DNA from: Saccharospirillum mangrovi
GTDB taxonomy: Bacteria; Pseudomonadota; Gammaproteobacteria; Pseudomonadales; Natronospirillaceae
NCBI RefSeq assembly: GCF_003367315.1
Contig: NZ_CP031415.1
Location: forward strand, 2,292,001-2,356,000
Direction: 5' to 3'
Length of the DNA: 64,000 bases
This document shows positions 1-64,000 of this stretch, piece by piece. Under the pieces are notes generated by a model that did no database searches, had not been told where the DNA came from, and saw only the letters and a list, made by a program, of their open reading frames with translations. A program made the translations under genes and the position numbers. Each line of letters opens with the position of its first letter. The stretch's first letter is position 1.

Positions 1-914
1 CAAGGGATAAAGGTGTTTTTGTTGTAGTTAGCCGGCACGGAAGTGGTCGCCGCCTTGTGGATAGAAACCATCTGAGCGTTGTTTTCCATGGTCAGCTTGG
101 TCACTTCATAAACAAAGCTTTCCGACAGATCACAGTTGGCGATGGCGAAGTTCCACATGGATACCGCACGCGCATTGCTGTCGAGCGATTGGTATGTGCT
201 GGCCGGGATGGTGAACTCAGACACCGGGAAGGCGTCGAGGATGGTGTTCATTTCCGCTTCGGTGAACTCGATGATGTTCACGTCAGTCTGAACTTCCAAC
301 TGGCTGACGGCCGGAATCGGAATGCCAGCGGCAAAGGCGATCACGTCCAACAGACCATCCTGCAACTGACCACCGAGGTCGTTCCAGCTGCCGTTACGGC
401 GGTCGAAGTCCACACCCAGGGTTTCCAGCATCGGCGGGAAGTAGGTGTCGGAGGTAGAACCGGCCGGGCCGAAGCCGATGCGGGCGCCGTCAGGAATGTC
501 GGCAATGGATTTGATGCCGGAACTGGTCAGTGCCGTCACCGAGAACGGTGTTTCGTACATTGGGAAGATGGCGCAAACGTTGTCCATCTTCATACCCGGA
601 GCCAGGGGGCTGTTGCCGTCCATGGATTCACGGGCCGGACCCATGGTGGTCAGACCGAATGCCAGGTCGCCAGTGTGCACCAGCGCCATGTTCTGCATCG
701 GGCCGCCAGTCACTTCACCGCCACCGGAAACACCCAGGTTTTCCGCAACAAAGTTGGCCCAACCAGCGCCATAGGCGAAGTAAGTGCCGCCCTGGCTTGC
801 GGTGCCAACGGTGAAGTTACTGGGCCAATCGGAACGATCTTCGGCTTGAGCAGTACCCAGAGCCATGACGGACGCGGACAGCGCCGCCAGCATAAGAGTG
901 CGGGATGCCTTCAT
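1..914 (-). CDS. TAXI-family TRAP transporter solute-binding protein (C-terminus off window)
   Basis: This is the periplasmic receptor of a tripartite ATP-independent (TRAP) importer of the TAXI type, binding an organic-acid or amino-acid-like solute for the DctM-type membrane partners, which would lie off the left edge. Reading the minus strand from 914 gives an Sec signal peptide (MKASRTLMLAALSASVMALG, then TAQA-ED) followed by the family opening FTVGTASQGGTYFAYGAGWA and a mid-protein GFGPAGSTSD segment typical of TAXI receptors. A GGAGA ribosome site sits at about 922-926. 304 codons are visible of a family length near 320-330, so only a short tail is missing. Substrate cannot be told from sequence. 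Confidence 0.85.
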   Translation of the reverse strand, partial: MKASRTLMLAALSASVMALGTAQAEDRSDWPSNFTVGTASQGGTYFAYGAGWANFVAENLGVSGGGEVTGGPMQNMALVHTGDLAFGLTTMGPARESMDGNSPLAPGMKMDNVCAIFPMYETPFSVTALTSSGIKSIADIPDGARIGFGPAGSTSDTYFPPMLETLGVDFDRRNGSWNDLGGQLQDGLLDVIAFAAGIPIPAVSQLEVQTDVNIIEFTEAEMNTILDAFPVSEFTIPASTYQSLDSNARAVSMWNFAIANCDLSESFVYEVTKLTMENNAQMVSIHKAATTSVPANYNKNTFIP

Positions 915-950
915 CTTGTTCTCCATTGTTGTTGTCTTTATTCGGGATAT

Positions 951-966
951 CACTGCGATATCAGTG
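951..966. promoter_or_regulatory. Inverted repeat upstream of the TAXI receptor gene
   Basis: The sequence CACTG-CGATAT-CAGTG is a 16-bp dyad 37 bases before the TAXI receptor start. It is palindromic like a dimeric repressor operator, but no regulator gene is next to it in the window, so its role is inference. Confidence 0.3.
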
Positions 967-1170
967 GGCATTTTTGCCTCGGCCTGCCCAAAGCAAGCCA
1001 CGGGCCAATGTCCCAAAAGCGCCCAATGGCGCTGCTGAAGACATCCCTGATCAGAAAAATGGGTGAATTTCCACCCACACCAGCAACTCACTTGAGTCAA
1101 GATCCGCCCATTGGTCTGCCTTCGCAATGCTGTATCATGGCGCCTCCAGACGACCGGACCTTTTGTCGCC

Positions 1171-2025
1171 ATGCCTGCCCTGCTGCTGCCCGCTCCTGCC
1201 AAACTGAACCTGATGTTGCACATCACCGGGCAACGGGCCGACGGCTACCACGAACTGCAAACCCTGTTTCAGTTGCTCGATCGCGGCGACGACCTGGAGT
1301 TTAGTCCAACTTTGGATGGCCGCATTGAACTGTCACCACCACTGCCTGACGTGGCCGATGACGACAACCTCATTATTAAAGCCGCCCGTCTGCTTAAACC
1401 TTATGCGAGCGCCAATGCCGGCGTAGCCATTCAACTGCACAAACGCCTGCCGATGGGCGGCGGTCTTGGTGGCGGCAGCTCAGACGCGGCCACTGCCCTG
1501 GTTGCACTGAATCATCTGTGGCAGTGCAGGCTCAGCGAAGACCAACTGGCGGAACTCGGTCTGTCGCTCGGTGCCGACGTGCCAGTATTCGTGCGCGGGC
1601 GCAGTGCCTGGGCCGAAGGCGTCGGTGAACGTCTGACACCGGTCGAGCTGCCCGAACACTGGTTTGTTGTGCTGCAACCCGGTGTTTCGGTGAACACAGC
1701 CCGTCTCTTTGCTGACACCGAATTGACACGAAATACCCCAGTCAGCACAATACGCTCCGCGCTGGCCGGGGCGGGTCACAATGACTTCGAAGCCGTGGCC
1801 AGGAAGCGCTACCCTGAGATTGAACTGGCTTTTACGCGACTGGCGGAATTCGGCCAGGTCCGGCTCAGCGGCAGCGGTGCCTCACTCTTTCTAACGACGC
1901 AAAGCGACATGGCAGCCCAAGACCTACTGCGCAGCATTCTTGAGCAATACCCGGGCTACAGCGGCTTTACTGCCCGAGGTGTCAACCAATCGCCTTTGCA
2001 GCGATCCCTGGCCAACACGGCCTGA
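1171..2025 (+). CDS. ispE: 4-diphosphocytidyl-2-C-methyl-D-erythritol kinase
   Basis: IspE phosphorylates the 2-hydroxyl of CDP-methylerythritol with ATP, in the cytosolic MEP route to isoprenoids. The 284-residue product matches the usual 280-290. It opens with the substrate-binding [14 protein letters not shown], and residues 94-108 ([15 protein letters not shown]) form the GHMP-kinase phosphate loop; the GADVPVF segment near 135 carries the expected catalytic Asp. An in-frame ATG at 1111 would add 20 residues without family similarity, so 1171 is preferred. The gene heads the conserved ispE-prs-rplY-pth-ychF block; lolB, usually upstream in relatives, is absent and replaced by the divergent TRAP gene. 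Confidence 0.96.
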
Positions 2026-2098
2026 ACGCAACACCGATTTTGAACGTCGGGTGGTTGCGGGCTACCCGACTGAGCTAACCAAAACAGGGTGGTCTGAA
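2026..2098 (-). other. Possible decayed tRNA relic in the ispE-prs gap
   Basis: On the minus strand, 2080-2066 reads GGTTAGCTCAGTCGG, an exact match to a common tRNA D-arm core, followed by a shortened GGTAGC and, further on, a T-arm-like CCGA-N9-TCGG hairpin containing GTTCAAAA. No complete cloverleaf can be folded by eye: the acceptor stem and a proper anticodon arm are missing. Several gammaproteobacteria carry a tRNA gene between ispE and prs, which makes a relic plausible. The same 73 bases also supply the prs ribosome site. Confidence 0.22.
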
Positions 2099-3037
<939 letters not shown>

Positions 3038-3068
3038 CACTTAGCCAAGAACTGCGTTGATTGAATGC

Positions 3069-3095
3069 AAATAGCGGCTTTTTAGCCGCTATTTT
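3069..3095 (+). terminator. Rho-independent terminator after prs
   Basis: A perfect 11-bp stem (AAATAGCGGCT / AGCCGCTATTT) with a TTTT loop lies 31 bases after the prs stop and ends in a short T run. It separates prs from rplY, so rplY should have its own promoter between 3096 and 3190. Confidence 0.85.
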
Positions 3096-3203
3096 GTTGA
3101 ATTTCGTTTTATCCCTTTCGGGCCTGAAACCCGGATTTACTGAAACGGTGGCACGTCGAACTGGTCGCGGTTCGCGGTCGCCTTGAGTTGGAGAACAACC
3201 GCA

Positions 3204-3839
3204 ATGTCTGACATTTTTACGTTGAACGCTGAAGAGCGTGAGGTTGCAGGGAAGGGTGCGAGCCGCCGCCTGCGTCGTGAAGGCCTGATTCCGGCGATCA
3301 TCTACGGCGGTGCCAAAAACCGCAAACCGATGAGCCTGACACTGACAGAGCGCGAGCTGAGCCGCGCCCTGAAAGAAGAAGCCTTCTACTCTCACGTGTT
3401 GACCATCAACATTGGTGACAAATCTGAACAAGCCATCCTGATGGACATTCAGCGTTCACCTGCCAAAGGCACACCGCTGCACGCCGACTTCGAACGCGTG
3501 ACCAAAACCACTGTGGTTCACAAGCGCGTACCGCTGCACTTCATCAACGAAGAGAAGTGCAAAGCCGTTAAGCTGCAAGGTGGCAAAATCCAGCACGCTG
3601 TTACCGACGTTGAAGTGACCTGCAAGGTCGGCGACCTGCCGGAATTCATCGAAGTTGACATGGCTGATCTGGAACTGGGTGCCGTTGTTCACCTGTCCAA
3701 CCTGAAGCTGCCGAAAGGCGTGTCTCTGACCGAACTGAACAAAGGCGAAAGCCACGACGTTCCGGTCGTATCGATTGTTAAGCCGGCCGGTGCTGAAACC
3801 GCCGACGAAGCAGCCGAAGACGCCGCTGGCGAAGAGTAA
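3204..3839 (+). CDS. rplY: 50S ribosomal protein L25/general stress protein Ctc
   Basis: L25 binds the 5S rRNA loop E region of the large subunit. At 211 residues this is the long CTC form: an N-terminal 5S-binding domain (about 1-95, with GKGASRRLRREGLIPAIIYG) plus a C-terminal TL5-like beta domain (about 100-190) and an acidic alanine/glutamate tail. E. coli has only the short 94-residue form, so the length points to a Pseudomonas/Oceanospirillum-like lineage. The ATG at 3204 has GGAG at 3190-3193; an upstream ATG at 3183 lacks a ribosome site. It is flanked on both sides by terminators and so is likely expressed as a single gene. Confidence 0.96.
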   Translation: MSDIFTLNAEEREVAGKGASRRLRREGLIPAIIYGGAKNRKPMSLTLTERELSRALKEEAFYSHVLTINIGDKSEQAILMDIQRSPAKGTPLHADFERVTKTTVVHKRVPLHFINEEKCKAVKLQGGKIQHAVTDVEVTCKVGDLPEFIEVDMADLELGAVVHLSNLKLPKGVSLTELNKGESHDVPVVSIVKPAGAETADEAAEDAAGEE

Positions 3840-3870
3840 GACCGTTCGCGTCCGTGACGCCAACGTGACG

Positions 3871-3894
3871 AAAGGGCCTGCGGGCCCTTTTTTT
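3871..3894 (+). terminator. Rho-independent terminator after rplY
   Basis: An 8-bp stem (AAAGGGCC / GGCCCTTT) with TGCG loop is followed by a T run through 3894, 31 bases past the rplY stop and only 17 before pth. Some read-through into pth is possible because no clear separate pth promoter fits in the remaining space. Confidence 0.85.
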
Positions 3895-3911
3895 ATACAG
3901 GACAGACAAAG

Positions 3912-4499
3912 ATGGCAGCGCTGAAACTCATCGTTGGCCTGGGCAACCCGGGCGCACAATACGACCGCACCCGCCACAACGCCGGCTTCGACTACGTGGA
4001 CGAACTGGCGCGCAGTCTGGGCGCATCCTGGCAACTGGACAGCAAATACCTGGCAGAGATGACCAAGGTCAACATCGCCGGCACCACCGTCTGGCTGATG
4101 AAACCCATGACCTTTATGAACCGCTCCGGCCAGAGCGTGGCGAGCTTTGCCAACTTCTATAAGTTCGACCCCAAACAGATTCTGGTCGCGCACGACGAAC
4201 TCGACCTGCCCGCCGGTGTCGCCCGCTTCAAACTCGGCGGCGGCCATGGCGGCCACAACGGCTTGCGCGATATCATCGCGCGCCTGGGCAACATCAAGGA
4301 TTTCTACCGGCTGCGTTTGGGCATCGGCCATCCGGGCAGCGCCACCGAAGTCGTCAACTACGTGCTGGGCAAACCCCACCCCGACGACCAGATTCGACTG
4401 GCCCGCGCCATCGACGCGGCCATTGCCGAGACGCCAAAAGTCGTCGCCGGCGACTGGCAAAAAGCCATGAACCTTTTGCATCAATTTCAGGCCGACTGA
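3912..4499 (+). CDS. pth: Peptidyl-tRNA hydrolase
   Basis: Pth recycles tRNA by cleaving the ester bond of peptidyl-tRNAs released from stalled ribosomes. The 195-residue product starts with KLIVGLGNPGAQYDRTRHNAGF, in which N12 and H22 correspond to the conserved Asn10 and catalytic His20 of E. coli Pth; the KPMTFMNRSGQSV and AHDELDLPAG motifs supply the second Asn and the Asp. An AGGA ribosome site lies at about 3898-3901. It is followed after 27 bases by ychF, the usual partner, probably in one transcript. Confidence 0.97.
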   Translation: MAALKLIVGLGNPGAQYDRTRHNAGFDYVDELARSLGASWQLDSKYLAEMTKVNIAGTTVWLMKPMTFMNRSGQSVASFANFYKFDPKQILVAHDELDLPAGVARFKLGGGHGGHNGLRDIIARLGNIKDFYRLRLGIGHPGSATEVVNYVLGKPHPDDQIRLARAIDAAIAETPKVVAGDWQKAMNLLHQFQAD

Positions 4500-4526
4500 C
4501 CGGCCAACTATTTCGGGAGACACAGC

Positions 4527-5618
4527 ATGGGCATCAAATGTGGCATCGTCGGCCTGCCAAACGTGGGCAAATCGACACTGTTCAACGCCCTCACCCAGGC
4601 CGGCATCGACGCCGAAAACTTTCCGTTCTGCACCATCGAACCGAACACGGGCGTCGTGCCGGTGCCGGACCCGCGTCAGGACAAAGTCGCCGCCATTATG
4701 AAGCCGGAAAAAATCATTCCGACCACAATGGAATTCGTCGACATCGCCGGCCTGGTGGCCGGTGCGTCCAAAGGCGAAGGCCTGGGCAACCAGTTCCTCG
4801 CCAACATTCGCGAAACCGACGCCATTGCCCACGTGGTGCGTTGCTTTGAAGACGACAACGTTATTCACGTCGCCAACAAGATCGACCCGATCAACGACAT
4901 CGAAGTGATCAACACCGAACTGGCGCTGGCCGACTTGGACGCAGTGGAAAAGCAACTGCTCAAGTTGCAGAAAAAAGCCAAAGGCCAGGACAAAGAAGCG
5001 ATTCGCCAGGTCGCCTTGCTGGAAAAAATTAAACCGACACTCGACGACGCCAAACCGATTCGCAGTGTCGATTTAACCGCCGAAGAAAAAGCCGACCTGA
5101 AACCCTTTTTCTTCCTCACCATCAAGCCGACGCTGTACATCGCCAACGTCGATGAAAACGGTTTTGACAACAACCCGCATCTGGATCGCGTACGCGCCAT
5201 CGCCGCCGAAGAAAACGCCGAAGTGGTGGTGATCTGCAACAAGCTGGAAGCGGAAATTGCCGAACTGGACGACGACGAGAAAACCGAATTCCTGGCCGAT
5301 CTGGGCATGGAAGAACCGGGTTTGAACCGAGTCATCCGCGCCGCCTACAAACTGCTCGGCCTGCAAACCTACTTCACCGCCGGCCCGAAAGAAGTGCGCG
5401 CCTGGACAGTGAAAGTCGGCGCCACCGCACCGCAAGCGGCGGGCGTGATTCACACCGATTTTGAAAAAGGTTTTATCCGCGCCGAAACCATCGCCTACGA
5501 CGACTTCGTGCAATACAACGGCGAAGCCGGCGCCAAGGAAGCTGGCAAATGGCGTTTGGAAGGCAAGGAATACATCGTCAAAGACGGCGATGTCATGCAC
5601 TTCCGCTTCAACGTCTGA
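4527..5618 (+). CDS. ychF: Redox-regulated ATPase YchF (Obg family, OLA1-like)
   Basis: YchF is a ribosome-associated P-loop protein that hydrolyses ATP rather than GTP and acts in stress responses and translation quality control. The 363 residues match the family exactly. The G1 motif GLPNVGKST is at about 8-16; the [20 protein letters not shown] region is the G3/switch; the altered G4 (CNKLEAE in place of NKxD) is the feature linked to ATP preference; a TGS domain fills the last 80 residues and ends [19 protein letters not shown] ribosome site is at 4514-4519. The gene closes the block with a strong terminator. Confidence 0.97.
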
Positions 5619-5634
5619 TTCGGTTTTAAACGTT

Positions 5635-5665
5635 AAAAAGCGGCCAATAGGCCGCTTTTTTTTTT
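5635..5665 (+). terminator. Rho-independent terminator after ychF
   Basis: An 11-bp stem (AAAAAGCGGCC / GGCCGCTTTTT) with AATA loop and a ten-base T tract lies 17 bases after the ychF stop. It ends the pth-ychF transcript. Confidence 0.9.
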
Positions 5666-5839
5666 GGTTCATCACGAATTGGCGGGAAAGCAGATTTAGG
5701 ACATTCACGTAAACCCCCGATGTAGTTTTGGCCTGTCTGGCGAATTAATATGAGCAAACTGACCAATCTCCTGGGCATTTCACGTCAGCGGTTGACGGGA
5801 CAAGGCCGCCCTGTCGACCTTTGCCGTCGCTGTCGCCAG

Positions 5840-5856
5840 TTGGCACAACCTTGGCT
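5840..5856 (+). promoter_or_regulatory. Candidate sigma-54 promoter for the GIN-domain lipoprotein
   Basis: The sequence TTGGCACAACCTTGGCT matches the -24/-12 pattern (TGGCAC, then TTGCW with one mismatch). The GG and GC dinucleotides are separated by exactly ten bases, as RpoN requires. Transcription would start near 5867, 38 bases before the GTG start at 5905. No enhancer-binding regulator is nearby, so it stays a candidate. Confidence 0.4.
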
Positions 5857-5904
5857 ATAGCGAACCATTCGTAAATCCTCGTCGCTCAAAAAAAGGAAAC
5901 GCTT

Positions 5905-6645
5905 GTGACGCACTCAACCTCTCGAACATTGTCCGTAACCGCCGTATTGATGCTGGCGGCTGCCTGGCTGCTTTCCGGCTGCATTGGCCCGATGACGATT
6001 CACGCCCGCGGCCCGGATGTTGAGCAGCGTTATGCTCTGGGCGAGCTGGAACGCGCCAGTTTTTCCGGGCGCGGTGACGTTCGGTTGGTGCCGTCAAACG
6101 AATCGGTGCTGGTGGTGTCGGCGCCGCAAAACATTCTCGACGTGCTCGACATCGAGGTTCGCCAGGGCCGCCTGAATGCCGGGCCGCGCCACGGCGTGCG
6201 GCTGTCGCACACCACGCCTGCGCCGGTGTACACCCTTTACGTCAACGAACTGGAACGGCTCGATTTCAGCGGTTCGATGGTCGTGCATGCCGACCAGTTG
6301 AATACCCATAGCCTGCGGCTGTCCGGCTCCGGCGCTGTGAAAGGCGATCTGCGCGTTAACGTCTCCGAGCTCAGCATTCATGGCTCGGGCAGTGTCGACC
6401 TGACGCTGACCGGGCAAACCGACACCCTGGACGTTCACGGCTCCGGCGCGGTCCGATTGGACGCCACTGATTTGCTGGCGCGGAGCGTCGAGCTGTATTC
6501 CTCCGGCAGTGCGCATGTATCGGTGTGGGCAGAAGAATCTCTGAAGGTACACAGCAGCGGCTCAACCCGGGTGCGCTATCGCGGCCAGCCGTTGGTCAGC
6601 CAGAGCATCAGCGGTTCGTCGTCAGTAGAAGCCTTGGACGACTGA
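5905..6645 (+). CDS. GIN domain (DUF2807) lipoprotein
   Basis: This is a predicted envelope lipoprotein of 246 residues. The GTG start at 5905 has an AGGAAA ribosome site and yields a hydrophobic signal ending in the lipobox LLSGC (Cys26). The rest is a right-handed beta-helix-like DUF2807 domain: GELERASFSGRGDV opens it, and serine/glycine-rich repeats such as LSGSGAVKGDL, IHGSGSVDLTL, VHGSGAVRLDA and YSSGSAHVSV recur at about 20-residue spacing. Family members are of unknown function, sometimes labelled putative adhesins. A serine-rich solvent-exposed ladder is what the sequence shows; any binding role is inference. It stands alone between a terminator and the GMC gene. Confidence 0.85.
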   Translation: MTHSTSRTLSVTAVLMLAAAWLLSGCIGPMTIHARGPDVEQRYALGELERASFSGRGDVRLVPSNESVLVVSAPQNILDVLDIEVRQGRLNAGPRHGVRLSHTTPAPVYTLYVNELERLDFSGSMVVHADQLNTHSLRLSGSGAVKGDLRVNVSELSIHGSGSVDLTLTGQTDTLDVHGSGAVRLDATDLLARSVELYSSGSAHVSVWAEESLKVHSSGSTRVRYRGQPLVSQSISGSSSVEALDD

Positions 6646-6808
6646 TTCATCGGTTGATTGGATTGGGCCAGCGGCAACGGGTTTATCCGTTCGTCTGGCC
6701 CGTCATTGTTGGCCGATTCGACCAAATCGCCGCTCGCTAAACCGCTACGCTTGTCTGCGCCGTGCCCGCCCCCTAAGTTGTCGGCAGTCGATTCCGGACG
6801 ATCCAACA

Positions 6809-8401
6809 ATGACAACAACGTTCGATTGCATCATCGTCGGTGGCGGTTCCGCCGGCAGTGTGCTGGCCGCCCGCCTCAGTGAAGACCCGGCACGGTCGGT
6901 GTTACTGATCGAAGCCGGCGGCAACGGCCGCAGCCCGCTGATCAACATCCCGCTCGGTCTGGCGCTAACCGTGCCGACCCGCCTGCACAACTGGGGTTTC
7001 CACAGCGAACCGCAGCCCGCCCTGAACGGGCGTCGTGGCTATCAACCGCGCGGTCGGGCGCTCGGTGGCAGCAGCGCCATTAACGCCATGATTTACACCC
7101 GCGGCCATCCCGACGATTACAACGACTGGGCCGACCAAGGCCTGACCGATTTCGCCTGGCCTGAGCTTCTGCCCTGGTTCCAACACAGCGAAGGCAACGG
7201 CCAGTTGGGCGCGCCGTTTCACGGCCAGAACGGGCCGCTGTCGGTCAACGATCTGCGCTATCAGAACCCCGTCGTCTCGGCGTTTTTGGCCGCCGGGCAA
7301 CAGGCCGGCTGGCCGCTCAACGCCGATTTCAATGGCGCCGATTCGTTCGGCGTTGGCCGCTATCAAGTTACGCAACGTCATGGCCGGCGTTGCAGTGTCG
7401 CCAAGGCTTATCTCGAACCCGTTCGGTCGCGACCCAACCTGACCGTGCTCACCCACAGCCGGGCTTTGGCTCTGGAATTCGGTGACAGCCGCGTCACCGG
7501 CGTTCGGGTGCAGCGCGGTCGCGGTGCGGTGCAAACCTTCAGTGCGCGGCATGAAGTCATCCTCAGCGCGGGGGCGTTCCAGTCGCCGCAATTGTTGATG
7601 TTGTCGGGCATCGGCCCGCGCGAGGAGTTGCAACGCCACAGCATTGAAGTGCGATTGGAACGCAGCCAGGTCGGTCGCAACCTGCAAGACCATCTGGATT
7701 ATCTGGGTTGCTGGCGCAGCCGTTCGCCGCATTTAATCGGTTACGGCCTGACGGGCGTAGCGCGCCTGGTCGCCGGTTTGCCGAACCTGTTGCGCGGTCG
7801 TGGCATCTGGACGACCAACGGCGCCGAGGCCGGTGGTTTTATCAAAACCCGACCGGATCTGGATCGACCCGACATCCAACTGCACTTTCTGGTCAGCCTG
7901 GGCGACAACCACAACCGGCGTTTGCACTACGGCCAGGGCTTCAGTCTGCACGCCTGTCAGTTGCGGCCGTTTTCGCGTGGGCAAGTTGGTCTGCACAGCA
8001 AGAATCCCCTCGCCTCTCCGCGTATTGATCCAGGCTATTTAACCGACGAGCGCGATCTTGAAGTGTTGCTGGCCGGCGTCAAACTCAGCCGCGACATTGT
8101 TCAGCAACCAGCGCTGGACCGCTTTCGCGGCAAGCCGCTGTACCTGCCCGACACCGCCAGCGACGACGCATTAATTGAACAAATCCGCCAGCGAGCCGAG
8201 ACCATTTACCACCCGGTCGGCACCTGCCGCATGGGCGTAGATGCTGACGCCGTGGTCGATCAACGCTTTCGAGTGAAGGGGATTGAGGGGTTGCGAGTGG
8301 TCGATGCCAGCGTGATGCCCACCTTGATCGGTGGCAACACCAACGCGCCGACCGTAATGCTGGCCGAACGCGCAGCCGACTGGATTCGGCGCGGCGAATA
8401 G
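6809..8401 (+). CDS. GMC-family FAD oxidoreductase, copy 1
   Basis: A 530-residue soluble flavoenzyme of the glucose-methanol-choline family that would oxidise a primary alcohol, choline or polyol. FAD-binding GGGSAG is at residues 11-16, the GMC signature 1 is around GRALGGSSAINAMIYTRG, and signature 2 around GAFQSPQLLMLSGIGP. The active-site His is H468 in YHPVGTCRMG and the partner Asn is in NTNAPT near 512. There is no signal peptide. It is closely similar to the gene at 8971-10563, and both have 530 residues, so the pair looks like a tandem duplication. It resembles choline/alcohol dehydrogenases, but the betaine genes are not adjacent, so substrate is unassigned. Confidence 0.92.
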   Translation: MTTTFDCIIVGGGSAGSVLAARLSEDPARSVLLIEAGGNGRSPLINIPLGLALTVPTRLHNWGFHSEPQPALNGRRGYQPRGRALGGSSAINAMIYTRGHPDDYNDWADQGLTDFAWPELLPWFQHSEGNGQLGAPFHGQNGPLSVNDLRYQNPVVSAFLAAGQQAGWPLNADFNGADSFGVGRYQVTQRHGRRCSVAKAYLEPVRSRPNLTVLTHSRALALEFGDSRVTGVRVQRGRGAVQTFSARHEVILSAGAFQSPQLLMLSGIGPREELQRHSIEVRLERSQVGRNLQDHLDYLGCWRSRSPHLIGYGLTGVARLVAGLPNLLRGRGIWTTNGAEAGGFIKTRPDLDRPDIQLHFLVSLGDNHNRRLHYGQGFSLHACQLRPFSRGQVGLHSKNPLASPRIDPGYLTDERDLEVLLAGVKLSRDIVQQPALDRFRGKPLYLPDTASDDALIEQIRQRAETIYHPVGTCRMGVDADAVVDQRFRVKGIEGLRVVDASVMPTLIGGNTNAPTVMLAERAADWIRRGE

Positions 8402-8425
8402 CGTTTTAGTTTTTTATTCCTTCCG

Positions 8426-8749
8426 CTATTCCTTCCAAACCCAACGCACCGGCTCGCCGAAATCGTCGTAAATCCATTCTTTGCGGGGACGACGATGGCG
8501 GCGTGTGGTTTGCGGTGGTTTCTTCTGCTTGCGCGAATCAATAGCGGCGACAACTTCCGGCACCGGCGTGCGCTCGGTTTTCGGTTCGCCGTTGCTGCTG
8601 GATTGAAACGGATTACGCCAGGGTGTGCTGGCGTCGAGACCGGAGCGGCCGCGATCGACCGTTTCAATTTCACCGCCGTCACGCAAAAAGGCATCCACCT
8701 GACTTTCCAGGTCGCGCCGGATGTCTTTTTTGGTGGGCGGTTTTTTCAC
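8426..8749 (-). CDS. Small basic conserved hypothetical protein
   Basis: A 107-residue hydrophilic protein of unknown function. Near the N-terminus it has a charged helix (KKDIRRDLESQVDAFLRDGG) followed by EIETVDRGRSGLD, a pattern I recognise only as a conserved gammaproteobacterial hypothetical. The middle is low complexity, and the end is basic then aromatic (RRHRRPRKEWIYDDFGEPV). The GTG at 8749 is preferred; another GTG at 8779 would add ten residues, but a -10-like TATACT on the minus strand at 8781-8786 would leave no room for a leader there. It is transcribed against both flanking GMC genes, so it may be an insertion into, or a survivor within, that duplication. Confidence 0.65.
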   Translation of the reverse strand: MKKPPTKKDIRRDLESQVDAFLRDGGEIETVDRGRSGLDASTPWRNPFQSSSNGEPKTERTPVPEVVAAIDSRKQKKPPQTTRRHRRPRKEWIYDDFGEPVRWVWKE

Positions 8750-8970
8750 AGCAAACTCTGCGCTGGCAACGTTAACCACTCAGTATAACAAAGCCCCGCT
8801 GAAGACCCAGGCCCGGTTCTGAATCCGCCGCGCCCTTCGCTCTTCTGAACACAGCAGTTATGAATCAAACAGGGCTCAACGCCAGGCCCTTCGACTGTCA
8901 TCATCGGCCTGTAGATTGGATGCCTCCCCCGATTCGGCAATCCCATCAACCAGAGTCACAAGGAAGAGTC

Positions 8971-10563
8971 ATGAAAGCACGCTACGACACCATCATTGTC
9001 GGCGGTGGATCGGCTGGCTGTGTGCTGGCCGCCCGATTAAGCGAAGACCCTCATCATAGAGTTCTGCTGATCGAAGCAGGCGGTTCAGGCCGCAGTCCGT
9101 TGATCAGCATTCCACTGGGCATAGCCGCCACCATTCCCGGCTATGCGCACAATTGGGCGTTTGAATCGACCCCCCAATCGGGACTCGACCAGCGTCGTGC
9201 GTTCCAACCCCGGGGCAAAGGTCTCGGCGGCAGCAGCGCCATCAACGCCATGATTTACACCCGTGGTCATCCGAACGATTACAACGACTGGGCCGACATG
9301 GGCTTGACGGATTTCGCCTGGAATGAAGTGTTGCCCTGGTTTCGCCGCAGCGAGAACAACAGCCGGGGCAGCAGCAGTTTCCACGGTCAGGACGGGCCTT
9401 TGAGTGTGTCCGATCTGCGCTCGGACAACCCGGCGACCGATGCCTTTCTGGTCGCCGCTCAAGCAGCGGGTTTCTCAACCAACGACGACTTCAACGGTGC
9501 CCAGCAAGACGGCTTTGGCCGCTATCAGGTCACGCAAAAGAATGGCCGTCGTCACAGTGTCGCCGCCGCATTTTTGCACCCGATACAGCAGCGCCCCAAC
9601 CTGCACATCCTGACTCGTCATCAGGTGACCGCCTTGCTGTTTGAAGGCGATCGCGTGGTTGGTGTTCGCGCGCGCAAAGGGCGCTCCGGTGACACAGAAT
9701 GGCGTTGCAGCGGTGACGTCATCCTCAGCGCCGGCGCTTTTCAGTCGCCGCAATTACTCATGCTGTCGGGCATCGGCCCGGCCGATGAACTGCGCCGACA
9801 CAACATCGATGTGCGTTTGGATCGACCAGCCGTCGGCGCCAACCTTCAAGACCACCTCGACTACACCAGCGCCTGGTTCAGCCCCTCGTCACAGGTGCTG
9901 GGTTATGGCCCTAAAGCAATGGCGCGACTCGCCGCCGAATTGCCGTCGTTTCTGTCGCGCGGGCGCGGATTATGGACCAGCAATGTGGGCGAAGGCGGTG
10001 GCTATGTGCGTTCCCGTCCAGACCTGGATCGGCCGGATTTTCAAATCCATTTCCTGATCGGCGTGGTCGACGATCACAACCGCCGTCTGCATCTGCCAAA
10101 CGGCTTTTGTGTACATGCCTGCCAACTCAGACCCCGCTCTCGAGGCGCATTGCGATTAACCAGCGCCGACCCGTTAGCGCCACCGTCCATCGACCCGGGT
10201 TATTTCAGCGACGAGCGCGATCTGGACGACATGCTGCTGGGCAGCAGGATCAGCCGCGACATCGTGCAGCAATCGCCACTGGATGCGTTTCGCGGCAAAC
10301 CTCTGTTCATCAGTGATCAGGCCAGTGACGAAGAACTGCGAGCCTCGATCCGGCAACGCGCCGACACCGCCTACCACCCCATCGGCACCTGCCGCATGGG
10401 CATCGACGCCGATGCCGTGGTAGACACGCGTTTTCGGGTAAAGGGAATCGACGGGTTAAGAGTGGTGGACGCCAGCGTCATGCCGACGTTAATCGGTGGC
10501 AACACCAACGCGCCCACCATCATGCTCGCTGAGCGCGCGGCCGACTGGATTCGTCAGGGTTAA
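8971..10563 (+). CDS. GMC-family FAD oxidoreductase, copy 2
   Basis: A 530-residue paralogue of the gene at 6809. The Rossmann motif GGGSAG, the block GGSSAINAMIYTRGHP, the active-site YHPIGTCRMG (His469) and the terminal NTNAPTIMLAERAADWI are shared almost word for word, while loops near residues 120-150 and 290-340 differ, which may mean different substrates. The ATG at 8971 has an AGGAAGAG ribosome site; an in-frame ATG at 8860 would give an unrelated 37-residue extension. Its stop codon overlaps the converging dadA-like stop by four bases (shared TTAA). Soluble, cytoplasmic; reaction likely oxidation of a primary alcohol to aldehyde with FAD. Confidence 0.92.
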   Translation: MKARYDTIIVGGGSAGCVLAARLSEDPHHRVLLIEAGGSGRSPLISIPLGIAATIPGYAHNWAFESTPQSGLDQRRAFQPRGKGLGGSSAINAMIYTRGHPNDYNDWADMGLTDFAWNEVLPWFRRSENNSRGSSSFHGQDGPLSVSDLRSDNPATDAFLVAAQAAGFSTNDDFNGAQQDGFGRYQVTQKNGRRHSVAAAFLHPIQQRPNLHILTRHQVTALLFEGDRVVGVRARKGRSGDTEWRCSGDVILSAGAFQSPQLLMLSGIGPADELRRHNIDVRLDRPAVGANLQDHLDYTSAWFSPSSQVLGYGPKAMARLAAELPSFLSRGRGLWTSNVGEGGGYVRSRPDLDRPDFQIHFLIGVVDDHNRRLHLPNGFCVHACQLRPRSRGALRLTSADPLAPPSIDPGYFSDERDLDDMLLGSRISRDIVQQSPLDAFRGKPLFISDQASDEELRASIRQRADTAYHPIGTCRMGIDADAVVDTRFRVKGIDGLRVVDASVMPTLIGGNTNAPTIMLAERAADWIRQG

Positions 10564-11822
10564 CCGCGTGTAAAACGCCCCGGTGAAAACGCCTGCAGAT
10601 CCAGGGCCGGCGTTTCTTCGGCCAGCAATTGCGCGGTCAACTCGGCGCTGCCCATAGCCAGCGTCCAGCCCCAGGTGCCATGGCCGGTGTTGTAATAGAC
10701 ATTCGCCTGCCGGGCGCGGCCGATGGCGGCCGGGCCGTCGGGGGTCATCGGCCGAAAGCCAGTCCAGGGTTCCGCCGCCGACCAGTCCGCCGCGCCGGGA
10801 AAGCGCGCGTCTAAGCTGTCGCGAATGGCGTCGAGCCGGCGCGGCAACAGGCGTCGGTCAAAATCCGCCAATTCAGCAAAACCGGTCACCCGAACGCGGT
10901 CGCCCAATCGCGTCATCGCGACTTTGCGGGTGTCGTCAATCAAGGTCGAAACCGGCGCACAACGCGAGTCGCGAATCGGCGCCGTCAGCGAATAGCCTTT
11001 CACCGGATAAATGGGCAGATTCACACCCAGGTCGCGCGCCAGTTCACGGCTGCCACAGCCTGCGCAGACAACGAACGCATCGGCTTCGAGCCAGTCGGCC
11101 CCGTTCAGTTGAATGGCGTGCAGACGCTGAGCATCGGCGCGCAGTTGCGTCACCCTTGTTTGCGTCAGCAACTGACCGCCGCCCGCCACAAAGCGTTGCG
11201 ACAACACCTGAGTAAACCGCTGGCAATCGCCAGTGCCATCGCCAGGCACCAACAAGCCACCGGTGATCGGCTGGTCGGCATTCAAACCGGGTTCCTGTTG
11301 CCGGGTGGCGGCTTCGTCGAGCCACTGGCTGTCGATGCCCAACGCCGCCATCACCTCGGCAATGCGCAGCAAATGATCCCGATCGGCCGGCGTATCGGCC
11401 AGCTTCAACAAACCGCCGTGCGCGCCGTCGAACGCCAGCGATACCTGTTCGTCCAGCGCCAGAAATTGTTCGCGACTGAATTGCCCCAACCGCAACATGG
11501 CCCGGCGGTTGTCGTTGAACAACGCCGGTTGCAGCGCGTAGCGCGTCATACCCATCAGGAATTGCAACGTGCGCATTGAAGGCGGCAACGCCAATTTCAG
11601 CGGCCCGGCGCGACGCAACATCGACGGCAAGGCTTCGCGAATCATCGACGGCGACGCCCAGGGTGAAACGTGACCATAAGACCGCTGACCGGCGTTGGCG
11701 TAACTGGTTTCCAGCGCCACGCCGTCGGCTTTATCGATCACAGTCACGTCCATTCCACGCCGCTGTAGCGCCCAGGCGGTGGTCACACCCACCACACCTG
11801 CACCAATAATGACTGCCTTCAT
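10560..11822 (-). CDS. D-amino-acid dehydrogenase-like FAD oxidoreductase
   Basis: A 420-residue DAO-family flavoprotein resembling the small subunit DadA, which deaminates D-amino acids to 2-oxo acids and passes electrons to the respiratory chain. The FAD motif GAGVVGVTTAW is at about 7-17, followed by the DadA-like ETSYANAGQRSYGHVSPWASP segment, and the C-terminus has the second FAD-contact region GFRPMTPDGPAAIGRA and NTGHGTWGWTLA. No alanine racemase (dadX) or Lrp regulator is adjacent, so whether D-alanine is the substrate is open. Proline- or sarcosine-type oxidases are alternatives. It converges on the GMC gene with overlapping stops. Confidence 0.85.
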   Translation of the reverse strand: MKAVIIGAGVVGVTTAWALQRRGMDVTVIDKADGVALETSYANAGQRSYGHVSPWASPSMIREALPSMLRRAGPLKLALPPSMRTLQFLMGMTRYALQPALFNDNRRAMLRLGQFSREQFLALDEQVSLAFDGAHGGLLKLADTPADRDHLLRIAEVMAALGIDSQWLDEAATRQQEPGLNADQPITGGLLVPGDGTGDCQRFTQVLSQRFVAGGGQLLTQTRVTQLRADAQRLHAIQLNGADWLEADAFVVCAGCGSRELARDLGVNLPIYPVKGYSLTAPIRDSRCAPVSTLIDDTRKVAMTRLGDRVRVTGFAELADFDRRLLPRRLDAIRDSLDARFPGAADWSAAEPWTGFRPMTPDGPAAIGRARQANVYYNTGHGTWGWTLAMGSAELTAQLLAEETPALDLQAFSPGRFTRG

Positions 11823-11916
11823 AACCGCTCTACTCCAATCGGCACTACACCGCGTACAGGTTTAACACCACAGCCTATCGACGGAACCCGTGGATCGGCA
11901 ATCAACGCAACCCGCT

Positions 11917-12873
11917 TTACTCAATATCCGGCGTTACCAAATTAACGGACACAGCCACCTGGCCTTGCGCCGCCAGGCGGCAGGCGCGGGGTGAATGGCC
12001 GGTCTCACGCTTGAACGCTGTGCTGAAGGCGCTTTCCGATTGGTAGCCCAGGTCGCTGGCGAGTTGGGCAATCTGAATATCGCTGGTCTGCAACGCACGC
12101 TGCGCCAATTGCATGCGCCAGCGAGTCAGATAGGACATCGGTGCCACCCCCGCAATCGCCTTAAACTGAGTTGCAAACGTTGTGCGCGACATGGCACACG
12201 CCTGCGCCAGCGTCTCCAGATGCCAGTTGCGGGCCGGGTCGCTGTGCATCAGCCGAATGGCAGGCGCCAAGCGAGGATGCACCAATGCCTTCAGCCAACT
12301 GGCGGGTTTGGCTGCGCCAGACATCAAATGGGCGCGCAGAATCTGGATGAACAGCAATTGCGCCAATTGTGCCGATGCCAGTTGCATGCCCGGCAAGGCT
12401 TGCGCCTGTTCGACAACGAGCTGATCCAGCAAGGCGCGAAACCGATCCGCCTGCGGCCAACTGGCTGGAATGTGAATCCAGGGCGGTAACACCTCGCTGA
12501 GTAACGGGCCACTGACCGGATCGAGCAAGACGTGCCCGCCCAGATGAGCAAAGTCCTGCCCCTCACCCAAATGCACCCGACTTTTCCCGGCACCCGAAAA
12601 CAGCGCCATCGCATCCAGCGGTGGCACATTCGGATCACTCGCCAGAACAAAGGCGCGCGGCGCCGATATCAGGCCAATGTCGCCACATTCAAAACGCAGA
12701 GGCTCAGCTTCACCTTCGATGTGAATCCAGCAGCCGCCCTGCACCACGGCAAAAAACTTGATGCGTGTTGGCGCCGGAAAACGAATTGCCCAATCGCCAC
12801 CGGCGGTAAATCCACCGGTGATCAGCGATTGCGCCTGGGTCAGTTTGAGCAGGTCGGAAAACGGATCGGTCAT
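11917..12873 (-). CDS. AraC-family regulator with cupin_6 sensor domain
   Basis: A 318-residue transcription factor. Residues 1-190 form a cupin_6-type domain (IRFPAPTRIKFFAVVQGGCW opens it) that would bind a small ligand. Residues 215-310 are a double helix-turn-helix of the AraC type, with LETLAQACAMSRTTFATQFK as the first and IAQLASDLGYQSESAFSTAF as the second recognition unit. ATG at 12873 is used; a GTG one codon upstream is equally possible. It is divergent from the reductase gene at 12981 across 107 bases; cupin_6/AraC regulators often control an adjacent short-chain reductase, so that is the likely target. Confidence 0.92.
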   Translation of the reverse strand: MTDPFSDLLKLTQAQSLITGGFTAGGDWAIRFPAPTRIKFFAVVQGGCWIHIEGEAEPLRFECGDIGLISAPRAFVLASDPNVPPLDAMALFSGAGKSRVHLGEGQDFAHLGGHVLLDPVSGPLLSEVLPPWIHIPASWPQADRFRALLDQLVVEQAQALPGMQLASAQLAQLLFIQILRAHLMSGAAKPASWLKALVHPRLAPAIRLMHSDPARNWHLETLAQACAMSRTTFATQFKAIAGVAPMSYLTRWRMQLAQRALQTSDIQIAQLASDLGYQSESAFSTAFKRETGHSPRACRLAAQGQVAVSVNLVTPDIE

Positions 12874-12980
12874 CACATTCGAACTATCAAAGAAGTAATA
12901 CGGATTTTAGCGCATTCAAAGTTCCAGTTTCGCCCACTAACTTAAGCGCCACTGTCATAACACACAAAGAGGCTTCTGAC

Positions 12981-14015
12981 GTGAAAGACGAACTTGTCCT
13001 GGTTACCGGTGGCACCGGCTACATTGCCCAATTTTGCATTCTGGCGCTGCTGGATGCCGGTTATCGAGTACGGACGACGCTGCGTACCCCACAACGCCAG
13101 GCTGAAGTGCTGGCCAATCTCAAGGTCGGTGGCGCCGAGCCGGGCGAGCGACTCAGCTTTGTCGTCGCTGATCTGACTGCCGATGCCGGTTGGGATGACG
13201 CCGTCGCCGGTTGCAGCTTTGTCATGCACGGCGCATCCCCCACCCCCACGGGTGAACACATCACCGAAGACGATTGGGTCAAACCTGCGGTAGAAGGCAA
13301 CTTACGTGTGCTGCGCGCCGCCCGCGATGCCGGCGTAAAACGCGTGGTGCTGACCTCAGCCTTTGGTGCCATAGGCGTCGGCCATCCGCCGATGCAGCGC
13401 CCGTTCAACGAGACCGATTGGAGTGACTTGAACAGTCGCTACCCGGTTGCGCCGTATCAGCGTTCAAAAACGCTGTCCGAACGTGCCGCCTGGGACTTTA
13501 TTGCGCGTGAAGGCAAGGGCATGGAACTGGCTGCGATCAATCCGGTCGCCGTGCTCGGCCCGGTGTTGGGTGCGGATTATTCGCACTCGGTGCGTCTGGT
13601 TAAGCAAATGCTCGACGGCCAGCAAGGCAGCCCCAAAATCAACTCCGGCTTTGTCGATGTGCGCGATGTCGCCGACCTGCACTTGCTGGCAATGACGCAT
13701 CCATCCGCCAAGGGCGAACGCTTTGTGGCAATCACCGGACACAGCGTCGGTCTGATCGACGTAGCGCGTATTTTGCGTCGTCGTTTAGGCAAGGCGGCGC
13801 GCAAGACACCCACCTTTGTATTACCCAACTGGGCAGTCAAACTGGCGGCACGCAAGAACCCTTCCTTGCGTGGCCTGATTCCGCTGCTGGGCATCAACCT
13901 GAACGCCACCAGCGAAAAAGCGCAGCGTCTATTGGGCTGGTCGCCACGCAGCCTGGAAGACGCTGTCGTCGCCACGGGCGAAAGCCTGATCGAGCACAAA
14001 CTGGTGAACGTCTGA
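12981..14015 (+). CDS. NAD(P)-dependent aldehyde/dihydroflavonol-type reductase
   Basis: An extended short-chain dehydrogenase of 344 residues that would reduce an aldehyde or ketone with NAD(P)H. The Rossmann motif TGGTGYIAQF is at 9-18; the catalytic triad is visible as S126 (VLTSAFG), Y159 and K163 (YQRSK). It resembles eukaryotic dihydroflavonol-4-reductase and yeast methylglyoxal reductase more than sugar epimerases. The start is a GTG with AGAGG nine bases upstream. It stands divergent from the AraC gene, which probably regulates it, and ends two bases before the converging GntR gene. Confidence 0.9.
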   Translation: MKDELVLVTGGTGYIAQFCILALLDAGYRVRTTLRTPQRQAEVLANLKVGGAEPGERLSFVVADLTADAGWDDAVAGCSFVMHGASPTPTGEHITEDDWVKPAVEGNLRVLRAARDAGVKRVVLTSAFGAIGVGHPPMQRPFNETDWSDLNSRYPVAPYQRSKTLSERAAWDFIAREGKGMELAAINPVAVLGPVLGADYSHSVRLVKQMLDGQQGSPKINSGFVDVRDVADLHLLAMTHPSAKGERFVAITGHSVGLIDVARILRRRLGKAARKTPTFVLPNWAVKLAARKNPSLRGLIPLLGINLNATSEKAQRLLGWSPRSLEDAVVATGESLIEHKLVNV

Positions 14016-14017
14016 AA

Positions 14018-14755
14018 TTAAGTGGATTGCGCCGGCAAAAAACCATCAAGGATGATGGTCTCCTGTTGTTGCATCAGCGCTTCGGCGCGTTCCATGTGTT
14101 CACGCATCACGCGGCGTACTTCGGCTTCGTTGCCGCGTTTGAGCGCGCCGATCAACTGCATCTGATAGTACTTGCCGGTTTCCCACAATTCGGGATTCGG
14201 CAGGTCATAAATGTCGTGACACAGGCGCAGATTTTTCAGCAGGCCGAGCAAGAAATGGCAGGTAAAACTGAGAATCGGATTCGGGCATAAATCGACCAGC
14301 ACTTCGTGAAAACTCAGTTCCGCCAGGCGCAAAGCGTGCTCTTCCGCCTGATTGGTTGGCGGTACGTCGTACACCGTCATGGTGGTTTGCAGACGGCGAA
14401 AATCTTCGTCGGTTAAACGCCCCACTACCGAAGCCGCCATTTCCGGTTCCAGCTGTATGCGTAACTGGTAGATGTCGTGAATGGTGATGGGTTTGAAATA
14501 AAAATAATTCGCCAGTAACGACATCGCCCGGTCCGGCGGCACGTCGGCCACAAAAGCACCGCCGCCTGGGCCGGTTCGGGTGGCGATTAAGCCTTGAGTT
14601 TCCAGTGCTTTGAGCGCTTCGCGTACCGTGCCTTTGGCGGCGCCGTAGGTTTCCATCAGGTTTTTTTCCTGCGGCAGACGGTCGCCGGGTTTGAGCTTGT
14701 GCTCGGCGATCATCTGCTTGAGCGCATCGGTTACCTGATCGGAACGTTTGGTCAT
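14018..14755 (-). CDS. GntR-family (FadR/FCD) transcriptional regulator
   Basis: A 245-residue repressor-type regulator. The N-terminal winged helix-turn-helix (about 1-70; LPQEKNLMETYGAAKGTVREALKALE region) is followed by an all-helical FCD ligand-binding domain (about 95-225) with metal-ligand-like His residues (LSFHEVL near 150, REHMERAE near 220). FCD regulators usually sense a carboxylate or amino acid. It is the last gene of the minus-strand transporter operon, 25 bases after the DppF-like gene, so it is probably co-transcribed and feeds back on the divergent promoters near 20.4 kb. Confidence 0.92.
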   Translation of the reverse strand: MTKRSDQVTDALKQMIAEHKLKPGDRLPQEKNLMETYGAAKGTVREALKALETQGLIATRTGPGGGAFVADVPPDRAMSLLANYFYFKPITIHDIYQLRIQLEPEMAASVVGRLTDEDFRRLQTTMTVYDVPPTNQAEEHALRLAELSFHEVLVDLCPNPILSFTCHFLLGLLKNLRLCHDIYDLPNPELWETGKYYQMQLIGALKRGNEAEVRRVMREHMERAEALMQQQETIILDGFLPAQST

Positions 14756-14780
14756 AAGGTGGCTGTCATCAATGAGTCGG

Positions 14781-15764
14781 TTAGGACGGTTGCGGCGGAT
14801 GATAGCACGCCAATCGGTGACCCGAACTCACCTCGCTCAACGCCGGGTCGCTGCGCTGGCAATCGTCCTGCACGAACGGGCAACGCGGTGCAAAGGCACA
14901 ACCAACCGGCGGCTCGAACGGATCGGGCAACACCACCGCATCGCTTTCCGGCGGCAGACGCAACTGCGGGTTGCCCGGTACCGAATCGAGCAGGCGTTGG
15001 GTGTACGGATGTTGCGGCCGTTCGAACAATTCATCGACCGGCGCCTGCTCGACAATGCGGCCGAAATACATCACCACCACACGATCACAGAAATTACGCA
15101 CCACGCCCAGATCGTGACTGATGAACACATAGGTCAGTTGAAATTCATCGCACAGTCGCTTGAGCAAATTCAGCACCTGCGCCTGCACCGACACATCCAA
15201 CGCCGACACTGGTTCGTCCAGCACCAACACATCCGGCTCGGCGGCAAGCGCGCGGGCTATGCCAATGCGCTGCGCCTGGCCGCCGGAAAATTCGTGTGGA
15301 TAACGGTCGAGAAATTCCGGTCGCAAATTCACGTGCGTCATCAATTCGGCCAGCCGTTGTTCGCGTTGTTCGGCGTTTAAATGGCGCAGATGAATCAGCG
15401 GTGTCGATAAAATATCGCGAATGGTTTTGCGCGGGTTCAGCGAACTGATCGGGTCTTGAAAAATGTATTGCACGCGTTGCGATAACTGCCGCAAATGGAC
15501 GCGGTTTTTATCGTCGGCCAAGGGTTGACCGTCGAGACGAATATCGCCATCGCTGGGTTGATCAAGCCCAACCAGCATGCGCGCCAAGGTTGATTTACCG
15601 CAGCCGGATTCACCGACAATGCCGAGAATCTCGCCCGGTGCGACGTTAAAACCGAGATCGCGCACCGCGTGCACCGCTGGCGTCGGACGGCCCAACCAAT
15701 TGCGGCCGCCGCCAAAACGTTTGATCAGGGAACGGACTTGCAGCTTGTTCATGCCATCGCTCAT
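14781..15764 (-). CDS. Peptide/nickel-type ABC transporter ATP-binding protein (DppF-like)
   Basis: The second ATPase of a peptide-type importer, 327 residues. Walker A GESGCGKST is at 51-59, the signature FSGGQAQR at 160-167 and Walker B LVLDEP at 181-186; the C-terminal oligopeptide domain carries HPYTQRLLDSVP and the cysteine cluster (GCAFAPRCPFVQDDC) typical of DppF/OppF, which often binds an iron-sulfur cluster. Its ATG overlaps the stop of the upstream fusion gene by four bases, so the two are translationally coupled. It would pair with the ATPase half of the fusion to form the heterodimeric motor. Confidence 0.93.
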   Translation of the reverse strand: MSDGMNKLQVRSLIKRFGGGRNWLGRPTPAVHAVRDLGFNVAPGEILGIVGESGCGKSTLARMLVGLDQPSDGDIRLDGQPLADDKNRVHLRQLSQRVQYIFQDPISSLNPRKTIRDILSTPLIHLRHLNAEQREQRLAELMTHVNLRPEFLDRYPHEFSGGQAQRIGIARALAAEPDVLVLDEPVSALDVSVQAQVLNLLKRLCDEFQLTYVFISHDLGVVRNFCDRVVVMYFGRIVEQAPVDELFERPQHPYTQRLLDSVPGNPQLRLPPESDAVVLPDPFEPPVGCAFAPRCPFVQDDCQRSDPALSEVSSGHRLACYHPPQPS

Positions 15765-17665
15765 ACATTCTCCCGGGCAAAGATACAGCGCGCCTGCCGC
15801 TGCGGATTTAGCGTCTGCAATTTAATCGGTGCCTGGCGGCATTGTGCGGTCACCCGGTCGCAGCGGTCGGCAAAATTGCAGCCGACTGGTAAGTCGCTGA
15901 CCGTCGGTGGCAGGCCGGGAATTTCTGCCAGTGTCTGGCTGGGGCGCGACACATCGGGCACGCAATCGATCAAGCGGCGTGTGTACGGATGCGCCGGCTT
16001 GGCGAGGATATCGTGAACCGGACCCAGCTCGACAATTTCGCCGGCGTACATCACCGCTACCCGGTCGCAAATTTCCGCCACCACACCAAAATCGTGCGTA
16101 ATAAACATCAGGCTGGCGTTTCGTTCACGGCGCAATTGATTGAGTAATTTCAACACCTGCGCCTGCACGGTTACATCCAACGCTGTGGTCGGTTCATCGG
16201 CAATAATTAACTTCGGTTCGTTCGCCAGCGCCATGGCAATGGATACCCGCTGACGCATGCCGCCTGACAATTGATGCGGGTAAAGTCTGGCGCGTTGCGC
16301 CGCGTTGGGAATGCGCACCGCTTCGAGCAAGTCGACGGCGCGCTTCCAGGCACTGCGATAACTCAGCCACTGGTGCGCGCGCATGGCTTCGACCAGTTGA
16401 TCACCAATGCTGAATTGCGGGTGCAAGGTCGATAGCGGATCCTGAAAAATGTACGCCAGTTCACCGCCGCGCAACGAGCGCAAACGTTCGTCGCTGACAC
16501 CGAGAATATTCTCACCGCCAACGTTCACCTGCCCGTCGACAATCACGCCCGGTGGCGATGCAACCAAACCGAGTAACGACATCGCCGTTACCGATTTTCC
16601 GGAACCGGATTCGCCAATAATGCCCAGACATTCGCCCGGCTGGATGTCGAAACTCGGGCCGTTAACGGCCTGATGAATTTGGCCGTTGAGATGAAATTCA
16701 GTGCGTAAATCACGGACAGATAATAAGGCGTCGGTTTGTTCAGTTGGTTTTGACCGAGCCGATTTAGCCACTTCGGTACGCGCCGCCGGCCGACGCAATG
16801 CCCCGGCTTTCAGGCGCGGGTCGAGTGCATCGCGCACGCCGTCGCCCAATAAATTAATGCTCATCACCAGAATAAAAATCACCAGACCGGCGAGGCTCGC
16901 CACGTGCGGCGCGTTGATGATCAGGCTGCGGCCTTCACCGAGAATGGAACCGAGGTCAGCCGTCGGCGGTTGCGCACCCAGGCCCAGAAACGACAGCCCA
17001 GCGGTTTCCAGGATCATCCAGCCGACGGTGGTCGACATGGTAATGACGATCACCGGCATCACGTTGGGCAAAATTTCCTGCCACAAAATGCGGGCATCGC
17101 CGAGGCCGGATAAACGCGCGGCATCGACAAATTCCCGATGCCGCAACGTCACCACCAGGCCCCGCACATTGCGAGCGAAAAACGGAATGTTAACGATGGC
17201 GATGGCGTACAAAGCGTTCATCAAACCGGGGCCGAGCGCGGCGACAATTGCCAGCGCCAGCAGGATGTACGGAAAGGCCATCAGCATGTCGATGCCGCGC
17301 ATCAAACCGCCGTCGATGCGGCCGCCGAAATAACCGGCCAGCAAACCGATCAGCGAACCGAAAAAGGCCGCCACCAACGTGGCGGCAATACCAACGGCGA
17401 GTGAAACTCGTGTGCCCCACAGCAAACGCGATAACAGATCGCGCCCGAGTTGGTCGGTGCCGAGCCAATGCCCGTCCGACAGCGGCGGCAATAAGCGATT
17501 GGCAAGCGCGGTAGTGTCCGGGTCGGCCAACGGCAGCCAGGGCGTGAGTACCACCAGCAGCAACACCAAGGCCATCACCGCCAACCCAAAGGCGGCCAGA
17601 CGATTGCGCACTAATAAAGCAAAGGCATTGCTGCGGCGACGATGAGTTTTGTTCGACCTGTTCAT
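15761..17665 (-). CDS. Fused ABC permease (DppC-like) and ATP-binding protein (DppD-like)
   Basis: A single 634-residue reading frame joins two usual subunits of a peptide-type importer. Residues 1-290 are a DppC-like permease with about six membrane helices and the EAA coupling loop EFVDAARLSGLGDARILW (178-195). A charged linker (291-313) leads to a DppD-like ATPase: Walker A GESGSGKSV at 351-359, signature LSGGMRQR, Walker B LIIADEPT, and the C-terminal HPYTRRLIDCVP domain. There is no stop or frameshift at the junction. The fused arrangement is known in some peptide-transporter families but is unusual beside a separate DppB and DppF. Start and stop both overlap neighbours by four bases. 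Confidence 0.93.
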   Translation of the reverse strand: MNRSNKTHRRRSNAFALLVRNRLAAFGLAVMALVLLLVVLTPWLPLADPDTTALANRLLPPLSDGHWLGTDQLGRDLLSRLLWGTRVSLAVGIAATLVAAFFGSLIGLLAGYFGGRIDGGLMRGIDMLMAFPYILLALAIVAALGPGLMNALYAIAIVNIPFFARNVRGLVVTLRHREFVDAARLSGLGDARILWQEILPNVMPVIVITMSTTVGWMILETAGLSFLGLGAQPPTADLGSILGEGRSLIINAPHVASLAGLVIFILVMSINLLGDGVRDALDPRLKAGALRRPAARTEVAKSARSKPTEQTDALLSVRDLRTEFHLNGQIHQAVNGPSFDIQPGECLGIIGESGSGKSVTAMSLLGLVASPPGVIVDGQVNVGGENILGVSDERLRSLRGGELAYIFQDPLSTLHPQFSIGDQLVEAMRAHQWLSYRSAWKRAVDLLEAVRIPNAAQRARLYPHQLSGGMRQRVSIAMALANEPKLIIADEPTTALDVTVQAQVLKLLNQLRRERNASLMFITHDFGVVAEICDRVAVMYAGEIVELGPVHDILAKPAHPYTRRLIDCVPDVSRPSQTLAEIPGLPPTVSDLPVGCNFADRCDRVTAQCRQAPIKLQTLNPQRQARCIFARENV

Positions 17666-18621
17666 GCGGTCACCCTCGGGTCGAGCAACACCTGTACGAC
17701 GTCGGCAATTAAATTAAACAGCACGTAGGCCGCAGCGACGATCAACACGCCGCCCTGCACCAGCAACAGATCGCGCGTGGCAATGGCGTTAACCAGCATG
17801 GAACCGATGCCGGGCCACTGAAATACGGTTTCGATGTACACCGCGCCGCCCAACACAAAACCAGCCTGAATACCGATCACCGGCACGATGGACACCAGCG
17901 CCGCCTTAAACGCATGGCGGAAAATGACCCGGCGTTCGTGCAAGCCTTTGGCGCGGGCGGTGCGAATAAAATCCTGACGCAGCACTTCGAGCATGGCCGA
18001 GCGCGTCAGCCGGGCGATGACGCCGGTGGCAATAAACGCCAACGTCGAGGCGGGCAAAATCAGATGCATCAGCAAGTCGGGCAGATCGCCGCCGCCGTAC
18101 ACGGCGAACATGCCGCTGGCCGGCAGCCAGCGCAGTTGCACGGCAAACAGCATGATCAACAACAGACCCAACCAGAACGCCGGGGTGGAAATGCCGATCA
18201 GCACGATCAGCGTCAGCAGCTTGTCGGTCCAACCGTATTGGCGCACTGCCGAAACAATGCCAACCAGAATGCCGGCAATCGAACACAGCACGAGCGCGGT
18301 ACCGGCGAGAATTAAGGTTGCGCCAAAGCGCTCTGTAATGATGTCGAGCACGGCGCGGTTCTGGCGATAGGAACGGCCGAAATCGCCCTGCACCACATTG
18401 CCCAGCCAGGTGGTGTATTGCTGCACCAGCGGTTTGTCGAGACCGAGTTGCGCGTTGACCTGGGCGACGTTATCGGGCGTGGCGTAGGAACCCAGAATCG
18501 CCAGCGCCGGGTCGCCGGGAATCATCGCCATGATGAAAAATACGATGACGGTGAGGCCGAACAACACCGGAATCGTCAACAACAGACGGCGGCCAATGTA
18601 GGCCGTAATGGAGGCGTTCAT
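17662..18621 (-). CDS. Peptide-type ABC transporter permease (DppB-like)
   Basis: A 319-residue inner-membrane subunit with about six transmembrane helices. The N-terminal helix and PGDPALAILGSYATPDNVAQ segment are typical of DppB/OppB, as is the DFGRSYRQNRAVLDII loop; the EAA motif is RTARAKGLHERRVIFRHAF. It would pair with the permease half of the downstream fusion protein to form the translocation pore. The gene is separated from the binding-protein gene by 60 bases that contain a strong hairpin, and its stop overlaps the next start. Confidence 0.93.
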   Translation of the reverse strand: MNASITAYIGRRLLLTIPVLFGLTVIVFFIMAMIPGDPALAILGSYATPDNVAQVNAQLGLDKPLVQQYTTWLGNVVQGDFGRSYRQNRAVLDIITERFGATLILAGTALVLCSIAGILVGIVSAVRQYGWTDKLLTLIVLIGISTPAFWLGLLLIMLFAVQLRWLPASGMFAVYGGGDLPDLLMHLILPASTLAFIATGVIARLTRSAMLEVLRQDFIRTARAKGLHERRVIFRHAFKAALVSIVPVIGIQAGFVLGGAVYIETVFQWPGIGSMLVNAIATRDLLLVQGGVLIVAAAYVLFNLIADVVQVLLDPRVTA

Positions 18622-18652
18622 GCAGTCCCCTGGATGAAAGGCAGCGGCAGAA

Positions 18653-18677
18653 AATGGGGCCCCAAAAGGGCCCCATT
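18653..18677 (-). terminator. Intra-operon hairpin between binding-protein and permease genes
   Basis: A 10-bp GC-rich stem (AATGGGGCCC / GGGCCCCATT, five-base loop CAAAA) lies five bases past the binding-protein stop. It lacks a T tract, so it is more likely an mRNA-stabilising or attenuating hairpin that leaves more binding-protein message than permease message, as in maltose-type operons. Confidence 0.6.
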
Positions 18678-18681
18678 CACA

Positions 18682-20238
18682 TCAGGGTTTGCGGACGTCG
18701 TGCAGTTGCAGCAGGAAGGACGGTTGCAGCGAGAAATTTTCCACCGCCTCGGTTGCGACCGCGTTCTGTTGCCAGTTGGCAATGAACGCCCAGGGCGCGT
18801 CGTCGTAAACGATTTCCTGCATCTCTTTATAGAGCGCGGCGCGTTCGTCCTGATCGGTCGCGGTGCGCGCTTCGTTCAACAGCGCATCGACTTCCGGGTT
18901 GGAATAGTAACCCGAATTAAAGCCGCCGTTTTCCGGCCAGGCTTCGGTGCGCAACGCCAGAAACGGCAGTGTGTCCGGGTCGTTGGTCATCCAGGCCATT
19001 TCCGCCATGTCGGCTTTGCCTTCCAGGCCCGGATTCACGCGACCCAAAAAGGTATTCCACTCGTAGGTTTCGATGCTCACATCCAGACCCACAGCGGCAA
19101 GATCGGCCTGAATCGCCGTGCCCATGGAGATCGGATCGAGCATGCCGGAACCGCCTTCGGTGACGTAGAAGGTGATGTCGGCGCCTTCCGCTCCGGCTTC
19201 GGCCAGCAGTTCGCGGGCTTTGTCCGGATCGTACGGATAAGGGTCGAGGTCTTCGTTGTAGGCCCAGCCGAACGCTGGCGGTGTCGGGCCGGTGGCGACG
19301 GTCGCGGTGCCTTGCAGCACGTTCTCGACCAGCGATTCTTTGTCGATGGCGTAGTTCACCGCCTGGCGCACGCGCTTGTCGCTGAACGGTTCTTCTTTGA
19401 GGTTCAGGATCAGGAACCACAGATGCGGGCCGGCCTGTTCGTAGACTTCAAAGTCGTCATCGGCGGCAAAGGTCGCGACGTTATCGGGCGGTACTTCCAC
19501 CATCAGATCGATGCCGCCAGAGAGCATTTCGGCAACGCGGGTGTTGGCGTCGGTAATCGGCCGGAACACTACGGCTTCCAGCTCCGGTGCGCCGTCCCAG
19601 TAATCGGCGTTGCGGCTGACCACCACGCGCTGGTTCGCCTGCCATTCTTCGAATTTGAACGCACCGGTGCCAGACGGATGCCGGCCAACGTCTTTGCCGT
19701 ATTCACGCACCGCCGTCGGCGAAATGATCAGCCCGGTCGGGTACGCCAGGTTCGATAAAAACGGCGCGAAAGGTTCCGACAGCGTGAATTTCACTTCGGT
19801 GTCGCTCAGCGCTTCCACGCTGGCCACCTGGCCGAAGTTGAACGACAGCGGGAATGGGCCGGTGTCGTGGTACGGGTGATTTTCATCGAGCATGCGTTCG
19901 AAGTTGAACACCACGGCGTCGGCGTTGAACGGTGTGCCGTCGTGGAAGGTCACGTCGTCGCGCAGCTCGAAGGTGTATTCCAGGCCGTCGTCGCTGATGG
20001 TCCAATCGGTCGCCAGCGCTGGTTCAACGTTGAGCGTGCCGTCGGAATATCGCACCAGGCCGTCGTACAGATTGACCAGAATGCGGAAGTCGTTCACCGC
20101 GGTAACGGTGTGGGGATCGAGCGATTGGGGTTCGGCAATTTGCCCGACGACGAGCACGTCGGCAGGCGTTTCTGCCCGCAGCGATCCGCTGGTCAGGGCC
20201 GCCAACCCAAGCATCAGGGTAGGGATCAGTTTGTTCAC
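18682..20238 (-). CDS. Peptide-type ABC transporter substrate-binding protein (family 5)
   Basis: The periplasmic receptor of the importer, 518 residues with signal peptide MNKLIPTLMLGLAALTSG then SLRAETP. Family 5 features are clear: SLDPHTVTAVNDFRILVNLY, the DDVTFHDGTPFNADAVVFNF block (signature of SBP_bac_5), and DKRVRQAVNYAIDKESLVEN. The GTG at 20238 has GAGG eight bases upstream; another in-frame GTG at 20256 lacks a ribosome site. The family binds peptides, nickel, opines, glutathione or other amides. Here the linked amidohydrolase and M42 peptidase suggest a peptide or N-acyl/N-carbamoyl amino acid. First gene of the minus-strand operon. Confidence 0.92.
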   Translation of the reverse strand: MNKLIPTLMLGLAALTSGSLRAETPADVLVVGQIAEPQSLDPHTVTAVNDFRILVNLYDGLVRYSDGTLNVEPALATDWTISDDGLEYTFELRDDVTFHDGTPFNADAVVFNFERMLDENHPYHDTGPFPLSFNFGQVASVEALSDTEVKFTLSEPFAPFLSNLAYPTGLIISPTAVREYGKDVGRHPSGTGAFKFEEWQANQRVVVSRNADYWDGAPELEAVVFRPITDANTRVAEMLSGGIDLMVEVPPDNVATFAADDDFEVYEQAGPHLWFLILNLKEEPFSDKRVRQAVNYAIDKESLVENVLQGTATVATGPTPPAFGWAYNEDLDPYPYDPDKARELLAEAGAEGADITFYVTEGGSGMLDPISMGTAIQADLAAVGLDVSIETYEWNTFLGRVNPGLEGKADMAEMAWMTNDPDTLPFLALRTEAWPENGGFNSGYYSNPEVDALLNEARTATDQDERAALYKEMQEIVYDDAPWAFIANWQQNAVATEAVENFSLQPSFLLQLHDVRKP

Positions 20239-20375
20239 GGTAGGCGCCTCTCTCACTTTAGTTTTGAGCAGTCCGTTTCGAGTTGTCGTGACTTGCGCGT
20301 CTCGGCTTCTGTGGCCGATTTCCGAACGACAGGTTCAGCGGAAGCAAGTACCGCAGGCCCTGACCCTTGCTACAA

Positions 20376-20419
20376 TTATCATTACAAATTTATGGACGCA
20401 ATAAATTTTATGATGATAA
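20376..20419. promoter_or_regulatory. AT-rich 44-bp dyad between divergent transporter and hydrolase operons
   Basis: A perfect inverted repeat AAATTTAT (20386-20393) / ATAAATTT (20401-20408) with a seven-base spacer is nested inside a second pair TTATCAT (20376-20382) / ATGATAA (20413-20419). The surrounding genes are GC-rich, so this AT-rich symmetry stands out. It lies between the divergent starts at 20238 and 20468 and is the natural operator for the GntR protein encoded at the end of the operon. Binding is inferred. Confidence 0.5.
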
Positions 20420-20467
20420 ATTGACCGCCACTGTTCACCCGATTCCGTCGCAGAATTAAGGCAGGGC

Positions 20468-21157
20468 ATGACTTATTCGATCGTTGCACGCGACCCAAAC
20501 ACCGGCGCGCTGGGCGTTGCCACCGCCACTGGCAGCGTCGCCGTTGGCGGCTTTGTTCCCCATGTACGCTACCCGGTTGGCGCCATCGCCACCCAGGGCG
20601 CGTTCACCAACTGGCTGTATGGCGACCGTGGTCTGGCGTTGCTCGCCAACGATCAAACCGCCGAACAGGTGCGCGACCGGCTGATTGCCGACGACGAAGG
20701 CCAGGCCCAGCGGCAATTGTTGATTTGCGATGCCCAGGGCCGCACCGCCGCCCACACCGGAACCGCCAACCTGGGCGAGAAAAAACACCACTGCACCGAC
20801 AACCTGGCGCTGGCCGGCAACATTCTTGCCAGCGAACAGGTGATCGACGCCATGCTCGATGCTTACCTCTCGCACGCCGACTGGCCGCTGCACGAACGCC
20901 TGATCAGCGCGTTGGCCGCTGGTGAAGCCGAAGGCGGCGATCAGCGCGGCACCCATTCGGCCACGGTGCGCGTGCACAGCCCGGACAAACCGCCCATCGA
21001 TTTACGCGTCGATTGGGCCGACGCCGGCTGCATCGACCAACTCAAAGCGCTGCTGAACAAAACCCGGGCACACGCTTTTCAAGCCTTTCTCGACGGCGTA
21101 CCGACGCACGCCCACCCGGCCAAAACCGGGCACGTCAGCGACGAGGAGGTGCGTTGA
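20468..21157 (+). CDS. DUF1028 family protein (Ntn-hydrolase-like)
   Basis: A 229-residue member of DUF1028, beginning MTYSIVARDPNTGALGVATA and containing the family blocks GGFVPHVRYPVGAIATQG and ADDEGQAQRQLLICD. The family has a fold related to Ntn hydrolases, and members are linked by context to peptide or amide breakdown, but no reaction is established. ATG is preceded by a weak AAGGCAGGGC site. Its stop overlaps the next gene by one base (TGATG), so the two are coupled. Being in the plus-strand arm with two metallohydrolases and opposite a peptide importer supports a catabolic role. Confidence 0.85.
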   Translation: MTYSIVARDPNTGALGVATATGSVAVGGFVPHVRYPVGAIATQGAFTNWLYGDRGLALLANDQTAEQVRDRLIADDEGQAQRQLLICDAQGRTAAHTGTANLGEKKHHCTDNLALAGNILASEQVIDAMLDAYLSHADWPLHERLISALAAGEAEGGDQRGTHSATVRVHSPDKPPIDLRVDWADAGCIDQLKALLNKTRAHAFQAFLDGVPTHAHPAKTGHVSDEEVR

Positions 21158-22383
21158 TGACGTTGGGTGCCCGCATCATGGAATTGTCTGAGGCGGCGGC
21201 ACGCCACTCCGAACCCGGCCCGGGTGTGACGCGCTTATTGGGCAGCCCGGAACATCAAGCGCTGTTGCGCGACCTGACCGGCTGGATGCAAACCGCCGGG
21301 CTGAGCACAGAACTCGACGCCGCTGGCAATCTGGTCGGCCGTACCGCCGCTGTGCCCGGCGCGAAAACGCTCATCATCGGTTCACATCAGGACAGCGTGC
21401 GCCAGGGCGGCCGTTACGACGGCATGTTGGGCGTGTTGCTGCCGTTGGTGGTGTTGGAAGACCTGCATCGCCACGGCACCGCTTTGCCACTCAACATCGA
21501 ACTGGTCGCATTCAGCGACGAAGAAGGCGCCCGCTTTGCCTCCACACTCGTCGGCAGTTCCGCGCTGGCGGGCCAGTTCGATGCCAGCATTCTGCAAGCC
21601 GTCGATGCCCAGGGCGTCAGCCTTGCTCAAGCGCTGCGCGATTTGGGTTCAAACCCCGACGGCATTGCCGACCTGGCGCGCAACCCTGAGCAAATTACCG
21701 GCTTTCTGGAAGTGCACATCGAACAAGGGCCGGTGTTGGAATCGCTGGATTTGCCAGTCGGCATCGTCTCGGCCATCACCGGCATTGAACGCCACAAAGT
21801 GACGGTAACCGGCCAGGCCGGGCACGCCGGCACCACGCCGATGGAATTGCGGCGCGATGCGTTGGTGGCCGCCACCGAAATCGTCCGTGCGGTCGATCAG
21901 CACTGCCGCCAGAACGACAATCTGGTCGGCGTGGTCGGTGAACTGACGGTCACGCCGAACGCCGTCAACGTGATTCCCAGCCGCGTTGAGTTGACCATCG
22001 AATTGCGCTCGCCCAATCGCGACATTCGCCACGCCGCCCGGCAGCGCCTGTTTGCCGATCTCGACGCCCGGCTGGCCGCAACGCCCTGCCAATGGCAGCA
22101 CGATCTGGTTTATCAGCAGGACGAAGTGGCATGCGCGCCGGCGCTGCAACAACGGCTGGCGCGCGCCATCGAAGCCGAACATTTCTGGCCGCACACCCTG
22201 TTCAGCGGCGCCGGCCACGATGGCCTGGCGATGCACCATTTAACCGAGGTCGGCATGCTGTTCGTGCGCTGCGCTGGCGGCCTCAGCCATCATCCGGACG
22301 AAGCCATTACGGCGGCCGACGCCGATGCCGCAGCGCGAGTGCTGCGCCGCTGCCTGTTGGATTGGGAGGCTCACACCGAATGA
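21157..22383 (+). CDS. M20-type Zn-dependent hydrolase (N-carbamoyl-L-amino-acid hydrolase / allantoate amidohydrolase family)
   Basis: A 408-residue amidohydrolase that would cleave N-carbamoyl, ureido or N-acyl amino acids. The metal-site signature GSHQDSVRQGGRYDGMLGVL puts H77 and D88 at the dinuclear site, and FSDEEGARF supplies the catalytic and bridging Glu (122-123). The GHAGTTPM motif is in the dimerisation lid and HHPDEAI near the end gives the last His. ATG at 21157 overlaps the DUF1028 stop and has a textbook GAGGAGGT site; upstream in-frame starts are ignored. Its stop overlaps the next start by four bases. Exact substrate is not readable. Confidence 0.92.
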   Translation: MTLGARIMELSEAAARHSEPGPGVTRLLGSPEHQALLRDLTGWMQTAGLSTELDAAGNLVGRTAAVPGAKTLIIGSHQDSVRQGGRYDGMLGVLLPLVVLEDLHRHGTALPLNIELVAFSDEEGARFASTLVGSSALAGQFDASILQAVDAQGVSLAQALRDLGSNPDGIADLARNPEQITGFLEVHIEQGPVLESLDLPVGIVSAITGIERHKVTVTGQAGHAGTTPMELRRDALVAATEIVRAVDQHCRQNDNLVGVVGELTVTPNAVNVIPSRVELTIELRSPNRDIRHAARQRLFADLDARLAATPCQWQHDLVYQQDEVACAPALQQRLARAIEAEHFWPHTLFSGAGHDGLAMHHLTEVGMLFVRCAGGLSHHPDEAITAADADAAARVLRRCLLDWEAHTE

Positions 22384-23456
22384 CTCACAGCACGACCCAC
22401 CAGATGACCAGCCTGCCCCAACCCAACGTTGAACGTCTGACCAAGACGCTGTTCGAACTGCTCGCCATCGACAGCCCGACCGGCGATACCGCCGCCATGG
22501 AAACGCATCTGGAACAACGACTCGCCGCCTTCGATGTCACCCTTCAGCGCACCCAGCGCGGCCAGGTGCTCGCCGCCACCGGCGCCAACCCCAAGCGCGC
22601 CCTGGCCGCTCATGTCGATACGTTAGGTGCCATGGTGCAGGCCATTCGGCCGGATGGCCGGCTGGAACTGACGCCACTGGGCACCTGGTCGGCGCGCTTT
22701 GCCGAAGGCGGCCGGGTGACGGTGAAAACCGACCACGGGCCGATTCGAGGCACCGTTCTGCCGCAACTGGCATCGGGCCACGCCTACAACGAGGCGGTTG
22801 ATCAACAGCCGGTCGGCTGGTCGCAATTGGCATTGCGCCTGGACATCGACAGCCAAACAGCCGCGCAAACGCTGGCCGCTGGCGTACTGCCCGGCGATAT
22901 CGTTTGTTTCGATGCACAGCCGGAATTGAGTAACGGCTTTATTAACAGTCGCTTTCTCGACAACAAGGCATCCATCGCCTGCACGCTGGAAATGTTGGCG
23001 CTGCTGCACGAAGCCGGTGTAAAGCCGGCCAGCCCGATCTTGCTGGCCTACACCAACGCCGAGGAAATCGGCCTCGGTGCCGGCACGGCTTTACCGGCGG
23101 GGTTGGAATCGCTGATCAGCCTCGACATCGCACCCGTTGCGCCCAACCAGACCAGCCGTGAAACCGCCATAACGCTGGGCATGAAAGACAGCCTCGGGCC
23201 ACACAGCCGGTCGCTGCTGGCCGAACTGGAACAACTTTGCCAGGCACACCAACTGCCGTATGTGCGCGATGTGTTCCGCCACTACCATTCCGATTGTTCA
23301 TCGGCGCTGCACGCCGGGCACGACCTGCGCACCGCCCTGGTCGGCTTTGGTACGGATGCCACGCACGGCTACGAACGCACTCATCTGGACAGTCTGGTGG
23401 CGCTGTGCCGCTGGCTGGTGGCGTATGCGCTGGCCGATAACGTCGATAACGAATAG
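22380..23456 (+). CDS. M42-family metallopeptidase
   Basis: A 358-residue dinuclear Zn/Co aminopeptidase-like enzyme. The metal ligands of M42 are recognisable in order: H in ALAAHVDTLGAMV, D in SRFLDNKASIACTLEM, the EE pair in YTNAEEIGLGAG, D in LISLDIAPV, and the terminal H in ATHGYERTH. Members trim N-terminal residues from small peptides, or act as deblocking or glutamine-peptide hydrolases. The ATG at 22380 overlaps the preceding stop; a much longer in-frame upstream extension runs antiparallel to nothing and through the M20 gene in another frame, so it is rejected. Last gene of the DUF1028-M20-M42 operon. Confidence 0.9.
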   Translation: MTHSTTHQMTSLPQPNVERLTKTLFELLAIDSPTGDTAAMETHLEQRLAAFDVTLQRTQRGQVLAATGANPKRALAAHVDTLGAMVQAIRPDGRLELTPLGTWSARFAEGGRVTVKTDHGPIRGTVLPQLASGHAYNEAVDQQPVGWSQLALRLDIDSQTAAQTLAAGVLPGDIVCFDAQPELSNGFINSRFLDNKASIACTLEMLALLHEAGVKPASPILLAYTNAEEIGLGAGTALPAGLESLISLDIAPVAPNQTSRETAITLGMKDSLGPHSRSLLAELEQLCQAHQLPYVRDVFRHYHSDCSSALHAGHDLRTALVGFGTDATHGYERTHLDSLVALCRWLVAYALADNVDNE

Positions 23457-23529
23457 CAATGGTCTGCTATTGGACAGCACCGGGCCGGACTGCCATTCTT
23501 TAACATCCATTGCCGGCGAAGTGGTGCCC

Positions 23530-25356
23530 ATGGATTCGAACCAGCAATTCATCAACTACCATCAGACCTTAATGAAGCTTTGCCACAGCAAAGAGTTCAT
23601 TCAGGACACACGGCGCAACAAACTGACGACGTTAACCGCTCTGTGCAGCGAATTGCTGGGCGTTGGCCGGGTCAGTGTCTGGTGGCTGCAAAACGGCGGC
23701 GAAGGCATCGAAAGTGAAATCCTCTACCACCAGGGCGACGGCCACCGTTACGAACCCATCTTTCTCGCCCGCCAGGGCAACCCGGCGTATTTCGAAGCGC
23801 TGATGCAGGCACGCGTCATCGACGCCAGCGATGCCCGCCAGGACCCCCGCACCCGCGCCTTCAACGATCACTACCTGCAACCGACCGGCATTTACGCCAT
23901 GCTCGACGCGCCGATCTTCGATGACGGCCAACTCAGCGGCGTTATCTGTCTGGAAGCCTTGCAGCCGCGCGAATGGTCGTTAGCCGACATCTCACTGGCG
24001 ACCGCCGTCGCCGACACCATCAGCCTGATCAACACTCACGAAGCCTGGTCGCAATCGCAGCAACAACTGGATTACGTCACCCATTTTGACGACCTGACCG
24101 GCCTGCCCAACCTGAATTCACTGCGCGGCCGGCTGCACCGCCTGACGCTCGATGACGCGCCCTTCGCGCTGCTGTGGATCGACCTGGACCGCATCAAAGC
24201 CATCAACGACGGCATGGGCCAGGTAATTGGCAACCAGATCATCGGTGAAGTCGCCAACCGACTGCGGCATTTATCCATTCCCGGCAAAGACAAAATCGCC
24301 CGCGTCGGCGGCGATGAATTCCTCATGGTCATTCGTCGCCAGGCCGACCCGGAAGCCTTGCGTCAATTGACTCAAAGCATTCTCACCACCCTGTCGACAC
24401 CAATGCAGCTGCACGACCAGTGGGTGTCGACCACCGCCTCGGTTGGCATCAGTTTCTGGCCGGTCGACGGGCAGGACAGCGATTCACTGCTCAAACACGC
24501 CGAAGCGGCCATGTACCACGCCAAAGAAAACGGTCGCAACCAGGTGCAGTTTTTCAACAGCTCCATTTCCGCCGACGCCCGTTCGCGCTTTCAATTGGAA
24601 TCGCAACTGCGCCAGGCGATTCGCAATCAGGAACTGGACGTGCACTACCAGCCGATCATCCGCGCCGGCGACAGCGGCCTGGTGCAACTCGAAGCACTGG
24701 TGCGCTGGAACCATCCGACGCATGGCCTGTTACCGCCGGTCCGTTTTCTCGACCTGGCGCGCAGCGCTGGATTAATGGCCGAACTCGGCATGGCGGTGAT
24801 GCGCCGCGCCTGCGAACACATTCGTCAGGCGCAGCAAGCCGGTATGCAATTGCCACAAATGGCGATCAATCTGGCGCCGGAACAACTGCTCGACCCGCAA
24901 TTGCCGGAACGTTTAAAAGAAGTTTATGAAGCCTACGGTTTGAGCGGCCAATGCTTCGATTTCGAAATCACCGAAGACGTCATCAAGGCCGACACCGAAA
25001 ACCTGCGCGGCTTGCTGAAACAACTGGTGGAATTGGGCGCGGGCTTATCGATTGACGATTTCGGCACCGGCTATTCGTCGCTGGCACGGCTCAAACACCT
25101 GCCCTTTGCCAAGCTGAAAATCGACCGCTCGTTCGTCAAAGAACTGCCCACCGACAGCGACGACTGCGCCATCACCTTATCGATACTGGGGTTGGCGCGC
25201 GGCCTGGGCATGGCCGTGGTGGCCGAAGGCGTGGAAACCGAAGATCAGGAACGCTGGCTCACCGAACAAGGCTGCGATTACCTGCAAGGCTACCGCTACA
25301 GCCGGCCGGTACCGTTCGATCAATTGATGATGACGGTGTTGAAAGCCGCCGGTTAA
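23530..25356 (+). CDS. GAF-GGDEF-EAL cyclic-di-GMP signalling protein
   Basis: A 608-residue soluble protein. A GAF sensor (about 25-175) is followed by a GGDEF domain (about 185-345) and an EAL domain (about 360-605). The GGDEF motif itself is intact at about 257-261, but the inhibitory RxxD site is PGKD and the usual GHxxGD helix reads GQVIGN, so cyclase activity may be weak. The EAL domain keeps LEALVRWNHP, the Asn, FEITED, DDFGTG, the Lys of KLKIDRSF and AEGVET, so phosphodiesterase activity is expected. ATG at 23530 is preferred over a longer frame that overlaps the M42 gene. No transmembrane helix. Confidence 0.92.
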   Translation: MDSNQQFINYHQTLMKLCHSKEFIQDTRRNKLTTLTALCSELLGVGRVSVWWLQNGGEGIESEILYHQGDGHRYEPIFLARQGNPAYFEALMQARVIDASDARQDPRTRAFNDHYLQPTGIYAMLDAPIFDDGQLSGVICLEALQPREWSLADISLATAVADTISLINTHEAWSQSQQQLDYVTHFDDLTGLPNLNSLRGRLHRLTLDDAPFALLWIDLDRIKAINDGMGQVIGNQIIGEVANRLRHLSIPGKDKIARVGGDEFLMVIRRQADPEALRQLTQSILTTLSTPMQLHDQWVSTTASVGISFWPVDGQDSDSLLKHAEAAMYHAKENGRNQVQFFNSSISADARSRFQLESQLRQAIRNQELDVHYQPIIRAGDSGLVQLEALVRWNHPTHGLLPPVRFLDLARSAGLMAELGMAVMRRACEHIRQAQQAGMQLPQMAINLAPEQLLDPQLPERLKEVYEAYGLSGQCFDFEITEDVIKADTENLRGLLKQLVELGAGLSIDDFGTGYSSLARLKHLPFAKLKIDRSFVKELPTDSDDCAITLSILGLARGLGMAVVAEGVETEDQERWLTEQGCDYLQGYRYSRPVPFDQLMMTVLKAAG

Positions 25357-25433
25357 GCCAGCCTTGATGGGGTCAGCGTTTGTTGAGCAACACCAACAAG
25401 GCCGCGCTGACGCCCATAACCCACCAAAACAAA

Positions 25434-25465
25434 AAAACGCCCAACGCAAAAGCATCGGGCGTTTT
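25434..25465. terminator. Bidirectional terminator between converging genes
   Basis: A 9-bp stem AAAACGCCC / GGGCGTTTT with a 14-base loop sits between the converging GGDEF-EAL and kelch-like genes. A-rich and T-rich flanks on both sides fit termination in both directions. Confidence 0.75.
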
Positions 25466-25528
25466 AAGCGGTTCCGGTTTCAGCGACCCGCCTGATTCAG
25501 AACCGCACAGACGTCACCTCGGTTAACC

Positions 25529-27937
25529 TCACTGGAACTCAACGTCCACCTGCAACCCCTTCTGCCAGCTCGCACCATCGACCGAGCGCCAGATGTCGTG
25601 TTTGGGGGTTTTTGTTACATCTGCCCCGCCAATCACCCAGAGATACGGGTTGAAGACCAAGGCCTGGTGGCCAATGCGGCCGGAGAACCGTGAGCCATCT
25701 TCATAGGGTTCGCTGCGCCAGTGCACGCCATCGCGGGAAGTCCAGATGTCGTTTCTGCTGTCAGTTCCAGTAGTGGTAATACCACCGCCCACCAACCAAA
25801 GCCGTTCACTCCCAGCCTCCTGAGTGACCACCACCTGATGACCAAAACGCGGTGCAAACTCGGCTTCGTCTACGCGCAGCTGCCAATGGCGGCCGTCGCT
25901 GGAGAACCAGATGTCGTTAGTCCCGCCCCCTCCGCCGGTCTCTTCTGTTCCACCGATCAACCAAAGCTGACCGTTGAACACCACCACCTGATGGCCCCAC
26001 CGGGCGGTGAAACTGGCTGCGCTGGTTTCTTCGGTCCAGTCGATGCCGTTGGGGGACGACCAGACGTCGTTGTGGTTGCCATCGGCAGATTGGCCGCCGA
26101 TCACCCACAGGCGTTGGTCGAACACCACCAGGGCGTGGCCGCGCCGGCCGGCGAATGGCGCTTGTGTCAGCAAACGTTCCCAGTGAAGGCCATCGGCGCT
26201 GGACCAGACATCGCTTTGGTACCCGTAGCGGTCCAGCCCGCCCACCAGCCACAGCCGTTGGTTGAACGCCACCACTTGATGGCTCCAGCGACCGGAAAAA
26301 GCCGCATGGCGCAGGTGGCGTTGCCAGTGCAGGCCATCGCTGCTGGACCAGAGGTCGTTTTGGTAGGAAGGCAAGTTAGTAGTGCCACCCTCAGTACCCC
26401 CGATCACCCAAAGCCGATGGTCGAAGGCGACGGCTTGGTGGCCCTGGCGGCCGCTGAACGGGGCTTCGGCGGTGTGTTGTTGCCAGTCTTCACCGTTGCG
26501 GGTGGACCAGGCGTCGTTCAGGTTTCTAGGGGCAAATCCCCCCACCACCCAAAGCTGCTGGTGGAAGACGGCCAGGGTGTGGGCCAATCGGGGCGGGAAA
26601 TCGGCATCGACCTGACGCTGTGTCCAGTGAATGCCATCGCGGGAGGACCAGACGTCGTTTAAGCCTCGCACTGCCTGCAAAGACTGCCCACCCACCAGCC
26701 ACAGTTGTTCCCCGCTGCCGTCGTTGTAGGCCATCACTCGATGGTGGACGCGCGCCGCAAACTCGGCGTGCTCGGTGTCCTGCCGCCAGGTAATGCCATC
26801 GTCGGACGACCAGACATCGTTGCTCATCTTGCCATCAGCAAACCCACCGATCACCCAAAGCCGGCCACCGTAAGCCACGGCCTGGTGCGCGCTGCGAGCG
26901 GCAAAACCATTGGCATCGCCATCGGCCCGATCTTCTTGCCAATTGGTGCCGTCGAACGTCCAGACGTCGTTGCGCAAGCCCCCACCCAACAACCAGATGC
27001 GCGGCTCGCCCTCGGCGTTGTTGGCGACGATGACCTGGCTGTTGCTGCGAGGGGTATAGCCCAGGCCGATATCGCCCTGCTGTTGCCAGACAAAGCCGGT
27101 GTCGTGATCGGGCGAGGGGATGGTGGACCAGACGGTGCCATGTTGGGTGTTAATCACCCAGAGCTGATCGTTGAACACCACGGCATAGTTATCACTGCCG
27201 CCTTCAAACGGCGGCTGTTCGAGCCATTCGTGCGGCGCCCAGTGAGTGCCATCGGATGAGGACCAGATGTCAGCTAAGGGGGCTGGGTCGACCCCCCCCA
27301 TCACCCATAACCGCCCCTGAAAAGCGGCCACGGTATGGGTATATCGCCCCACAAACCGATCCGCACTCAACATCCCCGACCACTCATGTTCGCCATGCTG
27401 CAAGCGAACATAACCCGGCTGGCTCAGCGTTACGGCCGCGCTGGAGGTGGATCGCTGCACGCCACCGCGCAGGCGCTGGCTTTGGCTGTTGGCGCAGTTG
27501 GCGAATTGAATGGGGTTGCAGTTGGCATCGCTGGTGGTGAACAAATTCACCCCTTCGGTGCCATCGGAGAGTTGCAGCTCACTGCCCAACGGCCCCACCC
27601 AGGCGCTGAGGCTGGCCTGGCGGGTAATCACTTCCACGCTGTAATCGATGCTCTGAATGCGCTCGCCCAGCGTTTGGGTGGCGGTGATTTGGCTTTGGCC
27701 GGGGGCTAGGGCCACCACCAGGCCGTTGGCGTCTACAGTCGCGACGTCGGTGTTGCTGCTGCGGTATTCGATGATTCCGGCTTGCGAGAGCACGGGGTTA
27801 TTGAAACGTTCGTCGGTCACCAACCTGGCCGTGCCGGGTTCGGTGAATTCAAACGGGTTGGGAACACAGGCGCTGAGTGCAAAACACAGCAGCAGCCAGA
27901 CAAAGGTGCGATGAAAACGAAAGTTGGGTCGAAGCAT
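25529..27937 (-). CDS. Kelch-like beta-propeller repeat lipoprotein with Big-2-like domain
   Basis: An 802-residue envelope lipoprotein. The ATG at 27937 has GAGGGA upstream and gives a signal ending in lipobox LSAC (Cys24); an in-frame extension to 28099 has no ribosome site. Residues 30-110 resemble a bacterial Ig-like (Big-2) domain (STDVATVDANGLVVALAPG). Then about twelve repeats of roughly 50-60 residues follow the pattern RxGHxxVxFxxxLWVIGG..NDVWSSxDGxxW, with LWVIGG/LWLVGG blocks recurring to the end. Such kelch/galactose-oxidase-like repeats form beta propellers; twelve could build two six-bladed rings. No catalytic motif is seen. A surface binding or recognition role is inferred. Confidence 0.88.
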   Translation of the reverse strand: MLRPNFRFHRTFVWLLLCFALSACVPNPFEFTEPGTARLVTDERFNNPVLSQAGIIEYRSSNTDVATVDANGLVVALAPGQSQITATQTLGERIQSIDYSVEVITRQASLSAWVGPLGSELQLSDGTEGVNLFTTSDANCNPIQFANCANSQSQRLRGGVQRSTSSAAVTLSQPGYVRLQHGEHEWSGMLSADRFVGRYTHTVAAFQGRLWVMGGVDPAPLADIWSSSDGTHWAPHEWLEQPPFEGGSDNYAVVFNDQLWVINTQHGTVWSTIPSPDHDTGFVWQQQGDIGLGYTPRSNSQVIVANNAEGEPRIWLLGGGLRNDVWTFDGTNWQEDRADGDANGFAARSAHQAVAYGGRLWVIGGFADGKMSNDVWSSDDGITWRQDTEHAEFAARVHHRVMAYNDGSGEQLWLVGGQSLQAVRGLNDVWSSRDGIHWTQRQVDADFPPRLAHTLAVFHQQLWVVGGFAPRNLNDAWSTRNGEDWQQHTAEAPFSGRQGHQAVAFDHRLWVIGGTEGGTTNLPSYQNDLWSSSDGLHWQRHLRHAAFSGRWSHQVVAFNQRLWLVGGLDRYGYQSDVWSSADGLHWERLLTQAPFAGRRGHALVVFDQRLWVIGGQSADGNHNDVWSSPNGIDWTEETSAASFTARWGHQVVVFNGQLWLIGGTEETGGGGGTNDIWFSSDGRHWQLRVDEAEFAPRFGHQVVVTQEAGSERLWLVGGGITTTGTDSRNDIWTSRDGVHWRSEPYEDGSRFSGRIGHQALVFNPYLWVIGGADVTKTPKHDIWRSVDGASWQKGLQVDVEFQ

Positions 27938-28090
27938 GATCGGTCCCTCGGTTGGATGAAAACCCCAAAGCGCTGGGGGCAACACCACGCTAACCGACGA
28001 CCGTTTGAAGAATCGTTTTACCGTTCGTAGGATTTTTGGCCGTTTCGTTGGAAAAATTGAAAATAATCGCGGAAACGATTGATTGGCCGC

Positions 28091-28129
28091 AAAAAACACA
28101 ACACCCGAGGTGGGGCTTCGGGTGTTGTG
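28091..28129 (-). terminator. Rho-independent terminator after the OYE-family gene
   Basis: On the minus strand a 12-bp stem (CACAACACCCGA / TCGGGTGTTGTG) with a nine-base loop is followed by six Ts. It lies 45 bases past the stop of the gene at 28174-29298 and separates it from the kelch-like gene. Confidence 0.85.
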
Positions 28130-28173
28130 GGTGGAAAAGGCGTCAGCCGATGCCCCGGCTGAACGCCCGAACC

Positions 28174-29298
28174 TTATGCCAGTTTCGCCAGATCCGCCGG
28201 GTTAAAACCGAGCAGTTCATCGTTGGCGCCGCGCTGAATTTTCTGCACCCATTGGGCGTCGCTGAGCAGTGCACGACCGACGGCAATGAGATCGAATTCG
28301 TTGCGTTCCATGCGCTGAATCAGACGGCCGATGTCGGTCTGTTGCGAACCTTTGCCGGCAAAGGCACCGAAGAATTCACCGTCCAGACCCACCGAGCCGA
28401 CGCTGATGGTGGTTTTGCCGGTCAGTTTTTTGGCCCAGCCGGCAAAGTTCAAACCGTTGTCACCATCGACTTCCGGGAATTCCGCTTCCCAGAAACGCCG
28501 CTGCGAGCAGTGGAACACATCGACACCGGCGTCGCTTAAAGCGGTCAGCCAGCTTTCCATTTCCGCCGGGGTGTTGGCGAGGCGGGCGCTGTAATCCTGC
28601 TGTTTCCATTGGCTTAAACGCAGAATCAACGGGAAGTCCGGGCCGATGGCCTGGCGGATCGATTTAACGACTTCAATGCCAAAGTTGGCGCGCTTCAATA
28701 AGCTGTCGCCGCCCCATTGGTCGTTGCGCTGGTTGGAGCCGGACCAGAAGAACTGGTCGATCAAATAGCCGTGTGCGCCGTGCACTTCGACGACATCGAA
28801 GCCCAGACGTTTGGCATCGACCGCCGCTTGCGTGAACGCGGCAATGGTGTCGGCGATGTCGGCATCGGTCATCACTTTGCCGGCCGGTTTTTCCGGCGCG
28901 AACAGGCCAGACGGGCTTTCCATTTCGCCGTCGGCTTTCCAGCCGCTGGCGCTCGGTGCGGTGCCGGTGTGCCAGATTTGCGGGCCCATGCGGCCGCCCG
29001 CCTGATGCACAGCGTCAATTACCGATTTCCAACCGGCCAGTGCGGCTTCGCCGTGGAAGAACGGAATGCCCGGCTCGTTGCGCGATACCGGCCGGTTGAT
29101 CACCGTGCCTTCAGACAAAATTAAACCCACATCGCCTTCGGCACGGCGGCGGTAGTAGTCGGCATTGGCCTGGCCGGGAATGCCTTGCGGCGCCATGGCG
29201 CGGGTCATCGGTGCCATAACCAGGCGGTTTTTCAGGGTGACGGAACCCAGATCGTAGGGTTGGAAGAGGACGGAGGTGTCCAGTGCAGAGGTTGTCAT
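28174..29298 (-). CDS. NADH:flavin oxidoreductase (Old Yellow Enzyme family)
   Basis: A 374-residue FMN-dependent ene-reductase that reduces activated C=C bonds of enones, quinones or nitro compounds with NAD(P)H. The barrel opens with YDLGSVTLKNRLVMAPMTRA, then VEVHGAHGYLIDQFFWSGSN carries the substrate- and FMN-binding His, and SVGSVGLDGEFFG and AVGRALLSDAQWV form the phosphate-binding end. AGGAAA precedes the ATG. It is divergent from an HxlR regulator across 107 bases that hold a perfect palindrome, which suggests induction by electrophiles or quinones. Confidence 0.93.
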   Translation of the reverse strand: MTTSALDTSVLFQPYDLGSVTLKNRLVMAPMTRAMAPQGIPGQANADYYRRRAEGDVGLILSEGTVINRPVSRNEPGIPFFHGEAALAGWKSVIDAVHQAGGRMGPQIWHTGTAPSASGWKADGEMESPSGLFAPEKPAGKVMTDADIADTIAAFTQAAVDAKRLGFDVVEVHGAHGYLIDQFFWSGSNQRNDQWGGDSLLKRANFGIEVVKSIRQAIGPDFPLILRLSQWKQQDYSARLANTPAEMESWLTALSDAGVDVFHCSQRRFWEAEFPEVDGDNGLNFAGWAKKLTGKTTISVGSVGLDGEFFGAFAGKGSQQTDIGRLIQRMERNEFDLIAVGRALLSDAQWVQKIQRGANDELLGFNPADLAKLA

Positions 29299-29338
29299 TA
29301 GCGGATATTTCCTGTGGCTGTATTCAACAGGTGCGCAT

Positions 29339-29355
29339 GGTATACAAAATATACC
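29339..29355. promoter_or_regulatory. Perfect palindromic operator in the OYE/HxlR divergent promoter
   Basis: GGTATA-CAAAA-TATACC is a perfect 6-5-6 palindrome, 41 bases before the OYE start and 51 before the HxlR start. HxlR/DUF24 regulators bind short AT-rich dyads in exactly such divergent regions, so it is the likely operator for both genes. Confidence 0.6.
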
Positions 29356-29405
29356 TAGTGTAAATTAGGCACTCGCTCGGCACTAAGTCACCTGGAGGAA
29401 ACCCG

Positions 29406-29771
29406 ATGTCATTTGGCCCCTGCTTTTCCATCGATTGCCCCAACCGGGCGCTGTTCGCCGAAATTGCCGATAAGTGGTCGATGATGATTTTGACGGTGTT
29501 GGAAGAACAGCCTCGGCGCTTTAACGACATCAAACGCCTGCTCGAAGGCATCTCGCAGAAATCACTCACTCAGACGTTACGCCGGCTGGAACGCAACGGC
29601 ATCGTCACTCGCGAGGTGATCAGCAGTTCGCCGGTCGCGGTTCAGTATGAATTGACCGAGATGGGCCGCAGCCTGCTGCAACCCTACAAGGCGTTGTATC
29701 GCTGGACGATTGAAAAAATGCCGGAAGTGAACGAGGCGCGCGACGCTTTCGATCAGCGCCAGCCCGCCTGA
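29406..29771 (+). CDS. HxlR/DUF24-family transcriptional regulator
   Basis: A 121-residue winged-helix regulator. The N-terminus MSFGPCFSIDCPNRALFAEI has Cys6 at the position used by YodB-type HxlR proteins for thiol sensing of quinones and aldehydes, plus a second Cys11. The recognition region is RFNDIKRLLEGISQKSLTQTLRRLERNG in outline. GGAGG precedes the ATG by eight bases. Divergent from the ene-reductase, which it most likely represses until an electrophile modifies Cys6; that mechanism is inferred from the family. Confidence 0.92.
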   Translation: MSFGPCFSIDCPNRALFAEIADKWSMMILTVLEEQPRRFNDIKRLLEGISQKSLTQTLRRLERNGIVTREVISSSPVAVQYELTEMGRSLLQPYKALYRWTIEKMPEVNEARDAFDQRQPA

Positions 29772-29790
29772 TTCTTATTGCAGCCCGCTG

Positions 29791-30483
29791 TCAATGCCCA
29801 CGCAATTCAAACAACAGGGCGTCTACGGTGCCGGTGGTTGCCAGCGTCAACGCTGCTTCGGCGTCGATGTAGGCGCCGTCTCCGGCGGACATCGCTACGT
29901 CGTTGACCGTCAGTTCGCCTTGCGCGATGTGCAGGTAATACAACCGACCAGCCTGGGTTGCGAAGGTCTGGGATTCGGCGTTCAACCGCACCTGATAGAG
30001 GTTGGCGTCCTGACGAATCGGCAGACTTTCACCCTCGCCTTCCGGCGAAATCACCTTGTTGATGCCGCTTAGCGCGGAAAAATCTTTCTGGGCGTAACGC
30101 GGTTTAACGCCAGTGACGTTGGGCATCACCCAGATTTGCAGGAAGTTCAACGGGTCGGTTTTCGAGGCGTTGTATTCGCTGTGCGCCACACCGCTGCCCG
30201 CACTCATCACCTGAATTTCACCGGCTTTCAACTGCGACACATTGTTCATGGTGTCGCGGTGTTCGATGGTGCCATTCAGCACGTAGGTGATAATTTCCAT
30301 GTCGCGATGCGGATGGGTGCCAAAGCCGGTGCCCGGTGCCACCCGGTCGTCGTTGATGACGCGCAGGTCGGAAAAGCCCATGAATTCCGGGTCGTAATAG
30401 TTGGCGAAGGAAAAGCTGTGGTGCGAGTCGAGCCAACCGTGTTGGGCGTGGCCACGTTCGTTGGCTGGGCGAAGATGAATCAT
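29791..30483 (-). CDS. Pirin family protein (quercetin dioxygenase-like cupin)
   Basis: A 230-residue bicupin. The metal-site motif GFGTHPHRDMEIITYVLNG supplies two His ligands and HSEYN the third His and Glu, matching YhhW/pirin, which can act as quercetin 2,3-dioxygenases. The ATG at 30483 has a perfect AAGGAGG site; a longer frame from 30525 is rejected. It ends 20 bases from the HxlR stop, converging. Association with the ene-reductase and HxlR genes suggests handling of redox-active aromatic compounds, but no direct evidence links them. Confidence 0.92.
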   Translation of the reverse strand: MIHLRPANERGHAQHGWLDSHHSFSFANYYDPEFMGFSDLRVINDDRVAPGTGFGTHPHRDMEIITYVLNGTIEHRDTMNNVSQLKAGEIQVMSAGSGVAHSEYNASKTDPLNFLQIWVMPNVTGVKPRYAQKDFSALSGINKVISPEGEGESLPIRQDANLYQVRLNAESQTFATQAGRLYYLHIAQGELTVNDVAMSAGDGAYIDAEAALTLATTGTVDALLFELRGH

Positions 30484-30551
30484 GACGACCTCCTTGGGTT
30501 GAGCGTGGCGAGCCGCGCCCGCCACTGAATGGTCGTCACTATAGGGGCCGG

Positions 30552-30608
30552 TTAGCGCTAAACCTACCGGAGCTTTTCGGCGTTATCGTTCAGTTTTGCT
30601 GACAAAAC
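30552..30608. promoter_or_regulatory. Two inverted repeats in the pirin/TetR divergent region
   Basis: TTAGCGCTAA (30552-30561) is a perfect 10-bp palindrome close to the pirin start, and GTTTTG-CTGA-CAAAAC (30593-30608) is a 6-4-6 dyad nearer the TetR gene. Either could be a regulator site; the second is sized for a TetR dimer and may control the TetR-RND operon. Confidence 0.35.
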
Positions 30609-30709
30609 AGCGTCGGTCGCGCACCCCTTCGCAACAAAAAAACACCATCGCCATTTTGACATCGGCGAGCATTTATTTAACATCTGTAAATTAACTTAAA
30701 GAGAGCTCA

Positions 30710-31312
30710 ATGGACCCAAGACGCCAACGCAGCCGCCAGAAAATCCAGGATGGACTTCGATCTTTACTGGGCACGAAAGCCGTCACCGATATTCAGATTG
30801 ACGAGCTGTGCCGCGCTGCGGGTGTGACTCGTCCAACGTTCTACGCCCACTTTGGAACCGTTCGCGCCGTGCTTTATGACTACCTGGAAAACCTGCTGTC
30901 GGAGCTTGAGCAGCTGTTTAACAACATTGCTCCCAACCCCGGGCCGCATGTGCCGGCTGAGGAACAATTGCGGCGCTCTGTGCTGACGCTGAATTGGCTG
31001 ATCGAACAGATCAGCCGTGACCCGGTGTTGTTCCGGGGGCTGCTGTTTGAAGGCGAAGTCGCCAAGGTAGAACAACGCTTCGTCGTCTTTTTCCGCTCCG
31101 TTTTAGCCCGTTCACAAACGCAAAATCCAGACAGCGCCTGGTTAGCCCCGAGCCAGCAACGGATCGCCCTGCATTTTTTTACCGGCGCTTTTCTGTCGAC
31201 TCTGCGTCTGTGGATGGATAACCCCGATGAATACGATCGCCAACAGTTGGCACAGTCCTTTGCCAGCCTGATGACCTATGGTCGCTCAGCCGGCGCCACC
31301 CATTTGAAATGA
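30710..31312 (+). CDS. TetR-family regulator of the RND pump
   Basis: A 200-residue repressor. The helix-turn-helix is at about 10-55 (ELCRAAGVTRPTFYAHFG); the C-terminal helices are the ligand pocket. An AAAGAGAG site precedes the ATG. It is followed after seven bases by the periplasmic adaptor gene and then the RND pump, so it is the first gene of its own regulated operon rather than divergent, implying autoregulation from the promoter at about 30.6-30.7 kb. Confidence 0.9.
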   Translation: MDPRRQRSRQKIQDGLRSLLGTKAVTDIQIDELCRAAGVTRPTFYAHFGTVRAVLYDYLENLLSELEQLFNNIAPNPGPHVPAEEQLRRSVLTLNWLIEQISRDPVLFRGLLFEGEVAKVEQRFVVFFRSVLARSQTQNPDSAWLAPSQQRIALHFFTGAFLSTLRLWMDNPDEYDRQQLAQSFASLMTYGRSAGATHLK

Positions 31313-31319
31313 GGTTTGA

Positions 31320-32399
31320 ATGAAGCATTCGAAACAATCTGTACTGGCAGCCCTGCTGCTCACCCTGCTACCCGCTTTCGCGTGGGCCGAAACCCAGGCG
31401 GATGCCATTAAACCGGTGCAACTGCTGAAACTGGAGCCCCAAAACCAGATCGTCAGCCGTCAGTTCTACGGCCGCATCACCGCGCGCAGCACTCTCGATC
31501 TGGCCTTCCAGACCTCCGGCCAGATCGAACAGTTGCCGGTGATTGAAGGTCAGAGCGTGGCGCAGGGCAGCCTGTTGAGCCAACTCGATCTGGCACCCTT
31601 TGAACGCAGCGTCGCCCAGGCGCGAGCGGAGATGAACAAAGCCAAGGCCGATCTGGCTCGCTTTGAGACTTTGGGGCGCGATGTGGTTGCGGAAAATCAG
31701 ATCGACAGCGCGCGTACCGCAGCCGAGCTTGCTGAAATTGCCTATCAGGACGCCCAGGACCGACTCGACAAAGCCACCCTGACCGCTCCTTTCGATGGCC
31801 TGATCGCGCGGCGTTATGTCGAGCGCTACAGCAATGTGTCGGCCGGCGTGCAGATTGTTCGCCTGCACGATATGAGCGAGATGCGGGTGGAAATCGCGGT
31901 GCCTGAAGTTTTGTTCCGTCAGGTGGGTCCCGAACCGGAATTGATTGCCACGGCCAGCCGTTTGGGTACCGACGAGCAAATGCCGCTGGAGTTTCGTGAA
32001 ATCACGGCGGAAACCTCCAGCGTGGGTCAGACCTATACCATCAGTTTTGCCGTGGTCGATGAGGTTCCCAGCAACCTACTTCCCGGCGCTTCGGTAACCG
32101 TTACTCTCAGCCTGGTGATTCCGCAGTCATACCTGGGTTTCACCGTGCCTGTCACCGCTTTGAATTACGCCGCTGACGGTTCTGCCAGAGTGCTGGTGTT
32201 CACGCCCGGTGCCGATGGCCAAAGCGGTTCGGTGCAAACACACCCGGTCACAATAGAAGCGGCGGCCAACGGCAGTATGCGCATTGTTGATGGCATCGAA
32301 GCCGGAACGGAAATCGTCGCGGCTGGTGCCGCTGTGCTTCAAGGTGGTGAACAAGTCAGACGCTATACCGGCCATGGCAGCACGGAGGCGCCGCAATGA
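31320..32399 (+). CDS. RND efflux periplasmic adaptor (membrane fusion protein)
   Basis: A 359-residue periplasmic adaptor with a signal peptide (MKHSKQSVLAALLLTLLPAF, AWAE). The lipoyl-like halves show as LDLAFQTSGQIEQLPVIEGQ and DKATLTAPFDGLIARRYVE, flanking a coiled-coil hairpin (about 95-150, with RSVAQARAEMNKAKADLARFE in outline), then beta-barrel and membrane-proximal domains. It would couple the downstream RND pump to an outer-membrane channel, which is not encoded here. Its stop overlaps the pump start by four bases. Confidence 0.92.
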   Translation: MKHSKQSVLAALLLTLLPAFAWAETQADAIKPVQLLKLEPQNQIVSRQFYGRITARSTLDLAFQTSGQIEQLPVIEGQSVAQGSLLSQLDLAPFERSVAQARAEMNKAKADLARFETLGRDVVAENQIDSARTAAELAEIAYQDAQDRLDKATLTAPFDGLIARRYVERYSNVSAGVQIVRLHDMSEMRVEIAVPEVLFRQVGPEPELIATASRLGTDEQMPLEFREITAETSSVGQTYTISFAVVDEVPSNLLPGASVTVTLSLVIPQSYLGFTVPVTALNYAADGSARVLVFTPGADGQSGSVQTHPVTIEAAANGSMRIVDGIEAGTEIVAAGAAVLQGGEQVRRYTGHGSTEAPQ

Positions 32400-35300
32400 A
32401 ACTAGCTCGACGTTCGATCGACGCCGCGCTACTGACGTGGATATTCATCGCCTTCTGTCTGATTGGCGGTTACTGGGGGTACAGCAACATTGGCCGCCTG
32501 GAAGACCCCGCTTTCACCATCAAGCAGGCGGTTGTCACCACCACCTACCCAGGCGCTACCGCCGATCAGATGGCTATTGAAGTCACCGAGCCGCTGGAAT
32601 CGGCCATTCAGCAAATGGCCGAACTGGATACGCTGACCTCGACCAACATGCCCGGCTACTCGCGCATTTCGGTGTCCATCGATTCCAGCTATCCGGGGTC
32701 GGAATTGCCGCAATTGTGGGATGAGTTGCGCAACAAGGTGGAGGACGCCACTGGCAAATTGCCCAGGGGTGCCAACACGCCTCAAGTCAACGACGGCTTT
32801 GGTGATGTCTACGGTTTGTTCTTTGCCATCACCGCCCCCGGTTTCAGCGATGCGCAACAACACGACATCGCCAATTTTCTGCGCCGGGAATTGCTGGCTG
32901 TTGAGGGTGTGGCCGATATCGTAGTGGCCGGTTTACCCGAAGAAGCCATCATTGTGCAGCCGGATATGTCGATCCTGTCGAACCTCGGCATTTCCACTGA
33001 CGCCCTGGTTGGTCAGATACAAAGCGCGACCCAGGTGGTGTCCAGCGGGTCGGTGCTGAACAACGGCCAGCGCCTGGCGCTCGACATGCCCGAAGAAACC
33101 GACAGCCTGGACGCCTTGAGCGAATTGACCGTCATCGTCGGCGACCAGCTGCTGCACCTGACCGATATTGCCGATGTCAGCCGCAACCGGGTGGAAAAGC
33201 CACGCCAGATCATTCGTTACAACGGCGAGCCGGCCTTTACGCTGGGCATCGCAGGCAATGCGTCTCAGAACATTGTCGATATTGGCCGTCGGGTGGATGC
33301 GCAATTGGCCGTGCTGGAAAGCGAGCTGCCTTACGGCGTCGAGCTGCACCCCATCTATCAACAACACAAAATTGTCGACCGGGCCTCGACCGACTTCATC
33401 AAGAACCTGGCGGCCTCGGTGGCCATTGTCATTCTGGTACTGGCCGTAGCGATGGGCGTAAGAGCGGCGATAGTGGTCGGTACCACCTTGCTGTTGACCG
33501 TCGTTGGCACCTTTTTCTTTATGGCGATTTTCAGCATTGAGATGGAACGCATATCGCTCGGTGCGTTGATTATCGCCATGGGCATGCTGGTCGATAACGC
33601 CATCGTTGTGGCCGAAGGCATGCAAATTCGCATGTTGGCGGGGCGCTCTTCGCGCGACGCCGCCGACGAAGCCACCGGCCGTGTGCAGATTCCGCTGCTC
33701 GGTGCCACCGTCATCGGCATCATGGCGTTTTCGGGCATCGGCTTGTCACAGGATTCCACCGGCGAATTTATGTTTTCGCTGTTCGCTGTGGTCGGTATTT
33801 CGCTGTTGCTGTCCTGGATTCTGGCACTGACCGCCACGCCCTTGCTGGCGCACTATTGTTTCAAGCAAGGCCAGTCGGGTGAATCCGATCAATACAGTGG
33901 CGGTTTGTTCCGCGGCTACGCCCGCTTGTTGCGAGGCGCCATCAAGGCGCGCTGGCTGGTGGTGGCGGGTTTGATTGTGACCACGGGCCTGTGTCTGGCC
34001 GGTTTTGGCAAGGTGGACAGTCAGTTTTTTCCGTTCTCCGACACGCCCCAGTTCTACGTCCATTACACCCTGCCTCAGGGCACCGATATTCATCAGTTGG
34101 AACAGGAATTAACGGTCGCCGAAAGCTGGCTGCTGGAGCAGCCGGAAGTCGAGGCGGTGTCTACCTTTTTAGGCGGTGGCGCGACTCGCTTTATGCTCAC
34201 CTACGCCGCTCATGAACCCCAGACCAACTACGGCCACCTGATCGTCCGTGTTGATAACAACGACAACATAGCGCCGTTGCGCGCCCGACTGACCGACTTC
34301 GCCGAGCAGGACATGGGGCCGGGCGAGTTGCGCACCGAGCGGCCGACCTTTGGCCCCAACAGCGGCGCGGCCATCGAAGTGCGGCTGTCGGGTCGGGATG
34401 CGACCGAGCTACGCACCCTGGCGGCTGAGGTGAGTCAGCGCATGGCCGCTGCGAATCCGGAGTTGATCAACATCCGCACCGACTGGCGGGAATGGGAGCC
34501 GGTGCTGGTCCCCAACTATGCGCCCGATCGCGCCCGTTCGGCTGGCCTGATGCGCGCCGACGTTGCCGAAGCACTGTTGATGGCGACCGAAGGCGTCAAC
34601 ATTGCTGCCTTCCAGGAAAAGGATCGTCAGATACCCGTCGTGTTGCGCGCCCGTCAAAGCGATGAACCGGCGCAAATCATGAGCCAGTTGATCTGGTCCG
34701 ACGCCAGCAACGGCTATCTGCCGGTGTCTCAGGTTTTGGACGGCATTCAGGTGGAACCGCGCAATACGCTGATCCATCGACGCGACCGCTTACCCACCAT
34801 CACCGTGGCGGCTGACGTACCGCCAGGAAGCAACGTGGCCGAAGCGCGCCTGCGCATCCAAGATGATATTGAAGCGATCACCATACCCCGCGGGTATAGC
34901 CTGGAATGGGGTGGCGAATACGAAAGCAGCCAGAAAGCACAATCGAGTTTGGCGCAGAAATTACCGCTGTCTTTTCTGATCATGCTGCTGATTTCGGTGT
35001 TGCTCTTTGGTGCCCTGCGGCAACCACTGATTATTTGGTCGCTGATTCCCATGGCCATCAACGGCGTCACCCTTGGTCTGCTGATGACCGGCTTGCCGTT
35101 TTCGTTCACCGCCCTGCTCGGCTTGCTGTCGCTGTCGGGCATGCTGATCAAAAATGGCATCGTGCTGATCGAGGAAATTGATCTGATGCGAGCCGAAGGC
35201 CTGCCCCTGCAACAAGCCATCGTCGATGCTTCAACATCACGCCTCAGACCGGTGGTCCTGGCCGCAGCCACCACCATTCTCGGCATGGCACCGCTGCTGA

Positions 35301-35422
35301 CGGACCCCTTCTTCGCCTCCATGGCGGTGACCATCATGGGCGGTCTGGCCTTTGCCACCGTCTTGACTCTGGTGGCCGCCCCGGTGTTCTACCACCTGTT
35401 CTTTTACCGAGCCAAGGGGTGA
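32396..35422 (+). CDS. RND family efflux transporter permease
   Basis: A 1008-residue proton-driven inner-membrane pump with the RND plan of twelve helices and two large periplasmic loops. The N-terminus (RSIDAALLTWIFIAFCLIGG) and LEDPAFTIKQAVVTTTYPGA are typical; the proton-relay helix reads GMLVDNAIVVAEGMQ, with one Asp where AcrB has two, as in many AcrB-like pumps outside the HAE1 core. The end LVAAPVFYHLFFYRAKG is the twelfth helix. It forms an operon with TetR and adaptor. Cargo (drug, detergent, metabolite) cannot be told; an outer-membrane partner such as TolC must come from elsewhere. Confidence 0.94.
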   Translation: MKLARRSIDAALLTWIFIAFCLIGGYWGYSNIGRLEDPAFTIKQAVVTTTYPGATADQMAIEVTEPLESAIQQMAELDTLTSTNMPGYSRISVSIDSSYPGSELPQLWDELRNKVEDATGKLPRGANTPQVNDGFGDVYGLFFAITAPGFSDAQQHDIANFLRRELLAVEGVADIVVAGLPEEAIIVQPDMSILSNLGISTDALVGQIQSATQVVSSGSVLNNGQRLALDMPEETDSLDALSELTVIVGDQLLHLTDIADVSRNRVEKPRQIIRYNGEPAFTLGIAGNASQNIVDIGRRVDAQLAVLESELPYGVELHPIYQQHKIVDRASTDFIKNLAASVAIVILVLAVAMGVRAAIVVGTTLLLTVVGTFFFMAIFSIEMERISLGALIIAMGMLVDNAIVVAEGMQIRMLAGRSSRDAADEATGRVQIPLLGATVIGIMAFSGIGLSQDSTGEFMFSLFAVVGISLLLSWILALTATPLLAHYCFKQGQSGESDQYSGGLFRGYARLLRGAIKARWLVVAGLIVTTGLCLAGFGKVDSQFFPFSDTPQFYVHYTLPQGTDIHQLEQELTVAESWLLEQPEVEAVSTFLGGGATRFMLTYAAHEPQTNYGHLIVRVDNNDNIAPLRARLTDFAEQDMGPGELRTERPTFGPNSGAAIEVRLSGRDATELRTLAAEVSQRMAAANPELINIRTDWREWEPVLVPNYAPDRARSAGLMRADVAEALLMATEGVNIAAFQEKDRQIPVVLRARQSDEPAQIMSQLIWSDASNGYLPVSQVLDGIQVEPRNTLIHRRDRLPTITVAADVPPGSNVAEARLRIQDDIEAITIPRGYSLEWGGEYESSQKAQSSLAQKLPLSFLIMLLISVLLFGALRQPLIIWSLIPMAINGVTLGLLMTGLPFSFTALLGLLSLSGMLIKNGIVLIEEIDLMRAEGLPLQQAIVDASTSRLRPVVLAAATTILGMAPLLTDPFFASMAVTIMGGLAFATVLTLVAAPVFYHLFFYRAKG

Positions 35423-35478
35423 GACTCCCGCACAAGGACATGCGCTGCACACTACAGAGTCGGTGATTTTTCCGGCTA

Positions 35479-36279
35479 TTACCGCTGCGTTGCACCGACC
35501 GATTGCGGATACGGTACACACAGCGGTTTGCCACCGACCGGCTCGGTCAGAATGCGGCTATCGACAGCAAACACCTCGGCGATGTTCGCCGGTGTCAGCA
35601 CCTGTTCGGGCGTGCCGTCGGCGTAAATAGCACCGTCTTTGAACAGCACCAGACGGTCGGCATAACGCGCCGCCAGATTCAGATCGTGCAATACCACCAG
35701 TGTGGTTTTTTGATGCTCGCTGTTGAGGCGACGAATGCGTTCGAGCACGTCAATCTGATGGGTAATGTCGAGATGGTTGGTCGGCTCGTCGAGAATGGCG
35801 TACGGCGTATCCTGCGCCAGCACCATGGCAAAAAACGCGCTCTGGCGTTGCCCGCCGGACAGCTCCGCCACCGGCCGGTCGCGCAGGTGTTCAATGCCGA
35901 CGGTAGCAATGGCCTGGTTGATCAATTCAACGTCACGCGCCGAACGAAAACCCAGCAACGACTGATGCGGCGCACGGCCGTAACCGACCATCTGTTCAAC
36001 GCTGATGCCGGTCGGCACCAGCGGCTCCTGTGGCAAGAACGCCAGCGTCCGCGCTACCGCTTTGGGCGAACTCGACAACACGTCCAAGCCATCGACTTCA
36101 ATACGACCGCTGCGCGGTTTCAGCAGCCGCGCCATGGTTTTCAGCAGCGTCGATTTACCGCAGCCGTTGGGGCCGATAAAAACGGTGATTTCGCCGTCGC
36201 GAATTTCCAGGTCGATGTTTTCAACCACCGACGGATTGCGGCCATAACCGGCGCTGACGCCAGACAAAACAATGCTCAT
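35479..36279 (-). CDS. Iron-siderophore ABC transporter ATP-binding protein (FepC-like)
   Basis: A 266-residue ATPase of the FecCD-type importer family. Walker A GPNGCGKST is at about 36-44, signature LSGGQRQ near 140, Walker B AILDEPTNHLDI, and the FepC-like motif FLPQEPLVPTGISVEQMVGYGR lies between. It energises the two permeases encoded upstream on the same strand; its ATG overlaps the upstream stop by four bases. Last gene of the four-gene operon. The linked Fur-box-like site supports ferric-siderophore or haem-type cargo. Confidence 0.92.
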   Translation of the reverse strand: MSIVLSGVSAGYGRNPSVVENIDLEIRDGEITVFIGPNGCGKSTLLKTMARLLKPRSGRIEVDGLDVLSSSPKAVARTLAFLPQEPLVPTGISVEQMVGYGRAPHQSLLGFRSARDVELINQAIATVGIEHLRDRPVAELSGGQRQSAFFAMVLAQDTPYAILDEPTNHLDITHQIDVLERIRRLNSEHQKTTLVVLHDLNLAARYADRLVLFKDGAIYADGTPEQVLTPANIAEVFAVDSRILTEPVGGKPLCVPYPQSVGATQR

Positions 36280-37277
36280 CGGTCCTGCTCCGAAGCCGTG
36301 GTCAACATGATGTAGACAAAGAAAGGCGCGCCCAGCAGCGCCGCCAGAATGCCGGCCGAGACTTCAATCGGCGGTGCGATGGCGCGGCCGACGCCATCGG
36401 CCAGCGACACCAGCAACATGCCGGTCAGCATTGAGGTTGGTAGCAACCAACGGTGTGAACCGCCGACCAGACGCCGCGCAATGTGCGGCGACATCAAACC
36501 GATAAAGCCCATCACCCCGACCACCGCGACCGACACACTGGCAAGCCCGGTCGCCACCGCCAGCAATGCCAGCCGCAAGGCAGGCACGCGAATGCCCAGG
36601 CCTGTGGCCGAGGCATCGCCCAGGCTGAGCAAATCGAGCCGGTAAGTCAGTGCCATCGCCAATGCCGCCAGACACAGCAACGGCGCCAGACTGATCGACA
36701 CGTGATCCCAGGTGCGGCCCCACAGCGAGCCGGTCAACCAGATCAAGGGCGCGGATCGCTCGGCGTCGCTGGAGGTGACCAGCAAATAATCCACCCCGGC
36801 TTCAAACACCAAACCGACGGCGACGCCGATCAACGCCAGATGCGCCGGCGACAGCGTACGGAAATGCGCCACCAGCATCACAATGCCCGCCGCCGACAAA
36901 CCGCCCAGACAAGCCGCGACCGGCATCCAGACCGGCGGCAGATTGGGCATCAAACTGACCAGCAAAACGGCAAACAGCGCCGCACCGGAATTGATGCCGA
37001 TGATACCGGGGCTCGCCAGCGGATTGCGGATCACCGCCTGAATGATGGCGCCCGATAACGCCAGCGCACCGCCGCACAACAAGGCCAACACCACACGCGG
37101 CAACCGCGAGCGCAAAATAATGTAGCGCTGTTGATCGCCATCGAGGTTAAACAGGGTATTGAGAATGACATCGACCGGCACCTTGACGGCACCGACGCTC
37201 AAACTCCAGATCGCCGACACCAGCGTCAGCACCAGCAAAACCGACACTAAAATGATGCGTTGACGTTGCGCGCTCAT
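36276..37277 (-). CDS. Iron-siderophore ABC transporter permease (FecD/FepG-like)
   Basis: A 333-residue FecCD-family permease with about ten membrane helices. The family blocks LRSRLPRVVLALLCGGALAL, VIRNPLASPGIIGINSGAA and the coupling region LGIRVPALRLALLAV are present, and GFIGLMSPHIARRLVGGSHR is the C-terminal signature. ATG at 37277 overlaps the preceding stop by four bases; a 65-residue in-frame upstream extension runs inside the neighbour and is rejected. It pairs with the next permease as a heterodimer. Confidence 0.93.
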   Translation of the reverse strand: MSAQRQRIILVSVLLVLTLVSAIWSLSVGAVKVPVDVILNTLFNLDGDQQRYIILRSRLPRVVLALLCGGALALSGAIIQAVIRNPLASPGIIGINSGAALFAVLLVSLMPNLPPVWMPVAACLGGLSAAGIVMLVAHFRTLSPAHLALIGVAVGLVFEAGVDYLLVTSSDAERSAPLIWLTGSLWGRTWDHVSISLAPLLCLAALAMALTYRLDLLSLGDASATGLGIRVPALRLALLAVATGLASVSVAVVGVMGFIGLMSPHIARRLVGGSHRWLLPTSMLTGMLLVSLADGVGRAIAPPIEVSAGILAALLGAPFFVYIMLTTASEQDR

Positions 37278-38260
37278 GCCAGCCTCCGGGCGGTGAGCGT
37301 GGCGTAGAGAAAATACGGCGCGCCGATCAATGCACAGACCACGCCCAGCGGAGTCTCGTAAGGGAACCGAATCAGTTTTGAGGCGGCATCGGCCAGCACC
37401 AGCAGGCTGGCACCACCCAGCGCCACGGCTGGCACCAAAGCGCGATGGTTTTGCCCAAACCAGAACCGGCACAGATGCGGCACCACCAGGCCGACAAACA
37501 TCACCGGCCCGGCGACCGCCACGCTGGCACCGGTCAACACCGCCGCCAGACCCGCGCCAAGAAACCGCACCCGGCGCGGATCAATGCCCAGGCCTTGCGA
37601 CGCACCGTCACCCAGCGCCAGCACATTGAAACCGTGCGCCAGCAATACGCTGCTGACTACGCCGATGGCGGTCCAAACCGCTAACGGCGCTACCTGCCCG
37701 GCCTGCATCGACGAAATATCAGCCGACACCCAGGTAATCACCAACCGCGATAAATCGTCGTCCAGGGTGTAGGTGAAGCGCACGCAGGCGTAGCTGAAAG
37801 CGCCGACGGCAACGCCGGCAAGAATCAAACGAATGGAATCGAGCCGGCCGCCCAAGCCGCCAGCGATGGCGAAGGTAAGCAAGCCGGCCAATGCCGCACC
37901 GGCAATCGCCATGGCGTCGAGCGGGATGGCATGGAAGATCGGCAGAACCACCGCCAGCGCAATGCCCAAGGCGGCACCCTGATTGATGCCGAGAATGGAT
38001 TCAGACGCGAGCGGGTTGCGCGTTACCGCCTGCAACGCCAGGCCGGCCAACGCCAGATTGGCACCGACCAGCAAGGCGACCAGCGTGCGCGGCAGCCGTA
38101 AATCGACCACCGCCGAACGCGCCAGACTGCCGTCGTCCACCCACAACAAGGTGAGAATATTGGCGAGACTGACGTCGTCACGCTGACCCAGCGTCAGCGA
38201 CCACAACGCCGCCAGCAGCAGTGCCGCCGCCAGCAGGACGTAACGCAGAACCCGTGGCAC
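37274..38260 (-). CDS. Iron-siderophore ABC transporter permease (FecC/FepD-like)
   Basis: A 328-residue FecCD-family permease with about nine or ten helices. It shows LRLPRTLVALLVGANLALAG, VTRNPLASESILGINQGAAL and the signature MFVGLVVPHLCRFWFGQNHR. Its GTG start follows the binding-protein stop with no gap, so translation is coupled, and its stop overlaps the second permease start. With the FepC-like ATPase and binding protein it makes a complete inner-membrane importer; the TonB-dependent outer-membrane receptor is not in the window. Confidence 0.93.
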   Translation of the reverse strand: MPRVLRYVLLAAALLLAALWSLTLGQRDDVSLANILTLLWVDDGSLARSAVVDLRLPRTLVALLVGANLALAGLALQAVTRNPLASESILGINQGAALGIALAVVLPIFHAIPLDAMAIAGAALAGLLTFAIAGGLGGRLDSIRLILAGVAVGAFSYACVRFTYTLDDDLSRLVITWVSADISSMQAGQVAPLAVWTAIGVVSSVLLAHGFNVLALGDGASQGLGIDPRRVRFLGAGLAAVLTGASVAVAGPVMFVGLVVPHLCRFWFGQNHRALVPAVALGGASLLVLADAASKLIRFPYETPLGVVCALIGAPYFLYATLTARRLA

Positions 38261-39181
38261 TCAGCGCTCTAGCTGAGTAACGATTTCGACCAGGCTGGCG
38301 GCGCTGGCTTCCGAGGCAATGACGCCGCGCAGACGCGACCAGTTGTGCGCTTCGATATCGAACAGGCGACCGTTTTTCACCGCAGTCAGATTGTCGAACA
38401 ACGGCTGGCCAACCCATTCGTCGGTCAGGCCGGTTTCGACGTACTTGCCGCGAATCAAGATGTCCGGATCGAGCACCGACAGTTGTTCCAGCGAGGTTTG
38501 CACGATGGCGTCGCTGTAGGTGGTTTCGCCGTCGGTCGCGGTCATTTCGGAATCGAAACCGAACCAAATCAACATGGAGCCGTTGTAGCTGGTCGGCGAA
38601 TGCAGATAGATGCCCTGGCCGTTGTCGATGAAGAACTGAATCGACAGACCGGACACATCACCCAACTGCGCTTTGTAGTCGTCCATCAGCGCATTGTGTT
38701 GCGCCAGACGCTGCGCCATGGCCTCGTCCTGGCCCAGGGCATGGCCGATGGTGGTGGCCGCTTCCATGGCGGTTTCGTAGGTGCCGGTCAGGCTGTCGAA
38801 CACCAGTGTTGGGGCAATTTCACTCAACGCACCGTAGATCGAACTGTGACGGCTTTTGTCCGCAATGATCAGGTCCGGTTGCAGCGAGGCAATGATTTCC
38901 AGACTCGGCGATTTGCGCGTGCCGACCGATACCCAGTCGTCACCAATGATGTCGGTGTAAGCCGGGATGATGGATTCGCGGCGGTTGTCGTCGGCAATGC
39001 CGACCGGCGCCATACCGATGGCCGCCATGCTGTCGACAAAGCTGTATTCCAGAACCACAACGCGCTGCGGCGCGTCCGGCACATTGGTGGTGCCCAGTTC
39101 GTGTTCGATTTCAACGGCGCTGGCAGAAGCCGCCAGTAGCAACATGACGGCCGCAAGGCCAAGACGGGTCAGACTACGCAC
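38261..39181 (-). CDS. Iron-siderophore ABC transporter substrate-binding protein (FecB/FepB-like)
   Basis: A 306-residue periplasmic binding protein. A GTG at 39181 with GGAGAA about nine bases upstream gives signal peptide MRSLTRLGLAAVMLLLAASA; the longer frame to 39364 has no ribosome site and is rejected. The TroA/FepB opening VPDAPQRVVVLEYSFVDSMA and AIGMAPVGIADD are characteristic, and the LQPDLIIADKSRHSSIYGAL segment forms a wall of the binding cleft. First gene of the importer operon, 160 bases below a Fur-box-like site. Confidence 0.92.
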   Translation of the reverse strand: MRSLTRLGLAAVMLLLAASASAVEIEHELGTTNVPDAPQRVVVLEYSFVDSMAAIGMAPVGIADDNRRESIIPAYTDIIGDDWVSVGTRKSPSLEIIASLQPDLIIADKSRHSSIYGALSEIAPTLVFDSLTGTYETAMEAATTIGHALGQDEAMAQRLAQHNALMDDYKAQLGDVSGLSIQFFIDNGQGIYLHSPTSYNGSMLIWFGFDSEMTATDGETTYSDAIVQTSLEQLSVLDPDILIRGKYVETGLTDEWVGQPLFDNLTAVKNGRLFDIEAHNWSRLRGVIASEASAASLVEIVTQLER

Positions 39182-39340
39182 AACAGATTCTCCAAATTCG
39201 ACCGGGTCAGCCGCGCTCAGTCGGATGTTTTGGACGGTGCCAGAAAAGGTTCGCCCGCCGATTTCAATCGGACCGGCAGTGCAACCGAGGCGGCGACAAA
39301 AATGAGGGCTGGATAATAACGGCCTGCAACGGCGAAAACA

Positions 39341-39359
39341 ATTGATAAGCATTCCTAAT
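39341..39359 (-). promoter_or_regulatory. Fur-box-like operator upstream of the iron importer operon
   Basis: On the minus strand the 19-mer ATTAGGAATGCTTATCAAT resembles the Fur consensus, matching its TGATAATCATT core at about ten of fourteen positions. It lies about 160 bases before the start of the binding-protein gene, in a 250-base gap otherwise lacking features. Repression by Fe-Fur under iron sufficiency is the expected result; the long leader below it is unexplained. Confidence 0.5.
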
Positions 39360-39431
39360 TTCAACGCCGACCCGTCAAGGCGGTGCTGTTAAACGGAACT
39401 CAAACGGGAACGAACCCGGCCATCGACCGGC

Positions 39432-39917
39432 TCAGCGCCGTTCGTAACGCTGCATGCCGACCGCGCCCGACCAGGGATCGGCCGACTGCTCGGCCACCAG
39501 CTGAAACCCATAATGCTGATACAGAGCGCGAGCGGCATCGAGGCCGGCGAAGGTGGTCAGGTAGGTACGCGGGTATTGCTGCTGGCGCAAAAATGCATCG
39601 GCGCGCTGCATCAGTTGATGGCCCAGCCCCTGGCCGCGAGCCGATTCCGCCACGATAAACCAGCGCAGATGCGCGCCTTCGCCCGCGGCATCCTGGCCGT
39701 CGATGGTCAGGCTGCCGACCAGTTCGTCCTGATCGTTGTAGGCGGCCAGAAACAAATCCCGCTGGGCATCGAAACGGCCGAAAAACTCGCCCATACCGGC
39801 AGCGACACCGGCTTCAAACTGACGGCCGAAACCCCAGTGCGGCGCGTAGTAATCCAGATGCAGCGCAATCACCTGCGCCAGCACACCGGGATGGTATTGA
39901 TCACTCAGTCGAATCAC
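39432..39917 (-). CDS. GNAT-family N-acetyltransferase
   Basis: A 161-residue acetyl-CoA-dependent transferase. The acetyl-CoA loop reads ESARGQGLGHQLMQ (motif A, Q/RxxGxG/A), preceded by the beta strand LRWFIV, and the end has ARALYQHYGFQLV. GTG start with GAGGG upstream. It lies ten bases after the TetR gene, likely one transcript. MarR-GNAT and TetR-GNAT pairs commonly handle amines or antibiotics, but the acceptor substrate is unknown. Confidence 0.88.
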   Translation of the reverse strand: MIRLSDQYHPGVLAQVIALHLDYYAPHWGFGRQFEAGVAAGMGEFFGRFDAQRDLFLAAYNDQDELVGSLTIDGQDAAGEGAHLRWFIVAESARGQGLGHQLMQRADAFLRQQQYPRTYLTTFAGLDAARALYQHYGFQLVAEQSADPWSGAVGMQRYERR

Positions 39918-39927
39918 GGCTCAGCCC

Positions 39928-40500
39928 TCATGAAAGCCGACCAGCGGCCAAGGCCAGCGCGGCCAGATGTTGCGCAAAGGCCTCGTCCAGGCTGTCGGGT
40001 TGCAGCACCAGGCGTTGCCAGACTACGGCGATCACCACCTCGTTCACGGCCTGCGCATTCAGGCTGGCATCGGCTGCTTGCACCAGAGCCGTAACAATAT
40101 CGGCGCGCCCCACCACCAGGCCTTCGGCCAACACCGCCCGCACCTGCTCATCGCGCGAGGCTTCGCCGATCAGCCCGGTCAAAATCGCCCCAGCGCTGCT
40201 GCTGCGATACAGCCGGAACAAGGCGCTCAGCAACCCGGTCAACCGTTGCTCCAGCGAACCGTTCGAGCGCGGCGTCAACGCCTGCCGACTGACCAGATCG
40301 CTGTACACCTCAACCAGCAAGGCCGCTTTCGACGACCACCAGCGATAAATGGTTTGCTTGCCCACACCGGCCAAAGCCGCCACGCCTTCAATCGTCACCG
40401 CCGCATAGCCTTGCTGCGCCACGGCCTGTGCTGCGGCATCGAGAATGGCACGGTGTTTCAGATTGGAGCGGCGCTGGGCCGAGGGTGTTGATTGAGTCAT
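39928..40500 (-). CDS. TetR/AcrR-family regulator
   Basis: A 190-residue repressor. The helix-turn-helix is GVAALAGVGKQTIYRWWSSK (about 39-58), a TetR_C-type sequence with the WW pair common in the RutR/AcrR-like group. The C-terminal half is helical and alanine-rich. It is upstream of, and probably co-transcribed with, the GNAT gene; the 73 bases before it contain AGACGAGACGTATCGTCTTG, whose palindromic GAGACGTATCGTCT centre could be its own operator. Confidence 0.9.
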   Translation of the reverse strand: MTQSTPSAQRRSNLKHRAILDAAAQAVAQQGYAAVTIEGVAALAGVGKQTIYRWWSSKAALLVEVYSDLVSRQALTPRSNGSLEQRLTGLLSALFRLYRSSSAGAILTGLIGEASRDEQVRAVLAEGLVVGRADIVTALVQAADASLNAQAVNEVVIAVVWQRLVLQPDSLDEAFAQHLAALALAAGRLS

Positions 40501-40509
40501 GCGCTGAAA

Positions 40510-40532
40510 TTAGACGAGACGTATCGTCTTGT
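40510..40532. promoter_or_regulatory. Palindrome upstream of the TetR-GNAT pair
   Basis: The sequence GACGAGACGTATCGTCTTGTC ten or so bases before the TetR start contains AGACG-(TAT)-CGTCT as a 5-3-5 dyad with flanking imperfect symmetry (GACGAG / CTTGTC). It sits where an autorepressor would block the promoter; binding by the TetR protein is inferred. Confidence 0.45.
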
Positions 40533-40573
40533 CAAAACATAAATGAGCGACAAAAACAGGCAATGGGTTGGTG

Positions 40574-41623
40574 TCAGCCGGGCTTCGGCAGGGAAGTAAC
40601 CGCCCCACTTCGGGCGGTGGAACCGCGACGCACCAACTGGGCGTCAATCACCGGGTGCGTTGCCGCCTGCGTTGGTGCGTCTATGCGTGCGACCAGCGCC
40701 GCCAGCGTGGCCTCGGCCAGACGGTCGGTATCCTGACGGATGGTGGTCAGATCGTAAGCTTGCCAGGCGGCCTGATCGATGTCGTCGCAACCGACCACGG
40801 CCAGATCCTCGGGAATTCGGCGATGTGTGTGATGACGCACCCAATCCATAAATCCCAGCGCCAGATAATCGTTAACGCAAAACACACCCTGCACCTGCGT
40901 CAGACGATCGGCCATCGCCTGGGCCGCTTCGATACCGCCGTGATAGTTCTGCGCCGCGCCCTGAAAATCACCCACGCACGTCAGATTCAACGCCTGGCAG
41001 TGTTTAACAAACGCCGCCTTGCGCTGGTCGATGGAATAGGAAGCGCGTCGCTGGCTGGCAATGGCAACATCCCGGCAGCCGGCCTCAGCGAGCGCCTCGG
41101 CCGCCAGCCGACCGGCCTGGTCGGCATCGAGCGTGACGGTAGCCACTAAATCGTTCGGTCGGGGTTTGTTGACCAGCACCAGCGGCACGCCGAAGTCGGC
41201 GCAGGCCTGAGTGATTTCCGTGGGTGAAGTGTCGGACGTGACGATGGCGCCGGTGACGTTATAGCGCAGCATCATATCGATCAGTTGTTCAATGTTCTGA
41301 TCGCGATCGGTCGGCAACATAAATGGATGAAAATCCATCGCCACCAGCCGGCGCGCCAGCGCATCGACCAGACTGGCGCGAAAACTGTTGTCCAGATCGG
41401 ACACCACCAGCCCGACCAGATGGGTCCGCTTCATCATGCCGCGGGCCACCATATTGACGCGGTAACCCAACTCCTGCGCCGCCGTCATTATGCGTTCGCG
41501 CGTCTTCGGCGAAACGCTCGCTCCGGCGGTAAAAGTACGCGATACCGCCGAGCGTGAAACACCGGCGCGTTTTGCCACATCCGTTGCGGTCACTCGCCGG
41601 TTGGCCGGCCTGTCTTGCTGCAT
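40574..41623 (-). CDS. LacI-family transcriptional regulator
   Basis: A 349-residue repressor. The N-terminal helix-turn-helix and hinge are VTATDVAKRAGVSRSAVSRT and the following RERIMTAAQELGYRVN; the rest is a periplasmic-binding-protein-like sugar-sensing domain (VGLVVSDLDNSF, then IVTSDTSPTEI, and PEDLAVVGCDDIDQAAW). ATG at 41623; a 22-residue upstream extension is rejected. It is the last gene of the ABC-importer/phosphodiesterase operon, 16 bases after it. The palindrome at 47782-47803, with the central CpG typical of LacI operators, is its probable target. Confidence 0.92.
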   Translation of the reverse strand: MQQDRPANRRVTATDVAKRAGVSRSAVSRTFTAGASVSPKTRERIMTAAQELGYRVNMVARGMMKRTHLVGLVVSDLDNSFRASLVDALARRLVAMDFHPFMLPTDRDQNIEQLIDMMLRYNVTGAIVTSDTSPTEITQACADFGVPLVLVNKPRPNDLVATVTLDADQAGRLAAEALAEAGCRDVAIASQRRASYSIDQRKAAFVKHCQALNLTCVGDFQGAAQNYHGGIEAAQAMADRLTQVQGVFCVNDYLALGFMDWVRHHTHRRIPEDLAVVGCDDIDQAAWQAYDLTTIRQDTDRLAEATLAALVARIDAPTQAATHPVIDAQLVRRGSTARSGAVTSLPKPG

Positions 41624-41639
41624 TCCTGGTCTGATCCTG

Positions 41640-43103
41640 TCAACTCGAAGCCAGCTTGCCCTGACGATAACGGGCAAGCAAGAGATCACTCCGGTCGATG
41701 TTCAACAGCGCTGGGCGCAACGCCAAAATGGTGTCAAACATCGCCGGATCTTCACCGAAATATTTCAACATGGGCGTGATGCCCAAGGCGGTGCAGTCGG
41801 CTAATTGCCGGGCGTAATTATACAGTTCGAACTCGGCAATTTCCGGATTCAGATGCGCCTGCAATAAGGCCATGTCGCTGTAATCTGCGGCGGTCGATTT
41901 AATGCGTGCGGTGTCTGATACCGCTCGAACTTCCGCCTGCAAACGCGCATCGCCCGACCAGAAAAAACACTGCTGCTGAAACCCCATGGCTTCGACCAAC
42001 GCGATCACCCTGGCCGGGTCTGCCGCCTTGATTTCGATGTACATCTGCTTGTTGTAGAACTGGCACAGCGCAATCATCTGCGCCAGCGTCGGTACGCGCT
42101 CGCCACGATAACGCGGCGAAAACCAGGCACCGGCATCGAGTTCAGACAACTGCGCCAACGTCAGTTCATCGACCCGGCCACTGCCATTAGTGGTGCGATC
42201 GACAGTGGCATCGTGCATCACCACCAACTCGCCATCGGCGCTCTCGCGGACATCCAGTTCCAGATAATCCGCGCCCTGCTCCAGCACTAAACGCGCGGCC
42301 GCCAGGGTGTTTTCCGGCGCGAAATAATTGGCGCCTCGATGACAGACTATTTGAATGCCCAACGCCTGCACCGGCGTCAGCGGGTTCATCATTTCCGGAC
42401 TGTTGGTGCAAATACCCAGCACCGGCAACGCCATAATTGCCTGCAATACCGAGCGGCGTTCCTCGTGCCACAGCACCACCGCTAAACCGGCCTGACGCGC
42501 ACGCTGCAATAAATCATCGGTGACCAGCGTTTGCGGATGGTCGCTGGCGTTTTCCCAACACAAATGCATGATATCGGCGCCACTGTCTGCCACGGCCACA
42601 AACGGATCGGCCCCGACCGGCACCAGAATCGACAACGGATACGGGCATTGTTGCTCGGCCAGCGCACGAATTTCCGACGCCTTGAAACTGCCCAGCACCG
42701 CCTGCGCAAAACCACGCGCCAGCAAACGTTCCAGCACCACCGCGCCGCTGCCTGCGTCCTTCAGTTCGATGTACAGGCCCTGCCCCAACTGCTCCGCCAG
42801 ATCGATCACCGCATCCAGACTCGGCAGTTCGGGCGCAGCCTGTTGCAACTGCGCCCAATCCAAAGTCGCAATAACACCGCTGCCCAAATGCTCATCCACC
42901 TCGGCACCGTGACTGGCCACCGGCTGGGCATCGCGCGTTAAACGAACATCAACTTCCCAGTAATCGGCGCCCAATTCAGCGGCAAAACGAAACGCCTGCA
43001 AGGTGTTGTCCGGCGCATAGCTGGAAGCGCCGCGATGGGCAATGCACAGTGGCCGTTCTGGCAACCGTTGCGGTAACGCAAAGCGCAAGGATTCACGTGC
43101 CAT
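41640..43103 (-). CDS. Tandem-domain glycerophosphodiester phosphodiesterase
   Basis: A 487-residue protein carrying two complete GDPD domains in one chain, with no signal peptide. Domain A (about 15-245) has H23-R24 (AHRGASS), E50/D52 (WEVDVR), H65 (SHGAEVD) and YIELK near 111. Domain B (about 250-487) has H255-R256 (CHRGANY), E282/D284 (LELDVR), H297 (MHDATVDRTTNG) and YIEIK. The usual enzyme has one domain near 250 residues. Both sites look competent; domain A lacks the Asp after its second His. It cleaves glycerophosphodiesters to glycerol-3-phosphate and an alcohol. Its start overlaps the ABC ATPase stop by one base, implying it processes the imported solute. Confidence 0.92.
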   Translation of the reverse strand: MARESLRFALPQRLPERPLCIAHRGASSYAPDNTLQAFRFAAELGADYWEVDVRLTRDAQPVASHGAEVDEHLGSGVIATLDWAQLQQAAPELPSLDAVIDLAEQLGQGLYIELKDAGSGAVVLERLLARGFAQAVLGSFKASEIRALAEQQCPYPLSILVPVGADPFVAVADSGADIMHLCWENASDHPQTLVTDDLLQRARQAGLAVVLWHEERRSVLQAIMALPVLGICTNSPEMMNPLTPVQALGIQIVCHRGANYFAPENTLAAARLVLEQGADYLELDVRESADGELVVMHDATVDRTTNGSGRVDELTLAQLSELDAGAWFSPRYRGERVPTLAQMIALCQFYNKQMYIEIKAADPARVIALVEAMGFQQQCFFWSGDARLQAEVRAVSDTARIKSTAADYSDMALLQAHLNPEIAEFELYNYARQLADCTALGITPMLKYFGEDPAMFDTILALRPALLNIDRSDLLLARYRQGKLASS

Positions 43104-44161
43104 CAAAGTCGGTTCCCGTGTTGGTCGAACACCAGTGTCTGCTCAATATCGAGCGGCCACTCCACTTCCTGGCCCAGTTCGAATTCAGTGCGTGACGATT
43201 GAATGGAACGCAGCACCAGGCCCGGCGCCACTTCCAGATCGACGTGCGTTTCGCGCCCCTGAGGCTCCACAAAACAGATGCGGCCGCGCACCGGATGCGC
43301 ACCCGCAGCGCCAAAATGTTCCGGGCGAATGCCGACGCTGATGGGGCTCGATTCAGCCAACCGAGGCTGCAAATGAGACGGCAACGGCAACTCGAAACCT
43401 GAATCGAACGTCACCCGACCCTGGCGTAATTCGCCATCGAGCATGACCACCGGCGGGCTGCCCATAAAGCTGGCGACAAACCGATTGACCGGCTGTCGAT
43501 ACAGCTGTGTCGGGCTGCCAATCTGCAATATCTCGCCCTGATTCATAATGGCAATGCGATCGGCCATCGACATGGCTTCGACCTGATCGTGCGTCACCAG
43601 AATGGCAGTAATACCGGTTTCCTGTTGGATGCGGCGAATTTCGGTGCGCATTTCCAAACGTAATTTGGCATCCAGATTCGCCAGCGGTTCGTCCAGCAAC
43701 AGCACATCCGGACGCCGCACCAACGCGCGCGCCAACGCTACACGTTGCTGCTGCCCACCCGACAATTGCGCCGGCTTGCGTAGCAGATAAGGTTCGATGT
43801 GCGTCAGCTTGGCAATGTCACGCACCTGCCGATCAATCTCGGCTTTTTTCTGATGCCGAACCTGCAACGGAAAGGCGATATTTTCGTAAGCCGTCATGTG
43901 TGGATAGAGCGCATAATTCTGAAACACCACACCGACATTGCGCTTTTGACTGGGCAATTCGCTGACGTCGTCATCGCCAAACAAAATATGTCCGCCATCG
44001 AGCCGATGAATACCGCTGATGGACAATAACGTGGTCGATTTTCCGCACCCGGAAGGCCCCAGCAAGGCGAGCATTTCGCCGTCGTTGATGTCCAGGTTCA
44101 GGCGGTCGATGACAGTGGTGCCATCAAATTTTTTGGTGAAATCCTGCAATCGGATACGCAT
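43103..44161 (-). CDS. Sugar/glycerophosphate-type ABC transporter ATP-binding protein (UgpC/MalK-like)
   Basis: A 352-residue CUT1-family ATPase. Walker A GPSGCGKST is at about 36-44, the signature LSGGQQQR and Walker B VLLLDEPLANLDA follow, and residues 235-352 are the MalK-type regulatory OB domain (GSPPVVMLDGEL, then ISVGIRPEHFG). Its stop overlaps the phosphodiesterase start by one base, and its start overlaps the upstream permease stop, so the set is translated as a unit. In UgpC the OB domain binds regulators; whether that applies is unknown. Confidence 0.92.
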   Translation of the reverse strand: MRIRLQDFTKKFDGTTVIDRLNLDINDGEMLALLGPSGCGKSTTLLSISGIHRLDGGHILFGDDDVSELPSQKRNVGVVFQNYALYPHMTAYENIAFPLQVRHQKKAEIDRQVRDIAKLTHIEPYLLRKPAQLSGGQQQRVALARALVRRPDVLLLDEPLANLDAKLRLEMRTEIRRIQQETGITAILVTHDQVEAMSMADRIAIMNQGEILQIGSPTQLYRQPVNRFVASFMGSPPVVMLDGELRQGRVTFDSGFELPLPSHLQPRLAESSPISVGIRPEHFGAAGAHPVRGRICFVEPQGRETHVDLEVAPGLVLRSIQSSRTEFELGQEVEWPLDIEQTLVFDQHGNRL

Positions 44162-44985
44162 CAGCCTTTCGTACCTCCGCTGAAAATAGCCATCAGGCGG
44201 TTCTGAAAAACAATGAACAAAACCAATACCGGCAAGGTGTAAAACAGCCCCACCGCTTTATAAATATTGAAGTTGTATTCCACCGAATCCGGCACTGAGA
44301 TGCTGTTGAGAAACACCGACAAAACCTGAAAATCTGTAGTGGGTGCCAACACACGAGGAATCACAAATTCACCCCAGGCATCAATAAACGCCAGGGCGCC
44401 CAACGCCATCAAACCCGGTTGGATTTGCGGCACGATAATGCGCCACCAAACGGTGAAACGGCCGGCACCATCCTGCAACCCGGCCATTTCCAATTCCCAG
44501 GGCACAGCGTCGTAAAAACCCTTCATCACCCAAATACCCAATGGCAGCGTGAGCGCCGCCCGCACCAGCACAATGCCAGCCAGGGTGTCGTACAGCCCGA
44601 TGAATTTGAGCACCAGGAATACGCCGATGATTAAGGTCACTGCCGGGAAGCCGTGCATCACCAGAATGCCGGCCAGAAAAAAGCGCCGGAACGGCAACTG
44701 CAAACGCGACAGCGCATAACCACCGGTTGCCGACAAGCCGATTACAATGGCGGCCATACTCACCGCGTAGATCAGGGTGTAGACCGTCGCTACCCAGATG
44801 TTGCCGACCAGTGTCGGGTCGATCAGATAACGCCAGTGTTCGAGTGTGAATTCGTTGGGCACCAGTGAATCGGGTGGCGTATTGGTAAAGCTGTCCACCA
44901 CCAGCGACAGGTACATCACGCCCAACGGCAGACTGATCAGCGTGAGGATGATCAACACTGGCAGCTTGGAAAAATTGGCGGTCAT
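44161..44985 (-). CDS. ABC transporter permease (UgpE/MalG-like)
   Basis: A 274-residue CUT1 permease with six predicted helices. The EAA loop is DAVPWELEMAGLQDGAGRFT (about 178-197) and the preceding LPLGIWVMKGFY is typical of MalG/UgpE. It is partner to the larger permease encoded upstream, ten bases away. Its stop codon overlaps the start of the ATPase gene by one base. Confidence 0.92.
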   Translation of the reverse strand: MTANFSKLPVLIILTLISLPLGVMYLSLVVDSFTNTPPDSLVPNEFTLEHWRYLIDPTLVGNIWVATVYTLIYAVSMAAIVIGLSATGGYALSRLQLPFRRFFLAGILVMHGFPAVTLIIGVFLVLKFIGLYDTLAGIVLVRAALTLPLGIWVMKGFYDAVPWELEMAGLQDGAGRFTVWWRIIVPQIQPGLMALGALAFIDAWGEFVIPRVLAPTTDFQVLSVFLNSISVPDSVEYNFNIYKAVGLFYTLPVLVLFIVFQNRLMAIFSGGTKG

Positions 44986-44995
44986 GGCGCGGCTC

Positions 44996-46387
44996 CTAGA
45001 GTTCGATCCTGGGTTTTTCGACCAGATCGTTGAATCGAAACAGTCGCAGGAAAAAGATCGACACCACCAATCCCCCGGCCACTAACACCAAGGCCATGGC
45101 CGCGCCCATGCCGTACTGCAAATTGCCACTGTAATTGAGCAAGGCAGTACGGAAGGCTTCCAGTGACCAAACGGTGGTGGTGCGTCCCGGTCCGCCATTG
45201 GTGGTCAACCAGATCTGCTCGTAAGACCCGACCAGCGACAGCGCCTGGTAACAGGTGACGAACATGATCGGCCAGCGCAGTTGCGGCAGGATGATGCAAC
45301 GCACTTGTTGCAGCCGGCTGGCACCATCGACTTCACTGGCCCAAAGCTGCTGACGGGGAATGGCACGCAAAGCGCCGGAAAACAAAATCATGCCGAGCGA
45401 TGCGCCGACAAAACCATTCACCAGAATCACAATGGTCCAGGCGGTCGGCACCGAGCCTTTCATGTAATTGAACGACGGTAATCCCAGATACCCGGCCAGA
45501 TTGGCGATAAAGCCATTGTCCCAGGTGAACCACTTCCACATCACCGCGTACAACACCACCGGTGTTATGCGTGGCAATAACCAAAGCGCACTGAAGACCG
45601 AGCCGGTAGTCGGCGGTAAATAAAACAACGCCAGCGCCATAAAAAGCGCCACCAACACATTGAAGGCAAGCGTGGTGGAGACGTAAAACACCGTATTGAG
45701 GAACACCCGTAACGATTCTTTATCGGCGCTCAATTTGGCGAAATTTTCTGTGGTCCAGACCCAGCCGGTGTAGCTGTTTTTCAACACCGTATCCAGCTCA
45801 GCCGGTGTGACATCCGGCGCTACCGAATAAACCGCCGCTGTGGCATCGGCACGATTGCCAAAGCGTTGATTGAGGATGGATTCGGTAAAGGGCTCGATGG
45901 CTAATTTCAGATCGCGAATGCGTCGCGGCCGACTCTGAAATTGCTTTAATTCACGCTCGAAATCGCGCTCGCTGGCGAACTGCCGACCGGATAAATTCGC
46001 TGCGATATCGGCGAGAAAATTCTCCGCCACTCCGGCCTCGCGCGCCGCCGCCAGCGTAGCGTCATCGACGTGAATAACCTGCTGTTCAAGCGCCTGCACC
46101 AGAGCGGGCGCAAATCCTTGTTGCTGTAATTCACGCACCACCGTTGGCGTAATCAGATAAGCACCGCCGGTTATGCCGGTGGCACTGGTCATATTGGTAA
46201 AGGCGGTGACGGCCGTCAGGATGATGGGCGCAAAGAAAAAGACGCTGACGAAGATCAAGGTGGGCGCCAGCATCGCCAGGCCAAAAAGCTGACCGCGACG
46301 ATAACGACGTTTTCGAGGCTCGCTTCGAGCCGGACGCGCGGTGACGTCCGGCTCAAGGCTGCCCGATACAGAGGCAGTGTTTGTCAC
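44996..46387 (-). CDS. ABC transporter permease (UgpA/MalF-like) with large periplasmic insertion
   Basis: A 463-residue CUT1 permease; UgpA-type partners are usually near 295. TM1 is about 35-62, but before TM2 (about 228-255) there is an additional region of roughly 150 residues (about 70-225), mostly helical and charged (QALEQQVIHVDDATLAAARE and RDFERELKQFQSRPRRIRD), that would lie on the periplasmic side. It plays the topological role of the P2 loop of MalF but has no sequence I recognise. The C-terminal half is ordinary, with an EAA-like loop (QLWASEVDGASRLQQVRCI). GTG start with AGGAG. Downstream of the binding-protein gene by ten bases. Confidence 0.9.
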   Translation of the reverse strand: MTNTASVSGSLEPDVTARPARSEPRKRRYRRGQLFGLAMLAPTLIFVSVFFFAPIILTAVTAFTNMTSATGITGGAYLITPTVVRELQQQGFAPALVQALEQQVIHVDDATLAAAREAGVAENFLADIAANLSGRQFASERDFERELKQFQSRPRRIRDLKLAIEPFTESILNQRFGNRADATAAVYSVAPDVTPAELDTVLKNSYTGWVWTTENFAKLSADKESLRVFLNTVFYVSTTLAFNVLVALFMALALFYLPPTTGSVFSALWLLPRITPVVLYAVMWKWFTWDNGFIANLAGYLGLPSFNYMKGSVPTAWTIVILVNGFVGASLGMILFSGALRAIPRQQLWASEVDGASRLQQVRCIILPQLRWPIMFVTCYQALSLVGSYEQIWLTTNGGPGRTTTVWSLEAFRTALLNYSGNLQYGMGAAMALVLVAGGLVVSIFFLRLFRFNDLVEKPRIEL

Positions 46388-46397
46388 GCTCAGACTC

Positions 46398-47750
46398 CTA
46401 GCGGACGATAACGCCGCTGCCCAGAGCCGAGGTCACCTCGTTTCTGGCGGCACTGACGGCTTGTTCGACACTGGAAGCGCCGGTCCAGGCCGCTTCCAGG
46501 CCCTGGAACATCGCATCCCAATAGATGCCGAAGTCGGCGTTATTGGGAATGGCGTTGGCGTACGGCAGGAGTTTTTCAGTGGCTTCGCTGGTCCAGTAAT
46601 CGTTGGCGTACAGCGGCACCGTTACCTGATCGGCACCGATGGCCAGGTGGCCGGATTCCACAGCGTGCAACGAGTTGATGCGCGGTTCAGAGGCAATGGC
46701 AATCAGCTCGGCGGCAATGGCCGCGTCGTCATCGGAACCAGACGACGACAGCAGATACACCAGCGGGTGGGTGATAGCGTTGGCGTGTCCGGCTTTATTG
46801 CCCGCCGGAATCAGCGAATAGCTGACGTTGTCGAAGAAGTCGGTCAGGCCGAACGAGGCGGTCCACTGTGAGTAATGCCAGGTACCGCCATGCCAGGCGC
46901 CGTAATTTCCGGCGGCGACATTGCGATGCCAGTCATCCCATTCCAGGCCTAAATAGGTGCGCGGCACCACGCCCATGTCCACCGCATCGACAAAGAACTG
47001 ATACATGTCGGTCATGGCCTGTTCGTCGAACACCAGCTTGCCGGAATCGGCGTCTACCATTTCGCCGCCGAAGCTCTGATAAAACTGCCAGTAATCCGGG
47101 CCGTTGGTCGGTCGTGGCGCAAAGCCCATGCCGGCTTCGACAACGCCTTCATCCTGCATTTTCTTAACATCATCGAGCATGTCATAGAGATCGTAATCGC
47201 CGCTGCGCACCCGCTCGCTCAGGTTATTGATCTGCGCATCGCTGTAGCCGATGGCCTTGAGTTTGGGCTTGGAAAAAAAGAACACCCGCGATTCGGCGTC
47301 CTGAGGAATGCCCCAGATCTGGCCGTTGTATGAGGCGACATCAATCAGGTTGTCGTACAACTGATTCAGCGGCCAGGCATCAAAATCGACGTAATCTTCA
47401 ATCGGACGAATGGCACCCGCTTGTGACCAGGGGCCAATGTCTTCATGGCCGCTGACGATGATGTTGGGCAGCGTGTCGGATTCAGCGGCCAGCGTGACCG
47501 CCTGTTTGAAATCGTCCCAACCGCTCCACACCTGGCTTTCCACGGTGATGTTCAGGTCTTCACCGAGCACACTGGCTTCGCGCTCCAGCAACTCTGCCGC
47601 CATGACAATGGCATCTACCCGATAATGAGAAGTCTGGTTGGTACCGCCGGCCCAGACGGTGATGGTGTAGTCTTCGGCCATTGCGTTGACGGCGGCTGCG
47701 CCCAGCAGCACAGCCCCGAACGCGACGACTGGCTTATGCAGTATTGCCAT
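46398..47750 (-). CDS. ABC transporter substrate-binding protein (family 1, sugar/glycerophosphate type)
   Basis: A 450-residue periplasmic receptor with signal peptide MAILHKPVVAFGAVLLGAAA (cleavage near NAMAED). It has the family 1 layout: YTITVWAGG at the mature start, LPNIIVSGHEDIGPW in the first lobe, and IWGIPQDAESRVFFFSKPKL at the hinge. Aromatic residues abound in the second lobe (WHGGTWHYSQW), usual for sugar or polyol stacking. The linked phosphodiesterase suggests a glycerophosphodiester or related polyol phosphate. First gene of the operon, directly below the LacI-type palindrome. Confidence 0.9.
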   Translation of the reverse strand: MAILHKPVVAFGAVLLGAAAVNAMAEDYTITVWAGGTNQTSHYRVDAIVMAAELLEREASVLGEDLNITVESQVWSGWDDFKQAVTLAAESDTLPNIIVSGHEDIGPWSQAGAIRPIEDYVDFDAWPLNQLYDNLIDVASYNGQIWGIPQDAESRVFFFSKPKLKAIGYSDAQINNLSERVRSGDYDLYDMLDDVKKMQDEGVVEAGMGFAPRPTNGPDYWQFYQSFGGEMVDADSGKLVFDEQAMTDMYQFFVDAVDMGVVPRTYLGLEWDDWHRNVAAGNYGAWHGGTWHYSQWTASFGLTDFFDNVSYSLIPAGNKAGHANAITHPLVYLLSSSGSDDDAAIAAELIAIASEPRINSLHAVESGHLAIGADQVTVPLYANDYWTSEATEKLLPYANAIPNNADFGIYWDAMFQGLEAAWTGASSVEQAVSAARNEVTSALGSGVIVR

Positions 47751-47781
47751 GATTACCCCCTACAGAGACGTCGATTGGTTG

Positions 47782-47803
47782 GTTTTGCACCCGCGTGCAA
47801 AAC
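47782..47803. promoter_or_regulatory. LacI-type operator palindrome
   Basis: GTTTTGCAC (47782-47790) and GTGCAAAAC (47795-47803) flank CCGC, giving a perfect 9-bp-arm palindrome with the CpG centre that LacI-family proteins insert their hinge helices into. It is 32 bases before the binding-protein start. The LacI gene at the end of the same operon is the obvious binder. Confidence 0.7.
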
Positions 47804-47957
47804 GCACCTTAGGGGGCGCTTGTGACACCTGAGTGACGTCAAGATAACGAGGTGGTTACGGCTGAGTGGTTTGGCTTGAATGGTTAGAAGCGAACTTGGC
47901 CGGGGGCAGCTACTGCGGGTTGTTGGGACAGAAAGAGAGTTTTTATGCGACAAAAAC

Positions 47958-47988
47958 AAAAAACCCGATTCTTTCGAATCGGGTTTTT
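47958..47988. terminator. Terminator after the initiator tRNA gene
   Basis: A 12-bp stem AAAACCCGATTC / GAATCGGGTTTT with a four-base loop lies five bases beyond the tRNA 3' end. On the minus strand it ends in a T run, so it terminates tRNA transcription; symmetry suggests it also works from the other side. Confidence 0.85.
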
Positions 47989-47992
47989 AAAT

Positions 47993-48069
<77 letters not shown>

Positions 48070-48109
48070 ATAAACCTGTCTGTTGAAGCGCCTAACGATC
48101 ACGCGTTGG

Positions 48110-48134
48110 GTCGGCCTCATAAGCCGAAGGTCGT
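48110..48134 (+). pseudogene. Inverted fragment resembling the tRNA-fMet anticodon arm
   Basis: On the plus strand, opposite to the tRNA gene, 25 bases reproduce the tRNA-fMet anticodon arm and variable loop with 23 matches. The two differences are compensatory: stem TCGGC/GCCGA replaces TCGGG/CCCGA, so the 5-bp stem and the 7-base CTCATAA loop stay perfect. No D-arm or T-arm flanks it, so it is not a tRNA by itself. Confidence 0.65.
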
Positions 48135-48163
48135 TAATACTCCCTTCGACTTTTGCGGTGTGG

Positions 48164-48198
<35 letters not shown>

Positions 48199-48303
48199 TC
48201 AAACTGTTTTGAAGGCTCTGGATTCGGTGGCTGAGCACCGCCCTTCAACGGCTGCGCATACTAATAATGGGCCTGGAGACTGTCAACTAACTTTTTGATT
48301 TTT

Positions 48304-50994
48304 TTAATTTTTTCGGCCAAGCCAGGCTTGGCGGGCCGCCACCATTCGCGCTTGCAGGGCGTCGTAGTTGTCGCGCTTAACCGGGCCGCATTGAAGCCAT
48401 TGAATCACGGCGGCATCGAAGCGTTCCTGATCGACCGTCTGGCCCAGGCCGTCGGCCAATCGCTGCACCTGCATTTCCATTCGCAGCGCTTTGTCTTGGG
48501 CCGGGCTGTCGATTTGCGCCAGCACTTCAAGTTCTACTGTGCAACGTCGTAACTGTTCCAGCGCTTCGGCTGTGGCGGGTTGCTGCCAATCTGTCCGCCG
48601 ATCCACCAGTGCCGCAGCCGTTCCAGGTACTGTCAGTGCATTGAATTCGGCCGCCAGCGCCGAGTCGTCAACGTCGTCAAACCGTGCCCGCTGTACCCAA
48701 TCGATCAGCGCTTGCCAATGCCGATCCTGGCGTTGTTGGCGTTGCCCACGGCAGGCGGCATCGAACGAACGGACCGCCTGGTTGAAGCGATCCTGCAAGG
48801 CTTTTTGCTGCGCTTTGGGTAAGGCACCCAGGGCGCGAAAGTCGGCTTTCAGGGCTTCAAACTGGGCTTTCTCGTCCAGCGGTTGCGTTGCTTTTGTCAG
48901 GGCTTCCAGCTGTTGCAACAGCCCTTCGGCCTGGCGTCGGTGGTCGTCCAGCTCGGCTTTGAACGCTTCAACTTGCTGGCCGCGCCGTTCGAATAATTCG
49001 TCGCACACGGCGCGAAATGCTTTCCACAGCGCCTGTTCATCGCGCCGCGCCAGCGTGCCGACGCGTTGCCATTCTTTTTGCAATTGCTTGGCGGCGTCGG
49101 TGGCTTTGCGGGTGTCGGTTTCATCCAGCAACAGTCGCGCGCGTTCGATGATGGCTTCTTTGGCGCGGCGGAAATCGACTTGTTCGTCCTGTAATTTCGC
49201 CCGCAACCGTTTGATCACGGCGTCGAAATCTTTTTGCACGGTTTTGTTGGCAGCGCGATCGACCGGCGAAAACCGACGCCAATCCTGACGCGCCATGTTC
49301 AGCACCCGATCGACTTCTTTGATGTCGACACCGCTCGCTTGCGTCAGTTGTTCGTACTGGTTCAGTTGCGCCACCAGTTCCTGACGCTGATGCAAATTCA
49401 CGCTGCGCAACTTGCTCTGCTCGTTGAAATATTCGCGGCACGGCTGATACGCCTGCTGCGCCAGCGCATGAAAATCTTCCCACAACTCTTGATGCTGGTT
49501 TTGCAAACCGCGGCTGAGCTGACGCCATTCGTCCTGCATCTGGCGAATGGTTTTGGCGCGGTCTTGCGGATCGAGCGATTGATCAACCAGAGCGCGCATG
49601 CGTTCGATCAAGGCTTCTTTTTTCGGTTGCACAGCGAAGCTTTGCCAATCGCGCAATTGCTCCACCGCCGCGCGTGTTTCCTCCAACTACCGGAACAACC
49701 CCGGATGCGCCGCCGCTTTCAGCGCCGCCAATTCGTCTTCGATGCCATGCAACAAACCGGATGCGCGCCGCAGGTGCCCTTCGCTGACCGCCGCCTGACA
49801 ACGACGCATCAACGCCCGCGCCTGACGAATCGATTGAATTTCCAGCTTGTGATGTTCAGCCAGTTGATCGTGATGCCGCGCCAGTGCCTGTTCGACGCGG
49901 CCTTTCAATTGCGGCGCCGGGTAGTCGGCCGGCCAGTCGAGTTCGTGCAGCCATTCGTCCAGCGCCTGGGCTTCGGCGTGCATTTTTTCCGGTGATTCTT
50001 CGAGCCGCTGCAATAAGGCTTCGAGCGGGCCGAACCGCTGAACGATGGCGAGTTGATGCGTCAACGCCGTTTCAAACGCCGTACATAAGCGATGAAAAGC
50101 GCGTTCTTCGTCTTTGCCCGGCCGCGATGCCGCTTCGCTTTCACGCCAGCGATGCTGCTGTTCGGTGAGGTCGTGCTGGGCTTCGCGCAACAGTGCGTCG
50201 TCGAATTCCGGCGCATCGGTGCGTTCGCGCAGCTCTTCCAACACGCGCTCGAATATCGCCAAGCGATCCGGGTCGAACGGTTGCGGTTCGGCGTCGGCTT
50301 CCAGTTCGACGGGTGTTTCTTGTTCCGGTTCGGGTTCGCTCACATCCGAGCGTTCGTCCAAGCGCGATTGAGCGGTTTGGCGTGCGGTTTCAAACCGCGC
50401 TGTCAGTGCTTCGTCGGCGTCGCGTTGGCAGTCTTGCCATTGGTCGGTCAGCGCTTTCAGTTTGCCGGCGTAGAGCGGATCGAAGCTCGCCTCGGCGTGG
50501 CGTTCCAGCCGCTCGACAACGGTTTGCGCCTGTTCCAGGTCGGCCTGTTGTTCGCGTGCCAGCGTTCGCTGCGCGTCGAGTTTGTCGCGGGCGATGCGGT
50601 AAACGGTTTTGTCGTGGCCTTTGGCGGCACGCGCCAGTTGCTCCAACTGTTCCGGTTCCGTTAACTGCTCGGCCGCCAGATTACGCACCTGGGCGGAAAA
50701 TCCGCGCAGCGCCAATTGCAGGCACTCATCGGCGCTCAGTCGATTGAGATCGTCCGGGTTTTGCAATTGCAAAGTGAACTGGTCGAGCGGGTCGAGCCCG
50801 AGCTGGTCGAGTTCCGCCGACGGCAGCCGGCCGTCTTCGAGCCGGTTAGCCAGTTCCGCCAGTGCCGCTTGTCGCTGGCGGCGATCCGCACTGTGGCTGC
50901 GTTCGGCCAAGTCCGTCGGGCTGAAGGATTGGGTGGCTTGAGTCTTATCGTCGGTGTTGTTTTTGTTGGTGAACAGCTTGGAGAGCGCAGCCAT
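48304..50994 (-). pseudogene. DUF349 domain protein interrupted by an in-frame amber codon
   Basis: A single frame of about 896 codons is broken by one TAG at 49687-49689. The 5' part (435 residues from 50994) and the 3' part (from 49686) are in the same frame and directly contiguous, and the conserved DUF349 block LRDWQSFAVQPKKEALIERM begins nine codons after the stop. The 3' part has only a TTG start with no ribosome site, so it is not a normal separate gene. Both parts are glutamine/arginine-rich, helical, and contain several DUF349 repeats (for example LPKAQQKALQDRFNQAVRSF). Intact homologues are long cytoplasmic coiled-coil proteins of unclear role. Other TAG stops nearby are ordinary, so recoding is unlikely; nonsense mutation, read-through or assembly error remain. 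Confidence 0.8.
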
Positions 50995-51148
50995 GATGCC
51001 TTACCTCGTCTGACCGGGAGGGCACCGACGGGTGCCCCGATTCGGCGAACAGTGCTAGGGTAGAGCCCCTTAGGTACGGCCGAAGACAGCTCGCTTTCGG
51101 CGCAGTGTGAGCCAGTGTAAACCTTATTCAGCAAGCCCGGAAACCACC

Positions 51149-52672
51149 ATGAACCAACCCGCCAGCTTCCTCTGGTACGACTATGAAACCTGGGGCATTC
51201 AGCCGCGTCGCGACGGCATCGCTCAGTTTGCCGCCGTGCGTACCGACGCCGATCTGAACGTCATCGGCGAGCCGGTCGATTGGAAATGCCAGCCGCTGCC
51301 CGACACCGTTGTCTCGCCCGACGCCGCCTTGATCACCGGCCTGAACCCGGCCGATTGCGCCGCCACCGGCCTCAGCGAATGGGAATTCGCCGACCGCATC
51401 CAGAAACTCATGGCCGAACCGGGCAGTTGCGTGTGCGGTTACAACTCCATTCGTTTTGACGACGAATTCAGCCGCCATCTGTTCTATCGCAACCTGCTCG
51501 ACCCCTACAGCCGCGAATGGCGCAACGGCAACAGCCGCTGGGATTTGCTCGATGTGGTTCGCCTCACCTACGCGCTGCGGCCCGACGGCATCAACTGGCC
51601 GACACACGACGATGGCACGCCCTCGTTCAAACTCGAACATCTGACCGCCGCCAATGGCATCGAACACGGCAACGCACACGATGCCGTCAGCGATGTGCTG
51701 GCGACGATAGAGCTGGCAAAACTGATCCGCCGCCATCAACCCAAGCTGTTCGCTTTCGCGCTGGAACTGCGCGACAAAAACGCCGTGCGCCGCCAATTGA
51801 AGTTCGACAGCCGCGAACCGCATCTGCACGTGTCTGGCAAAATCCCGGCGGCGCGGGGCTGCCTGGCGGTGGAATTGCCGTTGATCGAACACCCGGACCG
51901 GCGCAACGAAATCATCGTATTGGATTTAACCGACGACCCATCCTGGCTGCTCGACCACAACGCCGACCAGGTGCGCGACTGGCTGTACACCCCAACCGAC
52001 GCCCTGCCCGACGGCATTCCGCGCGTGCCGTTGCGCACGCTGCATTTGAACCGCAGCCCGATGGTCGCGCCGTTCGCCATGCTCGACGACAGCGTGGCCG
52101 AACGCCTGAACGTGGATCGCGATGCCCTGGCGCGCCATCGCGCCATCGTTGATCGCTGGCACGACCTGGTAACGCTGGCGCGCGATGTCTATCGCAGCGA
52201 CGAACGCGCGCCCTTTATCGACCCGGAACACGCCCTCTACGCCGGTTTTATCGACGATCACGACCGCGGCATTCTGAACCGCATCCGCGCCAGCACCGAC
52301 CGCCCCGAAGCCTGGCCGGGCCTGGCCGAAGAACTGCACGACGACCGCCAGCAAACGCTGGTGTTCAACGCCCGCGCCCGTCATTTTGCCGACAGCCTGA
52401 GTGCCACAGACGCCGCCGTCTGGCGCGACCAGGTGCGTTTAAACCTGACCGACCCGGACTGGGGTTCCAGCCAGACCTGGCAGGAAGCCTTCGACAGAAC
52501 GCAGGAATTGTTGAACGACGAACCGGAATCGGCGGTGTTATTGAACGTGAAAGATTGGCTGGAACAGCAGAAACGAAACTGGCTGGACGACGCTAAGCCG
52601 ACTTCAAAAAAGAACACCGACCAAGCTGAAAACGCAAACCCGGACCAGACTCAGTTGGGTTTGTTCGACTGA
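51149..52672 (+). CDS. sbcB: Exodeoxyribonuclease I
   Basis: SbcB degrades single-stranded DNA 3' to 5' and acts in recombination and mismatch repair. The 507-residue product has the DEDDh exonuclease residues: D and E in LWYDYETWG (about 9-17), the second Asp in NSRWDLLDVVRL, and the His-Asp pair in HGNAHDAVSDVLATIELAK; the SH3-like and ExoI C-terminal domains follow (FKLEHLTAANG, then RNRAST-type helices). ATG at 51149; an ORF extension to 51107 lacks a ribosome site. It is divergent from the broken DUF349 gene. Confidence 0.95.
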   Translation: MNQPASFLWYDYETWGIQPRRDGIAQFAAVRTDADLNVIGEPVDWKCQPLPDTVVSPDAALITGLNPADCAATGLSEWEFADRIQKLMAEPGSCVCGYNSIRFDDEFSRHLFYRNLLDPYSREWRNGNSRWDLLDVVRLTYALRPDGINWPTHDDGTPSFKLEHLTAANGIEHGNAHDAVSDVLATIELAKLIRRHQPKLFAFALELRDKNAVRRQLKFDSREPHLHVSGKIPAARGCLAVELPLIEHPDRRNEIIVLDLTDDPSWLLDHNADQVRDWLYTPTDALPDGIPRVPLRTLHLNRSPMVAPFAMLDDSVAERLNVDRDALARHRAIVDRWHDLVTLARDVYRSDERAPFIDPEHALYAGFIDDHDRGILNRIRASTDRPEAWPGLAEELHDDRQQTLVFNARARHFADSLSATDAAVWRDQVRLNLTDPDWGSSQTWQEAFDRTQELLNDEPESAVLLNVKDWLEQQKRNWLDDAKPTSKKNTDQAENANPDQTQLGLFD

Positions 52673-52678
52673 GGCAAT

Positions 52679-53224
52679 TCACTCCGCCCGCCCCTGCGGA
52701 TAAAAAATCAGATTGTGCAGCCGCACCGGCTGGTCGGGGCTGTCGTTGCGGTAACCGTGCGGCTGGTCAGCAGCAAAACGCCAGACATCGCCGGGGCCGA
52801 GCCGGTGCCAGTCGCCATCACTGAGTACCGACATCCAACCGCTGATCACAATCACATGCTCTACCACCCCGCGCTCGTGCGCTTCGGATTCACGCACAGA
52901 ACCCGGCGCCAATTCCAGTTCCAGCAGTTCTGAGCGCAAGTCGCGGTCGTAGCCGATCAGCGGTCGCACGCTGAGGCCATCGCCAACCGGCGCCAACTCG
53001 TGCGTCGTGGCCGCCGGCACGGTCAGCGCCGCCATCAATTGCGAAAACGACAACTCATAGCCGCGCGCCAGCTTCCACAGCGTATTCAGCGTCGGGCTGG
53101 ATTCACCGCGCTCAATCTGGCCGAGCATGGCTTTGCTGACGCCGGTGGCGGTGGCGGCACGGTCCAGGCTCCAGCCGCGACTTTGGCGCAGTGTTTTCAG
53201 CCCTTGGGCGAGTTCGTCTTGCAT
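52679..53224 (-). CDS. XRE-family regulator with C-terminal cupin
   Basis: A 181-residue regulator. Residues 8-62 are an XRE helix-turn-helix (SLDRAATATGVSKAMLGQIE, with RGESSPTLNTLWKLARG), and residues 105-175 a cupin_2 ligand-binding barrel (ELAPGSVRESEAHERGVVEH). It is divergent from a BenE-type transporter across 88 bases that contain two matching dyads, so it most likely controls that transporter and itself, sensing the transported compound. Confidence 0.93.
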   Translation of the reverse strand: MQDELAQGLKTLRQSRGWSLDRAATATGVSKAMLGQIERGESSPTLNTLWKLARGYELSFSQLMAALTVPAATTHELAPVGDGLSVRPLIGYDRDLRSELLELELAPGSVRESEAHERGVVEHVIVISGWMSVLSDGDWHRLGPGDVWRFAADQPHGYRNDSPDQPVRLHNLIFYPQGRAE

Positions 53225-53237
53225 GGTCGCTTCGCTT

Positions 53238-53253
53238 GTGCGCTATAACGCAC
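53238..53253. promoter_or_regulatory. Operator 1 of the XRE-cupin/BenE divergent region
   Basis: GTGCG-CTATAA-CGCAC is a perfect 5-6-5 inverted repeat, 14 bases before the XRE-cupin start. A near-copy lies 37 bases away, and the two share TATAACGCAC. Paired, evenly spaced sites suggest cooperative binding by the regulator encoded next to them. Confidence 0.6.
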
Positions 53254-53274
53254 GATGTTAGAGTCCGGCGCATT

Positions 53275-53290
53275 GTACGTTATAACGCAC
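53275..53290. promoter_or_regulatory. Operator 2 of the XRE-cupin/BenE divergent region
   Basis: GTACG-TTATAA-CGCAC is a one-mismatch inverted repeat, 37 bases centre-to-centre from operator 1 and 22 bases before the BenE start. The AT-rich TTATAA centre may also serve as part of a -10 element for the transporter. Confidence 0.6.
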
Positions 53291-53312
53291 ACCCATCACA
53301 CAGGACTTTTCC

Positions 53313-54488
53313 ATGCTTCGGGATTTCTCACTCGCCAGCGTCAGCGCCGGTCTGATCGCGGTCTTGGTTGGTTTCAGCAGTTCGGCGGTGATCATCTTTC
53401 AGGCCGCGTCCGCCGCCGGTACCGACGCCGCCCAGGCCGGTTCCTGGCTGTGGGCGCTCGGTTTGGGCATGGGTATCACGTCCATTGGTTTGTCGTTACA
53501 GCACCGGCTGCCGCTGGTGACCGCCTGGTCAACACCGGGCGCGGCGGTGTTGGCGGTGAGTCTGGGCGATTTCTCGCTGCATCAGGCGATTGGCGCTTTT
53601 GTCGCCACCGGCGTGCTGATCTTTCTGGCGGGACTGAGTGGACAAGCCGAGCGGCTGACGCGTCGGCTCAGCCCGGCCATTGCCGGTGCCATGCTGGCGG
53701 GCGTGTTGCTGCCGTTCGGGCTTAAAGCCTTTGCCGCGTTGAACGATGCGCCGTTGCTTTCGGGTGTGATGGTGGTGAGCTATTTTCTGGCGCGGCTGTG
53801 GGCTCCGCGTTTTGCCGTCTTGATTGTCGCCGCTATCGGACTCGCGCTGGCGTTGTGGCTCGGTCAGGTCGCGACTGACCAGTGGCAATGGGCGTTCGGG
53901 CAACCCGTCTGGCAAGCACCGGTGTTTTCCTGGCAAGCCTTGTTGTCACTCACCTTGCCGTTGTTTCTGGTGACGATGGCGTCGCAAAACCTGCCCGGCA
54001 TCGCCACGTTAACCGCTGCCGGCTACCCCTCGCCCACGTCGTCGATGCTGAAATGGACCGGCGCAACCACCACTGTGCTCGCCCCCTTCGGTGCCTTCGC
54101 GTTGAACCTCGCGGCCATTACCGCTGCGCTGTGCATGACCGAAGACGCCCACCCGGACAAGTCCAAGCGCTACACAGCGGCGGTGTCGGCGGGCGTGTTT
54201 TACGTCTTGCTGGGCGTAATGGCGGCAACGGTGGTGGCGTTTTTTGAATCGGTGCCTGCGGCTTACCTGGCAACCTTGGCCGGGCTGGCATTGTTGCCGA
54301 CGTTAGGGTCGGCTTTATTGATGGCGTTGCAGGATGAAAACGACCGCGAGGCGGCCCTGGTCACTCTGTTGGTGACCACCGCCAATGTCACCTTGTTCGG
54401 CATTGGCGGTGCGTTTTGGGGGCTGGTGTTCGGCTATCTGGTACGCAGCCGCCAGCCCGTATTGGCGTGGTTGAAAGGCTTGCGTTAA
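53313..54488 (+). CDS. benE: BenE-family benzoate/H+ symporter-like transporter
   Basis: A 391-residue inner-membrane protein with about eleven to twelve helices, matching the BenE family by length and by the opening FSLASVSAGLIAVLVGFSSS and LVTAWSTPGAAVLAVSLGDF (the anion-binding half-helix region), and LVTMASQNLPGIATLTAAGY later. The family includes benzoate:H+ symporters, but members also occur without aromatic degradation genes, as here, so the substrate is not settled. It is divergent from the XRE-cupin regulator. Its stop overlaps the converging crotonase stop by four bases. Confidence 0.9.
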   Translation: MLRDFSLASVSAGLIAVLVGFSSSAVIIFQAASAAGTDAAQAGSWLWALGLGMGITSIGLSLQHRLPLVTAWSTPGAAVLAVSLGDFSLHQAIGAFVATGVLIFLAGLSGQAERLTRRLSPAIAGAMLAGVLLPFGLKAFAALNDAPLLSGVMVVSYFLARLWAPRFAVLIVAAIGLALALWLGQVATDQWQWAFGQPVWQAPVFSWQALLSLTLPLFLVTMASQNLPGIATLTAAGYPSPTSSMLKWTGATTTVLAPFGAFALNLAAITAALCMTEDAHPDKSKRYTAAVSAGVFYVLLGVMAATVVAFFESVPAAYLATLAGLALLPTLGSALLMALQDENDREAALVTLLVTTANVTLFGIGGAFWGLVFGYLVRSRQPVLAWLKGLR

Positions 54489-55237
54489 GCCTTTTCGCGA
54501 GCAGCGAAAAACGCCTCGGCGGCGTGACGGAACTCATCGCTCTGCAAGCGTTTTTGGAACTGGCGCGCTTCGTCGTCGATGGCGTTCAGAATGAAGCTCA
54601 TGTAGGCCTGCTTCATCAGTTTCTTGGTCGCCTGAATCGCTTCAGTCGGTTGCGCCGCCAGCAACTGCGCTTGCTGGTTGGCGGCGTGCAGGTAGTTCTC
54701 GTCGCCAAACACAGCGTTGATCAAACCCGCCTGCAAGGCTTCCTGCGGGCCAAAAGCTTTACCCAGCATCAGCCACTCGGCGGCCTTGTTGTGGCCCACG
54801 CGCAACGGCAACAGCACCGAGGACGCGTTTTCCGGCACCAGCCCCAGGCTCACGAACGGCAGCTGAAACTCTGCGCTGTCGCCGCTGTACACCAGATCGC
54901 AATGCAGCAACATGGTGGTGCCAATGCCAATGGCCGGGCCGTTCACGGCAGCAACGATGGGCTTGGGGAAATCGGCCATCGTCTTCAGGAACTGCATGAC
55001 GGGGGCGTCGTCTTCGTCGAAGGGTTTGGTGAGAAAATCCTGCAAGTCGTTTCCGGCGGTGAAGCAGAATTTCTGGCCCGACAACAACACCACTCGGGCA
55101 TCGGGGTCGTGTTTGGCGTCGTTCAGAGCGCGCCGTAACTCGATGTACATGGCTTCGGTCAGGGCGTTGCGTTTTTCCGGCCGGTTCAAAGTCAGTTCGA
55201 GTACGCCGTTGTTTAATCGTTGAATGATTTCGGTCAT
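54485..55237 (-). CDS. Enoyl-CoA hydratase/isomerase family protein
   Basis: A 250-residue crotonase-fold enzyme acting on acyl-CoA thioesters. LTLNRPEKRNALTEAMY forms the CoA pocket, AGNDLQDFL and VNGPAIGIGTTMLLHCDLVY the oxyanion hole, and FVSLGLVPENASSVLLP the active-site region; the last has Glu where isomerases of the Eci2/PaaG type place the acid. Delta-isomerase or hydratase activity cannot be separated. GAGGA precedes the ATG at 55237; the 5-codon longer frame is rejected. A palindrome typical of TetR-type fatty-acid regulators lies upstream. Confidence 0.9.
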   Translation of the reverse strand: MTEIIQRLNNGVLELTLNRPEKRNALTEAMYIELRRALNDAKHDPDARVVLLSGQKFCFTAGNDLQDFLTKPFDEDDAPVMQFLKTMADFPKPIVAAVNGPAIGIGTTMLLHCDLVYSGDSAEFQLPFVSLGLVPENASSVLLPLRVGHNKAAEWLMLGKAFGPQEALQAGLINAVFGDENYLHAANQQAQLLAAQPTEAIQATKKLMKQAYMSFILNAIDDEARQFQKRLQSDEFRHAAEAFFAAREKA

Positions 55238-55283
55238 GGCGAAGGTCCTCACTGCGTTGGTCTTCTTGTCGATTCAATTTAAA

Positions 55284-55293
55284 CAAACGTTTG
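55284..55293. promoter_or_regulatory. CAAACGTTTG palindrome upstream of the crotonase gene
   Basis: A perfect 10-bp palindrome in an AT-rich stretch (AAACAAACGTTTGAAT), 47 bases before the crotonase start. The half-sites CAAAC/GTTTG are those of PsrA/FadR-like TetR regulators of fatty-acid genes, though the central spacing here is zero. No regulator gene is adjacent. Confidence 0.45.
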
Positions 55294-55449
55294 AATAATG
55301 CAAAGTCGGACTGTTCTGCGCCTGCGTAAAGCTAGCCGGCCAGCGCATCGTTCCGGCTAGGAAACCCTTCGTTAACCCCTTGGTATGACTCCGAAATCAC
55401 CGTTTTTGGTGTACACTTCGCCGCCATCGCCCACGGCCAGGAGACCTTC

Positions 55450-56964
55450 ATGACGGCTATCAAGCAGGACGACCTCATTCAGAGCGTCGCCGATGCGCTC
55501 CAGTTTATTTCCTACTACCACCCGCAGGATTTTATCCAGGCCATCCACGCCGCTTACGAGCGTGAAGAGTCACAGGCCGCCAAAGACGCCATGGCGCAAA
55601 TTCTGCTCAACAGCCGCATGTGCGCCGAAGGCCACCGGCCCATCTGCCAGGACACCGGCATTGTTACCGTCTTCCTGAATATCGGCATGAACGTGCGCTT
55701 TGACGACGCCACCATGGGCGTTGAAGACATGGTCAACGAAGGCGTACGCCGCGCCTACACTCACCCGGACAACGTACTGCGCGCCTCCGTTCTGGCCGAT
55801 CCGGACGGCAAGCGCCAGAACACCAAAGACAACACCCCGGCGGTCATTCACACCCGCCTGGTACCGGGCGACACCCTCGAAGTGCACGTCGCAGCCAAAG
55901 GCGGCGGCAGTGAAGCCAAATCCAAATTCGCCATGCTGAACCCGTCCGATTCGATTCTGGACTGGGTATTGAAAGTCGTCCCGGAAATGGGCGCCGGCTG
56001 GTGCCCGCCGGGCATGCTCGGCATCGGCATCGGCGGTACCGCTGAAAAAGCCATGTTGATGGCGAAAGAATCGCTGCTCGAACCCATCGACATTAACGAA
56101 CTGAAAGCACGCGGCCCGCAAAACCGGGGTGAAGAGTTGCGCCTGGAAATCTTCGAAGGCGTCAACAAACTCGGCATCGGTGCCCAAGGCCTGGGCGGCC
56201 TGACCACGGTACTTGACGTGAAAGTGATGGAAGCGCCGACACACGCCGCCAACAAGCCGGTGGCGATCATCCCCAACTGCGCCGCCACCCGCCACACCCA
56301 CTTCACGCTCGACGGTTCCGGCGTTGCCAAACTGAAACACCCGCGTCTGGAAGACTGGCCCGACATCGTTTGGGACGCCGGCCCCACCGCCCGCCGCGTC
56401 AACCTCGATACGCTGACCAAAGAAGAGATGCTGGAATGGCAACCGGGCGACACCCTGCTGCTGAACGGCAAGATGTACACCGGCCGCGATGCCGCCCATA
56501 AACGCATGGTCGATATGATCAACAAGGGTGAAAAACTGCCGGTCGATTTCACCAACAAGATGATCTACTACGTTGGCCCGGTAGACCCGGTGCGCGACGA
56601 AGTCGTCGGCCCGGCCGGCCCGACCACCGCCACGCGCATGGATAAATTCACCGACACCGTGCTCGAACACACCGGCCTGATCGGCATGGTCGGCAAAGCC
56701 GAACGCGGCCCTATTGCCATTGAAGCCATCGCCAAGCACAAAGCCAGTTATTTGATGGCCGTTGGTGGCGCGGCGTATCTGGTGTCCAAAGCCATTCGCG
56801 ACGCCAAAGTGGTGGCGTTTGAAGACCTGGGTATGGAAGCCATTTACGAGTTCGACGTGGTCGATATGCCAGTCACTGTCGCCGTTGATACCGCCGGCAA
56901 TTCAGTACACAAAACCGGCCCGCAACAATGGGCGGCGAAAATACTGGCGAAAGAAGTGAGTTGA
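55450..56964 (+). CDS. fumA: Class I (iron-sulfur) fumarate hydratase
   Basis: Fumarase interconverts fumarate and malate in the TCA cycle using a [4Fe-4S] cluster. The 504-residue single-chain form has both lobes: the alpha part (residues 1-290) with GHRPICQDTGIV and GAGWCPPGMLGIGIGGTAEK, and the beta part (about 300-504) with the tartrate-dehydratase-like VVGPAGPTTATRMDKFTDTV. The cluster cysteines are expected in GHRPICQD, in IIPNCAATRH, and one in between. The gene is flanked downstream by a terminator held between inverted repeats. A separate class II fumarase may exist elsewhere. Confidence 0.95.
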   Translation: MTAIKQDDLIQSVADALQFISYYHPQDFIQAIHAAYEREESQAAKDAMAQILLNSRMCAEGHRPICQDTGIVTVFLNIGMNVRFDDATMGVEDMVNEGVRRAYTHPDNVLRASVLADPDGKRQNTKDNTPAVIHTRLVPGDTLEVHVAAKGGGSEAKSKFAMLNPSDSILDWVLKVVPEMGAGWCPPGMLGIGIGGTAEKAMLMAKESLLEPIDINELKARGPQNRGEELRLEIFEGVNKLGIGAQGLGGLTTVLDVKVMEAPTHAANKPVAIIPNCAATRHTHFTLDGSGVAKLKHPRLEDWPDIVWDAGPTARRVNLDTLTKEEMLEWQPGDTLLLNGKMYTGRDAAHKRMVDMINKGEKLPVDFTNKMIYYVGPVDPVRDEVVGPAGPTTATRMDKFTDTVLEHTGLIGMVGKAERGPIAIEAIAKHKASYLMAVGGAAYLVSKAIRDAKVVAFEDLGMEAIYEFDVVDMPVTVAVDTAGNSVHKTGPQQWAAKILAKEVS

Positions 56965-57093
56965 TTTAGACGCTCGACGGGAGACGCTGAATAGCGAAAA
57001 CCCTTCGCTTCTTGCGCAATTAAAAAGGGAGTTACCGTCAGGTAGCTCCCTTTTTCGTATCGGGCGTTCAGCGTCTTCCGTTAAGCGTCTCCC
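56965..57093. repeat. Terminator-bearing inverted-repeat element after fumA
   Basis: A 27-base left arm (56965-56991) and right arm (57067-57093) are inverted copies of each other with about 21 of 27 positions matching; each arm itself contains AGACGCT twice. Between them lie the small hairpin AGCGAA-AACCC-TTCGCT and a 15-bp terminator stem. The left arm starts right after the fumA stop. The structure looks like a small mobile-type or REP-like unit that has supplied the gene's terminator; other copies cannot be seen in this window. Confidence 0.55.
57022..57055. terminator. Terminator between fumA and the glycosyltransferase gene
   Basis: A 15-bp stem AAAAAGGGAGTTACC / GGTAGCTCCCTTTTT with one G-T wobble and a GTCA loop, T-rich on both strands, suits both converging genes. 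It lies inside the inverted-repeat element described at 56965-57093. Confidence 0.9.
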
Positions 57094-57101
57094 ACTGCGA
57101 C

Positions 57102-59369
57102 TCAGCTCTCCTTGGCCGACACTCTAACGCCCTTGCGTTCCGCTTCGCTCGCCAACACATGCGCATAAATTTCAGCGACATCGGCAGCAAACCGATCGAT
57201 GGCGAAGTCGCGTGCAAAACTCAGAGCCTGATCGGCCAAACGCTCACGCTCGTCATCGTTTTCCAGTAATTGCTGCACGCGTTCAACCCATTGGGTGCGG
57301 TCTTCGCGCGTTTTAAAACCGTTGAAGCCTTCGCGCACCACATCGTCGATACCGCTGGAACGCACCGCCACCACCGGCAAACGCGCGGCCATGGCTTCGA
57401 GGATCACCATGCCCTGGGTTTCCGATTTCGAGGCAAACAAAAACGCATCGCCGAGCTGGTAATAAACCGCCATGTCATCTGGCGGCACCGGGCCGACCAG
57501 ATGTACGCAGTCGCTCAAATTCTTATCGTCGATGCGTTGCTGCAAAGCCGCGCGTTCTTCGCCATCGCCAATCAACAAACACTTGAACGAACGCGCACTG
57601 CGGCGACGCAATTCCGCCAATGCATCGATCATAAAACCGATGTTTTTTTCTTTGCTCAGTCGCGACACCGACACAAACACACAATCGTCTGCGCTGATGT
57701 TCCATTGGTCGCGCAACTTTTCCATCGCCGCTTCATCGCGCTGCTGAAAACGTTCAAAATCGATACCGGTTGGCTGCACGTACAAATTCGTAGTCACGCC
57801 AATTACACGCAGATATTCCTCGGCCGATTGCGTTGGCACAATCACACCGGCGCAGCGATTGGCAAAACGCCGCACCAGGCTGTGCGAAATCCAGTTACGG
57901 AACAACGGCCCTGGCAGCGGCACGTAATGGGCGTAATGTTCCAACCGCGTGTGGTAGGTGTACACCGCTGGCACACGCAACGCCTTGGCCCATAACAGCC
58001 CAAACCAACCCAGCCAGAACGGATGGTGGATGTGCACCACCTCTGGTTTGAACGCCATCATCGCTTTGCGGGCACGCCGGGAAATGGGATTAGCCATGCG
58101 GAATTCACCGCCTTTGCCCAACGCCATCCAGGAACGCAACCGCACAATCTCTTCCGGGTTTTCATCCTTTTTCTGATCGCGGTAACTCGGTGAAACAATC
58201 ATCACCTTATGCCCCAGCGTCACCAGGCCGCGCCGCAATCGCTCAATGGAAATCGGCACGCCGCCGATAAAGGGCAAATAGTTATTGGTGACCATCAACA
58301 CACGCAGTGGCTTGTTGCGGAACGGCTCCACATCCAGATCGAAATTCGGGTAGTAATCGCGGTCAACAAAAAGACGGGTATAGAGCTTGATGGCAACCGC
58401 CATCAGGGCGAGTAACACCAACAGAAAATTCAACCGACCGACGTAAAACAGCGAGTGAATAAAGAGCCACAAACTTTCCAGCGTTTTCATCAGCTGGTTC
58501 TGGCCGATGTCCAACCGTTTCATATCGATGCTGACGTTGTCGCCATCCACGCTAACGCTGACGTAGTGGTAAAAACTGGTGTCGTTGTTCAGCACCAGAC
58601 CACCCGCGCCGCCAGTGGCGATATAGAGAATGCCTTTGTGTTCCTGGCGATCAAACAAATGCAGGTCGGACGAAAATACCGCTGTTACCTGATAACGACT
58701 GAACAGCGTCATTAAGTCTTGCCCGAAGGGGGTATCGACCAGATAGTCTTCGGCGAAATCCACCGGCGAGTCGAGTTCGGGTTTTAAGAAGGCGTCGCCC
58801 AAAAACACAAAGCGATGCTGCGGTTGCTCGTCCAGTAATTGTTGTTTCAGCCAATACAATTGAAAGTTGTAGGCGTCCGGGTCGGTGGTATCGAGAAAAA
58901 TAAACTGGCTGTTGCCGGCTTTGAACGAGTAAAAATACGGGCCGAAATGTTCGTAGAAATGAAACGACCCAAAGATGCTCGATTCGTTTTCGCCAACGGT
59001 TAACAGATACGGCATCTCAAGATGGCTGAGCGAGCGATACAGCGCCCGGTATTTATCTTCACCACCGCCGCTGACGGCGTTACCCGCCGAGACTAAAAAA
59101 TCCGTTTCATTCTGGTTGATGATCGGAATCATGGTGCGTTCAAACACCCCGACTGAGTTGTTGATATTACCGACCACGGTAAACGATAACTGGCTCTTAC
59201 CGGCGAGTTCCGACTGCACCCGTTCAATCTGATCGGCGTGTACGGCGGAAAAATCCTGTTCGAAATAAATCAGATAAATGCGATAGCCGACCAACGCCAG
59301 AATCAGCATAACGATGATGTAAAAAATGACCTTCAGCCGCCGCGGCGAAAACCAGCGTTTGAGCGTCAT
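57102..59369 (-). CDS. Membrane-anchored fusion of inactivated metallophosphoesterase-like domain and GT4 glycosyltransferase
   Basis: A 755-residue protein. One helix (14-34) anchors it; residues 60-285 follow the calcineurin-like phosphoesterase pattern, including FYSFKAGNSQFIFLDTTDPD, but metal-ligand positions are replaced: GNIN (67-70) for GDIH, AGNAV (95-99) for GD, GEN (126-128) for GNH, GD (191-192) for a His, and SDLH (234-237) for GHxH. A second helix (310-332) leads to a GT4 glycosyltransferase (355-740) with NYLPFIGGVPISIERLRRGL, LIGDGEERAAL and the acceptor-site SETQGMVILEAMA. Likely adds a sugar to a lipid or polysaccharide at the inner membrane. Its start overlaps the upstream UPF0104-type gene's stop by four bases. 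Confidence 0.85.
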   Translation of the reverse strand: MTLKRWFSPRRLKVIFYIIVMLILALVGYRIYLIYFEQDFSAVHADQIERVQSELAGKSQLSFTVVGNINNSVGVFERTMIPIINQNETDFLVSAGNAVSGGGEDKYRALYRSLSHLEMPYLLTVGENESSIFGSFHFYEHFGPYFYSFKAGNSQFIFLDTTDPDAYNFQLYWLKQQLLDEQPQHRFVFLGDAFLKPELDSPVDFAEDYLVDTPFGQDLMTLFSRYQVTAVFSSDLHLFDRQEHKGILYIATGGAGGLVLNNDTSFYHYVSVSVDGDNVSIDMKRLDIGQNQLMKTLESLWLFIHSLFYVGRLNFLLVLLALMAVAIKLYTRLFVDRDYYPNFDLDVEPFRNKPLRVLMVTNNYLPFIGGVPISIERLRRGLVTLGHKVMIVSPSYRDQKKDENPEEIVRLRSWMALGKGGEFRMANPISRRARKAMMAFKPEVVHIHHPFWLGWFGLLWAKALRVPAVYTYHTRLEHYAHYVPLPGPLFRNWISHSLVRRFANRCAGVIVPTQSAEEYLRVIGVTTNLYVQPTGIDFERFQQRDEAAMEKLRDQWNISADDCVFVSVSRLSKEKNIGFMIDALAELRRRSARSFKCLLIGDGEERAALQQRIDDKNLSDCVHLVGPVPPDDMAVYYQLGDAFLFASKSETQGMVILEAMAARLPVVAVRSSGIDDVVREGFNGFKTREDRTQWVERVQQLLENDDERERLADQALSFARDFAIDRFAADVAEIYAHVLASEAERKGVRVSAKES

Positions 59370-60445
59370 GGACGAACTCCGTCAGTCAATTCCCGGTGCG
59401 TAACAAAGAGGCCAATCAACAGACCCAGATAAATGGTCAAAACGCGCCAGCCCACGGTTACCAACACCAGATGGCTGACCGTCAACACATCGGAAAACAA
59501 GTGACCAAACACGCCTTCGGCAATGCCCGATGCGCCGGGCGTGGGCGAGAAATACATGATAAAGGTAGTGATGACCATGCGGCCGATCACCAGCCAGTAT
59601 TCCAGATCGTAACCCAGCGCCCACAGCAGCACCGCCGGGAACGAGAACAGCGATAACAGGAACAATGCCGTGAACAACCAGGACGCCAGAATGTCGCGCC
59701 AGCGACCGGAAAAATACTGTCCAAAACCCTGAGCAAAACGGCGCAATTCACGCACCAGCCGATACCGCCAACGGCGTTGCCGATGTGCGGAAATCAGCTG
59801 CACGGCCTGCAATAGTTTCAGTACCAACAACAGCGGCCGCGCCAACCAAGAGGGCCTTAATAACAGCACGGCGAAAAAGCTCAGATACAGAACCACGCAG
59901 ACGATCAATGTAGGAATTAACGACGATTGTTGTGCGGCGGCTTCGGCACCGGGCAACGTCAGCAACAACACCGGCGTGGCACCAAAAATAAACAACACCG
60001 CCAAAACGGTGCGAATGGTGGTGGCGGTCATGGCGGTGCCGATGGCGACGCCGTGTCGGCGTAAAAACCAGACCTGCGCAAAGCCACCACCGGTTGCCAA
60101 CGGCGTTACGTTGGATACAAAAATATTCAGGAACACCAGCCGCGCCATGGCCGACATTGGCACGCGCTCACCCAGGGCGCGCAAGGTAAACCAAAGCCGC
60201 AAACCATCGGCGCAAAAGTACACCAGCAACAGCAACGCATAACCCAACAGCGCCGCTGGCGATAACAAGCGACGGTCCCACTGCAACGCCTGGCCGGCCA
60301 ACTGGTGATAGACGGTGTAAACCCCCGCCAGGCTCAGCCCGACAAACAGCAAGGTGAACCACAGCAGGCGGCGATAATTGGGTGTGCCGCTAGTGTTGTT
60401 TGAGGCCATCGTGTTTGCGGCGGTAGTGGACGCCCGGTCGCTCAT
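59366..60445 (-). CDS. UPF0104/lysylphosphatidylglycerol-synthase-like membrane protein
   Basis: A 359-residue integral membrane protein with about eight helices, matching the flippase-like transmembrane domain family shared by MprF and AglD. Blocks such as LRLWFTLRALGERVPMSAMA, VFLNIFVSNVTPLATGGGFA and FLRRHGVAIGTAMTATTI are family hallmarks. ATG at 60445 has AGGGA upstream; the extension to 60532 has none. It is directly upstream of and overlaps the glycosyltransferase by four bases, so the pair probably makes and moves a glycosylated lipid or a precursor across the membrane. The direction and cargo are inferred. Confidence 0.85.
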   Translation of the reverse strand: MSDRASTTAANTMASNNTSGTPNYRRLLWFTLLFVGLSLAGVYTVYHQLAGQALQWDRRLLSPAALLGYALLLLVYFCADGLRLWFTLRALGERVPMSAMARLVFLNIFVSNVTPLATGGGFAQVWFLRRHGVAIGTAMTATTIRTVLAVLFIFGATPVLLLTLPGAEAAAQQSSLIPTLIVCVVLYLSFFAVLLLRPSWLARPLLLVLKLLQAVQLISAHRQRRWRYRLVRELRRFAQGFGQYFSGRWRDILASWLFTALFLLSLFSFPAVLLWALGYDLEYWLVIGRMVITTFIMYFSPTPGASGIAEGVFGHLFSDVLTVSHLVLVTVGWRVLTIYLGLLIGLFVTHRELTDGVRP

Positions 60446-60591
60446 ATCATTCCCTGGTTTGGCTGCGTTTTTTTTCACACAAAACTTTGCACACAAAAGA
60501 AAGCCCGGCATGCCGAAGCAAACCGGGCACAAGCAAAAGAGATGGGTCTGGCGCTGTTCGAATCAAGTCCGGGCGGAATAATGCCAAACGT

Positions 60592-61002
60592 TTACAGGCC
60601 GGTGTCGCCATCGTATTTGGGCAGTCCGTCGTCGTACGGGCCGGACCAGGATGGACGATCGGCGTAGAAAATATGCTCCACCGGTCGGGTATCCGGCTCG
60701 TCATCCAGAATGCCCAGCGCCAATCCGACGATGCCCGGACGTTCGTGATCGATAAACAACAGGGTCGAGCCACAGACGCGGCAGAAGGCGCGACTGGCGA
60801 TGTCCGACGAACGATACATCTGCACCAGGTCTTCGCCCTGTTCGTACACCAGATCATCGACCTTCACATTGATGTAGCTGCCGAACGCCGCACCGTGTTG
60901 TTTGCGACACATGGAGCAGTGGCAATGGCTGGCGGTATTGGGCTGCAAAACGGCGCGAATTTTTACGCCGCCGCATAAACAGGACGCGCGCGATTCGCTC
61001 AT
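60592..61002 (-). CDS. GFA/CENP-V domain protein (glutathione-dependent formaldehyde-activating family)
   Basis: A 136-residue zinc-binding protein. Zinc ligands appear as CLCGG (9-11), CHCSMC (27-32) and CRVCGS (about 74-79), the pattern of the GFA domain. The family includes S-hydroxymethyl-glutathione synthase and many proteins of unknown function; the formaldehyde role is not implied by sequence alone, as no formaldehyde dehydrogenase is linked. Its ATG overlaps the HIT gene's stop by four bases. Confidence 0.9.
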   Translation of the reverse strand: MSESRASCLCGGVKIRAVLQPNTASHCHCSMCRKQHGAAFGSYINVKVDDLVYEQGEDLVQMYRSSDIASRAFCRVCGSTLLFIDHERPGIVGLALGILDDEPDTRPVEHIFYADRPSWSGPYDDGLPKYDGDTGL

Positions 61003-61415
61003 AACGCAGCCTTAATTTTGTCGGCCAGTGTTTGCAGTTCGGCCGGGTCGGCCATCACGCTGCCGTGCGGTTTGCGCAGGTCGGCAATGGAACCAGGAAT
61101 GATGTGGAAATGGACGTGCGGCACGGTCTGGCCGGCGCCCTTACCATTCAACTGAAACAGCACAATGCCCGGTGCATCAAGTGCGCTTTTTACCGCCGCG
61201 GCGACTTTGCGCACGGTGCGCATCCAGGCGGCCGAAGCTTCGTCGGTTAATTCGAAAATGGTTTCGGCGGCCATTTTTGGAATCACCAGGGTGTGGCCTT
61301 CGGCCTGCGGCATGATGTCCATAAAGGCAAGTGTCTGGTCGTCTTCGTACACCTTGATGGCCGGGATGTCGCCACGCAGCATCTTGGCGAAAACATTGTC
61401 CGAGTCGTAGGCCAT
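60999..61415 (-). CDS. HIT family nucleotide hydrolase/transferase
   Basis: A 138-residue histidine-triad protein. HVHFHIIP (about residues 97-104) is the active triad, with the KMLRGDIPAIKVYEDD and DIMPQAEGHTLVIPK motifs of the HINT/HIT branch. Such proteins hydrolyse AMP-lysine or AMP-conjugates. ATG at 61415 with GGAG upstream; the longer frame to 61493 has no site. It is translationally coupled to the GFA gene and divergent from the PfkB gene. Confidence 0.93.
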   Translation of the reverse strand: MAYDSDNVFAKMLRGDIPAIKVYEDDQTLAFMDIMPQAEGHTLVIPKMAAETIFELTDEASAAWMRTVRKVAAAVKSALDAPGIVLFQLNGKGAGQTVPHVHFHIIPGSIADLRKPHGSVMADPAELQTLADKIKAAL

Positions 61416-61504
61416 GGTAAGCTCCGCACACTGAAAAAGGTTGCGCCAGCTTAGCGGAAATTGCGGCGGCACAAAACGGCGCACCGCCATCACAGGAAAC
61501 CCGC

Positions 61505-62401
61505 ATGACTGTCTTCAACCTGGGTTCGATCAACCTGGATCATCTGTATCGTGTCGACCATTTTGTGCGCCCCGGCGAAACCCTGGCATCGACCGATTAC
61601 CGTACCTTGCTGGGCGGCAAAGGCGCCAACCAATCCATCGCTTTGGCGCGCGCCGGCGCGGCAGTCAAACACATCGGCGCCATCGGCAAGGCCGACGCCT
61701 GGGTGCTCGAGCAACTGGCCGACGCTGGCGTACAGACCGACGCCATTGCCCAGCTCGATAGCGCCAGCGGCCACGCCATCATTCAGCTCACCGCCGCGGC
61801 CGAAAACGCCATTCTGATTTACGCCGGCACCAACCATTTATTGACTGGCGCGCAAATCGACCGCGCGCTTGCCAACGCCCAAGCTGGCGACTGGCTGTTG
61901 TTGCAGCAGGAAACCAACGCATTAAGCGAGGCGATGACGGCGGCCAAACAACGCGGCATGCGCATCGCCTACAACCCGGCGCCGATGATCGCCGAGGCGG
62001 TGAAGCCGTTGCTGGGCCAGGTTGATCTGTTAATCGTCAACGAAGTTGAGGCCATGGATTTAACCGGCACCGACAGCGTTGCTGACGCCGAAGCGGCGTT
62101 ACAGCGCGACTACCCGGACCTGCGCATATTAATGACGCTCGGCCACGCCGGTGTGGTGTACATCCATCAAGCCGAACGCGTCAGCGTACCGGCGTTTAAA
62201 GTTGAAGCGGTCGATACCACGGCCGCCGGCGACACCTTTATCGGCTATTGCCTGGCAGCGCTGGTGGCGGAGTTAGACATCGCCACAGCACTGCGCCGCG
62301 CCAACGCCGCTGCGGCCCTGTGCGTAACCCGTTTGGGCGCATCGGTCGCCATTCCCGAGTCGGCCGAGGTCGACGCTTTTTTATTGCAGCAACAGGACTG
62401 A
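61505..62401 (+). CDS. PfkB-family carbohydrate/nucleoside kinase (ribokinase-like)
   Basis: A 298-residue sugar or nucleoside kinase. The N-terminal GGKGANQSIALARAGA is the PfkB signature 1 (about 36-51), and the C-terminal VDTTAAGDTFIGYCLAAL carries the catalytic Asp in the DTTxAGD version of signature 2. It is followed after three bases by a nucleoside hydrolase, which would supply ribose, so phosphorylation of ribose is the likely use, but adenosine or another pentose is possible. Confidence 0.92.
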   Translation: MTVFNLGSINLDHLYRVDHFVRPGETLASTDYRTLLGGKGANQSIALARAGAAVKHIGAIGKADAWVLEQLADAGVQTDAIAQLDSASGHAIIQLTAAAENAILIYAGTNHLLTGAQIDRALANAQAGDWLLLQQETNALSEAMTAAKQRGMRIAYNPAPMIAEAVKPLLGQVDLLIVNEVEAMDLTGTDSVADAEAALQRDYPDLRILMTLGHAGVVYIHQAERVSVPAFKVEAVDTTAAGDTFIGYCLAALVAELDIATALRRANAAAALCVTRLGASVAIPESAEVDAFLLQQQD

Positions 62402-62404
62402 GCC

Positions 62405-63358
62405 ATGACTCAACGCATCATCATCGACACCGACCCGGGCATCGACGATGCCATGGCGATTCTGTTTGCCTTTCGTTCGCCCGAACTCAAGGTGGAAGGT
62501 CTGACCAGTATTTTCGGCAACGTCAGCGCTGAGCGCGGCGCCCGCAATGCGCTGACGCTCTGTCAGTTGGCCGGCGTTTCCGTTCCGGTTGCACAGGGTG
62601 CAGCCGTGCCGGTGGAGATGGCACCACGGCCGCATTCGGATTACGTGCACGGCAGCGATGGCTTCGGCAACATCGACTGGCCGCAGGCCGATGGCGACAT
62701 CGATTCGCGCTCGGCAGCGCAGTTTATTGTCGATACCGTTCACGCCCACCCGAACGAAGTGACGCTGATTGCGCTCGGTCCGCTGACCAATCTGGCGCTG
62801 GCGCTGGAACTCGACCCGGGCATTGCCGGCCTGGTCAAAGAAGTGGTGCTGATGGGCGGGGCGGTGCACGAAACCGGCAACGTCAGCCCGGTCGCCGAAG
62901 CCAATGTTATCAACGACCCGCACGCGGCCGACCGAGTGTTTGGCGCCAACTGGCCGGTCACCATGATTGGCTTGGATGTCACCCATCAGGTGTTGCTGAA
63001 AACCGCCGTGCTGGCGCGCATCGAAGCGGCCAATCCCGAACAGGGCGGCTTTCTGAACAAAGCGGCGCAGCATTATTTCGATTTTTACCGGGGCGCTTTA
63101 GGCATCGATGGCTGTTATTTCCACGACGCTGCGACCGTGGCTTATGTGCTCGACCCCAGTCTGTTTGGTTGCCGCCACGGCCGTATTCGCGTCGCGACCG
63201 AAGGCCTGGCGTTGGGCCAGACCATGATGGCGCCGGAAGGCCGCGACTTTCCGACGCCCGGTTGGGAAAACCGGCCGCTGATCAAAATCGCCTTCGAAGT
63301 CGATGACGTACGTGTGCTCAAACTGTTCGAGCAACGCCTCAGCGGAACCGACGCCTGA
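62405..63358 (+). CDS. Inosine-uridine-type nucleoside hydrolase
   Basis: A 317-residue Ca-dependent enzyme that splits ribonucleosides into base and ribose. The metal-site motif IIDTDPGIDDAMAI is at about 5-18, HGSDGFGNIDWP supplies the second shell, and the DATAVAYVLDP-type Asp (HDAATVAYVLDP) near 245 is the last calcium ligand. It works before the upstream ribokinase-like enzyme in nucleoside salvage. Its stop overlaps the next start by one base (TGATG). Confidence 0.93.
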   Translation: MTQRIIIDTDPGIDDAMAILFAFRSPELKVEGLTSIFGNVSAERGARNALTLCQLAGVSVPVAQGAAVPVEMAPRPHSDYVHGSDGFGNIDWPQADGDIDSRSAAQFIVDTVHAHPNEVTLIALGPLTNLALALELDPGIAGLVKEVVLMGGAVHETGNVSPVAEANVINDPHAADRVFGANWPVTMIGLDVTHQVLLKTAVLARIEAANPEQGGFLNKAAQHYFDFYRGALGIDGCYFHDAATVAYVLDPSLFGCRHGRIRVATEGLALGQTMMAPEGRDFPTPGWENRPLIKIAFEVDDVRVLKLFEQRLSGTDA

Positions 63359-64000
63359 TGTTCGATCTGGTTTGGTGGCTCGCCGCAACGGCGCTCGCTG
63401 CTGGCTGTCTGATTCAGACCGCGCTCGGTTTCGGCATGGCGGTGCTGGCCGCGCCGATCATCGTGGTGTTACGCCCGGAATGGGTGCCGGTGGTGTTGAC
63501 GGTCACTGCGCTGGTGCTGTCGGTGATGAACGTCTGGCATCTGCGCCGCGACATTCAACTGCGCGTCATGCTCGCGCCCTTTATTACCCGCATTCCCGGC
63601 ACGTTGTTGGGCGCCTGGATTCTGGTGCATTTGCCGGTGCAGGCGTTGCAGATTCTGGTCGCGGCAGCGGTGTTGCTGGCGGTTCTGGTCAGCGCTTTGG
63701 GCCGTGCTTTTGAAGCGACCCCGGCCCGGCTCGGTTGGGCCGGTTTTATCTCCGGCATCATGGGCACCACCACCTCGATTGGCGGCCCGCCGATGGCGCT
63801 GGTGATGCAACACGGCCAGGCGCGCACCACCCGCGCCAACCTGGCGCTGTATTTCGGTTACAGCTGCGTGCTGTCGCTGCTCAGTTATCAGTTTGCTGGC
63901 TTGTTGTCGCCACGGCTGTGGCTGGAAAGCCTGTCGTTTGTGCCCGCCGCCCTGCTCGGTTTTGCGCTCGGGCGTTTGTGCCAGAACTGGGTCGATAACC
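63358..64000 (+). CDS. TauE/SafE (sulfite exporter) family membrane protein, 3' end off window
   Basis: The first 214 codons of a membrane protein with helices near 5-25, 28-50 and 85-110. The family blocks GCLIQTALGFGMAVLAAPII and GIMGTTTSIGGPPMALVMQH are the two halves of the TauE repeat. Members export sulfite, sulfoacetate or other organic anions; here the link with nucleoside salvage makes the cargo unclear. ATG overlaps the nucleoside hydrolase stop, so it is translationally coupled. The right window edge cuts it; about 35 residues are probably missing. Confidence 0.87.
   Translation, partial: MFDLVWWLAATALAAGCLIQTALGFGMAVLAAPIIVVLRPEWVPVVLTVTALVLSVMNVWHLRRDIQLRVMLAPFITRIPGTLLGAWILVHLPVQALQILVAAAVLLAVLVSALGRAFEATPARLGWAGFISGIMGTTTSIGGPPMALVMQHGQARTTRANLALYFGYSCVLSLLSYQFAGLLSPRLWLESLSFVPAALLGFALGRLCQNWVDN

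Follow-up and report, generated by a model that had tools for sequence, protein, structure and literature searches.

The window, a 64,000-nucleotide stretch covering positions 2292001-2356000 of the single-contig 3.69-Mb genome of Saccharospirillum mangrovi, encodes a protein in which a metallophosphoesterase (MPP)-like domain that has lost nearly all of its metal ligands is joined to a GT4 glycosyltransferase. In nearly all of 55 such fusions, the neighboring gene encodes either UPF0104 or VTT/DedA. These predicted lipid translocators are unrelated and appear from their distribution to have replaced each other, and we regard this pattern of partners as new. A lipid GT4 paired with a translocator is a known kind of arrangement; the dead-phosphatase domain is unusual, and the exchange of partners was unexpected. 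The fusion offers a clear, conserved bacterial pseudoenzyme joined to a defined enzyme. If UPF0104 and VTT have repeatedly taken each other's place, genetics points to a common function at this locus for two membrane families about which little is understood, probably the transfer of a glycolipid across the inner membrane, and the substrate of each family could then be tested directly in standard laboratory organisms.

The fusion gene and its locus

The fusion gene (57102..59369, minus strand) has an ATG start and encodes 755 amino acids in the order TM1, pseudo-MPP domain, TM2, and GT4 domain, an order supported by Pfam matches and by a full-length AlphaFold2 model (pLDDT, 71.7; pTM, 0.53). 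TM1, at approximately residues 13 to 36 (59262..59333, minus), is predicted from the model and from charge analysis; the hydrophobic stretch spans residues 6 to 38 and the model helix residues 9 to 36. TM2 is predicted at approximately residues 312 to 335 (58365..58436, minus), where the model has a helix of the same extent inside a long hydrophobic stretch (residues 300 to 336). The pseudo-MPP domain covers approximately residues 60 to 286 (58512..59192, minus) and is predicted from the model, fold matches, profile, and charge to be periplasmic, and the GT4 domain occupies residues 356 to 740 (57150..58304, minus). In the named genome collection, the closest record was that of Saccharospirillum sp. 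MSK14-1, with 85% identity between the two fusions.

The upstream neighbor, which shares 4 bp with the fusion gene, encodes a UPF0104/LPG_synthase_TM flippase-like protein of 359 amino acids (59366..60445, minus). This protein scored 104.6 bits with PF03706 (cut-off, 33.4) and 85.5 to 86.1 bits with TIGR00374 (cut-off, 43.2). Since its homologues are 352 to 358 amino acids long, the internal ATG at 60445 was preferred as the start over the TTG given for the ORF at 60532. A scan of positions 56950 to 61100 for sigma-70 promoters found none, where 2.2 were expected. By eye, an inverted repeat with flanking A and T runs was seen at 57021-57056, between the fusion gene and a convergent open reading frame (ORF) (55450-56964) that we take to be fumarate hydratase-like; the repeat is a possible terminator shared by the two and is absent from the output of the promoter scan.

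The distribution of charge was compared in 38 sequences. Mean K+R was 4.3 in residues 1 to 13, 0.8 and 0.03 on the flanks that face the domain, and 1.0 to 1.8 after TM2. Because the positive residues sit at the N terminus, TM1 and TM2 likely flank a periplasmic MPP domain and leave the glycosyltransferase inside. GT4 enzymes require a cytoplasmic sugar nucleotide. The initial annotation had suggested that the domain presents a phosphorylated lipid acceptor to the glycosyltransferase, a role made doubtful by this predicted topology, which separates the two across the membrane.

Survey of related fusions

Fusions were sought in overlapping sets of 22 family, 369 class, 398 phylum, 58 Halomonas-centered, and 390 order genomes, drawn from the phylum of the window, and in the named genome collection, which gave 15 loci, from close relatives only. 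In the phylum and order profile searches, the top 5 candidates per genome were scored. The 55 fusions analyzed here are the distinct ones read that exceed 700 amino acids and align from before residue 45 to beyond residue 690 of the window protein; remoter fusions would escape these limits, and close relatives are included, with 18 rows remaining below 70% identity. Flanks of approximately 1.5 to 10 kb were read, less at contig ends. Outside the 55 are G785, G792, and G798, which by coordinates also lie tail-to-tail with a VTT gene, a fragment at a contig end (G796), and three loci that were left out with the fusion in pieces (L030, L031, and L034). The last three are Halomonas/Vreelandella records with a broken fusion gene, reflecting assembly error or decay.

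In the order search, all 28 strong matches (E < 1e-120) lay in frames of 739 to 880 amino acids, and the next match had an E value of 1.8e-10. The class and phylum searches showed a like gap, with 7 strong matches each in frames of 745 to 794 and 748 to 880 amino acids. Since the strong matches all lie in long frames, the domain was met as a fusion in these searches, except for the G796 fragment and the three broken copies. Carriers with a name fall in the salt-dwelling genera Halomonas, Vreelandella, Saccharospirillum, and Wenzhouxiangella.

Predicted fold of the N-terminal domain

PF00149 (Metallophos) scored 18.4 bits with the whole protein and 20.5 bits with its first 310 amino acids, below the curated cut-off of 21.5. 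A PDB search with the single domain sequence gave no match, so a profile was needed for detection; a profile of 19 homologues matched purple acid phosphatases (E = 8e-7) over profile positions 140 to 242 only. Weak QacR and PsbW rows in the same profile search were taken as chance. Residues 40 to 300 were modeled by AlphaFold2 with a pLDDT of 72.6 and a pTM of 0.79, the weak stretches (pLDDT < 50) including protein residues 127 to 144, which take in part of motif III. With this model, Foldseek matched GpdQ (E = 1.1e-9; TMq, 0.67), and VIA aligned 216 residues of GpdQ with a Z score of 19.9 and an rmsd of 3.2; PfGAP50, pig purple acid phosphatase, and Rv0805 tied in VIA at a Z score of 19.4. 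By its modeled fold, the N-terminal domain belongs to the metallophosphoesterase superfamily. The initial annotation had recognized this layout from the letters, and the FYSF, FIFLDT, and late-sheet blocks that it cited are present.

Loss of metal ligands and conservation of their replacements

The canonical Asp and His of motif I, the Asp of motif II, and the Asn of motif III are absent from all 55 fusions, and the fused domain lacks the signature of active metallophosphoesterases (D-x-H, GD, GN[H], H, GHxH). The motif IV His occurs at column 191 in 0/55 and at column 192 in 25/55, while the first His of GHxH is found in none and the second (column 237) in 6. When seven metal ligands are counted, a tally that does not include the motif III His (column 128; kept in 17/55), none remain in 28 rows, a single one in 23, and two, the maximum, in 4. 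The window protein retains H237, the second His of GHxH, as its sole ligand, and locus L093 holds H128, H192, and H237 at once. The relic histidines at columns 192, 128, and 237 fit descent from a live enzyme. Ligand losses recur in ten family codes (f1, f4, f6, f109, f161, f184, f185, f275, f288, and f291). In contrast, a G[N/E]H[D/E] motif is present somewhere in the ORF in 18 of the 20 MPP-like ORFs that were profile-matched in the 27 loci scanned.

The residues that replace the ligands are themselves conserved. The motif I G-D-x-H is replaced by G67-N-I-N-N-S72 (59154..59171, minus), with N68 in 54/55 fusions, N70 in 51/55, and N71 and S72 in all 55. Where other MPPs have the GD of motif II, the window protein has S94-A-G-N-A98 (59076..59090, minus), with N97 invariant (55/55). 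Motif III, GNH[DE] in MPPs, is G126-E-N-E129 (58983..58994, minus); E129 is present in 55/55, and positions 127 and 128 are variable. The GHxH of motif V is replaced by S233-S-D-L-H237 (58659..58673, minus), in which S233 is invariant (55/55) and H237 is the relic described above. Among 18 representatives below 70% identity, conservation was 0.91 for 13 positions of motif loops I to III, which were picked after the alignment was seen, versus 0.62 for the domain, and 0/10000 random position sets matched the conservation of these loops. Conservation is loose in motifs IV and V, except for F189, F232, and S233, so the claim of a pocket is made from motifs I to III.

By the NG86 method, omega was 0.026 to 0.15 for the domain versus 0.033 to 0.22 for the glycosyltransferase and was lower in the domain in each of the 4 usable pairs, with dS close to 1.4 or higher in some pairs; the window protein and L020 were excluded as a pair because dS for their MPP domains was unusable. 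The domain evolves under purifying selection. Decay toward a pseudogene was considered and dropped because omega is low. Judged by these sequence comparisons, the fused domain is a real, selected pseudoenzyme. These data agree with the initial annotation, which had proposed a pseudoenzyme that keeps its scaffold and has at least five substituted ligand positions, without mention of H237. It had also asked whether family members with the same fusion share the substitutions. They do, the motif I to III replacements being among the most conserved residues of the domain, and fusions with intact ligands, looked for as the counterexample, numbered none of the 55.

The glycosyltransferase half

The C-terminal domain was assigned to GT4 by PF00534 (126 bits) and PF13439 (108 bits). 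E650 and E658, which we take to be the EX7E glutamates of GT4, and H473 are invariant in all 55 fusions; K573 varies, with K in 29/55. In the full-length model, this part resembles MshA, BshA, and PimB'. The C-terminal half is a member of GT4, with the GT-B fold and the EX7E motif. The nearest curated family was NF049988, alpha-monoglucosyldiacylglycerol synthase (217.8 bits over residues 356 to 742; cut-off, 400), followed by NF053787, GlcNAc-PG synthase (128.1 bits; equivalog cut-off, 480). The two best curated glycosyltransferase models are thus both lipid glycosyltransferases, with scores far below both cut-offs. The best reading of the fusion is a diacylglycerol-type glycosyltransferase, its chemistry being presumed from these models.

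The neighboring gene usually encodes UPF0104 or VTT/DedA

In 26/55 fusions, UPF0104 is encoded immediately upstream, on the same strand, and 15 of these 26 show a 4-bp overlap by the longest ORF. A VTT/DedA-type protein is encoded next to the fusion on the opposite strand in 26/55, of which 22 were read and 4 (L050, L069, L073, and L074) were assigned, as tail-to-tail, by coordinates; the arrangement is tail-to-tail in 21 and head-to-head in 5. Because the VTT gene is on the opposite strand, this half of the set has no shared operon. The coupling to UPF0104 noted in the initial annotation is real, but UPF0104 is not obligatory, with VTT in its place in as many fusions. Four adjacent VTT partners were tested and scored 81 to 93 bits with PF09335 (cut-off, 33.9).

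No locus among the 55 has both partners, and 3 have neither nearby: L032, which is a MAG contig; L078, with a VTT orthologue (51% identity) at another site in its genome; and the deep-branching L090, for which the genome gave no match to UPF0104 or VTT at an E value of ≤0.001. When whole genomes were searched, 10/10 of the UPF0104 type had only remote VTT matches (≤37% identity), and 12/12 of the VTT type had no UPF0104 match above 23%; in one of these 12, G790, the VTT gene is unlinked. In the 37 genomes of genus code g14, which we infer from near-identity to named loci to be Halomonas/Vreelandella, a VTT gene at an E value of ≤1e-30 was present in 21/21 genomes with the fusion and 2/16 without it (Fisher P = 2e-8, relatedness ignored).

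Some glycosyltransferases without the MPP domain also adjoin a VTT gene. In G794 (L095:4704-6916), at a locus judged by eye to be syntenic with the fusion locus, a 489-amino-acid GT4 protein without an MPP domain (35% identity) lies tail-to-tail with a VTT gene, so the domain is not required for the pairing. In G789, which with G794 makes up the two g14 genomes that carry the VTT gene but no fusion, the VTT ORF (227 amino acids) is apparently whole, with no GT4 relative within the 13 kb read. Because of these two exceptions, the pseudo-MPP domain seems to have been added to a core made up of GT4 and translocator. The G794 protein belongs to a widespread L095-type GT4 subfamily, and neither VTT nor UPF0104 was matched in 8 short loci of that subfamily (L103 to L110), so a general pairing across it is not established.

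Probable partner exchange on the tree of fusions

On a quick tree of the 55 fusions, the UPF0104/VTT label takes 2 changes. The head-to-head VTT clade groups with the UPF0104-linked L151 and L152 (SH-aLRT, 100), with long-branch warnings for L151 with L152 and for L090 with L088. Forcing the VTT-linked rows to be monophyletic cost 95.5 log units (AU P = 1.1e-6) in a test with 41 rows on a quick tree, from which L090 and 13 close relatives had been removed, in which the partnerless L032 and L078 were placed in the VTT group, and for which that group was defined once the first tree had been seen. Because the VTT-linked fusions are not one clade, the partner has probably been swapped twice. The genus of the window is itself mixed, with UPF0104 in G000, G016, and G017 and VTT in G015 and G018; no fusion was found in G019 of the same genus.

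A model for the module and its alternatives

We propose that the cytoplasmic GT4 would add a hexose to an inner-leaflet lipid of the inner membrane, either diacylglycerol or one related to it. Its product would then be moved to the outer leaflet by the partner, which is UPF0104 here and of the VTT/DedA type in Halomonas and others. On the periplasmic side, the pseudo-MPP domain, with its conserved Asn/Ser/Glu pocket at the old metal site, would bind the headgroup of the product or the translocator and thereby couple synthesis to export. To this explanation as a whole, of lipid glycosyltransferase, translocator, and coupling pseudo-MPP, we assign a probability of roughly 0.55; the coupling role, taken on its own, is tentative. 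A glycolipid module is also what the initial annotation had in mind, and we grade it the most likely setting. A sharper version, which we consider possible but doubtful, is that the former metal site (Asn68, Asn70, Asn71, Ser72, Ser94, Asn97, and Glu129) is a periplasmic receptor that reads the sugar headgroup of a lipid made across the membrane and hands that lipid on with either of two unrelated translocators, swapped at least twice.

The conserved polar pocket could instead belong to a periplasmic sensor, in which a small ligand (a phosphate ester, glycerophosphodiester, or sugar) regulates the glycosyltransferase via TM2 and so tunes the glycolipid to salt or phosphate. The single predicted transmembrane segment that joins the domain to the glycosyltransferase and the salt-dwelling habit of the named carriers are consistent with this, as are the closest folds, since GpdQ and purple acid phosphatases bind phosphate esters. 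However, a crude consensus scan of 15 upstream regions found no Pho box above background (best match, 10/14, compared with 9 to 10 in 20 mononucleotide shuffles of the upstream region from the window alone; the 15 regions together are longer), and we consider a sensor unlikely. PfGAP50, which is among the closest folds (Z score, 19.4) and serves as a membrane anchor (PMC8949495, from part of the text), would be a precedent for a mere anchor or dimerization scaffold, and the syntenic G794 locus does without the domain; this role leaves the conservation of the former active-site loops I to III unexplained, and we judge it quite unlikely.

It is likewise improbable that the GT4 acts on polyprenyl phosphate or a periplasmic glycan precursor, with the partner as a flippase of the undecaprenyl-phosphate (UndP) type and the module serving a polymer. 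One DedA subfamily consists of putative UndP flippases (PMC10127716, in the portion consulted), the two VTT partners tested gave weak UptA matches (approximately 22 bits; cut-off, 250), and an ORF of L088 (362-1477) looks glycosyltransferase-like by eye, but the two best models for the fused enzyme are those of lipid glycosyltransferases. Residual catalysis without the usual metals, through the motif IV His at column 192, the motif III His, and E129, would draw on the frequency of H192 and H128 and on the three histidines of L093; with at most two of seven metal ligands in any row, none in 28, and one in the window protein, we consider it very improbable.

Comparison with known systems

The gpgSDF genes of Pseudomonas aeruginosa direct GlcN-PG synthesis and are a partly tested precedent for the fusion locus in that GT4 and UPF0104 genes lie in one predicted operon and a membrane lipid is modified; the flippase role itself is unproven (PMC12713373, according to the sections used here). 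Unlike the fusion locus, gpgSDF includes a deacetylase gene, gpgD, and those sections report no fused phosphatase-fold domain (PMC12713373). Against the GlcN-PG models, the fusion glycosyltransferase scored 128 bits (cut-off, 480) and the window UPF0104 protein 25 bits (NF053789; cut-off, 320). The MGlcDAG synthase family, NF049988, is like the glycosyltransferase half; its model is 398 positions long and has no counterpart of the N-terminal half.

PlcP is a metallophosphoesterase, and a PlcP-Agt fusion with a live PlcP was considered and dropped because the ligands are absent from the fused domain. In PlcP-Agt lipid remodeling, the phospholipase PlcP is paired with diacylglycerol glycosyltransferases as an active, separate hydrolase that supplies diacylglycerol (PMC8528852, as far as the excerpt describes), whereas the MPP domain here is dead, fused, and predicted to be periplasmic. 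PfGAP50 (3tgh) shares the purple acid phosphatase fold with the pseudo-MPP domain and is membrane-anchoring; unlike the fusion, it comes from Plasmodium, has no glycosyltransferase, and has reported acid phosphatase activity (PMC8949495, same portion). In eukaryotes, DedA/VTT relatives act as phospholipid scramblases, and certain bacterial members are putative UndP flippases (PMC10127716, same portion); the same domain occurs in the partner of 26/55 fusions.

In the literature searched, no report was found of DedA/VTT paired with a glycolipid GT4 of the fusion kind, and nothing useful was found on glycolipids of Halomonas or Saccharospirillum; nor was an MPP-GT4 fusion described in the one open-access collection to which the search was confined. 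Nearest to the VTT pairing is yngABC of Bacillus subtilis, which combines the DedA protein YngC with the UDP-glucose-forming YngB (PMC7961091, in the part drawn upon).

Other gene arrangements

Several loci showed further arrangements. Beside the partnerless fusion of L090, an ORF (L090:5728-6489, read as L013:3799-4560) has a DUF374 domain match of 27.6 bits. GT4 relatives without an MPP domain lie beside a VTT-like ORF at L100:4796-11496 (G016), L101:2114-9029 (G006), and L102:5420-9841 (G007), the VTT match being below the cut-off for L102 and resting on a genome-wide VTT search for L100. G016, of the window genus, carries the fusion too, and G006 and G007 are from the same family. All three relatives also adjoin an ORF of 747 to 813 amino acids, with no Pfam match in L101 and L102, and L100 and L101 have in addition an ORF of 800 to 835 amino acids, which in L101 contains Exo_endo_phos and phosphodiesterase domains. 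In the Halomonas-like G801 (L079:2651-14531), the pair of VTT gene and fusion occurs twice, approximately 8.9 kb apart.
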